From Circinella minor (taxonomy: Eukaryota; Mucoromycota; Mucoromycetes; Mucorales; Lichtheimiaceae): DNA of 64,000 nucleotides. This document shows positions 1-64,000 of the stretch, piece after piece; positions within the stretch are counted from its first letter, which is position 1, and every line of letters begins with the position of its first letter. The stretch lies in assembly GCA_016758965.1 (NCBI GenBank), contig JAEPRB010000147.1, positions 38,996 through 102,995 of the forward strand. Direction: 5' to 3'. Made by a program: the position numbers and the translations under genes. Below the pieces are notes generated by a model that was not told the DNA's origin, ran no database searches, and saw only the letters and a list, made by a program, of their open reading frames with translations.

Positions 1-153
1 CAAAAACTTTCCCAATTCAAGATTCCCCGCTGAAACCCAAACCTCACTTTCCTTTCTCTTTCCCCCTTTTTTTTTGATTAATACATATCATCTTCTTCAC
101 CTTTCCTTTCTCATCTCTCTCTTTCTCTCTTTCTAACATTTTAAAAAATAATC

Positions 154-2905
<2,752 letters not shown>

Positions 2906-5900
2906 ATAATAATGTTTTTATGAGGTTTACAATCCTTTACTCTTTATTGTCATTCAAAGAGTATAATAATTAACAATAACAAGGTCTTCTTTTTTGAGGG
3001 GAAATTACTTATTATTTTATATATCATTTTTCTTTATTTATTTATTTATATATACGCTCCTTCCTTTTAATCTTTCTTTCTTTCCTCTTCATTGAATTAA
3101 ATCTACATTGTATTTTTCTTTCTTTTTTATTACTTATACTTTGTTTAAAAAAAACTTCATTCCTATTTAATTCCCCTATTTCCCCAAAACCTTATTATCA
3201 ATCACTCTTTTATTCTATTATGATTTCTCTTTGGTTTATTTCTACACTGATGATATGACCAATTTATTACTACTATTATTACTATTATTTTTATTGTTAT
3301 CATTATGGATTAAATTTATTTATAATAATTTGAACTACTCCATTCTTTAATTTATTGATTTAGTTCAATTTTTTTTGTCACTGATATCAATCCACTTTGT
3401 TTAATATATAATACAGTGCTATTTTTTTTTTTTAGTTTGATTACCAGCTACCTGGAAATCAAATGTTCTTTTCTTCTACTTCACCCCGCAAATGTGTAAC
3501 CTTACACAAACATAAAGACGTGGCCACGTGCTTCGATTAAAAAAAATCGTTGACATGTGCACATGATTTGTATGATATTATCTTATGAAGAACATACCTA
3601 TTGTAGAATGACCAGAAAAGATAGATGAATATATCAAAATATAAGTATCTTAACATATATATATATAAATAACTCTTCTTTTTTTATTTTAAACTATTAT
3701 ATATATATTTTAATCCAATACCAATTCCTTCTACTTGATACTTCTCCGCAAAGATCGGCGAACATGCGCTCCGAAACAAAACAAAAAAGAACTTGAATAA
3801 ATGGGTTTAAATGAATAACTATCGTCAAAAGAAAAATGTACAGCCCTTACCAATTCGGTCTTTAGAACATTTGTGAAAAAAGAAGTATACACGATTTTTA
3901 TTAATGATCGGCGGGCCTATTTTTTTTTTTTCATATTGACCTGGGATATTTTTTGAAGTTGACACTGGAGGGACCAGATGATGGGTGTATATTTAGATAT
4001 TAGCAGATTTCGTGATTCTTTGAGGGTCGGTATGAATTTTATTTCCATAGCAGCATTTGTTACTATTTTTTTTTGTTTTACTAATTGGGATGCTTTTTTT
4101 TCATAAAGCTAGATTTATTTGTAAATAATGATCCTTTTTTTATAAAAAAAAAAAAAACTGCAACAATAACAATGATTTTATTAAAATATTAAGAAAAAAA
4201 ACTACAGCATCTGCTCCTCAAGGAGACACTGATGCACAAACGATAGTGAAAGCTTTATTCACCTTTGATGGTTCTTAAGAGTAACCAGAAATGCAACTTG
4301 TTCAATATATGGTATTAATGTTGAACCGTAGGATAAAAGCAAATTGAGCTTAATGCCGGCTTTACCTTTTGGAACTAGAACTCTTCAATAGTGATAAGAA
4401 AACAATTATAAGCCGACAGATATAGTATAGTAAATCGTACTTGACGACAACACCCTTCATGTATCTTTTGTGTCTTGTGAATACTAGTGTTGTTCCTGAT
4501 TTAAGCCCTTCTTCCATTCATATTATTTTTCTTTACGATCTTCATTAATACTCCAAAAAAAATCCAATAAAGTGCTACATCCTCGTATCAGTTCTTAGTA
4601 TTTGACTCCCAGCCTTCACTTTCTTAAACTTATAACTTATCATAACCTTCCGAATAAGTATGTATTACTTAAACATCAATGGCAACAATATCAATATTAG
4701 TGACAGATCAATATGATTAGCCTATTAGTATACGAAGTTAAAAAAAAACTATAAATGACAATAATTTTTATGACCAAATAAAAAAAAAGTAGGCTTGATT
4801 CCCTAATCGTGATTCTTCAATAACCAGAGATGCTTTTACTGTAAAGCTGTAGTAGAGGTAATGCTGATCTTAGCATATTTATAGCGAGTATGTGGTGAAA
4901 CCCATAGGCTGTACCAGGGCTATAATTTTTCTGTCAGTTCTATTAAGCTACGTAGAGCAATTCAAAGGTGTAGATATGACAACGGACTGATTTGTTTATG
5001 TACCTCTTCATAATCAGTTGAGTTTCCATGGGTGCTTGTTTGGTCACGGTATCACCTTCTCTCTTTGACTATTTTCTTCTTCTTATTTATTGCCATTGGG
5101 TGATTCGACAGTAGATAATAATAATAATAATAATAAAGCTTAATTTGTATATTGTTTTATTTTTATATGAAAAAAAGAAAGTGGTTCAAGATTTAATGAC
5201 TAAAAAACTTTATTTCTGATGAATTAAATAAAGTAATTATTCATTACTAAAAATAAACAGATATCTAATAAATGCTCTTAGCTTCAACTTAAAAAAAAAA
5301 CTTACGTGGACAGAACACTGCCACGTGGATTATCGGCATCTTTTTAATATGTTGAAGATACAAAAAAATACCTTTTTATATACATCTTTTTGTTTTTAAT
5401 TAGAACTAGATCCCTGTTAAAACATAAAAGAACACCTTACTCGCTGTTTAATATTAGCTAAAATCAAAAAAAGACAGTAGCTATTTTTCGATTTTGAATT
5501 TAAATAATTTGTATACTTCTAAATGTGACAAATAAAATGTTTTATTTCAATACGAACAAAATGATTATTCAAATATGTATAAGTATTAAACTGGTCATGT
5601 ACGAAAATGAAATTCACTTATAATGGATACGTAAACAATAAATCTTTCACAAACAAACTTAAGCAGACATAGTAACAAAAAATCTCCTTTCAAGTGAAAT
5701 TATTTATAAATTCTTTTTTCAAAATAAAAAGAAAAGAGAACAATGGCATTAAAGCATGTTTGTTATATTCATTGGTGAATATAATTAATTGAAGTATTTG
5801 TGTGTATAATTTAATACGTATAATAAATGAAAATGAAAAAATAAGATGATATGAGAAAAAGGAGAAGGGAATGCAAGAAAAATAAGAAATAGAATGAATT

Positions 5901-5940
5901 TGTTTGATAGTGTAAGTTGTCTAAATAAAACAAGTATGAA
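2906..5940. other. AT-rich intergenic region, no clear gene
   Basis: About 3 kb between the convergent ends of the aldehyde dehydrogenase and COQ7. It holds poly-A/T runs, a short TAA microsatellite near 5117-5136 and no long frame. Two short coding-like scraps occur at 4201-4278 (+, 26 codons ending in TAA) and 4259-4381 (-, about 40 codons). Neither has a convincing start or family match, so I do not call them genes. Confidence 0.6.
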
Positions 5941-6688
5941 TTAGACGCGTTCTGCGACCCAAATAGCTGTTTTACAACCCTGCATAATAACTGCCTTAAG
6001 TGCTGAATGGAAAGGAGCTTGTCGTGCATCATGTTCAACTGCAATATCATGATGTTCAAGTTCTTCATCTCTAAATTGAGCAATAGTCTATATATGTATA
6101 CAGACCGTGTTTAATATATTGTCACTTTACCCCAAATTTATCCTTTTTTTTTTTTACCTTGCCTAAATCCTTCAATTCAGGATTCTTTTCCGTAAGTTGA
6201 ACCAAGCTACGTAGTTGATCATCATAATGATTACCAATGACTGTTTCTACAGCTTCTGTACATGCCATAGCTGCTTCTTTACCCATCAATGCAGTTCCTG
6301 CACCGACAGCAAACCCGGCAACTTCCCATAAAGGTCGTAACAAACTAGGTCGAACTCGCATATCACCTACCAATTTGTCAAAAGTTTCTAAATGGTGCTT
6401 TTCTTGATCCCACATTTCTTGTAAAATAGGTCTCAATTTTTTATCTCGTCCAAGAACAGCGATTTGACCCATGTAAATATAGTAAGCACCTACTTCACCT
6501 GATTGATCAACACGAATCATTGGGTCTAATATTTGACGTTCATTTTCTGTTAACATTTGTTTTGGTTTCTCTCCATGTTGTTGCTGTTGTTCACTGAAGT
6601 TGGTGATTGTAGTTGAGAATGCTCGGTGGCTAGTTTTGTTGTTGCAAGTAGTTAATCCAGAACGTAAACGACAAAATGCACGTAACAT
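5941..6688 (-). CDS. COQ7: COQ7 / CAT5 demethoxyubiquinone hydroxylase
   Basis: Di-iron monooxygenase for the penultimate hydroxylation in ubiquinone synthesis, on the matrix face of the inner mitochondrial membrane. Two exons: 6688-6158 and 6087-5941; AAG|gtaaaa joins ag|ACT in phase 0, giving 225 aa. The N-terminus ([10 protein letters not shown]..., rich in Arg, Ser and Thr) reads as a mitochondrial presequence. Diiron ligands fall as expected: Glu65 in DQSGEVGA, E96 and H99 in DQEKHH, Glu148 in [11 protein letters not shown], and E186 and H189 in DEELEHH. An upstream in-frame ATG at 6739 would add 17 residues ([10 protein letters not shown]...); I prefer the 6688 start because it puts the presequence first. 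The CoQ assignment is secure. Confidence 0.96.
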
Positions 6689-6739
6689 TTTTGTTTTTGT
6701 TTTTGTAGATAAAACGTACAAAAAAAAGTGGCGAGACAA

Positions 6740-7723
6740 TATTTTAAACTATATCTTCTAATAGCGGACTTACGAGGGGCAGGATCCAAGCTGCTGTAGG
6801 ATATGCAAAAAATTTCATATTTTCTATGAGACGACTTACACTCACTCGCTTTTAAAAATTAGTGCTGTTGTGTTTTTTCGTTGTTATACAATATAGTGAT
6901 ATTTCAGCCACAGACCCAAAAGTGTTGTTATATCAGCGAAGCAACCGCTGTTTTATTCTATGACAATTAACAAAGATATCAGATTGCACTATTGTAGGTG
7001 TTGTAATAGGTGTCTAGCAGATCCCCATGGGTATCTATCACCAATTATCAATCGTATACTGGGTCGCAAAATCTATCATTGATCACGAAAAATATAAGAA
7101 ATCATCAAAAGTTTAAAGCACACCCTTTTTATTGAACTATTCTTGTTGAAATACACGATAGTTATATAGGTGTGGACATTACATAAAAGTGGTTTGTCCC
7201 TTGTACGTCTGTACCTAGTATACAGTGTTTATAGACTTAGCTAAGCAAATCAAAGTAGTGTTGCAACTTCACTTTTTTTTATACGTATATAACTCATAAG
7301 TTAAGCTACGTAAATAGAAAACTAATCCCAGGAGTGTTCTGTAGTAAGTCCACTACAGAGGTGTTGTTTAACAACATGAGTTCGTACATTACTTCGGTGA
7401 TTTTATCGATCTGGATTTGATAGATTTTTTTTTATTTTGCTATATACTAGACAGCAAACACGTTTTATTTATAAACACATAAATAATAGCAATTCGTAAT
7501 GATTATAATAAAAAAAAAGTAAATATATTATATGCACATAACTTCAGCAGGGGAAGGGGAGATTATTGGTCTTGCTTTCAAAAAATATTAAAACAAGAAA
7601 GTATACAAAGAAGTTTTTTTTTCATTATAATTTATATGTGATTTCGTGAGTGAAAATGGGCGGTATAGATTGAATAAAAAGAGCGTTGATATGACTAAAA
7701 AAAAGGGCAAACACATGTAATAC
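6740..7723. other. Intergenic, nothing recognised
   Basis: About 1 kb between COQ7 and the GPI-type protein, with AT-rich sequence and poly-A/T runs. A 15-codon open stretch at 6774-6818 (-) looks coding-like, but the only splice it could use would leave a 16-nt intron, so it is not counted. Confidence 0.55.
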
Positions 7724-8919
7724 TTATAACTGAACAAGTGTACTAGCCAAAACACACATCATGGTCATGCCTGCAACGATACCAAAAGACAGCGTATATT
7801 GAGCACCAACGGCATGACTTTCAGTTGAAGAAGAAGCTTGTGTTGCGCCATTGCTAGCTGTCAATTCGCGCAAAGTTGTGGGACGGATAGATTGACTACT
7901 TTCTGGTGCTAATGTGATCGGACTGAATGTAAAGTCAGTACCAACATTACTATTTGCACCAGATGCTGAGGCACTTACGCTTGTTGGCTTAACCTTGTTA
8001 TTGAGTGGTGGAGTAGCTGTATGAATGAGTGATTGAGATTTACCATTCTTTAGAGACTCTTGTGGACGACGTTCACCAGTTTTGGATGGTTGAGGAGCAA
8101 TTGGTTTATCACCAACGTTATTAGCTGGTGGAGGAGATGGAAGTGGGGGATCGCCATTTTTGGGGGGTTGGGGACCTCTTGGTTCACCATTGGGAGGTGG
8201 ACGGATATCATCGTGAGGTGGTTCAGGACCTCTTGGTTTACCATCGGGAGGTGGACGAACATCATCGTGGGGTGGTTCAGGGCCTCTTGGTTTACCATCG
8301 GGAGGTGGACGAACATCATCGTGGGGTGGTTCAGGACCTCTTGGTTCACCATCAGTGGGTGGTCTAGGATTTGCTTTAGGTGGCTCAGGACCTTTGGGTC
8401 TTTCATCAACGGGTGGTCGAGGATCTCCTTTGGGTGCTTGAGGGGGTGTAGGTTTGTCTTTTTCTGTTGGTTCGGGTGCTGGATCAGTAGTATCAGTAAG
8501 ACCACCATTATCATGGTCATGTGTATTGGTAGGTTTCGCGTCGTTGGCTACATAGCATTTATCAAGAATAGGTTAATAAAATCCTTATCAAAGTCCAATA
8601 CCCTTTTCGTTTACATGAACATATCTAGTCAATCATATGTTTGCACCTTCTCATTCTCGACATCTATTTTCCTACTTTATTTTATGACAACTTACAGCCA
8701 TTATTGTAAAAAGTTGTTGTGATAGTTCGATACTCAGTTACTGTATATTGTATAAATATTCAATCGTAATTATTATTATACACCTCTCATGTATTGATAG
8801 TGATTAAAATAGCTATGATAATAATATGCTTAATGTGTCATTGTACCTGTTGTTTGAGTGGCTTGTCCAAAAGCTGCCATGGACAAACAGATTGCAGCAC
8901 AAATAATACCGGAACGCAT
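7724..8919 (-). CDS. Proline-rich repeat protein, probable GPI-anchored surface protein
   Basis: 298 aa in two exons (8919-8847 and 8547-7724), joined G|CC. Residues 1-19 (MRSGIICAAICLSMAAFGQ) form a signal peptide. The middle is made of 18-residue tandem units rich in Pro, Gly, Arg and Asp (core PRGPEPPHDDVRPP). A Ser/Thr-richer stalk follows, then a small-residue stretch and a C-terminal hydrophobic segment (VGAQYTLSFGIVAGMTMMCV...) that stops without a basic tail, the pattern of a GPI-attachment signal. This implies export and anchoring to the plasma membrane or wall. No catalytic domain is visible. The periodic Pro-rich region may form an extended spacer. The family is not recognised; the GPI call is inferred from the terminal signals. 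Confidence 0.82.
8138..8461 (-). repeat. 54-bp coding tandem repeat (about 6 units)
   Basis: Units of 54 bp (18 codons) start at about 8138, 8192, 8246, 8300, 8354 and 8408 inside the GPI-type protein gene. The units at 8246 and 8300 are nearly identical; the outer ones are diverged. The length preserves frame, so copy-number change would lengthen or shorten the protein without breaking it. Confidence 0.88.
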
Positions 8920-9434
8920 AATGTACGTATCGTTGCAATAAAATAAAAATGAGTGTTGCTAAAGACTTTTGTTACTGTAAAATCAAGCCAAAAGGAATGT
9001 AAAATAAAATATAATAAGAAAGAGGAAGGAAAATGAAAAAGATCCTGAGACAACTTGTTATAAAATTCAAGTAATTGATGAATGTTATGGGATGTTGCTA
9101 TATATTCCGAATTTAAATAATGGCTACTTTACTCTACTTTACGCATGCCAATTTTATAGGAAAAACATTCCTTATATAAATATTGCTTCAATTTGGCTCC
9201 ACTAGGAGAAACTTAAACTTTCTCATCTATTTTTCACAACAAATGCAACGGAATATTAAAGTATTATTAGGTAACTATAGCAATAGTAACGAGAAAAAGA
9301 TGACAACTCGTGATCAAGTAAAAAAAAATAGTATATAATATATACAAAAAAATAAGGACAGGAATGACAGTATTTAACGAATAATATCAAAAATGAGTAA
9401 CCAATTCTCTGATAGACCTTTTTGTGTGTTTTAG

Positions 9435-9564
<130 letters not shown>

Positions 9565-9909
9565 GGGCATTTTGTTTTCTCTATCTCTTTTATCACATTC
9601 ACATAAGCATCCAATGGATAGTTCCATTTTCAATTATACTTTTCATTAATGTGAAAAAAAATTCATTGTATATATATATTTTTTTGAATTGCATTGTTGT
9701 TATTTTTGTAAGGGATTGTAAGGGATTGTGCGTGTGCGTGTTTTTGAGTGTATATATGTATATATAATGATGATTGAGATGAATTATAGTATTATTGTGT
9801 TAATACAATGGTGGAGAGAGAAAGACAAAGAAAAAAAAAGATATTTGTTGTATATAAAGAGCTGTGGAATAAGCAAAGAAAATAAAAATGGCAAACGGTA
9901 ATTTTCTCT

Positions 9910-11557
9910 TTACTGGCCACCCATCATCATACCTTCCAAACCAGCACCACTTTCAACTTGTTCCTTGGCAAACATTTCGAAATACTAATATAGCAATGGT
10001 AATAATAAACAAAGTAAGTTTCTTTTTGTTTTCTCATCCAACCCTCTCAGTATCACTTGTATTTGTTTTTTTTTCTTTTTTACTTTACCTGGAAGATAAT
10101 GGTGACACACAGTAAAATACCAGTACCAGAACCAATAGCACCAACCATATCAGCCAAAACAGATACAGCACCAAGACAGGCACCACCGAAGGAGGCTGCA
10201 ACAGGAATAACACGCTTTAATTCTTTATACATGGATGTATCACGGTAGCCTGCAATAACAAGTTGCTGTTCCTTGAGTTGACGAGCAACATCACGAGGAG
10301 ATGAACCAGAAACTTCAATCCAGGTCTTGGAAAGCAATGCACAACCGGCCAACATGATGCTCACATAGACGACAGTGTGGATAGGGTCCAACAAAGCATC
10401 AGTTACGTTGCGAGGAGCTGAAAGATAATAAGCCAAACCACCCCTGGCAAACAATTGAGCGGATCCTTCCATAGGTTCCCAAACACCCAAAAGTCTGACC
10501 AAAATGTTATCTTCAAAACGCTTGTATAACATTTGTGAAATCATAAAAATGTTGGAGGTCATGGTGGATTGGAGCATAATAGGCATGTTGGAAGTATAGA
10601 ACAGTTTGATTGGGTATGTACCACGTTGACCACGAACACGGTTTGACTTGACAGGTAATTCAACACGGAAACCTTGCAAATAGATGACAACAGCAAAGAT
10701 GGCGGCTGTAGCCAACAAATTCATGACATTGGGAAGAGGAGCACGATAGAATGCTTCCTTCAATGCACGAGTCTTATCTTTGCGTGACATTACCAAGTGA
10801 ACCAAGGCAATAAGAGCACCTTCAAATTCGTCACCACGACCAGTGTTGATGGTAGTAGGAGACAAAGCCTTCCAGAAGATGGTTTCACAAATATTGGTGG
10901 CAATAAACAAGTTGATACCAGAACCAAGACCATAGCCCTTTTGCAAAAGTTCATCCAATAACATGGTGATCAAAGAAGCAACGACAAGTTGAATAATGAG
11001 CAATAAGCAAACACCAGCACCAATTTCTCTGGGACTACCATACAAACCAGTAAGTACAGAAACGGTAGCGTGACCAAATGCAATAATCATGGCAAATACT
11101 TTTTTTTTATTACAGAAAATGGATCGTAAGTTTTCGCAAAAATTCCTTGTTCCTGTTATTTTGCCCCTTCAATTCACTTTATCCACCCCTCCTTTTCTGT
11201 TTTTTGTTTCCTTCCAACAAAAAAAAAAAGTTACTTACATTTTTGTGCACCACTAAATAATGCACGATCTTCCTTTAAGCTATAGTCCACTTCAATAATG
11301 TTTGCACCGGACAAGAGTTGCATAATCATACCAGAAGTAACAATAGGTGTAATACCTAATTCCATAAGAGTACCTCGGTTCGAGGCAAGAATAACTCTCA
11401 TCCAGAAAAGAGGATCAGAAGAATCAGATGACATGATACCATAAAGAGGCACTTGAGACATTACCAAGAAGATGAAAAGAGTAACTGCAGTCCACATGAC
11501 TTTTTGATTGAATGGAACCTAAACAATAAATATTGTTTTAACATTTTAAAATTTTCA

Positions 11558-11592
<35 letters not shown>

Positions 11593-11863
11593 CTGTTACC
11601 AACAATATTTTTTCTTCTTGTGATATTCGTTTAAAACCAATAGCATTTGAAAAAAGGTTGGTATCATCGAAAAAAGGAAAAATAGCGCGTATATATTACC
11701 TTGCGATCAGGTGTGGCAATTTCCGGAAGAATGGCCATAAACGGCCGTACAAGGTGCAGTACCCTGACTATTAAAATTTAATCATAAGTACGCGTCAGTT
11801 TATGTTTTAGTTTAGCTGAAAAAATAAATATGTGTTTGTTTGAGTACGATGCTTACAACCCAT
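9910..11863 (-). CDS. SEC61: SEC61 alpha, protein-conducting channel of the ER translocon
   Basis: Channel subunit of the Sec61 complex in the ER membrane, 479 aa (family about 476-480). Five exons: 11863-11857 (7 nt), 11767-11700, 11518-11239, 11098-10089, 9984-9910; phases close exactly. The start gives [12 protein letters not shown]..., matching the amphipathic N-terminus. The plug and second-helix region (around [13 protein letters not shown]), the cytosolic loop with [18 protein letters not shown], and the C-terminal [13 protein letters not shown] are all present, with ten hydrophobic segments. Introns are GT-AG; one contains a TA microsatellite (11559-11589). Two inverted CCAAT motifs lie about 95-120 bp upstream. 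The gene sits near SND3 on the same strand. Confidence 0.97.
11559..11589. repeat. (TA)n microsatellite in SEC61 intron
   Basis: About 31 bp of TA dinucleotides within the second intron of SEC61, well away from both splice sites. Confidence 0.9.
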
Positions 11864-11953
11864 TGTGATTTATGTTATGTCAAAAAAAAAAATATGTAAG
11901 AAAAGAAAGAAGCGTGTGTTTGAAAATTGAAAGAGTACGGCATTACCCACGAG

Positions 11954-11984
11954 CCAATCACCGGTGTTGCAAATTCTAGCCAAT
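11954..11984. promoter_or_regulatory. Two CCAAT boxes upstream of SEC61
   Basis: CCAAT occurs at 11954-11958 and 11980-11984 (plus strand), both as the extended form GCCAATCA or CCAATCAG, about 95-120 bp upstream of the SEC61 start. This spacing suits HAP/NF-Y binding. The motif is seen directly; binding is inferred. Confidence 0.5.
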
Positions 11985-12438
11985 CAGCACTATCCACCTT
12001 GTTAATCAACGTGGTTGCCTTTGGGGAAAGAGGTTGTTGGTGCTACTCCCGATTGTTGTTACATAGCAACATGTTATTGGTCTTTTTGTCAATATGCGCT
12101 TGAAGTTTTTATGCCATGTGCTTTTCCTTTTACTTTGATCTTTATTATATTTTGATAAATGTATTTGAGTGGAATAAGTCAAGACCATTTTTTTCTGACA
12201 GTTGCTTCAATAGCCAAAAAAATATATTTTTCTATATCTAAGTAATTATAAAGAATCCACATTTGATTATAAATCCCGTACTAAAATAGTCATTTTTTAT
12301 TAAAACTTATTAACTACACATTTTGACTTTGTAACACAAGCTTCTTTAATAACAATGTTTTATTTCATTTTCTTTTTTGTTTAAAAAAAATTAATCGATT
12401 TGATATGTGAAAAAAAAGACTAATATAATAATATTTAT

Positions 12439-12993
12439 TCAGATCTTCCAAGCACGTCCTAAACGTAACAAGGTTTGGTCCCAGACGTGTGCCGTCATAC
12501 CTCCATCAATCCCAAAAGGAAAAAGCGACGGAGTTTGATCGTTCAATAAGACCAGGGAAGTATCATCATTATTTCCAAAAACTGGAAGGATCAAAGATTT
12601 TATTGGTTTCCCGGATCATTTCGAGTTGAGAAGAAGTGTTTTAATTAATACAAGTTGTGGGTCAATTTTGTTGAGAGGCTTTTTATCGGTGAACGAACTC
12701 GCTGTTCCAAATATTACTATTAGTATTCCAGTAAATCAATTTACCTTTCGATATCAAGAATAGCTTTAGGTACTCATTATATCATTAGTTCATTACTGTT
12801 ATCATTTTTATCACTGTTGCTATTGGTATTTATGTCCCTCTCTAATGTAAAAGCCCTTTTTTCTTGTCCTTCCCAACCGAAAAAATCCAATGTACTAGTT
12901 AACTCAAGGTTTTCGGAATCAAATACCTTTCCAGTAAAGGATAAGAAATTTAAGAATATTACAAGTACACAATTATTAATAAAAAGATTATAT
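12439..12993 (-). pseudogene. Decayed protein-coding fragment of unknown family
   Basis: On the minus strand several stretches have coding character but are interrupted. The best is 12615-12439, 58 residues ending GGMTAHVWDQTLLRLGRAWKI then stop. The same frame continues upstream through one TGA into a segment containing KKPLNKIDPQLVLIKTLL. A second open piece (about 12970-12780, containing FFGWEGQEKRAFTLERDIN) is in another frame. There is no start codon in a plausible setting, and the only short intron candidates do not rescue the frame. I do not recognise the family. It could be a pseudogene or a small intron-rich gene that I could not assemble. Confidence 0.35.
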
Positions 12994-13223
12994 CTTTGAT
13001 TATTTACGTGGTTGTGTCTATTATTTACTAAAGAAAAAAAAACCAGGAATTGGGTGTGGATGGTGGTGAATATTCGTATATAAAAAATAATATGAATATA
13101 ATAAAACCAACAACTATTCCTTGTACAATATATATACTACTAACTTGGTGTAACTAGTTACTTTTTTTTTTGTTTGTTTGAAATCAGATTCTCCTCCTTG
13201 ATATACATAATCAATTACTTTTT

Positions 13224-13946
13224 TTATTCCTTCTTTGCGTGGCCATCATCAACAGCAGGGGTAGCTTCAGATGTTTCAGCGGGAGTATCACTAGCACCGG
13301 CACCACCCATCAATGCAGCAAATGGACTTTCAGTCTTGAAAGGACGCTTCAAATCACCTTCAGGAGCATCACCCCACAAATGAATAAGAGCAACCTTATG
13401 TGTAAGCAAGTTCTTGATAGGTAATACTGATTGCAAAACCAAAGGTTGAGTAAACTTGAAATACCAATGCATGACCGAGATCATCAAGATGGAGGACAAT
13501 GTTGATTGAATAAACTTCTTCACTTCAGAGACATCATATTCGACATTAGTTGTAGTAACAGCTTCAGATTCGGCAGGAGAAGGATTGGATAATGAAGGAG
13601 CAGCCTGAGGAACATAACGCAATGGTCGAGAATCTATATATTATAACCATCATCATGCCAATTACCATTTAGTTTTCCCTTCTTTTTTTTTCTTCTTCCC
13701 CATATATAAATAACCACATATCTATTTCCTTTCCAAATAAAGTTTCTCTTTACCATTTCGCTTCTTGATCAAATGCATAAGCATATAAGCCATAACCATG
13801 ACGAGAACTTGAGCACCATAATACCCAACGCGTGCAAAGAGAAGGGTATCGGGATCGTCCCAATTGATTCTTTTGCTAAGTTGCATTGTACCAAGAACAA
13901 ATGCAATATTGAAAAATGGTGACTTGACTATGCTTGGAGAACCCAT
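13224..13946 (-). CDS. SND3: SND3 / PHO88, SRP-independent ER targeting membrane protein
   Basis: 200 aa in two exons (13946-13754 and 13633-13224) joined G|AT in phase. The family first appeared as yeast Pho88 (phosphate transport) and was later shown to be Snd3, an ER membrane part of the SRP-independent targeting pathway associated with the Sec61 translocon. Visible hallmarks: N-terminal membrane segment with MQLSKRINWDDPDTLLFAR (yeast has a similar MQLSRRIDMEDP region); a second membrane segment (YYGAQVLVMVMAYMLMHLIKK); the central HWYFKFTQPLVLQSVLPIK; the block LIHLWGDAPEGDLKRPFK; and a flexible Ala/Thr/Glu-rich tail ending HAKKE. The start gives MGSPSIVKSPFFN directly before the first membrane helix. 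Confidence 0.93.
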
Positions 13947-16512
13947 ATTGCTTTTTGAGTGTGTGTGTGTGTGTGAAGAAGGAAGAAAAAGAAAGCGATT
14001 GCTTCCCTGTTGGAAATTGTTAGATATCAAGATTTGGGCAGCGGACTTGTTTGTATTTTAAACTTTTGGCTGTGTGCGTGGCAGTTTCTCCTGTGGGTAT
14101 AAAAAAAAAAGGTTTTCTTCTGTAATATGTGGTCCGAAAAAGGTAATTCAACCTAGATTTGTAAATAACATATCTTTTGTTCAGCTTACTCTTCTTTTGA
14201 TAAACATCGGTTTGGTGGATATATGGTATTTATCTAGAATTTTTGAATAATCATAATTCTTCGGTAATACTAACTTTTAAGTATATATACCAAAGAAATG
14301 AAGATTGTGTAAAGTACATAGATAAGGTAATTTTTACTAACGGAGCTTCTCACTATCCAAATTTTTACGATTTTTTTGATATATATATCGTATCTCTTTG
14401 CTTCACTACAACTTTTTCTTTTTTTTTATTAAATATCTTTCAGTGTTTCTTTTGAATGCGTTATGTTACTTCTTGTGATAAGTCTTACAATATTCGTAAA
14501 AGTGCAATTCTTTGTTTTGCCAATATAGGCTATTGAATTAGTCATTGTTAAAGTAAATAATTTTTGTTGTTATTATGACTCTTATTATTTTGTTGCTATC
14601 CGTTTTTTAATATAAAAGAATGAGGATAAGATAGTAACTCAATTTTGACTGCAATATAAATAAATGTTTTCAAATTTTTTTGATAATGAGACTATCATAT
14701 TAGTTAGTTCTTTATATCTGTCTATCTACGCATTTATCCATCGAGTATGGATATTCGTATGGATTTTAGAATAAATATTTTTCCAGTCCATCTCAATTGA
14801 ATAAAAAGAATTAGCATCTGTATCAAAAAGAGAGAGTAGCCTGTATATTATGGGTTCATCACATACACTCTTTAATTCTTTTAGTACTTTCTTGTAAAAG
14901 AGTCGGTTACCCCCAGTCAATCGCTGCTAATAGATTATAGAGTAAGGTCTTTTTCATGTACAGTAATCAGTACATGTATCCTTCCATGTGGGTCGTTTGC
15001 CTGCCTTAGAAAAGAAAAAAGTCAGCAAAGAAGAACTAAATACGCTTATTATACATCAGAGTACCTTCCAGAGATACCCTATATTCAATGTATCAGTTTG
15101 AGATACAAAACACTAATCCACTAATTAAAAAGTAGAAGCTAAAGGTAAGCCCAACCAACATAAGTACAAGAAAAGCCATATAAAAAAACCCCCTAATATA
15201 TACATAGCGCTCGCCGAAGCTAACATCATAGAGCTGATAAATATATGGTTGTGATACAATCTATGATGTTATAATGGATACTGCTAATCTAGTTGTGAAT
15301 AACAATTTATTTTTTGGTGCAACTAAGCATAGAAAAACTTCATACGTAATATTTTTGAATCAATATAAAATGATTTTGTTTAGAAATAAAATGTGTGCTG
15401 ATATAGGTACTGCTGGAAGTTGTTCACTATGCTATTTTATCATCAACATATCTATGATCACTTTTATTATTATTACGCGCTGATGTAGGTATCATTTCTC
15501 GAATTCTGGTGTATACGGTTATTCGAGTAAGCTGATTCGAAACTAAATTATATAATAACTTATTAAGTGTTCTGATATGTACAGTAAGTGATGCAGTCAC
15601 TCATTTTCTCTTAACGCTACTTATACTGCATTTCCTTTCCTAATAAGTAGCTTTCTGGTTCATCTCTTACGTATGTTATATGTAATTAATATTTACGGAC
15701 AAATTGAATCGCTCGAAAAGACAGTTTCCAGTAGAAACTGCTTATAAAAAGTATCTTGATGTAAGACACAGGATATAATGCTAAGCAATTAGTAATCTTC
15801 ATACTTGTTATGTTCATATTTTCACACCTACCTGACATTTTTTACGTACTTTTTATTTGATTAATATGAAAAAAAAAAGAGTGTTTCCTTGTAAAAATCA
15901 TTATATATATTATTGGGATGCTGTTGATGAACTGCATAATATTCAAAAGAAATACTGACGCTGCTTTAGATGTTACTAGAAGCAAAATTTCTTTATATTG
16001 TGAAGAAGTCCTAGCATATAAAGCAGTCAACTTTGATAGCCATATAATCTTTTGAGTTTTGGTGAGGTACATGGTCTTTTTTTTCCTTGATTTTGGAATT
16101 CAGCTTCGTACAGGTAGCATAATTACCTGAAGTTCCTTCTTGCACCTGTTTCCAGAGTGAGTCAGTCAGCTGCTTAAACAGAACTTGCTAAAAAAAACCC
16201 CTCTCCTTTATTTATACAACACTTTTCTTACCTCTCTTTTCTGTTGCTTCAACGTTAAATAGCTTCTTTAATAATCACAACAACTTTTTTTTTTTCATTC
16301 TTTATACCCTAATTTCAAATAGATAGACTATTATACAGCTACCGAGCAATCAGGTTCTTGACGTATTTTACATAGTGATAATACAAGTACTCGTTTTTTT
16401 TGGCAGTAAGCATTTCATTCTTAGAATTTATCTAAATATAACGACCACCTCCTTCTTTTTTCGTTTTATTCAACCATCTCTAAACAAACACAGGGATTAA
16501 CAAAAGATTAAC
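13947..16512. other. Intergenic, nothing recognised
   Basis: About 2.5 kb between the divergent SND3 and striatin genes. A (TG)n run lies at 13961-13974 just inside the SND3 leader. Short frames at 14726-14920 (-) and 15842-16072 (-) have no family match and no splice context. A pyrimidine-rich stretch precedes the striatin start. Confidence 0.55.
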
Positions 16513-19500
16513 ATGAACATATCACCACAACCGGAATACTCTTTGCCGGGAGTTCTTCATTATCTTCAAGTGGAATGGCGAAGGTTTGAACGTGAACGAA
16601 ATGAATGGATTATTGAACGGGCACAGATGAAGGTAACAAAAAAATTGAAACCTGTGTGCTTTATCTGAAAAAGAAAGGATAAAAGGAGAGCGATAAAGGG
16701 CGTGAAAGTTTTATTGGTATGGGGGTCTAAAAAAACTGAAAGGAGAATGGGTTATTTTTAATATAAAAATAAACTGTATGTATAGGCACGTATCGCGTTA
16801 CTAGAAGGTGAACGACGAGGTGTTGAACAAGTTAAAGTTGATTTATTGAAAAGAGTAAAGATGTTGGAATACGCATTAAGACAAGAAAGGTAATAGAGAT
16901 TTTCTTTATCAAAAGTATGGATGTGGTTGATTAACACAGGTAATCTCTTTACGACATGTATCTTAGAAAAAAGTATTTGGCAGCAACAAATAAGCAACAA
17001 CCACAGCAATTACAAGGGAATATAGACGACGATTCACCTAATGCTCGTAAGAACTGATTATGTTATATTTAGAATAGTGTATGTGAGTGTGTGAAGACCC
17101 CGGTTTAATAACCATATATATTTAGCATCGTCTCCCGTTATACATCATGGAGATGTTGCCAAAAAACAACAAGAGGAATTGGGAGGGCCTTCTAGTCTTA
17201 TATCGAAGCAACAACATAAATCAGAGCTATCAACTACAAAAGCAAAAGAACGAAGCCGTCATGCTTTGAAAGCGTATGTTTATTTTTGGATTTTATCTGG
17301 ATAGTCGAAGAATTAAAGAGAATTAATGTTGATATCATTTTTTCTACGTTCATTTGTAGTTGTCTCGATGAAATTAATTATCTCACCTCCATGCCAACGA
17401 AATTCCCATTGATGCCCAGTTTAACTACCGAAACTTCGCTTCGTACACATGTTTTTAATAGTCCATCAATATCTCATCGCCAAGTACCTTCATCCTCCTC
17501 CTCCTCCTCTGAATATAGTAACCACAACTCTCCTGAATTATCCAATAGTAACACAGCATCCGATATGGGAACTATCAAAGGCAATCGATCATCTTCTACG
17601 ACTAAACAGCTCAAAACTACCCATTCTGGTTCAAAACGATCCAACCCGTTTTTAACACCGATACCGAAAAACAAAGAAAGTATTCAATCCAAAGCATTCA
17701 CATCAACCAATGCATCTGAATCACAAACAACATTCGCAGAGACAATGACAGAAGAAGGCCTTATATCATCAAACAGGTCTTCCTCTACTTCATCAATAGA
17801 AGGACAACAAAATGTTCCAGCCAATGTAGATGAAGTAGCCATATTAAATAACAATAATAATAATATCAATAGCAACATTAATAACAAAAGTAACAATAGT
17901 GGCAATAACAATGAAGATTCGAATGGTGAAGACGTGGATATGGTTACAGATGCCGATACGGATGATACAGCAATAGACGAAAATGCGTTGTTGGTACGAA
18001 TGAACAAAAGAAAAAGGGTAATCTTTTTGAAATATTTTATTATGAGATATGCTAACAGGGTTGATTATGTAAGTCTAAAGAAATGCAGGAAAAGTATAAT
18101 CTTTCTGAAGAAAAGGTACAACGAATGCTCAAAAACACAAGAAAAGGAGGGCGACGTAAGTTATTTTATATTTGATATTCTTACCACTTATTTTCTGGAT
18201 TGATTGTCAAGTATTTGTGACCGTTGCTTTTTTTTAACTATAGGCTCATCGCCTGAACCACAAGATACAGAGTTTTCATTAAAAGGGAATTTAGATCCAT
18301 CACAGGTAAGAAAAAAAACTGTTTTTGCTAATATGCATATATATATATATATATATAATATTAATCTTCTTCTGAGTTATAGATTGGTGATATAGATGAA
18401 GTTAGTAAAAAACAAGAGCAGAAACAATCCAAAATATGGAAACCACGGGTGACAATTAAAGGGTAAAAATATGTATTAGTAAACGTGGAAAAATACACAA
18501 AAAAATGATACGTAAAAACTAATTTTTGTTTACTTATTTTTTCGATAAGACATTTGGATTCGGTTCGTGCAGTATCATTCCATCCAACTGATATGATGGT
18601 CGCTTCAGGTTCAGATGATGGAACTGTGAAGATTTGGAATCTTAAACGAAGCATCGGAAAAGATGGCACTCCAATGAGAAAGTAAGTGGAAAGGGAAGAG
18701 GATTTCAAGAATTAAATGTGTTAAATATTCGTTGTATATCAATTTTGCTTTTTTAGAACTGCTCATGATGAAGCTGATCCTGTTATTACTTACCGTGGAC
18801 ATAATCATATTGTGACTCAAGTGGCAATTTCTGCTGAACAGAACAGAGTCTACTCGTCTAGTTTGGATTCAACTATCCGAGTATGGCGACTACCATCTGA
18901 AGGACACAGCCTATATTCACCTGTAGGCAAGTAATATACACATATGATAATGTGGAGTACGGAGAAATATTAAGTAGGCATTTGTTTTATGTGACAAAGA
19001 AATATGCTAAATATGTATACATGGATATATTTTAAAATAGATCCATCGCTCAGTATGGCAACCTATGTTGGACATACAGATGCCATTTGGGATTTTAAGC
19101 TTTTCCCTATTGCTGATAATAATAGCTGTATACTGGCTTCTGCATCGGCAGATGGAACAGTCAAGTTATGGGATACACAAACATCAGGACAATTACTAAA
19201 AAGCTCTTTGACATTTGACGGTGTATTATCAGAAAATGGCAATCGTCAAGGTAATGAAAAGAAGTATATGTTATGTATTTTTTGGGGAAGGAGGATACAT
19301 TGATGAAATGGCGAGATTTTCAGTTTATTTTAACACCTCCATATTTCTTTAAAATACAGATCTTCCCGTACCTACATCACTGGATTTCTGTCACACAGAC
19401 TTGGCAAAGATGGCTGTATCTTTTTCAAATGCACAAATTCGTATTTATGATATAGAAACTGGACAAGTGATTGCGACATTACAAGGAAGTACCGAAAGTT

Positions 19501-20154
19501 TTGGTAAGTGATTCTATGAGTAAAAAATTACTTCTCTTTGTTTCTTTCTTTAAAGTCCAGAAATGTTTTTCGCCCATTTTTTTTTTTGGGGGGGGGGGAG
19601 TTCGCTTACTATTTCTCAATGTTGCTGTTGTTTTTTTCTTATCCGATACCTCAAAACTTATTTTTTTTATAGATGGTACAGTTGGTACACAAATAAACAA
19701 AATCGTAGCCCATCCAACAATGCCTCTGATAGTATCTGGCCACGAGGACCGACAAATTAAATTCTTTGATCTCAAGAGTGGTAAAGTGTTACTAGTAACA
19801 GTAATAATACTAATTGGCAACATTTTTGTTTTCATATCAAAAACTAATAATGAATGGTGGTGGTGATTGCATATGATAGGGACATGTGCATTTTCAATGT
19901 CTGCACATTTAGATTCCGTGGCATGCTTGGATATTGATCCGAGCGGTATGACACTTGTATCCGGAGGTCATGATTCATCGATAAGACTTTGGGATATTTC
20001 CATGTCCAAAACATGTATGCAAGAATTTTCAGCCCATCGACGAAAAGGTCATGAAGGTGTATTAAGTGTACAATATCATAAAGCATTTCCATGGATGGTG
20101 AGTGGTGGTGCAGATAGTATTGCTAAAGTCTATCACCATGGTCACCAACACTAA
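16513..20154 (+). CDS. STRN: Striatin-family WD40 scaffold (STRIPAK complex)
   Basis: Scaffold of the STRIPAK phosphatase/kinase complex that controls fungal hyphal fusion, septation and development (Pro11/Far8 in other fungi). 785 aa, 14 exons: 16513-16632, 16786-16889, 16967-17046, 17126-17273, 17360-18017, 18089-18155, 18244-18305, 18383-18462, 18550-18681, 18757-18926, 19041-19250, 19360-19503, 19673-19780, 19880-20154. Domains: caveolin-binding/dimer motif YSLPGVLHYLQVEWRRFE (residues about 9-26), coiled coil to about residue 75 ending MLEYALRQER, a long Ser/Asn-rich linker, then WD40 repeats from about 440 (GHLDSVRAVSFHP...DGTVKIWN; YVGHTDAIWDF...DGTVKLWD; SAHLDSVACLDI...SSIRLWD) to the end (SGGADSIAKVYHHGHQH). 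The intron after 18926 uses a GC donor. Exon 5/6 junction (18017/18089) is the least certain. Confidence 0.95.
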
Positions 20155-20413
20155 GAACAAATAATGATACTCCATTCCATCATTCCCCATAATAATCATA
20201 TAGTCATAGTATCTCTCTCCTTTTTAAATATCTCAATTTTCAATATTCATACTATCCTTTCCTTTTTCTTTTCTCGGCTTGCATATTTTATAATTATTAT
20301 TATTTATTATTACTTTACCTTTTTTTTTACATGTTACTTTTTATTATTATTTCTTGTAATGCAGAAAAAGAACAATTTTACATTTATATAAATTTAGCCG
20401 GTTTTGTCCGCAA

Positions 20414-20540
20414 CCAATGGGATGAATGGGGTCGATGAAGGAGTTTAACGAAAAGTAAAACGTGGAGTTGAACACAAAGTAATTCGGGCGGACTTGACGC
20501 TGGGCCCTCTATCTTTTTCTATGTCAGCATAATATAAATA
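20414..20540 (+). promoter_or_regulatory. CCAAT and TATA-like elements of the NDUFA4-like gene
   Basis: A CCAAT at 20414-20418 and TATAAATA at 20533-20540 lie about 190 and 70 bp before the start codon at 20608, normal spacing for a compact fungal promoter. CCAAT boxes are common before respiratory genes (HAP complex). Motifs are seen; function is inferred. Confidence 0.5.
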
Positions 20541-20607
20541 CCAGGGTTCCGACCGAAAAAAATTTGTTTACCCCTCTCTTTTATTCTCTATCAATTCTAT
20601 CATAAAA

Positions 20608-21095
20608 ATGGCTGGTGCTGCTGGTGCTCGTGGTGCTCGTTCTTTCTGGTCCATCTGGTATAAGACTGAAATTATCCCCATCTACATTACCGTTGGTGGT
20701 GCTGTTGGTCTTGCTGGCTGGTATTTGACCCGTCTTGCTCGGTAAAGTTCGAAATTTATCTAGAACAAAAGAAAAAATAAACAAAAAAAAAGCAGTAATA
20801 ATTTTCTGTTTTCTTGTACCTGAAACTAATTTTTTTCCCATACACACACATACATCAAAACAAATAACGAAAACTATAGTGGTCATGAAGTCGTCTGGGA
20901 TCGCAAGTAAGTTTACTGATATTTAAAAAAATATAGTCCCTTAAAATGTTGATGCGAGTGATTAACATATATAAAATTATTGATATTATCAGGAACAACC
21001 CATACCCCTTCCGTAACGTTGAACAAGGCACTCAAATCAAGATGATGACTGTCAACCAAAAGTTCGATAAGGTCTACTCCCGTGACCGCTTGTAA
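20608..21095 (+). CDS. NDUFA4/B12D-like respiratory-chain subunit (MLRQ family)
   Basis: 87 aa in three exons: 20608-20741, 20880-20906, 20993-21095. One transmembrane helix (IIPIYITVGGAVGLAGWYLTR) near the N-terminus is followed by VVWDRKNNPYPF, the family signature of a tryptophan-Asp-Arg-Lys-Asn-Asn-Pro block, then a short soluble tail. Members of this B12D/MLRQ family are small inner mitochondrial membrane proteins assigned to complex I or IV. The gene is tandem with striatin, 450 bp downstream. The 27-nt middle exon is supported by phase and by restoring the signature. Confidence 0.88.
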
Positions 21096-24072
21096 AGCAA
21101 TTTCAGCTGCTTATCAATCCCCTCTTCTTTCTCCTAAAGACAATAGAAATAATATTATAGATTGTTTGTTTTATATATCAACATGTCGATAAACGAAATA
21201 TACTCCCATCCCTTATACTTTTATGTGGATGGAACAAAAAAAAAGAGTAAAAACAACAAAGCTCAATCAGTGTCTTATTTTTTTTCGGCTAAAATATTGA
21301 ATACTTTTGGGAAGATCGGATCTCAAATAGGATTGTGGTCGGGTAAAATCATATGAATGGAAGAATAACAATATTAATAGAAGTATGGGTCTGTAAGAAA
21401 AGAAGGGGTTGGAAGGTTTAAAATTGTGAATTATGTGGTAAATTTCTCTAAGGGGGGACATGAAGGAAGCAAAGAGAAATCATACATATTTTTTTTTTGG
21501 GTTTCCCCTCCCCCAATTTTTTTTGTGTAATCACAATTTTAAGATATGGCCCATTTTTATAAGGGAGTAAAAATAACACTCTACGAAACAGGCAAGCTAA
21601 CAGTAATATTAATAGAATATATTATGCTAAGCAAAACTGTATTAGAGCTAAATTTATAAGCCATACATCTGGACGTGTTTTAACAATTATAAATAAAAAG
21701 CGGAACTCCGGAGACAACAATGTGATGCTGGGTCATAGCGGCGCAAAATCAACAATCAAATGCATGAAAGCAAAATAGTCTATTCGTGCAGTTAGTGCTA
21801 ATATAAAAATGTATGAAGTGCTTTTGTTCTCTATATACAATTGTAGATAAGTGAAAAAAAAAATCGGATTTTCCAATTATTTATAAAGTTTTGTATATTT
21901 CTTTTAAGTACATATTTCATGGAAGATTAGATTGATCAGCAGCTATACTATAATAGATACGGGGATGCTTCGTCCCTTATAAATACTAGGTCCTTGCATA
22001 TATATATATAACTCTTATATTTTACAGCACATGTTCCATTCTTTCTAGATGCTCAGCATTTATTATACTCGATGCAATATTGTTGCAAGAGTAATAATTT
22101 GATTCCTGATTATGATTTTTTTCAAAACATGTTATTATGTTGAAGATGGTTTTTATGGATCTTATGCTACACTGCATCCCCCTCTTATTTCACATTATAT
22201 GTTATGGTATGTAATAGTCTATAGTTAGTACGTAAGCACGTATTCTACTTGTAACTTCCAAGTTTTTTTTTTATTATTCTTCAATTGCTTTGCTAGTTAT
22301 ATGTTTTATGTTTTTATGCACCTACTTACAAATTTATATGCTTCCCATGTTTTCTTTATCTTCTGGATCCAATACGTACATATCGATGGCAATTAAATAG
22401 CCATGCTTTGCAGCTACATTATAAAGATTGGATTTTATGTACATGATAATATAATGGTCTTTATTTTCCAGACAGAGATACTGCTTCCCCATTGTAGCAG
22501 TTTTTTTTAATTACATGAAATTTTCCATCATTGTCTTCTTACAATACACAAAATCAGCTTCTACATATATTATGCTAAATTTTAGTGACATTTAAAAAAA
22601 ATAGGGGCGGCAACTTTTATTCTCATATTCTTATCTGTCCCCAAAGTAACAGCGACAATAACAACATTATACGTACATTTCATTAATCTTCACATTCAAT
22701 ATATATATAACAATAAATCCAACACCGGTTCTGTGAACTGCTGTTCAACTATTAATAATATATTATAACTTTTTTTCTAAATATTTGCTGAAAAGTTCAA
22801 AGGTAATCACTATCATTGTTCAAAATTCCGGGCTCAAAATTGAATGATTGTGATAGTGGTTAAAGTCTTGCAAATTAAAATTTGCCGTTATCTGTAAGCC
22901 CATTGGCACTTACATGTATGTTACACTTATATTTGAAAACTCACCACAACCTTGGCATATAAGTTATGATTAAGGTTCTCGCTGATATTTTTGAGTCAGA
23001 ATATGCTAATAGTGCTATGAGCTCATACTATAGAATTTATTAGCTGGCCTTACTTCCAAACAAGATACCAAACGAAAATACAAATTGAAAGAAGAAAAGT
23101 AAAAAGAACGTCCGTCATCATCAGATATACAATAAAACCAATTATTGGTAATCAGGTGCTGACGTTTTACGCAAAGGAAAGAAACGAAAATAATTATAAC
23201 GATAAACCCATACGTTGATGTCTACGTACATCAAACAAAAAGTTGAAAATTAATGAACCTATCAGTCCAGTATACAGATGTATAAGGTCAAATTTATTTG
23301 TATGAGTGACATGGTGGAATGGTTACAGTGACTAAAAGTCGCAAGCAAACAATTGCAAAATATTTATCCCACCAATTAAGTTTTTTTTCATATTATGATA
23401 ATGTTTTTATGATGCGAGTCTCTCTATTTGTTTTGTTAGCACTCTAGTTTGTACTTGTAGCATAATTATGTAATGATGAGCCCATTATCCATGATAGATG
23501 ATGAAACAATTTCTGTAAAAAAATGTTAGGCTCGTCTGATATTAATAAGGATACTGTAGCACACAAGTACATGTGTAGTCCAAATTCATGTTGTGTAACT
23601 ACATATCATTCGGCCTATTATGTATATGGTTCCCAATTTATGCATTCTGTTTGAAGCCTTCTAGTTTGATGTATATTATACATAGAATTGTGTTATAAAG
23701 AACACTCTGCTAAACATGTTTTTCTAACTACCTGTTTTTGTTTCTGAAGCTATTGACTATTTTATAAAAAAAAAGCTGCGATATTGGCTAATTAAAGATA
23801 AAGCAATTGCTTACAGTGATATGTTAGAATGACCCCTCCCATCTACATGTAAAATCTTAGTTACAAATGTTCCGCAATATTATTCAGCCGATATAAACAT
23901 ATACACATGATCCATAAGCAAAAAGAAAGCACAAATAATTCAGGGTCCATTATATATTTAATGAAATGATGGGAAAACTGTGCACATATACTTTTTTTTT
24001 ATTACTACACAAATGCAAAAAGGATCTACAGAAAGAAAAGATGATAATGAAAAATAAAAGAGGGTAGACAGA
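21096..24072. other. AT-rich intergenic region, nothing recognised
   Basis: Almost 3 kb between NDUFA4-like and EF-Tu. I see no long frame, no tRNA and no terminal repeats. A purine-rich and T-rich stretch (21470-21530) and several poly-A/T runs are present. A short A-box-like string near 23311 lacks a B box. Confidence 0.55.
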
Positions 24073-26051
24073 CTAGTCAAGTAACGAAGTTACTACGCCT
24101 GTTCCTACGGTCTTGCCACCTTCACGAACAGTGAAACGTTGGCCTTCTTCAAGAGCAACATCGTGGATAAGTTCACATTGAAGTTCAACATTGTCACCGG
24201 GCATGATCAATTTGTCATCGGGATCTTCGGTACCATCGGGGTGAGTCAAGCTGACGGTAACATCAGTGGTACGGACAAACATTTGAGGGCGGTAGTTGTT
24301 GACGAAAGGAGTGTGACGACCACCTTCTTCCTTGGTCAAGATATAAAGCTGAGCCATAAACTTCTTGTGCGACTTGACGGTACCGGGAGCACAGATAACT
24401 TGACCACGGCGGATTTGTTCACGCTTGACACCACGCAAAAGAGCACCCATGTTATCACCAGCTTCACCACGGTCCAATTCCTTACGGAACATTTCAACAC
24501 CAGTCAAGGTGGTCTTGAAAGGAGCACCCATACCGACGATTTCGATTTCAGAGCCCTTGGTGATGGTACCACGTTCGACACGACCAGTAGCAACGGTACC
24601 ACGACCAGAGATGGAGAAGACATCTAAAAAACAAAACAATATTGAAAGAATGTCAGTTTTTTATTGAACTTTGCTGAGTTTTCCATATAGCAACGTATCA
24701 ATACCCTCTTTCCATTACCCCTTTATTTTCCCTTATTATCATTATCATTACCTTCAACGGGCATCAAGAAAGGCTTATCCAAGTCACGGACAGGATTGGG
24801 AATATGTTCGTCAACAGCAGCCATCAATTCAAGGATAGCTTTTTCACCGATTTCGGGGTCACGACCTTCAAGAGCGGCCAAAGCGGAACCCTTGATGATA
24901 GGAGTGTTTTCACCATCGAAACCGTATTCACCCAACAAGTCACGCATTTCCATTTCGACGAGTTCAAGCATTTCTTCATCATCAATGACATCGACTTTGT
25001 TGATAAAAACAGCCAAGTTTTGGACACCGACTTGGCGGGCCAACAACAAATGTTCACGGGTTTGAGGCATTTGACCGTCAGTGGCGGAGACAACGATAAT
25101 AGCACCATCCATCTGAAAAAAGAAAAAAGAATAGGCATTGTTTCACCCATTACACCAATAATGGTTCAGTTACCCGTTTTTTTTTCTTTGCAATTTTTGT
25201 TACGTATTTCAAAATAAAATAAAAATATTTTTGATCTTTTCATTTTTACCTGAGCAGCACCAGTAATCATGTTCTTGATATAATCAGCGTGACCAGGACA
25301 GTCAACGTGAGCATAATGACGGTTGGGAGTTTCATATTCAACATGAGCAGTGGAGATAGTAATACCACGGGCCTTTTCTTCAGGAGCCTTGTCAATTTGG
25401 TTATAATCCATGAAGGTGGTGTCACCGTTTTGAGCAGCCAAAGTCTTGGTAATAGCAGCAGTCAAGGTAGTCTTACCGTGATCGACGTGACCAATAGTAC
25501 CAATGTTGACGTGAGGCTTACCACGTGAGAACTTGCCTCCAGCATCAGAAGCCATACCGCGGCGACCTTTTTTTTTTTTGTTTACACACAAATTAAAAAT
25601 TTTCCTTTTAATACCTTATCTCTCCTTCACATAAAGCTTGCTCTTTATTCTTTTTTGTTCCTATGTGTATATGACTTTTTTAACTTACCGAACATCATCA
25701 TGCGGGGTGCGGAGGAGGTATAAGCTTCATGAAGCAAGTTAGCAGTCTAATAGTCAAGAATAAATACTGTTAGTAAAACGTTTTCAGTAACTATATAATT
25801 TTACAAAAAAAAAAAATACGTACAAGCTTGTTGCCAGAAGAGAGGGCCATACGGGTAGAAGCCAAGGCTATCGTTTTGAAAACAAAAAAGTTTTATTTCA
25901 GGTCCGATCTTGATCCCTCATACTAACACATTAGTTACTCAAAAAAAAACCACTTACCACTACGCGAAGCAGCAGAGGAAACACAACGACGAGTGGCAAA
26001 GCGAGCAGTGGGAGCAGCAGCTCTGTTGACGGCAGTCTTCAAGGCGAACAT
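24073..26051 (-). CDS. TUF1: Mitochondrial translation elongation factor EF-Tu
   Basis: GTPase that delivers aminoacyl-tRNA to the mitochondrial ribosome. 474 aa in six exons: 26051-25958, 25867-25824, 25746-25689, 25566-25250, 25112-24752, 24623-24073. The first 70 or so residues, spread over three small exons, are an Arg/Ser/Ala-rich mitochondrial presequence. G1 GHVDHGKTT lies at about residues 91-99, G3 [12 protein letters not shown] follows, G4 is NKVD, and G5 is within [11 protein letters not shown]. Domain II starts [17 protein letters not shown], and domain III ends [20 protein letters not shown]. The gene shows stronger codon bias than its neighbours, as expected for a highly expressed protein. 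Antisense frames across it are shadows. Confidence 0.97.
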
Positions 26052-26155
26052 GTTGCGATGGTTGACGATTGGAGAGATGTCAAAGTCAGAAAAAAAAAAA
26101 AAAAAAAACCGAACCTTGAAATTCCGGTGGCGAACAAAAATGTTGTCGCTAAGGA

Positions 26156-26199
26156 TGACATCACAAAAGGCTCTTTATTTATCACCAATAATGACGTCA
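26156..26199. promoter_or_regulatory. CRE palindrome, CRE-like site and CCAAT upstream of EF-Tu
   Basis: A perfect TGACGTCA (26192-26199) and a related TGACATCA (26156-26163) sit about 105-150 bp upstream of the EF-Tu start, with a CCAAT next to the palindrome (26184-26188). The palindrome is the consensus for CREB/ATF bZIP factors. The site is seen; regulation is inferred. Confidence 0.5.
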
Positions 26200-26301
26200 G
26201 CAATTCATATAATGTGGCATGACAACTAAATCGTTCTCACATAAATAAAAAACAACGTACCGCCATGGCCAACAAAGGGCGCATTACCAGTGTTTGACTG
26301 G

Positions 26302-27720
26302 CTATTGGACAACAAGGTGTCCTCTATCTAAAGCCGGAGGTCTTGATAAATTATTTAAATAATTTAGGAGAATTTGGTGCATATTACAGGCAGCATTAAC
26401 ATCACGATCCAAGTGCTACAGAAAAAAAATATAGAGAAAATGTTATATTACGCATTGAAAAATAAATGAAGTATGATCATTAAAGAAAGAGGTATATACC
26501 AAAGCAGGAGTATTTCTATCCGACAAACAATTTTGGCAAATCTTTATAGGATAGATCAAACGGCGATAGTCTTCATTACCTGTGTAACTTTTGAAAAGGA
26601 CATTAATAACTTACTTTATTATTAGATTGTACATGAAACTTACCTAATTGTACTCTTGCTTCACACTGAGATGTTCTAATTCTCATTCCATCTGGTAAAT
26701 TACAGAAGTGGTGTCTGCGATGTCGAGGGCGTCCATCAAAATCTCTTACCCAACGATCATGGGTGACAGTTGTCCTATATGGCAGTTGTATTTATATTTA
26801 ATAATAATGAATTGATGTATATAGAAAAGTTATCAAAAAAACTCACGGATGGTTACAAATCGACATATAATTTATTCTTATATCGAACAGGCGTTGATGG
26901 CAACCTGAGCATATTTCGTTTGTGTTGTACTCATCCACACATATTACCGGAGCACGTTGAGCAAGATACCTTCTGAATGTCTAAAAAAACAAATGTTTAG
27001 AAAATTTGGCAATAAGAATGAGTACCTAATATACTCATTTTCTCTTTCCTAATCGTGTATTACGTACTTTTGTTGGTAAAGGGCCATTTCTGTTCATTGT
27101 ACCTCGAAGGTCAGCATTACCATAAGCAATCACCAGTCTTTGGTCTCTTGGTGGTGGCTTTATATGAGCCCCTTGTAATTGGTTTAAACTTTCACGTATA
27201 GTGCGCACTTGAAGACGCCTTTCTGCTTTACGTTCTGCTTTGGATTTTCATAAAGTTGGCTGGATGTCAGGCTAAAAATATAAAGTAATGAGCATACATT
27301 AACATTAGTGTAATTTATATAAAAGTTATATATATATATATAATATAATCGAAATTTGTTGTAAATACCTTTATTATTCCACCAGCAACGTAATTTGCCA
27401 AAGCGTCAAGGGCACACTTACGACTTACAGCATTCCGTTCTCTGCGTTCTCTATGTCTAAAACCAATATTGAAAGTATCGATACTTGGAGATAATCATGT
27501 TAGATGTATAGCCTGAGTAGTGATGGTATTATATATATAAAAAGGTAGTATATGTATACACATATATAAGTATAATAAATTTCAATTTATTAACATAGTC
27601 GTCGTACTACTACGGACATCGTAGTAACAATAAGAATCACTTAATCAACTTACGACTCCATCATACGTATGCACTATATTTGGGACATTGTGTCTCATTT
27701 GATTTGCTTCTACAAGCAAG
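26302..27720 (-). pseudogene. TnpB/Fanzor-like RuvC nuclease remnant (copy 1)
   Basis: Exons read on the minus strand: 27456-27369, 27271-27068, 26980-26847, 26774-26644, 26579-26500, 26415-26302; phases match from the second on. The order of motifs is that of TnpB/Fanzor: a basic segment (RKCALDALANYVAG), the RuvC-I strand LVIAYGNADLRG, the RuvC-II/zinc block VICVDEYNTNEICSGC, a second Cys pair ICQNC, and RuvC-III HLDRDVNAACNM. It is broken: TGA at 27248-27250 lies in frame in the second exon, the apparent RuvC-I Asp reads Asn, and the upstream exon candidate (27654-27720) joins out of phase. It aligns segment by segment with the locus at 62598-64000. Its tail ends 250 bp upstream of the EF-Tu start. 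Confidence 0.72.
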
Positions 27721-27845
27721 TGAAAGAAAGAAATACTATCTATCATGGTTCATGATCGACTGTAGTGTAACTGAAATAGAGGCTTTTTGTCTACGTTTGG
27801 TACCGAAGTCCAAGTTCTAGTTTGTCATTAGTATATTAGACGAGC

Positions 27846-29215
27846 ATGGGAAAAAAAAGTTAAACAGGTACGTTACTACGTAACTTAAATAATTTTTGTT
27901 TGTATACATATAGTCATATACATTTTCTCTAACAGATCATTGATAGATCAAAAGTTCGATCAGTACTGCAGATTCTAAAGCTTTGTGTAAAAAAGCTTGT
28001 GTTTATTTAAGTTCATTGATGTATGCAAAGAATTCAGAAGAATTTGATGTAAGTTGGAATGAATTCAGACAGTGTTACCTTGTTGAAAATATATTGTTTT
28101 ATACATATATGCTTGGTCATTATTATCCTAAGAGAGAAAAGCGGAGTAAGGCGTGGCGAGAGGTATGTGATATTATCAAAACAAACTATAATTATAACTG
28201 CTTTTATCTAATCTTTCAATCATAATAGGGTGTTCAATTTCATACAAATAATCTCAAATTGAATCGTGGTATTAATCAATTAAAAACTCATTATCTCAAA
28301 AGAACAAGGAAACATAGAATTGATTATATTGTCTGGGTTCTTACTCAAGTTGTTGATTGTGCGTATAGACAATCTATACTTCAAGTCTTTCATGGATTCG
28401 ATGTGAGCTTAACGAAAGAAGAAAAAAAACGGCATAAAACGGCGTATGAACTTGATGATAATACCGCTGCAGAATATATTTCAATTGTAGATGCTCAAAA
28501 AGTAAGTAAAAACGCATTATAAGGACTATTTCATGTTCTAATGATTATTGAGTAATATATTGTATATACCGTATATAATATAATTTTTAAGCAACAATTT
28601 GACCTTGCTAAAAAGGATCATACGGGTTATAAATTATATACAATATTGTTCTATTTTTCGTACAGTGAATCGATATAGCTACTATGGAAAAAACTAAAAA
28701 AGGTGTTTCAGTTGGTGGTATTGAAAATTTTGTACACAATCAACCATTTAAGTATGCTTTAGTCAATACCACCACTGCTATAACAAATATGTGGTCACGA
28801 AAGAGATTAACTCATGGCCTTAGAGTTTTGATACATATATTATTAAGAGTATGGCTTCGTCTTGAAAAGTTTTCACGATATATTGAATATCGTAATTTAA
28901 AAAAGAAAGCAAAGAATGATGGTAACAATGATTATGCAAAGAATGATCGAAACTGGTATTTCAAAAATAAGTTCATCTGTGATGAACTTGCTGAAAAACT
29001 CCAGTCAACAAATCCAAACAAGCAAGTAATTGCAAACAATTTACGTATTCCAAAAGTTGATTACTAGTAATAGCCCAACAGATAACACACCAACAACTGT
29101 TTCTGTCAGTAACACTGATCAAGGCGATGATCCGGAAGATATTGAAGATCTTGATTTTGACCACGATAATGATGAAGACGAACAGGAACATACCAACCTT
29201 TTTGTCTAAAGCGAC
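27846..29215 (+). pseudogene. Decayed MULE-type transposase with SWIM-like end
   Basis: Open pieces at 27983-28171, 28230-28520 and 28684-29067, in different frames and separated by stops or intron-like gaps. The first two carry the C-terminal part of a MULE/FAR1-type transposase: an Arg-Ala-Trp helix, RSKAWREGVQFHTNN (the Thr-Asn-Asn motif), then LKTHYLKRTRKHRIDYIVWV and DCAYRQS. The third resembles a SWIM region (YALVNTTTAITNM...) but the expected Cys pair reads Trp and Arg, and only the final His of CxH is kept. An Asp/Glu-rich tail (29100-29208) continues in a shifted frame. The family call is from motif pattern only. It lies between two TnpB/Fanzor-like remnants. Confidence 0.55.
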
Positions 29216-29239
29216 GAAAACAACAGTTCATTATAATTA

Positions 29240-29790
29240 ACAGCAACAAAATCACAGAAAAAAACAAAAAAGTCTACATCCAAAACGGTCCGAAGTTTAG
29301 TAGCCGTTGTCTCCACCCTGGTACAGTCTTCTGATACTGGTTGTGAAGTCGAGACATCTGATATCAAGAAATTGGTATATTCTTCAAGTACTATTACTGA
29401 ACATGAACTAGCTGCAGCAGCTGATGTTATAAATTTGTTGCGACCTTATGTACCCAAATCATCCAAAGGTTCTGAATGCAACAGGTTCACATTACCACCT
29501 CTTGCATTTATTACCAACACAGTCTTACGCGCTGTCGGTTTACCAAAAGAGGCATGAGAAAAAATGAGCTATAAAGCAGAAGATGTGATTGCTTTACCAT
29601 TTGTATGAATTATTTTCTGATTATTATACAATTTACTATGGTGACGAGACCCCAATCACATCACACGCAGAAGCTGGAAAAAGTCAAAATGAAACCATTG
29701 GAGGGTTTTTCAATATAGAAATAATCAACAAAATATTCAAGAAACAGCATTTAGAACCCTCATGATTAATGACGTTTGTTAGTCGCTTTA
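29240..29790 (+). pseudogene. Fragment of an unrecognised protein family
   Basis: An open stretch 29240-29557 begins in a Lys/Thr/Ser-rich segment and continues with SLVAVVSTLVQSSDTGCEVE, a helix-rich part and LLRPYVPKSS, ending at TGA. Coding character resumes after 29690 (IGGFFNIEIINKIF, then RFNTQWLGH) with stops between. It has no start codon context and no domain I can name. Its position between MULE and TnpB/Fanzor-like remnants suggests element cargo or the N-terminal part of a host-type gene carried with it. Confidence 0.35.
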
Positions 29791-30830
29791 ATACTCAATG
29801 GCTTGGTCACAAATTAATTTCTTCATCAAACGCAACATCGTCTACACAGCCAACAAACACAAACCGACGCAACAAGAAAAAAAAATAAACTAATAATGAT
29901 AAAGAGCGACTTTAGGAGGAAATTTGTAAAGTCAAAACGGAAGTTAGCAATCTGAGGAAGGAGTTGAAGACATCCAATAATAAGCATGCAGAAGCAGCGA
30001 AAGAACGTATGACACGTCGCGTGGAGCACAACAACAGCTGAAAAACTATTAAAAGTTTACGTACTTCCTGATATGGAACTTTTTGAGACCAAAGAAACCC
30101 AGTGGAATCCTTTAGAAGATAGTAAGAAGAAGGTCGACGAATGTCGTGATGAAGCATATAAAGTCAGTAATGAATTACGTTACAAGAATTCACGGTTGTA
30201 TCAACTGGAAAACAGCTACATGGTCAATCATTACCACCACCAAAACCTCTTGTTGTAAGTAACATTTATAATTCAATATTCATATGTTCTGTCCTCAAGT
30301 GATATTGTTTAATAATAGGATACATGTCTATGTTTATTATCATTTAGGACAAATCATTATTAAAGGAAATTGATATCCGTGATCTCAAAACATTTATATA
30401 TTCAACCCTAATCCCTCTTATCAATTCCTCTTATCAATAAGTGATCCTAGGTTGATGGTTACTAGAACTTGTACAATAGGAGTGACCTCTAAACAGTACT
30501 TGGATGTTATAAATAACTATAAAAACTTATATACGTTGTCAGTGTGAAGATGCAAGTTATGAATGGATATTGATGCAGAAGAAGAAACAAGTACAGGTGT
30601 ACCAGGATCTTTTAATATTATCATAACACCAGGTCAATCGTCCATATCGCCTCCTGCGTCATTATCAGCATCATTATTGGCATTACCTTTCTTATTAAAG
30701 CGTGTGACTAATAATACCCTGCAAAGCATAGATAGTAAAGCCCTGTCAAAAAAATAGAAGGAAATGAGAATGTAAAAAGAGGAAAAAAGAGAAAATGAGC
30801 CATGACAGCTTAAATCGTGACCAAATAACC
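29791..30830. other. Degenerate stretch between element remnants
   Basis: Short coding-like pieces at 30073-30258 (+, charged, coiled-coil-like) and 30563-30757 (+, Ser/Pro/Leu-rich) have no recognisable family and are separated by stops. They may be remains of the N-terminal half of copy 3. Confidence 0.35.
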
Positions 30831-31488
30831 AGAATTTTGCTAAATGTATTAGCCCCCAAAACGCTTGTTGCCAAGCTAGACTAAGTGAAATGATGAAAAG
30901 GATTAAGAATACCAAAGTGATTCATAGTTTTGGTGCTTGGAAATTAAGGTATATTACTGTTTATCTTGCGTAATATAATAAAATTAAATATTAATTATGT
31001 ACACAATCACTCATTAAAGAAAAATCATATTTTATAGGAATTTCCCAATAAAAGGGCACAGAAGAAGAAGTAGTAAGAAAGTTCAAGCCGCAGAAAAACA
31101 GTGTGAACATGATAAAGTAATTGAAGTCGACGAGTACCCCCGCTCCATTGTGTGCTCGTACTGTTTTCAAAGGCTATCCAATCACATATACCGAAGAAAT
31201 GACAAATTGGTGAAGGTTAATGGTGCCAAAACTTGTAACAATCCTTATTGTGAAAGTCGTACTAATAATAGTACAATCATGATTCGCGATGCTGTTGGGG
31301 CGTTTAATATTGGCTGGATTACCATCTCATCTCTTCTCTTGACTATCGGAGAACCTATACAGCATTCTCTTTCTCCCGTACAAGCCCAAAAAATATCAAG
31401 TACACAAGACAAGAACTTGCCAATATTTTCAACACTGCTATGCCTCCGAGTGGTAATTATTGCTCTTGCTGTTATGGTTATATATTGA
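30831..31488 (+). pseudogene. TnpB/Fanzor-like RuvC nuclease remnant (copy 3)
   Basis: Two exons are readable: about 30831-30948 (ending VIHSFGAWKLR) and 31038-31488, joined AG|G in phase across a GT-AG intron. The second carries NFPIKGHRRRS, the RuvC-II/zinc block VIEVDEYPRSIVCSYC, a second Cys pair (KTCNNPYC) and a RuvC-III-like MIRDAVGAFNIG, followed by a variable tail. The motif order matches TnpB/Fanzor proteins, but the sequence is from a different subgroup than copies 1 and 2 (RDAVGAFNI instead of DRDxNxARNI). The upstream half, with RuvC-I, is not recoverable from 29800-30830, so I treat the gene as truncated. Confidence 0.62.
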
Positions 31489-31686
31489 TTTTTAGACAGG
31501 CTTGAATTATTATTATTGATAGCAAACAAAAAGGATTATATTAATTGTATAAGCGATACACTTTTTTTTACTACATTTTTTTTTTTACTTTAACAACATA
31601 ACTTATAAAAGATAATAAATATAATAAATATAATAAATTAAAGAAAAATATAACTACTTTGTAAGTTGAAAATAATTACAAGTTAA

Positions 31687-32940
31687 CTATTCTTCTTCAT
31701 TATTATGAATTTGAACTGAAAGCTGGGTTAAAAAGTGCCACCATTGAGGAACGGTAGTAAACCAGTCTGTTGTTTGTGATGCACGACTAAGATTATCAGT
31801 TTCACTAGGATAGGTGGACTGGAGTTGTTGGATAAACATTTGCCATTCAGCTTTCATTTTTTTAGAGTCAGTGGTTGATTGAGATGCGAGTTCAACGAGA
31901 GCATCGACTTGATGTTGCAATGATGGTGAACTATCCATATGTTTTTCTTGATTAATTACATCGCCAAAAACTCTTTCAACCAATTCGGCATCAGAATAGT
32001 CTCCAGGTATAACATTGATACATCCGTATTGAGATCTTCCAGTGTTACAGTCAGCCTATTAAAAAGATACGTGGTCAAGAACAAATTAATATGAATAATT
32101 ATTACTTTTATTGCTTTTTTTAAAAAAAGAAAATGTGAGTTTTCATACCTTGAACTCGCAGCATCGAATGCAGAAACGTTGATTTGCAGGTTCCACTAGA
32201 TTGACAAAATGAGGATACCCATCACATTTGGCCCCAATTGGTTTCCCTTTGTTATGATTATCATACTGTAAAATAGATTGTTGAAGTGTATGATCAATTA
32301 ATAATAAGCTCTCAAAAAATGCTTATACTCTTCTTTTCGTTTTTGTTATTATTATTATTACGTATTATTACTCTTATTGTGATTATTTACATACCTGACC
32401 ACCTTCGTCATTGGCCAAAAGTCCATATTTTTCTGAATCTAAATAGCCGGTAACTTGTACATAGGTCGAAGTTTTATTGTAGTGCATCTTTGTAATAAAT
32501 CCATCTGGGAAAACTTTATTTCCTTTGACAACGTCATTGGACGTACAATGAGCAACACCATAATCTTCAGTTGGAGCTACTTCTTGATTGGGCTCTGATG
32601 GTAAGAAAAAGCAAAAATCATCTGCGTCTTTAATTTTGACAAGTGGACTTTTTTGCTCTGCTGGAGTTGTAGCATCTGTAGACTTATGCTTTTTGGATGG
32701 CGAGGCGTCTTTCTTTTCAGCATTTTGTTGTTTTTCTGATTTCGGTAAGCTCTTGTCAGCCAAGGCGGGTGAAGGATTGGTTTTGGCATTATTAGCATTG
32801 TCAGTGGCGTCGGTTGCTGGATTGTTATTATTATTAGTAGTAACAGAAGCAGTCTTTTCGTCGTCGGGTATAGCAAAAGCAGTACAGGAAATTAAGAACA
32901 ATAAAAAGTAAAGGGTAATAAAATAACTAGAGTTTAACAT
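31687..32940 (-). CDS. Secreted Cys-containing protein, family unknown
   Basis: 343 aa in three exons: 32940-32395, 32265-32149, 32055-31687, all phase 0. Residues 1-23 form a signal peptide (MLNSSYFITLYFLLFLISCT...). A low-complexity Asn/Thr/Lys/Ser stretch (about 25-110) links to a domain with spaced cysteines: DADDFCFFLPSEP, GVAHCTSNDV, AKCDGYPHFVNL, RFCIRCCEFKADC and YGCINVIPGDYSDAELV. The pattern suggests disulfides and export. A C-terminal region predicted to be helical ends NNEEE. No catalytic motif is visible and there is no GPI-type tail, so it is probably secreted or wall-associated. The family looks conserved rather than random, but I cannot name it. Confidence 0.85.
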
Positions 32941-35900
32941 TTTTGTGTTTTGTGTGTGTGAGCAAGCAAGTGAATGAGAGTGATAGAGAGAGAGTAGTAT
33001 GGAAAAGTAATGAAAAGAAGAAGATTCAAAAAAATGAATATTTATATTTTATTTTAAAGTGTGTACAATGGAAAAGATAGCTGCGTTCCTACTTTTTTTT
33101 AATCTAATGATCTTTTTCGGGGCATTGGCAGATCGCTCTATGCAAGAAAAGAAAAAGTGATCGACCCATGGTTTGAACGTATAGTTACTTAATAATGATA
33201 AAAATAGGCTGCTAGAGGAATATATAATAAATTACACGCAGTATAGATGCCTATTACGTTTTTAGTCACGCTATATATTAGACATACAAAGAATCAGTGA
33301 ACTATTGTAGCAATAAAGAAAAAGAAAATCAAACCAGAGCCAACAATATTTTTTGACTCCTTATACCCTATTGAAAAGCTATACTTAATATTTTCCTTAG
33401 AAAGTAGCATGCTATGTACTCTTTTTTTATTTATATATATATCTTGGTCATTTAAGGGGAAGGCCAAAAATGAACGAAACTAAAAAACATGTATCATTCA
33501 AGCAAATGCTTGAAATATAAATGGGCGGCGAATCAGGTTTTTTTTTTACTAGTTTAAGAAAATCAAACGAATGCTTCAGATTACTACTATAAATAATAGT
33601 ATCGCAAAGATTTTATAGTTGTACCAATGTCTGTGTGCTATAAAAACAGTGATCAACATTGACAAAGAAGGGGTTTAACGATCTGGCAAGAAACAGGCAA
33701 CAAGTTTAAATAAAAAAGGTTAAGTGCTGTGCAGTATTAGTAAGCTGTTGGGCTGTTCTCTAAACAAGGAACATAATTATGTGACTACATATGAAGAAGA
33801 GGAGGGAAGGGGAAAATGAAAAAAAAGCAGATCAGATGGAGCCATTGAGAATATTGTCATATTACGTTTTTACTGGTTTTTTAATTATTAAAGTTATTAT
33901 TGTAGAACAAGCTTTTTGATAACATACAGGATCTTAGAAAATAAGTAATACTCAACCAGCGACAAAAACTTTATACGTACATAATTTTAATATCTCCTTG
34001 CTGAAAAAAAAAAAGGAATACAAAAAGTTTCTAGACCATGATTCAAGTAGGTCTCATCTCAATTAAAAAAAGTTCAATTTATGTATAATCGATTTTAAAT
34101 ATAATGGAAAGAACTATCAAAGGTGTTTAATAGCCATCTATAGTATAAAATTATGTGAATATGCATATGCATATCACCAAGAAGCTGGATGTTATTATAT
34201 TGTTGTTGCTTATATTTGCACGAAAGAATGTATATGTTTAACTTTTCTATAAATATGATTTTACAGTTTATTATTATCACGATTATAAATAATAATAGAA
34301 CATATCTTATCACTTATCTTTGGCTCATTTTAATAATAAGATATGCACATCTAATGTTATTTAATTTTAGGGAGGTTGAAGAAGGTGAAATGAACCTCAG
34401 CCATGTAACTTAAAGGAGATTTATTTAAAAAAACAAATAGGAAGTCTCCTACAACAACCTCACAATTTGAATTAAAGAGCGAGGAGAGAGGGAAATCAAA
34501 ATAGAGCTACTCCGTATATCTTGTAACAAATAATCAGGAGGAAAGCGGGTAAATGATAATTTTAAATAAATAAATACAGTATATCCTAATAGTAATTATA
34601 ATAGCAACATTAAGCGAGTGGCTAGTGATTTACTATTTTATACATAATAAGAATACTAAGCGTGAGTTCACAAATTGATGTATAAAGCTCAATCGATTAA
34701 TCCCAATACTACTTACATATATAATACATGGCTACATTTGTATATGAAATTAAAAAGTGTAATAAGCAATAATTCTTACTTATTTTCTTCTTTTTTAAGC
34801 TTTGATTCAATTACTCGCAGTAAATCATTCACGATGCTTACTTAGTATATAATTTCAAAGAAAAATAGAAAGCTTAAATTTAAATATGCGTATTAAAATT
34901 TAAGCATCGTATTAGACTCTGTATAGCTGTCATGTTATTGTATACTTATTACCACTTAATAATACTCATATATAAGATAAAGTATATTGGTTAGCATTAA
35001 ACAAATACGGGCACATTTGCCCAACCATATTGAGTTAAAAGATGGAGGATTTTTCTGAAACATAGCGATGGATTAAGTAAAGAATGGCTCTAGCTGGTAC
35101 TGTATTTTATATTAAATAAGTACAACAAAGTATGCTGGTTGTATATGTGCATTTATATCTATGATTGTTAAACCTAGTGTAACGTATAAAATTAAAAACA
35201 TTTTTATACCAACATTATCATTATCATTATTATTATTACAGTATCACAAGTAGCCTTGTTACGTGATCTTATTGGCTCACCCAATGCCACATTTGTGGCA
35301 AAGCAATGACACATTTTTGGCATTATCAATAGTATAAATATACCACAAATATTTCTAAATAAAGTTCTTTAGTTCTACCTTTACCTTTTAAATCTTTTAA
35401 CAATTAAATAATTGACCTGACAATATTTTTCTTGAGCATAAAGTCTCTTAAACTCATTATAAGATTTCTCTTTTGTGGATTCAGACGTACGTAATATTCC
35501 TGAATATAAGAACTTCCACAACCCAAATTTCTATTCTATTTCATATAATTTATTACTCAAATACAATAGTATAGTATATTATATCTTCTTTATTTTACAT
35601 CTTTATACTTACGAAGTACTTCAATCACACATTGAACGCTTCACTTCTATACAAAGATTGTGAAAATATACATACAGTTCATACAGTTTTATTTGATGCT
35701 GTTCTCTAAAAAACCCATGTATATAACTATTCTTTTGCGTTTTTTTAATTTATATATAAGGTCAACCAGATTATGATGCTGGTGATTGTTGTCCCATTAC
35801 AATGTTTTTCTTCTTCTCTCGAGAAAAACTGATAGTTGATGTTGAGGGTACAGGCACTGCACGAAAACAGGTCTTATGTGGTGTGACTATGTATACAATC

Positions 35901-36267
35901 AAAATTATTGTGCGGATAGCAAAATGATATGTACATTAAAAAAGATACTGAAGACCAGGTGATTTCTCTATTTAAATGCTTTTTACAGAAGATGTATTCT
36001 GCATACTTTATTTGCCTGTGATAAATTACTACTGCTATATCCTCGCAGGATATTATTCAAGCGGTAACCATGTGAGTAGAAAATTTAGATAGAGAAGCAG
36101 ACTTTATGTAAAAAAAAAATACTATTAAAAATACTAAACATTCAATGAAATAAGCATTTAGCTGTGTCACTATAGATATAATAATTCAGTTATTGTGCGA
36201 TGGTACTGATATTTTATTAGGAAGGAGAAGAATAGGGTAATAACAATTTTTATATACATATGATATG
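32941..36267. other. AT-rich intergenic region with a small palindrome
   Basis: 3.3 kb without a recognisable gene. A 16-bp palindrome (arms TGCCACA/TGTGGCA, loop TT) lies at 35285-35300, nested inside AATGCC (35283-35288) and GGCATT (35319-35324). A (GT)n run occurs in the leader of the secreted protein gene (32950-32960). Confidence 0.55.
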
Positions 36268-37291
36268 TTAAAGATGACCAGATATTTTTGTACGTTGCTG
36301 TTGCTGGAGGTGCTGGAGGTGCTGGGTAGTCGAAGGTGCCATACCAAAGCTACTGGTCACTGGTATGTTATTTTCAATACAGATTGCTTTGATTGCAGCA
36401 TAATGATGAATCTAACAATATTGAGAGTAAACGATTGTGTTACCTATATTTTTAAGTTTCATAAAAGAGAGAAAAATACTGACGCGTATATGTTGTATAT
36501 GTCAATACTAAGTAAGCAAGACGAAGATAAAATATTTACCGCATGCATACAACAATACCAAAGCTCGCGGTCATACGATGAGTTAAATGTAGCTCTCGGA
36601 ATATTTGAAGATGGATCAATTGTCGCAGCAAGTCTCACTGGAGTATTCAATGGTATTTTATTTTCAATATCTTTAAACTTATTTTGCATATCCCGAAAAC
36701 AATAAGTGGCTTCCCGACGGTCTCTTTCCATTGGTTGCTGTTAGAGTTGTACCAAACCGAATGTCAATTTTAAGAAATTATTCCTCGGGTATTTATGTTG
36801 TTACTCATATCACGACTCTTGCTCTGAAGAATTCACACTACCTTTCTCCCTTTCTTTCACTTTTTGACTAGATATATGAAAAGATATACTATAACTTACA
36901 TCACGTGAACGAGCGTCAAAATCGATGGTCCATATATCATCTTCGTGATGTTGCTGCTGATTTAATTCAGGGTTACTAGCGAGTAAAAGACTGAAATGAT
37001 CATACACGTGTCTATATTCGGGTGTTTTGCGAAAGAGCGCATACGTCATGAATAACTATTGTTCTCCCCTTCCCATCTATATATATATAATTCTTAAATA
37101 AAAAAAAATAGCTACCTTATATGTTTACCAATAGTTCCTCCTGGCATCACTATAGATGGGCGTGTATAAGCATCATCATCAGGAAGATGTTGAAGTAAAT
37201 CAATCACTTGCTGTAATAACTGATTTGTAGCTGTATAAATGATAGTTTGTTGATTAAGTGGGGTTGTCCCCATAAATCCAGATGATGCCAT
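36268..37291 (-). CDS. DinB-like helical-bundle protein
   Basis: 209 aa in four exons: 37291-37116, 37011-36900, 36737-36540, 36411-36268. Phases close (AG|A, GAT|CAA, GCG|ATT). It has the DinB/YfiT layout: an N-terminal helix, then PGGTIGKHIRHVYDHFSLLL with a metal-type His, and later ELWYCCMHAIHHYAAIK with closely spaced His residues, and a C-terminal MAPST. In bacteria DinB-superfamily proteins are metal-binding bundles, some acting as thiol transferases; the fungal role is unknown. The C-terminus is Gln-rich. The start at 37291 (MASSGFMG) gives a compact domain; an upstream in-frame ATG at 37378 would add a hydrophobic stretch. Confidence 0.8.
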
Positions 37292-38006
37292 GTCTGAATG
37301 GATATTATGTTTGAACAATGATAAAAAAGAGAGTAAAATAAAAAAAAAAGAAGAAAAAGAACAAACAAATAAAAACAAAAGTCTGTATCATTATAATGCA
37401 TCTCGGAGAATCAAAAGCATATTCCTCAAAGCTCGTACACATTAAAAAGTACTATCTGGTCATGCTAGTTGTCTTTCCTGATCTATTTTGCGTAATATGG
37501 CGCATTGAAGTTCATCTGCTTTCATTGGGTGTATGAAAAAAATCTATCCCGCTCTTTTTTTTTCACACGATCCATTAGTTTATTTATACTTGAGCATACT
37601 ATAAACCACATGATATTTGCTATTATCATTGTTATTATTGTTGTTGGTACGTTTGATGGAAAGTTACATATTAACCACAATATATGATGGATCAGCTGAA
37701 TTTGGATGGTTTTTCTTTTTGTTACTATTTCCATTTAGTTATTAATCAGACACACTATAATCATGCTTATTATCGATAGTATACAATGATTGATAAATGG
37801 TTGTTAACCGGGTCTAGTTCATATTATAATGACGATTTTCATTGAACAGGAATATAAAATATTGATTTAATTGGCTGACATGGAAAGAAAAAAAAAGGAC
37901 CCGACTAAGCGACTATTGACTACGTGGCATTAGTTAATCCTCCCCTTTAAAGCTCGCTTTAACTCTTTCTTATTTGTCAATTTTGTACAATTTTGTAGCT
38001 TTCAAA
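37292..38006. other. Divergent promoter region
   Basis: About 700 bp between the divergent DinB-like and glucosidase II genes. It is AT-rich, with GGCTGACATGG (37873) and ACGTGGCA (37922) strings but no confident motif. No gene is seen. Confidence 0.5.
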
Positions 38007-41000
38007 ATGAAGTGGGGACAACGTTGCCTTTCAAGGTTTCATGTCCTCTTCACACTTGGTCTTGTGTTTACATTAACTACAACAACACTTGCCATGAAGA
38101 AAGATGATTTTAAAACTTGTGCACAATCCGGATTCTGTCGTCGTAATCGAGCTTATGCCGATATGGTGACCGAAACTGGCGATTCTTTTCAATCACCTTA
38201 TACGCTCATTACAGATAGTGTACGAACCGAAAAATCACATATTTATGCCGACGTAAAAAATACAGAATCTGATATTTTATTGACACTGGATGTGTACGTT
38301 TTGCAAGACAACACAGCACGCGTCCGTGTCAATGAAAAACAACCTATTAAGCCTCGCTACGATGGTCATGGAAAGCATACCTTACAAGCTGAACCTGTAC
38401 TTCAAGAAGAATTAGATAAAGACGACGTGAAAACAAGCCCTGAAGGTGTTGTTACTATAATTATGAATGACGATAAAACACGTAAAATTGTTATTCATCC
38501 TAATCCACTTCGACTCGAATTTCTTGTGAATGATTCACCTGTTATTTCGTTTAACAATCGAGGTATTTTTAACTTTGAACATCTTCGAACTAAGGAGTCT
38601 CATAAACCCAAAATGATCCAACACGACAAGGATAGTGAATCCACTGAAGAGAAAGAAGCACCTTGGGAAAGTGGATCATGGGAGGAATCTTTCAAGACCT
38701 GGACGGATCCAAAACCCAATGGACCAGAAAGTATTGCTATGGATATCACGTTCCATGACTTTGGACATGTCTATGGTATTCCAGTAAGTTGCTTTGTATT
38801 CCATATATGTATATACATGTGTGTAGCAAAAAGATTATATTTGGGTTATTTAACATGGTATTAAACCTATTCATTTTGTTTAGGAACATGCTTCCAGTCT
38901 GTCGCTTAAAGAAACTCGGGGTGGTGATAATGCATATACTGATCCTTATCGCTTATACAATACAGATGTATTTGAATATGCAGTAGATAGTCCAACCTCT
39001 TTGTATGGTGCAGTGCCTTTCATGGTTGCTCATCGAGTGGGCCAGTCAGCTGGTGTCTTCTGGATGAATCCATCCGAAACATGGGTCGATATCGTTAAGT
39101 CCAAGAGTGAAGAAAAGGTACGAAAAAGTTTATCTAATATGTCATATAAAGCAAATCCTTACAAGAATCAAGTACATCTAACTATCTTTGCTTTACATAT
39201 AATAACTTTTTTAGAGCTCCGTCCAAAAGGTATTGAGCTTTGGCAAAAAGAGTAATGATAAGACTTCAACCCATACACATTGGATTTCAGAAGCTGGCGT
39301 TCTTGATGTATTTGTATTCTTCGGTCCAACGACCAAGGATGTTATCCGTCAATATACCAAACTGACCGGTACTCCTATGCTCCCTCAGCAATTTTCTCTT
39401 GGTTACCACCAATGCCGTTGGAATTATATCAACCAAAAGGATGTTCTGGATGTTGACAATCAATTTGATGAACATGATATGCCCTATGATGTTATTTGGT
39501 TAGATATCGAATACACGGATGACAGAAAATACTTTACATGGGAAAACAATAAATTTCCTGAACCTATAAAGATGGAACAAGTCCTTGATAGCAAGGGTCG
39601 AAAGGTAAAAATAAAGAAAGGTGCATGATAATCATGTAATATGGAGTAACTAACACTATTCGATTTACATAAAAAAGCTTGTCGTCATCATTGATCCTCA
39701 TATTAAACGTGCTGATAACTATCGTATTTGTGAAGAAGCAAAGAAGGATGGATTATTTGTCAAACAACCTAATGGTAATGATTACGAAGCTTGGTGTTGG
39801 CCTGGTCAATCTTCTTGGGTCGATTTCTATAATCCTGAAGCTCGTGAATGGTGGAAGGAACAATTCACGTTCAACAAATTTATTGGTACCCAAGAAAACG
39901 TGCATGTTTGGAACGACATGAATGAACCTTCTGTTTTTAATGGTCCTGAAATTACTATGCAAAAGGAAATGATCCATCATGGGAACTGGGAACATCGTGT
40001 GTTGCATAATCTCTACAGTTTGCTTTCTGTAAGTTATTCTTATTATTATTTCAATAATATCGATTCATTTATTTATTGTTGCTCGTATACATACGTCCAT
40101 ATATAGTTCCAAAGCACTTCTGATGGAGTTCGTGAACGTACAGTAGTTGAACATCGTCCTTTTGTACTTACTCGAGGTTTCTATGCTGGTGCACAACGTT
40201 ATGGTGCTGTTTGGACTGGTGATAACATGGCCGATTGGGAAGCTCTTTACTACTCAAACCCAATGTCTTTGACAAATGGTATGGGTGGCATTGTATTTAC
40301 TGGTGCTGATGTTCCTGGATTTTTCAACAACCCAACATCCGAATTACTTGTTCGATGGTATCAGGCTGCTGTATATCAGCCTTTCTTCCGTGGTCATGCC
40401 CACATTGATACCAAACGACGTGAACCTTATCTTGTTCCGGAACCCTATCGTAGTATGACGTTAGCTGCTTTACGTGAACGTTATGCTCTTTTACCTTATT
40501 GGTACACTTTATTCTATGATGCTTCGCAAGTGGGAACTCCTATGATGCGTCCCATGTTTATGGAATTCCCCGATGATGAAAGTTTATTTGCCACTGAAGA
40601 TCAATTCATGCTTGGTTCTGGTATTATGGTCAAACCTGTCACCGTTGAAGGAGCAACTAGTACAGAAGTTTACTTTGCTGGTGACGAGGTAAAGCTTATT
40701 TTATACACAATAGGGGAATTGAGAAAATGCTGAGAGGATAGAGGGGAAAATATTTTTTGACTGACAAATAAAACGCATTTTCGTTATAATAGCCATGGTA
40801 TGACACACTTACTCATGCCATCGTGAAACTCACTGGTCGTCATGATGTCAATGCACCACTCGGCAAGATTCCTGCATACTATCGTGGTGGTAATATTATT
40901 CCTCGTAGAGAACGTGTACGTCGTAGCTCCCATAGCATGAAACTTGACCCGTTCACTTTGGTCATTGCTCTTGATACCCAGGTAAACAATGTTTTTATAC

Positions 41001-41429
41001 TTATGACTGTTCTTTGTGTTATCAAAAAAAAAAAAGAATAGGCCATTTTCTCTGATCAAAAATGTTATGATCAAATAGGGTTATGCTGAAGGCACATTGT
41101 ATGTGGATGATGGTGAAACATATGATTATGGAACAGGTGCATACATCCACACCAAATTCAACTATAGTAATGGTGCATTGACATGCGAAAACATCCATGC
41201 TGACCCCAACAGTAAAGCAGCTAAGCAATATGCAAAAGATATGAAGGCTTTACGGATTGAAAGAATCCACATTCTTGGTGTATCCAAGAAACCAAATGGA
41301 ATCCAAGCTGAATCGAATGATGTAAAGGAAAATCTTGTGTTTGAATATGATACAGCTCATGCTAAGATTTCTATTAAGGATCCAAAGACATCAATTGCAG
41401 AATGTGGATGGACTATTGCGGTAGCATAA
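38007..41429 (+). CDS. ROT2: Glucosidase II alpha subunit (GH31), ER N-glycan processing
   Basis: Removes the two inner glucoses from N-glycans in the ER lumen and so controls the calnexin cycle. 957 aa (family about 945-955) in seven exons: 38007-38783, 38884-39117, 39215-39604, 39678-40028, 40107-40688, 40793-40981, 41079-41429, all phase 0. The signal peptide MKWGQRCLSRFHVLFTLGLV is followed by KTCAQSGFCRRNR, typical of the family N-terminus. GH31 motifs: DVIWLDIEYTD, the nucleophile in VWNDMNEPSVF (about Asp547), the acid/base in AVWTGDNMADW (about Asp623), and FRGHAHIDTKRREPY. There is no C-terminal membrane span or HDEL, as expected because retention is through the beta subunit. The start at 38007 follows the signal peptide; an ATG 33 nt earlier is in frame but less likely. 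Confidence 0.97.
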
Positions 41430-41520
41430 AAACAACAACAACAAATGTACAAATAATAACCAACAATAAAATAAAGAAAAATAATTATTATATTTAAATA
41501 AATTTACAGATGGATATAAT

Positions 41521-42085
41521 CTATTTATCGGCATGAGCTAATTGTACTGATGCTTGAAGTGAATGCATTTGTTGTTTTCCTGATGATAATAAGGAACGAA
41601 TCTTATCCTAAGTTGTTTTGTGCGAGGTCGTTAGTAAATTTTCCCGATGCCTATCTATTTCTCTTTTTTCTTCTTTTTTTTTGGTGCATTATTTACCAGA
41701 TCCTTTTCATTTCGATATCGTTCGAAATCTGCACGAGCAAAGTCTCGGATTTCTTGTTTGTCTCGTTTATCCAGTTCTATATATAATCATTAATTAGCTC
41801 AATATTCAACATATAATACAGTAATATTGTAAACCCATTATTTTGTTTATTACTTTTGCCACAACGCAAGATTTGACGATAAAGTGAAATAACTTGTCCC
41901 TTTATCATGAACTACATTTATGAACAATGTTCTGATTGATTAGCACACTGGTTGTTTTTTCCAAAGTTTTAAAAAAGTGAGAGGATATATACATGAGCTA
42001 ATGACATTTGTGGATCCTTGAAAAATCGAGGTACAGGTGGTGGTGTCTTTACTTGACTCGCTAATCGTAGTGCTGTAGATCTCAT
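41521..42085 (-). CDS. LYRM2: LYR-motif protein, LYRM2-like
   Basis: 105 aa in four exons: 42085-41993, 41911-41854, 41776-41697, 41607-41521. The LYR motif opens exon 2's main helix (GQVISLYRQILRCGKK), followed by a charged helix (EIRDFARADFERYRNEKD) and the tail IRSLLSSGKQQMHSLQAS, close in layout to LYRM2. LYR proteins bind the acyl carrier protein and help assemble respiratory complexes or Fe-S proteins in the mitochondrial matrix; LYRM2 is linked to complex I. The N-terminus (MRSTALRLASQVK) is a short presequence. It is convergent with glucosidase II, whose stop lies about 90 bp away. Confidence 0.9.
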
Positions 42086-42749
42086 TTTGTGTATATTTAA
42101 GTTTTGTATTGAGTGGAGTGTAGGGTTAACAGCAAAATAAATAAATAAATAAATAATAGGAAAAGAGGCAGAATTAAATTTCATCGGATTACAGAAGACT
42201 TATAAACTAACACAGAAAACATTAGATTTTTCCATAACAAACAGGATATACCCTCATGACAACCAATATATCTTTCTTTTAACTGACAGTAACTAAGTAG
42301 AAACAGGCCCATAATAGCTTTTTGAATCAACCACTCATTTATCTTTTTAATCTAAACAATAGTTTTTTTTATCAAATCATCATTTTTATAACCAGTCATT
42401 GATATTCTACAATATCATCATACACATACATTTAAGCAGTTATAAATAGCGTACATTTAACAATGCATATACTGTTTAAAATTCTGTTTTTTTATTATAC
42501 ATATTCTATCTCGGTTATTCGAGATTCGAACAAAAAAAAGTGTGTAAGCATGGAAAAAAATAGTGTAAACAGAAATAATATCATTCTTATTATTTTCCAT
42601 TCTATTACGTATTTATATCTTGTGACAAGCGAGACAAATGTTTCGTGTGTGTAGGTGTGTTAAATGCAGGATTGATGTAGTTGTAGCTGTAATTGTAGTT
42701 GTTGTTTCTTAGATTGCTGGCGGTAGTATGTTATATTGTTGGTGTTAAA

Positions 42750-43130
42750 TTATTTTGAGGCGTTTGCACTTCGAACGATTTCAGATACGGTGAAGTGCTT
42801 GTTCTTGCTGAGTGGTCGACAGGCTTCAATACGTACGACATCGCCCAATCCACACAATTGGTTTTCGTCATGAGCAAGGTAATTTTTATGCGATTTGATT
42901 GTCTACAAAATTAAATGACAATATAAAATTAATATTTACTTATTTTATTTATTTATTTTCAACAGACAGGAAGTAGTACATTTAAAGTTTTTTTTTAAAA
43001 AAAAAATGAAATGCTTCTATATTATATATACCTTGAGAACAATAGGATGCAATTTGCTTCTTGTGACCCTGACCTTGATAGTCTTGCTCATGGACGTACT
43101 AGTCACCATACCCAAGAAACTTTGCCTCAT
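42750..43130 (-). CDS. MRPS17: Mitochondrial small-subunit ribosomal protein uS17m
   Basis: 83 aa, two exons (43130-43032 and 42902-42750) joined AAG|ACA. The fold markers of S17 are clear: MVTSTSMSKTIKVRVTR at the N-terminus, then SHKNYLAHDENQLCGLGDVV, and RPLSKNKHFTVSEIV near the end. It binds 16S-type rRNA early in small-subunit assembly. The start codon directly precedes MRQSFLGMV. Length matches the bacterial protein with almost no presequence, as in several fungal S17m proteins. Confidence 0.92.
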
Positions 43131-43734
43131 GTTTAGTTTGTAATATGTTATAAATGTGAAGAGAAATCAGTCTATATGTGTGTGCCTTGTCAAATATATA
43201 AAAATATGTCCGCTATTTTTTTGAAAAAGAAAAAGCAGTCCAAGACACCTAATACCTAATTCGTAGCGCTGCTTGGTGACATCGTTTTCACCTCATAAAA
43301 AAAATTGTTGTCAGTATTAAGCACATTTCCCGATGTAAGTTTTTTAGGTGACAAACTATATGTCAAGTGAGATATTACACAAGGAACAAACTAACTACCA
43401 ATAAAGTAAAAGTTGATAGCAAAACTACCACAACAAAACCATAGGCACGATTAAAACTAGCAGATATTTCCCTTGGGAAATGAAAATCTTCAATCTCTTT
43501 GACGCAAAAATATTTCTGTTCGGCGCAAATAATTAAAGTATATAATTAAAAAAATTGTATGTGCACATATGATATGCTTTATAAATGGGTAAAATAATGT
43601 ACAAGAGATAAAGTAGGAGGAGAAGTACGTAATAAAAAAACGCGGTATATAGTTATTGTGTATATTTTTAGGACTATTGATGGCAGTAGGTAAAATAAAA
43701 AAGAAAATAAAGAATGTTTGGGAGTGTATACATT
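43131..43734. other. Intergenic, nothing recognised
   Basis: 600 bp between uS17m and the YTP1-like gene, AT-rich, with only short frames. Confidence 0.5.
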
Positions 43735-46250
43735 TCAACATACATGGCTATCACTACTGTTTCGCTCACTACTATAGTATTTAGCAACAGAATGTGAATC
43801 GGATGATGATGAAGAGGAAAGCTGTCCATCATCTGTTTGCGATAATTCTTCTTGTTTACGGCGTCGTTTACTACTACTTACACGTTCTTTCCGTCGGCCA
43901 CTTTCCGTTTTTCGTACATTGATTGTTTTGTCATTTGATGAAGATATATCATTATTACTATGATTACTTTCGCTATTATTATTATTACTATTATTGTGGT
44001 TGTTATTACCCGTTTCGCCCGCCATCATGCTGACGGGTTCGTCGGAAAAAATCACCGTGCGTCGATGATGATTATGAATATGATGATCCCCAGATAATGG
44101 TGGTGGTGATGAAACTGAGGAAGCAAAAGATGTTGCACTATCTTGTGATGTAGCTGAAGCATTTGAAATCCATGATCGTCGGACATCATTATCATTAATA
44201 TCATCAGGTAATACACCTCCAACACCACTAAAACCGGAAGAAGATCGAGAACGTTGTTTTTTCACGTGGGTAGGGTCGTGATGTAAATGATGTTGATGCT
44301 GATGTTGTTGTTGTTGCTGCTGCTGTTGCTGAGGTGGTTGAATTAATAAGGACCGACGTTTGGCACGATATTGAGAAGGGCGCATTGAAGGGGGTTCTTC
44401 CACGCCACGACGCGCTGGTAATGATCGTGAACGATTCAACTGCCGTTGATCTTCATATCGTTGTGCAACCATTTCATGCGTTTCACCAAGTTGTGGGGTA
44501 GATGGACTATTACTATCATTACTTGTAGAGACCGACTCCATATCAGACATACCGAGATATTCGTAGTATGAGATCGATATGGGTCGAATATTGCGATAGA
44601 CAGTGCACATTATGAAAACATATGTTGTCCACAAAAACGTCACTGCAATAGTCGCATTGATATATGTTGCTGGATCATTTACGTAATTCCGCACATGACC
44701 TACCCATTGTACATTGGCTCCCATAAACAAAATGCCAACTGCCATGGCAAGAAAAGATGCGAGTAGACCGCAAATAATCGTAATAGACGCGAATATCCAT
44801 TTATGTTTACATGATCCATTAGATGATGACTTTCCAGTAAGTTGTTGAAGAGTTGCATGATACGCGTCTGTTCGACCTGTTTCCTCACCATCGTCACTAA
44901 AATCTTCATTATCGTTGTCATCGTTTTCCATTATATTTCTGTTCGATGCATGTGCCATGAGGCGCGGTAAGTTATCAGCAGGTGATTTTCTAAACATAAT
45001 TTGTAATATTCTCGCTACAGAACCAATGATCAACATGTGGCCGAGTACACTATGAATTTGCGCGGAAAAAGGGTCGTTTTGTGTAAAACCAGAGATAATT
45101 GCTAATTACATATCGTTTAAAAGGAATAATCAGTTTCTAAGTTGGTCAAATTAAATCATCCAACATGTATAGTTCCCACTCCCATAACGATACATATATG
45201 TATAAATGTATATGCGAGTCATTTTACCCCACACATAACATTTAATTAAATTAAGTTATACATACCTCTGCCTGTCAAACAAATTATTAAAGCATTAACA
45301 ATATTTCGTTCACGCAACGCTGGCATCCATGTTTGTAAGCTAATGGCAACTGAAAATATACCTCCTGCACACCATAATAATCCAAGGTTGATAGCCTGCC
45401 AACCTGATCCAAGAATTGGTGTACCTATTTTTATCACATTATATAATTATAATAAGATTTAATTATTTCTCCCTTAATACTCACAATAACCACCAAATAT
45501 GGAGCAAAGAAAAACAATAAAACCAGTCAACCGTAACCCCTTACCTGATGCTATTAGACATACCAATCCCCATAATATTAGAATGAGACCTTCATAATAT
45601 TCGGGTGTTGATGATCGTGGTAATGAAAATAAGTTTAGTAAATGTAATAGAACAAGCGATCCATAACCAAGGAAACCACTTCCAATAGCAATAGGCATCA
45701 AGCATTGACCACCAGAAGCAGAAGAAGATGATGAGCAACTTTCAGTAAATACCATAGCTGCCACAACAAGATATGCATAACCGACGATCAAAACAATCCA
45801 TCCAATCGCCAAATGAATATTTTCTTCTGGTAATATCCGTCCGAACCATGAAGAAGTATCTAGTTCGAACCATAACCATTTTTGTTGTTGAAGTTGTTCA
45901 GGAGATTGCCGATATTGGTACAAGCCCAAAGCGACTTGGCCAAGAATAAGTGCGAGTAAAGTGTAACCGAGAATTCCAAGTATAACTCGAATTAGAGTAA
46001 GTGTTTCGCCATTGGCAGGAGTTGTTACCATTTGAGCAAACCCACCAACAATGAAACCGACGATGGCAATAACAAATCCAGTGGCGAGGGTATAAAAGTG
46101 ATATCGACGATGTCGGCGCGTGCCATAAATAAGAGCAAGAGGATAAGAGCCAAGAAAAGCAAGAGCCATGAGTGAGTAGTGTAGGATGACAATGGGTTGA
46201 CGGATTGGCGCATTGACGGAGAAAGATTCGCCAGGCACTTGTTCGTCCAT
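43735..46250 (-). CDS. YTP1-like multispanning membrane protein (DUF2427 + Ytp1 domain)
   Basis: 763 aa in three exons: 46250-45485, 45424-45266, 45101-43735; phases T|GT and G|CA close. The N-terminal half has about seven hydrophobic spans, starting HYSLMALAFLGSYPLALIYG, with a cytochrome b561-like look (DUF2427). The middle and third exons contain the Ytp1 block (GSGWQAINLGLLWCAGGIFS, then NDPFSAQIHSVLGHMLIIGS with conserved His). The C-terminal third is soluble, with Ser-, Gln- and His-rich low complexity including a poly-Gln/His run (44286-44331). The family is fungal and of unclear function; homology to cytochrome b561 suggests haem-linked electron transfer, not shown here. The start is the first ATG before the first span. 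Confidence 0.85.
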
Positions 46251-47104
46251 AACTTTTTTTTTTGTAATACTTTTTTAGACTAGAAAGTAATATAGCATCC
46301 AAAAAAAAATTCTTTCCCCTTTACGCAAAGAAAAATATTGCAACTTAGGGATCGAATTGGGTAAATAAAAAAAAGTTATCTTTTAAAATGAAAGGGAAGG
46401 AGCAGTTGAGTGAAGAAAAGAAGGAGAAGAAAAAGTGTAACAAATACCTCATAAGTATCACACAAAACAATATAATCAACTTTTATTCATTTCATTATTA
46501 TGTTTTGCTTTCAGTCAACATGTGCCAAAGACCAAATCAGGCAAGGTTAAGGCGAGCGGAGCGTTGTTGTGTGGGATGCTTCTATATGTGGTCCGGACCG
46601 AAAGCTTGAATTTCTTTTTTAATACATTTTGCAGTTCGTATACACATAAACAATTGATGCATAACAAAAAGAAAGAGGGAAAGTGAAAGAAATAGATTCA
46701 TGGTCCATACACCCCTCTCTTTGTTTCTCACATTATTCACGAAAACAAAAAAAGTAATATTGACTAACATAGAAGATAGTGCACATAGTAGCATAGCAAC
46801 AACAAATTACAAAGTAACACATGGCAAACGATCATTGTCATCCTGAAAATTCATCAGGTCCCATTCTCAGACATTTGTTTTCTGTATTGATTTTAACAAT
46901 AAGAAACTCATTATCTAAATCTATTACATTTTTTATCGAATTTTTTCATTGTCGCACCAAATAGACAAGACAAGAAATCTTTTCACGCGATACATCATTT
47001 TTAATTTGATCGTAAAAATAACATTATTTGCTTTTCGTTTTTTGAGGGCATGATGTTTATTAATAGGATGATACGGATACGCAGATAATTTACATTTTGT
47101 AAGT
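46251..47104. other. Intergenic, nothing recognised
   Basis: 850 bp between the YTP1-like and Rieske genes. Poly-A/T-rich with only short frames; it must hold the 3' end of the Rieske mRNA. Confidence 0.5.
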
Positions 47105-48249
47105 CTAACCAATGATGAGCTTGTCTTCCGCAAAGGAGTATTCTATATAAACACACAAACCAAAGTTAATAACAATCCTGTAAATTATTGCGGTATTCAT
47201 TAATCTTATCACAAATATTATATAAAACACTTACCAGGAATTTCAAGGTTAAGAGGAGCAGGTCCCTTACGAATACGGCCTGAGATATCATAATGAGAAC
47301 CGTGGCATGGGCAATACCAACCGCCATAATCACCAGCTTCACCAATTGGTACACAACCCCTATAAAAATATGGGTATAAGTTAAATCCATTCATTTCTAC
47401 ATCAGCAATTTTTTCCCTCCATCCAATTTACTTATGCATAAATTCGACTCTATTTGTTTTTTTTTTCGTTATTGGTTAATCATATCAATAAAAAAAACTT
47501 ACAAATGAGTGCAGACACCCAACATGACCAACCATTCAGGTCGCTTGACACGTTCAGCATCAGATTGAGGATCACGCAATTCAGTTACGTTGACACCGTT
47601 AGCTTCAGTAATTTCGTCAGCAGTACGGTGACGAATAAAGACGGGCTTACCACGCCACTTGATTGTGACGTTCTTGCCTTCGGGAATGGAGGCCATATCT
47701 ACTTCAGCCTTAGCCAAAGCCAAAACATCAGCAGAAGCTGACATGTTGGCCAAAAAGTCACTGACAGTAGCTTGAGCACCTGCAGCACTGATCAAACCAG
47801 TTGTACCAACCATCATATAAGCAAATGACCGGCTAGCTTCACCGCTGGTGTTAGTCTTTTTGTACTTTGAGAAATCGGGAATGGCGGTAGTATGGTTGCG
47901 TCGCAATTGGAAATCGTTAATGGGACCAACTATATTATTTAATTATTATTATTTTTAGTCGTTTGTTGTTATATTACTGTTGCTTATTTCGTCCAATTAT
48001 TTTTATTTCGATTCCATTAAAATATATTTAGCCTTTACCATTGACAGCAGAGCTGTTAACGAGACCACCAGTGGATCGTTGTTTAATAGAAGAACCAAAG
48101 ACGGGTTTGGCGTGGTGATCGTCGTCATGGCTCGAAACGCTACCAGTGGAAACGCTCAAGACCTTCTTCAATGCGGGTGCTGATGCAGGAACGTTAACGA
48201 AGGAGCGGTTGGAGACCGCAGAGGCAAAAGTGCGCGACAATGAGGCCAT
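47105..48249 (-). CDS. RIP1: Rieske iron-sulfur protein of the cytochrome bc1 complex
   Basis: Carries electrons from ubiquinol to cytochrome c1. 266 aa in four exons: 48249-48039, 47929-47503, 47359-47235, 47142-47105. N-terminal mitochondrial presequence ([16 protein letters not shown]), a membrane anchor ([20 protein letters not shown]), a hinge rich in Ala and Ser, then the 2Fe-2S domain. Cluster motifs are CTHLGC (Cys210, His212, disulfide Cys215) and CPCHGSHYD (Cys229, Cys231, His232), split by an intron between Leu and Gly. The end is [11 protein letters not shown]. All catalytic residues are present. A CCAAT box lies about 195 bp upstream. Confidence 0.97.
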
Positions 48250-48442
48250 GGCGCTGTTTTTTATATGTATATTTTTGTTAGAGTGGGGGTAAAATGGTCT
48301 GGCAAAGGCCTTTCAAAATTGCTGGAAAACAATTTTTTTAGGATAATACCAAAGAATTCAAACCACCCCGGGGCAATTTTATGACGCAACAAAAAACAAG
48401 TATGTGAAGGTGAAAATCTGGTTTAGGCTGCGAAAAAACCTA

Positions 48443-48447
48443 ATTGG
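48443..48447 (-). promoter_or_regulatory. CCAAT box upstream of RIP1
   Basis: ATTGG on the plus strand (CCAAT on the gene's strand) in TAATTGGCCA, about 195 bp upstream of the start codon and about 60 bp from the left end of the MITE. A HAP-complex site is plausible for a respiratory gene. Confidence 0.45.
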
Positions 48448-48508
48448 CCAAAATAATTTAAAATGGCAACCCATTTTTTTGGAGAGGTCATTAATTAATA
48501 ATTATAGT

Positions 48509-49188
48509 CAGTGTTGGGTTTCCGACTGGCAGAAACCTTTTTCATTCAATCAATATGTTTATGGAATTATGAGATGAAAAGTTTCATTAAAATAATAATA
48601 AGAGAGATAGAGTGAGAGTGAGAGTATATATTTATATTCAAGTTATGAAAAAAGGTATTCAAATGTCTATTTTACTTTTGCTGAGTGAACCTCAGTGTCA
48701 TCTCTAAAGTCTAGGTTTGTCTACATAAAAATCCTACTCCTCTGTATATAGATCACGCAACTGATAAATTTAGCTCTTGTGCATTGACAATCGAGTCGGG
48801 CTTTAACCTGTGAAGACAATATACTGAACAACGCGCAATATTTATGTTGAAGCTATTATTTGCTTGCACAGCATCTATATATCAATGCAAAACCAGGGGT
48901 TTAAAAAAATTACTATTATCATTTCTGTGTTATTATACTATATATTTCCATAGTTCGTGTTGTGGACCATATAATATAACGTTATAATAATAGTAATAGT
49001 AACAGATATAATGCATTACAAATATAAATAGACGGGATTACTTTTATTTAATATGATGTATCATCTTTATGCTTACTGATGCCAGCTCTATAATGTTATA
49101 TATTTCCGCCAGTTTCCGACTGTGGAAACCCTATAAACCATAGTTTCTGCCTGGCGGAAAGTCGGAAAGTCGGAAACTGCCAACACTG
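48509..49188. mobile_element. hAT-type MITE (non-autonomous DNA transposon)
   Basis: A 680-bp element with terminal inverted repeats. The left end reads CAGTGTTGGGTTTCCGACT, and the right end, reverse complemented, starts CAGTGTTGGCAGTTTCCGACT. CAGTGTTGG is a typical hAT terminus. The flanks give an 8-bp target duplication, ATTATAGT (48501-48508) and ATTATGGT (49189-49196), 7 of 8 matching. The right end also has three short direct repeats of GTCGGAAA and a second inverted subterminal part (TTTCCGCC... / GGCGGAAA). No transposase frame lies inside. It sits about 260 bp upstream of RIP1. Confidence 0.82.
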
Positions 49189-49196
49189 ATTATGGT

Positions 49197-52100
49197 CAAC
49201 TTTCTTTTTCAAAGTATCTTTCCCCAATGACTATGAAACAAATGTACAGTATTCTATTATATACTGAGATAAATTATTCAAATTCAAAAGAAAAACAGTT
49301 TCTTTTACAATAAAAAGGGTAGTAAACGATGAGGAAAAAAACCAAAATGTTCCCTTGTGAACTTTTGAAAGTAAAAAAAGGAGACGATTTAATTATATAT
49401 ATAGTGTAATATTATTATCATTATTATCATTAATTATTAACTACCAATCAACTTCATCAAAGAGTATCATAATTAAAAGGGATGTACGAGCAAGCGATTC
49501 AAAAAGGGACAATCAAGTCGAAAGTTTTACAGAGCCATTATATATGCTAGCAAATTGAGAAAATACCATTTTTACAATAACTTTTGTTTATATGTTATAT
49601 TGAAAAAAGAGTGATCATAGATGAGTGATACGAGTTTCATAATTGACACTACTAAGCTCGCCTTCCTAATCGAGGATGGGATTGATAAAATAGTTAATCA
49701 TATTCAATTTATATGTAGCAATTCTTACGTCACGGTATTTCTTCTTTTTCTCCCCGCCTCTCTTAATTCAATTTAGAATTATTTCGATAGAAAAGAAATT
49801 ACAGCTCTTATACAGCAGAAAATCAACAGTTTTAATGATAGAAGTTCTTACAGCAACGGTAATCATGTTTAAAGTTGCGCTCAATTTTTCTCGGTAGACA
49901 GTCCAGTCAGAACTGTATAGCTCTGAAAGTCTTCTCTTTTGTGAAAGCAATAATTAGTTTATATAGGTAGTTGTTTAATATATTTATTTTCCCCGTTAAA
50001 TACTTCATTACCTATTATTTTCAAGCTTAAATGACCTAAGGCTATCTTTAAGAAACATATTATAATGAAGACGACAGAACAATCATGGAGGATTCTTTTG
50101 AGGTTGAACTTAAAATTGATTCAAGTTGGACTTCATCATTAAGAAGAGAAAAATGTGGGTTCAACAACTATAAGAAGTATCCAAATTCGGACTTATTGAA
50201 CAATATCTTGTTCACCAGACTTTTTGCCACCTTTCACAGTTAAGTTTAGAAGATTATTTTTTTGCTTTACTCAAGTAATCTCTTCGTAACTCTACGATCA
50301 TTAGCGTCTCTTGAGTACTTGGCGTGCCTGGTTTTGAACTTTAACAGACTATTTAAATGTCGCTCGCACAAGTATAGAGAAGATTTGATTACAAAAGTAT
50401 CAACGATAATATCTACAACAGCGGTAATATAAATGTCTCTCTTTTTCAATATAAAAAACAAGTGTTTTCGAGCTCCAGCAATACTCTTGCATGTTATTCA
50501 TCGCTTCAGGAACCAGATGGAGAGTATGGGTATAGAGCATCGAACTTGTAACGGGTTTGGTGGAAGTCGAGAAACAAAGTCAATAAATATCACTTGAATG
50601 TTTTGTTTTCTTTTCATTTGCTGGTACAACTGTACATGTATATTTTGCAAGCAAAGCGACCAATAATATATATATATATATATATTGATAGCTATTAAAA
50701 AGAACATTGCAGCAGAAGGACATGCCAATGTATTACAATGCAAAAATAATTTTGATATATCCACATACGTAATATAAGAATAACTTCTTTTTCTGGACTT
50801 TTGTCAAACATTGATAAAAAAAGGCAGCTTTTCGAAATCATGCAATTAATGGATACAAATAAATGAATTATTTACATTATTTTGTAGATCTATACATACA
50901 ATATTTTCTTGTTCTAGGCACACTATGGAGTAATTTATACAGGTATGTTTCACTAGTTTGATTGTAAACTTTTTTATTGGTCTCGATAATTCCATTAATG
51001 CATACTAATATTTGCTGCTATATTCCTATTGATTTTCAGACCCTTTTGCTGACATGCTCGAACGGGTCGAATATATTTTCCTAATCAGTTATTACAGTGC
51101 AATAAACAAATCAATAAGGAAATGCTCAGTTAACCAAGCTTCTTTCCAAGCAAACTCGTGCTTTAACATTGCATAGCAGTTTTTCTTATAATGTTTGAAT
51201 GTATTATACCAGTACGTAAATACCAAATGTAAGAGTTATGTAATACGTATAATATTATGTAATCCGTTATAAATTTACACTCACTTTTGATGTATTATTA
51301 TAGGTTTCTTCATCATTTCACGTGCTACTCCTCAAGGAAACAGGTGGTTACGATGTGAAACACATCAAATATTTACGAAGTGTATTATACATGTGTGGGA
51401 AAATGTCTATAGTTATCTTGAACCTATAGCAGCACAACGTAGTTTTCAGATTAGGATCAGTTATTTTTTTTCCTTCCATAAGTACATATCAATGTTTTCA
51501 TTTCTGACTTATATCTCAACATAGTGTATTTTGCAATATTGTGAACGTTCTTCTAATAACTTTCAGTCTTTTTTATTTTCAAAAAAGAATGCAAATAATT
51601 GTATATAATCAAAAGACTATTTCTACTCTTTCTTTTTAGTTTTTAATTTACACTTCTCGCCATCCGTATGTTCTGGATTGTTTTAAACCCGTTTTTAGGC
51701 AATTACAACAATGTTATAATTTATTGTATTATTGTTGAGAATAGCAAGCTTGTCTGATAAAGACATAACAATATACTTTTTCTCTACATGGCAGGTCTTT
51801 AGTGTAATGTAGACATAAATATTATAAAATTACTCAATTTTTTTCACTTTTCGTTCACTATCTTTATTTTTACAGAAAGAGTCGTTTTCAGCCCACTCTT
51901 TTCTTGAGATACTGATTATTAACTAAACAGGTTTTTTTCACTGCTTTTTGGAATTTCGATGACTTGACCATTAACTCTTGATCTATTCATATGTAAAGTA
52001 TACATCCACATTCTTGTGGCCCAATTATATCACACGAATCAACTTATACTTATTTTACTTGGACATGGCATAGTTGTCATTTTCCCTCAGAGATGATAAA

Positions 52101-55100
52101 TTCAATACCTACCTCAATGAAGTATAAGCTATTTTCATTTTTGTATGCAACTATGCTTATTCTAGGATGCAGAACTTTTTTTAACAAACGTTATTATTAT
52201 AAAAAAGGCCCTCCGATTGGAATTCTAATTTTATACAGATCAACAGCGCATTCTTTTCATAGCAGGTGCGTGGCTAAAAATGAGCCTAAAAGGCCCTTTT
52301 CCGCCGCGGATATGTTTGTTCAATCCTGCTTTTCGCTCGGGCAAAGAAAAAAAGAAGATTACAAGCTGACCCGCAAAGTGATGATAATTAAAAAGGGGGT
52401 CCAATAAAATAAATAAATTATTTAAATTATTAAGAAAAAAAAATACAATTTTTTATGACATACTAATAATATTCATAATTACATATAAATTATTAATGCA
52501 TACAATTTTTTTCCATCATATGAAATGATCCACATTGACACGAAAAAGAACAAGTTTTTGCGGCCATGACATCTTCCTGCTGTCGTTACATTCGCGGGGT
52601 TTTATTATATTTATGAAAAGATCGTTGCCAAGAGTAAAACACTTTTCCCCTTTTCGGTTTCTATCTCGGATGTTGATTCATTTTCTATACGTGATTACAG
52701 TAAACAATGACTAAATGCAAATTAGTATCAACTTCGTATATGATACAGTAATCCCTGTTTCTTTTGTTTCAATTCAAAGAAAGAGAATGGGTAGAAAACA
52801 AAGCTGTTTTCTTTTTTTGACCCGATACTTTTTCTATTTGATATTTCTTTTTTTGTACGACGAAAAAAAAAGTAAGAAGCTTTTCAAATTCGATTGTTAT
52901 TATTATTGTTGCACCGCCTTAACATTAAGACGAATCGCCGGTTTATATATATATTGTAATAAAAAAAAAATAAACTGTGCTACACTTTGTCCTTTACACG
53001 GCATTTATATAAAATAAAAAGGTATCAACAATGCTTGACACGTGTGAAGCAAAGGAAAAAAAGGGTGTCTGTCGATCGGTTTCGAGGGGACAGTTTGCAC
53101 TATTATTAAAGAATGCCACTCATAAAAAGTGCATATTATAAATAAAGGATCATCTCTTTTTTCTCCTTTATAAATATCCGTTAATATTATATACCTGCTT
53201 TAGTTCTTTGGTAGAACGGAGTGTCAAGTAATTAAAAAGCTTAGCATTTTTTTTATGTACAGAGTGTATAAAAAGCTTATAAATAGTTCTGCACTCACAC
53301 AAAATAAAATTATGTTACCCAGCTCAAAAATGTAGCACACAAAATATGTCTTTTTTTTCTTCTATTTTTACTTTAAAAACGTTGCCAGACTTTTCGGCTC
53401 TTTTTTCTTCCTTTTTTCTTTCTTTCCTTTGTTTCTTTTAGTCTATTTACTATACACACCAACTATAATGTTATCAATGAGTGTGAATGATATTAGCTAC
53501 AATTTATTACAATGGCTTACAAACTCTGTAACGATATTTATAGTCATCATGTTTATTTGTAAGGTGTAATGATGAGATAATTCATCCATATATGCTTGTA
53601 ATAGTTTATGGGCGATTGCTATTAATTTTTCTTTTCATTTCACTGATAGTACACCTGTTACCTATAAAAAGTTGCATCATGTGTTTTGTCGGACCATCAC
53701 TTTTCAAATTACAAAAGCCTATATATAGCTCTTTACTTATAACTTTACTATCTTTGACAGTAAAGAATTTTTAATCACGTTTCATGAGAGAGCCTAATTC
53801 TATTTTTTTTTATCAATTACCCAATACTCCTCCGTGCATAAAAAAATAAAGCTAGAAAATCGTATGATAATTCGCATAGTATAGAAATTATACAGTACCC
53901 CTGTTTGTATATATTTCTGTCTAATGCTTTAAGTTTTAGTATGGAATTGATATACACCATTAAGCAAATTCGTCAAAAATACATAGTTTTCAGAAGTTAG
54001 TAAAAAATAAAATAAAAAGAATTTATTGTATATTATAAATTATAATTCAAAGGATTTTATAACATGAATGAATTCATCATCAATTGCTTAGGATGCTTAA
54101 AATAGTTATGTTTTTATGTTTTAATATTTTCAGACTTAACCACAATTCAAATAATAATAAGTGATAGTAAAATACCGACCACCATTCGTTTCCATTCGGT
54201 AATTTATGAACATGCTCGTGTATATTGTAAAGTTGAAGCTCTTTATATACGATTCACTTCCCTAAAGCTAATTCTATACTCCACAATATTAATTACAACT
54301 AAGTCAAGCTGATCTGATGAAATCAAAAATTGTAGATCCATGCCCGTCCCCCGTTTGATGATTATTCTCGACCTTGAAATTCACAATTATAAACTCAGCG
54401 AATTAAACTGATTGCCATTCCAAAACATTAAGTTTTTCTTTTTCCTGTCTCCTTGAACAGTATGCTTAAAACAGCGGTCACCGCTAGCCGCATATTGTTA
54501 CTATTGTAATCTTCATGATATTATTACCTCTTTTACTTTTAATAAATATTAACAAATGGTTATTTATGCATGATAAAAAAGAAAAAAATGGTCCGTTCTT
54601 TTCTTTACTAATTAACCTTATTGTTCTTGCCTTGTTGTCATTATAACATATATTAATGAGACAGTATATAAAGAGAACGATAGGATGGGAATAAAAACTG
54701 TAAATATAAAAGCGTCTTGTGGAACAGTTCCTATTTGTTTTGTTGTTTTTTTGGATTTTTATTCAAAACTCGTGGTGCGCATCTCGATTAAGACTGAAGA
54801 GAAATATATAAAAGCGCGGTTCGGGCAAATGGTGGTCCACGAGATTTTGCTAATTTAAAATAGTATGTTACACAATTGAGCGATCAACATCGCAAATAAG
54901 AGCTTCCTATTTACCTGATCGACCTTTTTTTATATTTATGGTTTTGGTTTGGTCCCGCGCCTAATACCAAAAAGAACTACTCCCTTTCTCCCCCCCCCTT
55001 TTTATTTTTTATTTTGGTCTATTTTTTTTCACTTCTCTTTTTCTCTTTTACTTTTCTTCTTTTTCCCTCTTTCTTTTTTAACTCCATTCCTTCCCTCATT

Positions 55101-55250
55101 TCACTCTTCTATTCACTCTTGTTTTTTTAAAACAACTTCGTTTTTCTGATCATATTATTCCTTTTTTTTCTCCATTCATTGTACTCTTTTTAAAGTCTCG
55201 TTACAAAAAGATAATTTTTTTCATTCCCTTACTTATTTCTATTGGTTGCC
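49197..55250. other. Gene-poor 6-kb region with possible decayed coding scraps
   Basis: No intact gene was found. Short coding-like pieces: 50085-50243 (+, 53 codons starting MEDSFEVELKIDSSW); 50267-50400 (-, ending YSRDANDRRVTKRLLE); and 51304-51429 (+, after a good acceptor-like ATTATAG, containing FHVLLLKETGGYDVKHIKYL), with coding character continuing in another frame. They may be remains of one or more lost genes or elements. The last 500 bp is a pyrimidine-rich leader of the C2H2 gene. A TA run lies near 50669-50685. Confidence 0.45.
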
Positions 55251-56622
55251 ATGGATACTATTGACAAACCCAAACTTCCTTCTATTCAACTGATGCTCCA
55301 GGGTATCGGTGCTGAAGGTAACTTGATAATTTTCATATTTTGAAAAAAAGTTAACGAGAAAAACCAAACTAACGTAATTCCTTTTTTTCTCTCATGATAA
55401 AATAGAAAAAACAGCGACAACACCAAATGAGCATCGAGTCAGCAGCAGCGGGCATAAGCGCCATGCATCTGACCTGATGACCAACTCTGTCCCTTATTCC
55501 ACTCACCCCTCATCTCATGCTCCTAGGAGTTTGTTTCCTCATCCAGAAATGACAGCAAGTGGGTTACCAGGACATATGCAAAAGTTATCCATTTCGAATT
55601 CGACAACACCCGTTGCACCTATTGAACCTAATCTTCATCAACATCATCATCATCATGAATTAGCCCCACCTCCCTTACGACCTACAGCTCAAGGATATCA
55701 TTTCCAATCGCCTACATCAATGTTATTACAACAGCACCGATCTCCTCGAAATATGCACTCGCGTTCCTTTTCTGATTATTCTCATCCATACCCAACGCCG
55801 CTTTATTCTTCATCACCAGCAGCTCCGATGATGCGCGACGGTAGCACGACCAACAACACCAACAACGCTACTACAACAGCTACAAATACCACTTCTGTTA
55901 ATAATACGAGGGCTCGGCCCCAATATTTACAGACTTCCGGGTATCATCGCCGTGCTATCTCAACGAATACTTTGGATTTGATTCTTCAGCCTACTCTGCA
56001 ACGACCTATTGATTACCATAGCAATAACAATAATCAGCAGCAACAACCCCCTCAACTTTATGCTTCTTCTTCCACGACTACCACTACGACAAGTACAAAT
56101 GCTACACCTCAATCGCCTATTATGAGTGATGGTGGAGATAGTGAAAGCCATCATTCGGACTCAAGTGATAAGCCTAGAAAAGAAGCTGGTAGTAACAAGT
56201 ATCATTGTCCTTATTGTGATAAGGGATTCAGTCGTCCATCCTCTCTTCGTATTCATACTTATTCGCATACAGGTGAAAAACCATTTGTCTGTCCTGAACC
56301 TGGTTGTTCAAGAAAGTTTAGTGTACAAAGTAATATGCGACGACATTTACGTGTTCATCGTCTTGGTCGTGCTACAAAACGTTCTAATACTACTACGACT
56401 ACTACATCACCATCAGCAACAGCAATAGCGAGCAGCGGTAATAACATGGATTCGACGACAATGGGAACAACAATGGATCGTCGAGTATCCACAAAACCTT
56501 TAGCTGTAAAACCAGCAAGTTGGGATCAGCCACAAGAACATTATCATCTTCATCATCATCATCATCAACAACAACATTTATCAGCTTTTAATTTGCCCAG
56601 TTTGATTCATGATGAACAGTAA
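55251..56622 (+). CDS. C2H2 zinc-finger transcription factor
   Basis: 427 aa in two exons (55251-55317 and 55406-56622, G|AA). The N-terminus (MDTIDKPKLPSIQLMLQGIG) has the short LPSI-type motif seen in several fungal C2H2 factors. The middle is low complexity (His, Pro, Ser, Asn, Thr). Two adjacent fingers lie at about residues 288-341: YHCPYCDKGFSRPSSLRIH then a TGEKPF linker and FVCPEPGCSRKFSVQSNMR, ending in RRHLRVH. Fingers contact DNA in the major groove. The C-terminus is His/Gln-rich, ending NLPSLIHDEQ. The long pyrimidine-rich leader is common for fungal regulators. The target pathway cannot be told from sequence. Confidence 0.92.
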
Positions 56623-56779
56623 ATGAAGAAAAGAGGGCTTAACGGATATATCATATTTTAGTGTTATTATTATAGATTCAATAACTTCCCCTTCCCCCCT
56701 TTTTTTTTTACCCAACACTTTGTTTTTCTGTCTGTTAATTTTTTTTTTATTTCATTTTTGTAATCGTTTTTTGTTTTTA

Positions 56780-56819
<40 letters not shown>

Positions 56820-57980
56820 TGTAGCATCACCCAACATCCACACACATTTCATTGCTTTAGTGATAACATATCCTGACACTTTTATTTTTGTCTTTTTTAC
56901 TTTTCTACTTGTTTACCTTCTTAAAATCAAATATTTTTCCTTTTTGAACAAAGGAAAAGAAAATCAAGTATTTGTGAAGTATTTCTTTTTATTTTTTTTT
57001 GGCTTTACTAAATGCCTATTCACTCTACACAACACACGCACACACACATAGTTCTCTTTCCCTTTAATTATATTATCTATATATTATTATTATCGTCATT
57101 TTTTTTGGCAACTTCTTCTCAATTAAAGATAACTTAAAAAAAAAAGAAGGATGCTGGATCATCATCTTTTTTTTTAGAAAAAACACATTATATCAACCAA
57201 AAGAAATGATAATATCACGTTTAAAATATATCTTTTTCGTTCTCTCGTTCTCTTTCAAGACGACACAGTCTACTTTACTATATACAGAATTTAATATCAC
57301 ATATAATAACAGACCAATCTTTATTGTTACAATACGTCAATGATTTTGTTATATCTCAAAAAAAAAATGAAAATGAAAAAAAAATGAACCATTAAAAGAT
57401 ATATTAATATATAATTATAGAATATAAAGGAAAGAAATAAAAGTTGTATGTACATATATATATGCATGATTGTCAAGTACTCAAAAAAAGGGAGTTTCTG
57501 TATAAACAACAATTTTTTTTTTAAAAAAAATATTTTGATGTGTCCCGTGTGTGTCATGTACGTGTTAAGAGAGGAATAGTGGTTATGTCAGTGGAATGAT
57601 AGTATATTTGAGTGTATATGCGTGTTGGAGGGAATTGTTGTTGTTGTAGTATGTTTTCTATTTTTTGTTTTATATGTATGTATGTGTTTATGTATGTATG
57701 TACGTATGCATTTGGTTCATAACTTGTGTTTTAGGATGCATTGATAACAGGGAAAAAGAAAATTGTGTATAATAAGAAGGATTATCATTACTGTTGTTGT
57801 TGTTGGTGGTGGTGTTGTTATTAGTTGTTACTGATCTATTTACTAAATTGCTGTTGTTATTATTAATGTTCACATTGACGTAGTTATTATTGGTGATGAT
57901 GAATGAGATGGGTTTGTGTTTGTGTTTACTTTTATATAGATATATGAAAAGTAGAACAAAACATACATATATATATATAA
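56623..57980. other. Convergent intergenic region with microsatellites
   Basis: 1.36 kb between the convergent C2H2 and PAS genes. It holds (ATT)13 at 56781-56819, T-rich runs and GT/ATGT-rich tracts near 57660-57710. It has no recognisable gene and presumably contains both 3' ends. Confidence 0.6.
56781..56819. repeat. (ATT)13 microsatellite in the C2H2 3' region
   Basis: 39 bp of perfect ATT, about 160 bp past the C2H2 stop codon, probably inside the 3' UTR. Confidence 0.95.
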
Positions 57981-58793
57981 TTAAGACACGGTCATTCTGG
58001 GAGCTAGACGAATAACAACCACCAACCCATCATTTGATGAACCAACGATTGCTTCTACTGCTTGAGTTGTATTATGTTCTTTATCTATAATCCAATCAAA
58101 TCGCATACGCATGATCATATCCGATCCTTTGGTCATATCCAATTGTTGTTGAACGACTTGTCCATCCTTATCACTAACATAATCCAATAATGGTCTTCCT
58201 AAAACTTGGTCACATTGTACTCCTACCAGTCGTTCCGCCATTTGTGAAACGAAGACAATGGTTGAATCCTCTGTATAGCGATTCAATATCAAACAAAAAC
58301 GAGGTTCTTGAATATGTGTCACTCGATTATTGATCCATTGATGGTGTGTTTGTAATGATACTCGCATCCGTTCCTGGCTATCATTCCAAGCACCTATTAA
58401 CTCTAGAGAACCATCATCGCTTACGATAAACACTTCGTCTACCGAGTTGCTGCGAATCTTGTGCCCTACATTGTTTGGATCGTACAAATAGTTTGTACAC
58501 ATAAGTAAATCGTAGCAGTAATGAACCAACGTTTCAATAGTGACATAATGACCATCCTTGTGACGTGTTCGATAAGCAACCATGGATGACATTTTCTCAT
58601 TCATAACGTTGGCTGAATGGACACGCGTCAATGCGTTAATGTCGCTGGGATGAAAAAACTCGTAAGCACCTTTTCCTACCATTTCATCTGGTGTATAACC
58701 TAGTACTTCACAAACACTTTCGGACACATAGATTAAATTAGCTGCTGCTGTGTTGTCATATATTGAAATGTAGTTCGGTGTATTGCTCGCCAT
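57981..58793 (-). CDS. Two-PAS-domain protein without visible effector domain
   Basis: 270 aa, single exon, unusual in this intron-rich window. The first PAS fold covers about residues 8-120 (NLIYVSESVCEVLGYTPDEM, then GKGAYEFFHPSDI); the second covers about 160-265 (TIVFVSQMAERLVGVQCDQV, then GRPLLDYVSDKDG). No LOV photoreceptor cysteine motif, zinc finger, bHLH or kinase follows. PAS modules sense ligands or mediate partner binding, as in white-collar and related fungal regulators, so this protein probably acts through a partner. The start at 58793 (MASNTPNYISIYDN) directly precedes the first PAS strand. It is convergent with the C2H2 factor. Confidence 0.85.
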   Translation of the reverse strand: MASNTPNYISIYDNTAAANLIYVSESVCEVLGYTPDEMVGKGAYEFFHPSDINALTRVHSANVMNEKMSSMVAYRTRHKDGHYVTIETLVHYCYDLLMCTNYLYDPNNVGHKIRSNSVDEVFIVSDDGSLELIGAWNDSQERMRVSLQTHHQWINNRVTHIQEPRFCLILNRYTEDSTIVFVSQMAERLVGVQCDQVLGRPLLDYVSDKDGQVVQQQLDMTKGSDMIMRMRFDWIIDKEHNTTQAVEAIVGSSNDGLVVVIRLAPRMTVS

Positions 58794-59062
58794 GTGTTTA
58801 TATTGCGTTTATAAAATGGTGAATAATGTATAATATTAGAATGATAATAGCAGTAACAATGTGGTAATAGTAGTAAAAAATAATAATAATAAGAAAGAAA
58901 AGTAAGGAAAAAAGTAAGAAGGGATATGTAAATATATAATATGACGGGATGCAAAAAGTTAGTTATACAGAATAGTGGGGGAGGTTGGGTGTTGGTTTTT
59001 AGTCAATAAAGGTAAGACAAAAAACAATTCTCTTTTTTTAAGACTAGTGGTTATTGGAGTAC

Positions 59063-59097
<35 letters not shown>

Positions 59098-61162
59098 GAT
59101 AGAGAAAACGAAAAAACGGGGCGCTGTAAAATGCACAAGTAAAAATAGGCTCGAATAATTAATTATATTTGAGATTAAAGTAAGAACTAAAACGGGGAGA
59201 ACGAGAAATCAAGAAGTTTTCCTTTTTCTGCTAGTATGGATGATACTGGCTCAACAATATCCGGCTGATCCAAAAAGAATAAACTTTCAGGGTGCTTTTT
59301 TTTTCAGTTACCCTTTGACCGGGTCCATAATATTCATTACACTTGTGTACAAGACTACATAGAACAAGTCGAGAAAGCATATGTACCTTTCTACATATTT
59401 TTTGCCATATAAAATTCGATTAGGTTAAATGATAAACAGTATCAGAGACAGCAGCAATGGTAGTAACGGCTATATATAGAGGCTTGGAGCTGTTAAAAGT
59501 TAAAAAAAGATACATGATCTTATGAGTTTTTCGGTTCCTTCTTTCCTCGTTCTTTTTTTCCCTTGGCAACCTGCCTCCTTTGTAAAAATGCATATGAAAC
59601 CATTATGGATTTTAATGATCATTCTTTTTTGATATTAATGTAAAAAAGAAAATATATACATTGTTGTTGTTAGGATATAAAAATGGTCTGATGGCAATCA
59701 ATCATAACGATAATATCGCTTTTAATCAATATTTTAAGAAAACAACGAAAACAACAAACAAACACTACTTTTTTGTGTGTCCATCTATCATCTTCGTTTC
59801 AATAATTTTATTCCCCTCAAACAAATAAAAAAAGGAAAAAAAAAAAAAACAGAAATAAACATCGTTGATCCATCACCATCAACATCGTTAATAGTGTTGC
59901 TATGTTGGGTGAAAGAAGAAAAGAAATTTTAAGCGTGATAAACCAGGCTTATGATAAGTAACTCCTTGAAAAGGGAGTTATTTGACGTACTATATATTAG
60001 AACTGCACAAAAGAACAGTGCGCGCAATTATAACATTTTTCTTCCGTGTGACAAATAAGTATTCTCCTTTCTATTAGCTAACACCATATGTTGTTTTTTT
60101 TTAATTTAGTGTTGCATCGCAAAGTAGTTGACCCATATATATATTATGTACAGTATTGTTATGATTTACATTAATTCACACAAAGTTTGTATAATCTTTT
60201 CTTTTATATGAAACAAATAAATTTTACTTCGTAAAATCAACTATTATTCATATATATAAATCATAGGGTTAATAGTTAAATTATCCATATATAGTAACAA
60301 ATAAATGTATATAAATAAAAACTCGAAGGATACATCAGCCTCACTTTATCTCTCTCACACTCATATATGCATAATAATATGTAACGAATGTTCTTTCCCA
60401 CAGATAACCCTTTTTTTTTCTTGTGTATAATTTCGTGATTTATGCATAAATATTTTTTGAGACCATGTATGTGCTTATAATAAAACGTGTAAATAGTACC
60501 TTTCTACAATCTATAGTCAATTAACGATTTACCATGGTAACGATTATAATTACTCAAACACTTATTGTTAGTACCGTATTATATGCCACAAGAAGATTTT
60601 TAAATTGTGGTGACATCGTTTGATCAAATGGGGTATACACTGACTTCCTTCATACCCACTATTACAAGACTGTCTTTGTGGAGTACCAACCAGCAGCCAC
60701 TAGAGTACACTACACCAACTGTTCATGCCTGCAACATCATTTACAGAATATAATCCATGCGTTTGAACCTATATCGAACTTGGTTTCACCTCTATAACCC
60801 ATATATCATATTCTAAATAGCTTATCGCGTCCTGAAGCTGGTATCACTCTTAGTAAATGCTAATTCACTTGGTCTGATTTACTTCATGTACTTTAGGAAA
60901 TTGACAAAGGCTAAGTCATCCAGCTGACACATGTAATAATGGTATAGTGCCAGCACCCGAAGAAGTTGATCAGAAAGTAAATACACTTGTACTATTACCT
61001 TATAACATATAAATATAATAAAAAAAATACGTACTGTATTCCGTCATCCTTACACCATACCATTATTTAATACCTACGTATAGTTAAAAATATCACAAGA
61101 GTTGCTATTGCTAATGATAACCACTTGTTAGAAAATAATTTGATAGTTGAAATTAACAAATA

Positions 61163-61218
<56 letters not shown>

Positions 61219-62581
61219 CTTTCAAAGAAATGTACATAAAAGCTTCGTGAAATCTCGATGGAGACTGTTCAGGTACCAATATGTACCCTGGGTGCCACGT
61301 ACGATTAAGTTTATGCGTGAACACATAGAAGCGGATATTATCCTAGTCCATTACGATCAAATAGGGGTTTCAAGATCGTTTTTTTTTTCATTTTTGAAAC
61401 CCCCTAATAAATTGTTGTTCTTACGTACATAGTTTTTACATATATCAAAGAAAAACACAGAACTACGTTTTCATATAATTAGAGTATTATGTATTAATTA
61501 AGAAAAATAAATACTGAAAACAATGAATAAATGTATGAAATACTTACAGAAGTGGAATCAAAAGTAATTTTGTCAAGCATTCTTACTTATTTCAGTAACA
61601 CTGAGCAGGCCTTTTTGTGAATGATATATAATAAAACTATAACTGATGTTAAGCCAGCTAAATATTGTAGCAATCCGTATTATATACTACGTAGCGTTCG
61701 CTCTCGAGAGATGCAATATTGATGATCAAAAACATTTGTTAAATCATTTGTTAATATCTTGAACTTTGACAAAGAGTTGAGAAGTTATTTATTTATTATG
61801 GAAGAGGAAGTGACTTTTGTCTATAGAAATGTAGCTGCGCCCTTGCGGTACAAAGGGATAAGGAAATGCAATAATGAATTTTAAGGGCTTTGATTACCAT
61901 AACTAACCTCCTTTTAATTGGAAAGAAGTTTGATTTGAGTAGCTTGGGAGAAAGTAGACTTTGCTTTATGCCTGAAATATTCTGAGTCTGTATTTTTAAA
62001 GCTATGTGGATTACAGAAAAGTTGATATGCCATCCTCTTAAAAAAATGTAGTGGCTCCAGTGCAGAAATTGTAATAAAAGTACATTTATTATAAAATTTA
62101 ACTGGATAGGGAATATGTATATGCTCTTTGTGTAGTAATTATATAAAGCAGTTAAACAACCTATCCTTCTGTTAAACTCTAATAGTAAATAAATCCTTAA
62201 CTAGCTATTTATTCATCGATTGTTACTTTTTTTTTTTGTTTATATATTCAATCAGAACTTTTTTTACTAGGTATAAAGATACGAATATATATATATACAT
62301 ATATATTCTATCAATACCAATCATTATTGAACGATAAGAACAATTGTTTTAGTACTATTAACATCGAAGATTAATCATCTTTTGTTATTATTAATAGCGA
62401 GATGTCACATGGTTTTATTGGGGGTTCTATATTGAACAAAAAAAAAATTACATAAGTGGTAAGGGAAAAATAATAGTAAAAGTAAAATAGTAAAGTTAGT
62501 AAATTTTTGCATTGTGTGCACAAATATATAGATATAAATATATATACATAATATACTTACTCCCCCCAGTTAGTTTCACGT
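58794..62581. other. AT-rich intergenic region with microsatellites
   Basis: 3.8 kb without a recognisable gene. Contains a TA run at 59066-59094, an (AC)n-(AT)n tract at 61165-61218, and an inverted repeat GGGGTTTCAA (61364-61373) and TTGAAACCCC (61394-61403) with a T-rich loop. A short frame at 61247-61432 (+) is probably chance. Confidence 0.55.
61165..61218. repeat. (AC)n-(AT)n compound microsatellite
   Basis: About 30 bp of AC followed by about 24 bp of AT, perfect or nearly so. Confidence 0.95.
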
Positions 62582-62605
62582 TAGAGTAGTTTTCCTGCTA
62601 CTCTA
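62582..62605 (-). ncRNA. Hairpin across the stop codon of the TnpB/Fanzor-like gene (candidate guide-RNA scaffold part)
   Basis: TAGAGTAG (62582-62589) and CTACTCTA (62598-62605) are perfect reverse complements with an 8-nt loop. On the gene strand the stop codon TAG (62600-62598) is inside the 5' arm. In TnpB and Fanzor systems the guide (omega) RNA comes from the 3' end of the gene and the DNA just beyond it. A hairpin exactly here is suggestive but could be chance. The RNA itself is inference. Confidence 0.3.
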
Positions 62606-64000
62606 GGACTTCAATGTCTTGTTGTTCTTCATCTTGATCAAATTCATCGTCATTAACATCCACAAGTGCCCTTCGATTGTTACCACGACTTAATGCCAAT
62701 GGACGAGAGTTAACATCACCATTGGATTCAATATATGCCAATAAAATTCTTCCAATGTTTCTTGCACCATTAATATCACGATCCAACAACTATATATATT
62801 GATAAATGTGTATCTTTTTTTATTAACTGCGAGCATAGTTATATATATATATATATAATGTTTGATTATTTACCAAATCACATTCATCACAGAATTTTAA
62901 TGCATAGACGTTTCGTCGAAATCCAACTAGTATATCATTTGATAAATATATAAGATATATGCGTAAGTTTTTCAAACAGATATAAATCCTTGATTAAAAC
63001 TACTATTACATACCAGCATCTTGTGCGTTGTCACATTGGCTTGTAGGCACCAAATTATCTTTTTCATCATCCAAGCACCAACATTGTCGCCGTGAATTGT
63101 TTCCGTTCTCATGAATTCTTCGAATCCTTCTTTTTCGGTGCTCACGGCAAACTTGAACACTACCATCGGCAGCCCGGAACATTCTTGTACGGCTATCATC
63201 ATAACTGCAAACAACGCTTGTTCTATATTCATCCTCTAATACCACTAACGTACGCCTTGCCAAAACAGCTCTAAAAGTCTATTACCATTACCCAAAGTTC
63301 TCTATAAGCTCATACATTCTAGTCACATTTAAAAATATCACTCCTACAGAAATTATAACTTACTTCAACAGGTAGAGGTTCATATGTTTTCATTGATGAC
63401 TTGAAACGACCATCACCATAACCAACTATCGTATGGTCCTCAAAACTATACCCAGGATGAGGCCGACGTGGCCTCCGGAATTGGCGGCGGTGTTGTTTTC
63501 GTTCTTCCTTTGATGTAGAGTTAAAAAATGGAAGAGGTGCCTAATATATCAAAAATGAATATTTTCAAGGTTATTTATGTCATGTTAATTAGAGATCATA
63601 TGAATGTGTCTTTATATGTAAAAAAAAATAATAATTACATCTTCGGGTTGATCTAGACCTATCAGCCTGTTGGCAAGATTTTCTAAAGCTGATTTTCGCG
63701 CCGAGAACAGTTTCAACAGAGTTTCTCGATGATAAAAATGACAGTTAAAACGGACGTGAATGCTAATTATCAACGAGCAATGATTGTAAGCAATCTCAAT
63801 ATGTAAATAACTAATATTATACTGATCTATAATATAAGGAAAAACTTACTCATTATGGGCAGCACTGAGAGTGTATATATATTGTCTGAATTGGTCTGCA
63901 GAAGAGACAGTTGCTGGATTCTGCATCAGCATATCGTAAACAGATTGAATCGGTAAAACTACATCTTCATCTGGATGGTGTCGCATGATTACATCGGTAT
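62598..64000 (-). CDS. TnpB/Fanzor-like RuvC nuclease (copy 2), 5' end beyond the window
   Basis: Six exons in the window, gene strand order: 64000-63850 (partial), 63762-63639, 63540-63364, 63278-63014, 62926-62874, 62789-62598. All junctions keep phase (GA|C, GAT|GCA, GAA|ACT, G|TT, TTG|TTG), with no in-frame stop. Motifs in order: basic helices (YHRETLLKLFSARKSALENL), RuvC-I TIVGYGDGRF, RuvC-II with the adjacent Ser/Cys block VVLEDEYRTSVVC, a Cys/His-rich insert, a second Cys pair KFCDEC, and RuvC-III LLDRDINGARNIG, then an acidic tail. This is the TnpB/IS605-OrfB and Fanzor arrangement. Fanzor proteins are eukaryotic RNA-guided nucleases. The N-terminus is outside the window, so completeness is unknown. 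Splice sites are inferred. Confidence 0.78.

Follow-up and report, generated by a model that had tools for sequence, protein, structure and literature searches.

The window, that is, the whole 64,000-nucleotide stretch of Circinella minor DNA analyzed here (bases 38996-102995 of contig C147, in a genome assembly of 46.6 Mb and 619 contigs), carries ordinary fungal genes between positions 6122 and 58808, where Pfam matches were obtained for seven of the ten frames scanned, out of 14 frames of at least 180 aa: COQ7 (6122-6748), SecY (10080-11168), the N-terminal domain of GH31 (37938-38864), a YTP1-like protein (43735-45105), DUF2427 (45474-46274), C2H2 zinc fingers (55378-56622) and PAS domains (57981-58808). 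Rfam returned nothing in the window at gathering scores. The window reaches to the right-hand end of the contig, where a gene on the minus strand, whose front part is unseen, continues beyond the assembled sequence.

This gene consists of six exons and five GT..AG introns (84-98 bp), all joined in phase, and runs for 319 codons from the contig end to a TAG stop at 62598-62600 with no internal stop. In the direction of transcription, the first exon in the window (63850..63998; TDVIMRHHPDEDVV...AAHN), cut by the contig end, is 99.5% identical to a copy on contig C407 and is followed, after an intron of 87 bp (63763..63849, GTAAGT..TTAG), by an exon at 63639..63762 (DIHVRFNCHFYHRETLLKLFSARKSALENLANRLIGLDQPED), to which contig C335 is 69% identical; an intron of 98 bp (63541..63638, GTAATT..TTAG) then leads to the third exon (63364..63540; APLPFFNSTSKEERK...VGYGDGRFKSSMKTYEPLPVE), which contains the motif GYGDGRF. 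Behind the third intron (85 bp, 63279..63363, GTAAGT..ATAG), the fourth exon (63014..63278) carries the glutamate of RuvC-II (LEDEYRTSVVC) and an altered first zinc pair (CSYD). The fifth exon (62874..62926), preceded by an intron of 87 bp (62927..63013, GTATGT..CTAG), holds the second zinc pair (KFCDECDL), and the last (62598..62789), preceded by an intron of 84 bp (62790..62873, GTAAAT..ATAG), holds RuvC-III (LLDRDINGARNI) and the stop, with a match to PF07282 in the same copy. An alternative start of the fourth exon at 63270 broke the frame, which is restored by 63278.

The exons had a GC content of 0.34-0.45 against 0.18-0.29 in the introns, all three frames are closed by stops in each of the five introns, and the coding sequence in the window lost its open frame in every one of 20000 base shuffles, a control that is lenient because the exon edges were picked so as to avoid stops. 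The public annotation of C. minor includes a partial protein, INT45_000990 (P0004), which starts at the third exon and shares the junctions of introns 3-5 with the window. P0004, encoded on a contig of 2316 bp, differs by one residue from the window over 228 aa and by one residue from a copy on contig C44, and therefore looks like a further copy. The gene model in the window is real, as supported by its in-phase exons and by the matching junctions of P0004. A preliminary description of the locus had likewise read five junctions in phase and no internal stop, and both readings hold; it had also called the gene apparently intact, a term which covers the last 319 codons only, since the window ends where the contig does.

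Upstream exons and Fanzor motifs

The last 186 bp of the window (63815-64000) recur on contig C407 at 99.5% identity, and there the frame extends upstream through eleven more introns and exons in phase, until the contig ends before any start. Extension to the right, proposed earlier as the way to the N-terminus, therefore stopped at the end of the window's own contig and gained eleven exons through this overlap, but a start codon has still not been reached. Window and C407 together give a joined model of 832 residues without a start, which is a composite of two near-identical copies, the front of the window copy itself being unseen. The C407 copy is broken: a dispersed repeat interrupts it within the intron equivalent to 63763-63849. 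This repeat (C407:21299-21814, locus L051 2300-2815) is built of 42-base tandem units and, counting itself, has 46 matches in the genome. The C44 copy, 98% alike to the window, begins in the middle of exon 3 behind a gtgcaaaaagcggg repeat. Judged by these identities (98% for C44, 99.5% over 186 bp for C407), the window copy is placed with both in a young set in which the first zinc pair reads CSYD.

Fanzors are eukaryotic relatives of the bacterial TnpB and Cas12 nucleases. In published descriptions, their RuvC-I contains DPG, a glutamate precedes the zinc finger (of the form CxxC..CxxC) by six residues, and RuvC-III contains RD (PMC10711439, PMC3627910). In the joined model, the RuvC-I aspartate lies in VFIDPG, with DPG at residue 459, encoded by an upstream exon on C407 outside the window; DPG is also found in P0003 and P0007. 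By motif order this sequence, VFIDPGIRSLVTAV (FIDPG), is the true RuvC-I, and the earlier assignment of RuvC-I to GYGDGRF was wrong. LEDEYRTS..C and LDRDINGARNI are present as they had been read, as the RuvC-II glutamate and RuvC-III. The glutamate stands six residues before a cysteine (E-YRTSVV-C), as in the E-alt definition (PMC10711439), and RD follows soon after the zinc finger (CDEC-LLLDRDINGARNI, in the joined order CDECDLLLDRDINGARNI). Of the paired cysteines previously noted, the second pair, CDEC, is complete and the first is CSYD, so that one of the four cysteines of the C4 finger is lost in the window copy (CSYD..CDEC). The strict published Fanzor regular expression fails because of this first pair, of the 221 residues from DPG to the glutamate and of the 73 residues between the cysteine pairs. 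The relaxed order DPG, E/Cys, CDEC and DRDINGARNI is present in the joined model of 832 aa and arose in none of 20000 shuffles; a weaker pattern limited to the part in the window arose in 31 of 20000.

Similarity to the Fanzor family

The profile PF07282 scored 21.5 bits against the window copy (residues 235-268 of 319) and 19.0 bits against the joined model, both under the cut-off of 26.3, and 30.6 bits, above the cut-off, against P0002, a protein of Circinella umbellata. The NCBIfam TnpB profile gave 12.4 bits where 100 are required. The HMM check that had been advised for the locus consequently succeeded with P0002, but not with the window copy itself nor with NCBIfam. Neither the sequence nor two family-alignment profiles matched any solved Fanzor or TnpB in the PDB at E up to 10, and AlphaFold models of the relatives P0007 and P0002 were too poor to use (mean pLDDT 37.0 and 39.4).

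A canonical Fanzor/TnpB-like gene is found elsewhere in the same genome, on contig C441 (locus L004 843-2042, minus strand, two open frames), with the motifs DPG, DEFKTSRICNIC, CKTC and RDVNASKN. It scores 41.4 bits with PF07282, and its other half matches the solved SpuFz1 (8gkh, E 0.0055); it fits both better than the window gene does. Aligned to this gene with hhalign, the window family gave two colinear stretches, LFN..I..DG...FIDPG and C..C..DRD.N...N. The region IETDGV..FIDPG scored 33.5 vs. 19.6 for the best of 24 shuffles, and the region from the second cysteine pair to RuvC-III scored 35.9 vs. 21.4 (24 shuffles), with low to modest probabilities (17.5 and 47.7%) assigned by hhalign itself. 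Statistical similarity to the Fanzor family is thus obtained through C441, with none of the 24 shuffles as high in either half. Together with the motif order and the PF07282 match of P0002, the two colinear stretches bear out the initial assignment to the TnpB/Fanzor family. The window gene is probably a Fanzor-family relative, and probably a Fanzor1, with one defining feature lacking in this copy; as to the type, which we infer, the size (832 aa without a start) and the Mucorales host fit Fanzor1 over Fanzor2.

The nearest relatives are all annotated as hypothetical proteins: INT45_000990 (P0004) and INT45_003991 (P0005, 67% over 24% of the part searched) of C. minor, and BDC45DRAFT_529052 (P0002, 34% over 97% of the part searched) of C. 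umbellata, which, in contrast to the window copy, has kept CSVC in its first zinc pair. No paper linking Fanzor and Circinella was found in the open-licence PMC literature.

Dispersed copies, decay and element ends

With E-values up to 10 accepted, a protein search of the genome returned 57 exon-level matches, including those of the window itself. Fifteen regions yielded 16 paralogous stretches besides the window, which were modeled with a purpose-written spliced aligner that reproduces the hand-made model. One or more stops or frameshifts were marked in 12 of the 16, some of which may represent misread intron edges, the models being automatic; the four stretches with neither (C44a, C335b, C102, and C45) are all partial. 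The window groups with the copies on C44 (two), C335 (two), C1 (two) and C182 in subfamily A; C102, C45, C26, C4, C33, C3, C105, and C21 constitute subfamily B, and C40 was placed in neither. The first zinc pair is without its second cysteine in all six readable subfamily-A sequences, where it reads CSYD (window, C44a, and P0004), CSYND (C335a) or YSYDD (both C1 copies). Five of the six readable subfamily-B copies have CSVC, and C105 has CSAY. P0002 and C102 show CSVC..CRHC, and the annotated P0007 has neither cysteine pair, perhaps via skipped exons.

Values of dN/dS were 0.26 for the window vs. C1b (161 codons), 0.44 for the window vs. C1a (227 codons), 0.59 for C1a vs. C1b and 0.51-1.03 among the seven subfamily-B pairs computed, a pattern that points to protein constraint in the past and decay afterwards. 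Comparisons with C335a and C21 were saturated in dS, and those of the window with other subfamily-B copies (dN/dS 0.17-0.39) were made at a dS of 1.4-3.2, too high to be trusted. Window and C44 are separated by one synonymous and two nonsynonymous changes over 197 codons, and with only three changes the constraint between them cannot be judged.

Rearranged sequence was seen around some copies. On C335 the last exon and the 3′ region are repeated in inverted orientation (about 92%) before the gene (locus L038 3624-3964 and 5913-6175), and on C26 (L043) an inverted copy of the gene's own 3′ end likewise lies before it. The minus strand of C102 also encodes, some 3 kb away from the subfamily-B copy on that contig, a diverged relative with a zinc ribbon that carries DEYCSSKLCCHC and CENCHKKFHRDRSAG (C102:39831-41198, L005 4832-6199; PF07282 24.5 bits).

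From the stop of the window gene, a 3′ region extends to the putative terminus of the element (62419..62597, minus strand; ending in AATATAGAACCCCCA), and the DNA homology between window and C44 stops at 62419. The termini of the window (AATATAGAACCCCCA) and of C44 (AATAAAGAACCCCCA) are alike, both resembling AAT(A/T)(A)AGAACCCCCA, and their flanks are different. In subfamily B, homology ends at AATAAAGAAC(T/C)CCA in seven of eight loci, C105 being the exception, and the flanks differ from there on. A short form of 1.35 kb is present at two places, on C45 and C3, which are 94% alike; at C3 it is flanked on both sides by CAGAAAG, a 7-bp target duplication seen at one of the three loci with a readable 5′ end, no such flanking repeat being present at C45 or C102. 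Dispersed copies with defined ends and a target site duplication (TSD) are therefore found for the family, and the window copy shows the 3′ terminus alone. No transposase was encountered incidentally.

The short form starts with a 52-bp sequence, beginning GAACGACCTTAAACATC, which recurs widely in the genome (C102, C153, C203, C171, C100, C477, C45, C3, and others), in some cases as inverted pairs (spanning about 390 bp on C100 and about 8 kb on C477); the front of the short form therefore seems shared with another element. Matches to the 5′ query started within the first 9 bases of this sequence in 19 of 21 cases. The 52-bp sequence probably belongs to another transposon as its terminal inverted repeat and also opens some Fanzor copies at their 5′ end.

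The 3′ region is the place where a putative guide RNA would be expected. It folded no better than shuffled sequences in any of five copies (z −1.3 to +0.7), and a structured guide RNA is accordingly unsupported by folding. Both subfamilies have in this region a G-run followed by a donor-like GTAAGTA (ACTGGGGGGA directly before GTAAGTA) and a terminal C-run (AG directly before AACCCCCA), located in the window at 62561-62570 and 62419-62426 on the minus strand and in L042 at 5780-5925. The two runs are able to pair, and the stretch between them resembles a 3′-UTR intron ending at the element terminus.

Interpretation and related elements

The end of the window very likely contains the 3′ part of a Fanzor1-type gene belonging to a decaying family of transposable elements in Circinella (Mucorales), a reading built on features that are directly observed: the gene structure, the order of motifs, the kinship, the dispersed multicopy family, its shared 3′ terminus and the decayed state of most modeled copies. 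By kinship, the protein would be an RNA-guided DNA nuclease that uses its RuvC D-E-D triad to cleave DNA to which a guide RNA has paired; this RNA would presumably come from the 3′ end of the element and the flank beyond it. The nuclease may have a role in transposition and would help the element persist. Guided cutting by TnpB and Fanzor is thought to favor the spread or upkeep of the element. As one zinc cysteine is lost and most modeled copies are decayed, the enzyme encoded by the window copy may be weak or inactive, though the visible frame of this copy is open. The proposal that the locus may encode a working nuclease appears too hopeful, given a 5′ end off the contig, the lost cysteine, 12 of 16 broken stretches and the lack of a guide-RNA fold.

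Partly overlapping with this interpretation is the possibility, which we hold as a tentative one, that the window contains a dead remnant only, i.e., a recent duplicate, 5′-truncated or otherwise broken and without a product, whose open frame reflects its youth. The interruptions of the C407 and C44 copies (by a dispersed repeat and behind the gtgcaaaaagcggg repeat, respectively) and the stops and frameshifts of the paralogous stretches are consistent with such an origin, and the three changes from C44 leave constraint beyond judgment; however, the 319 visible codons are free of stops, frameshifts and bad junctions, and the edge exon has a counterpart on C407 that continues in phase through another eleven exons upstream. 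It is also conceivable, if doubtful, that subfamily A is a Fanzor lineage in which the canonical CxxC half was lost (CSYD, CSYND) and which afterwards spread and remained constrained at the protein level, in which case the domain binding the target nucleic acid would use another set of ligands, or would have been re-purposed from cutting to binding. Still less probable is the domestication of a Fanzor as a host gene with a cellular role independent of zinc-dependent DNA cutting. Relatives in C. umbellata, Zychaea and Phascolomyces, a first zinc pair altered throughout the readable subfamily-A sequences and dN/dS below 0.5 when the window is compared with the old copies C1a and C1b would agree with it, but near-identical copies of recent origin, broken copies scattered through the genome and a short form that is mobile are transposon-like. 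That an unrelated zinc protein should match DRDxNxAxN by chance is scarcely credible, as the sub-threshold PF07282 and NCBIfam scores and the lack of a PDB match are countered by four motifs in the correct order, by P0002 above the Pfam cut-off and by two colinear C441 matches that each beat 24 of 24 shuffles.

Within the preferred reading, a decaying Fanzor1-type element, the Circinella family adds a sequence-divergent set of Fanzors that Pfam hardly reaches, with relatives in Zychaea and Phascolomyces and with all matches labeled as hypothetical proteins. If active, it would be a natural experiment on which portion of its zinc finger a Fanzor can do without; if dead, it would be an ordinary record of transposon decay.

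The Mucorales also include Parasitella parasitica. Its PpFz1 is a fungal Fanzor1 whose structure was determined together with guide RNA and target DNA (Cell 2024, PMC11423790), in contrast to which the Circinella family has no sequence match to any Fanzor chain in the PDB. SpuFz1 of Spizellomyces punctatus (Nature 2023), also a Fanzor1, is described as occurring in numerous copies, some complete, others partial or lacking the gene, with its guide RNA derived from the 3′ end; it has a CCCC zinc finger, inverted repeats and a demonstrated guide RNA (PMC10432273), none of which was seen at the present locus. The preliminary description had pointed to a nuclear, intron-bearing form, and the introns are confirmed; the occurrence of Fanzor1 in Mucorales is not new, having been reported in 2013 for Rhizopus, Phycomyces and Mucor (PMC3627910), and what is new is a divergent, mostly decayed family in Circinella. 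The Fanzor1 elements MCi-2, MCi-4 and MCi-5 of Mucor circinelloides, ROr-4 of Rhizopus and PBl-3 of Phycomyces are likewise multicopy (Bao and Jurka, 2013, PMC3627910); compared with them by description, the Circinella family differs in having CSYD and in that most of its modeled copies are broken. MCi-2, as reported there, resembles the Circinella family in combining a common 3′ region with different 5′ regions, and has TSDs and no recognized TIRs; its TSD measures 11-12 bp, against the 7 bp of the single Circinella duplication (PMC3627910).
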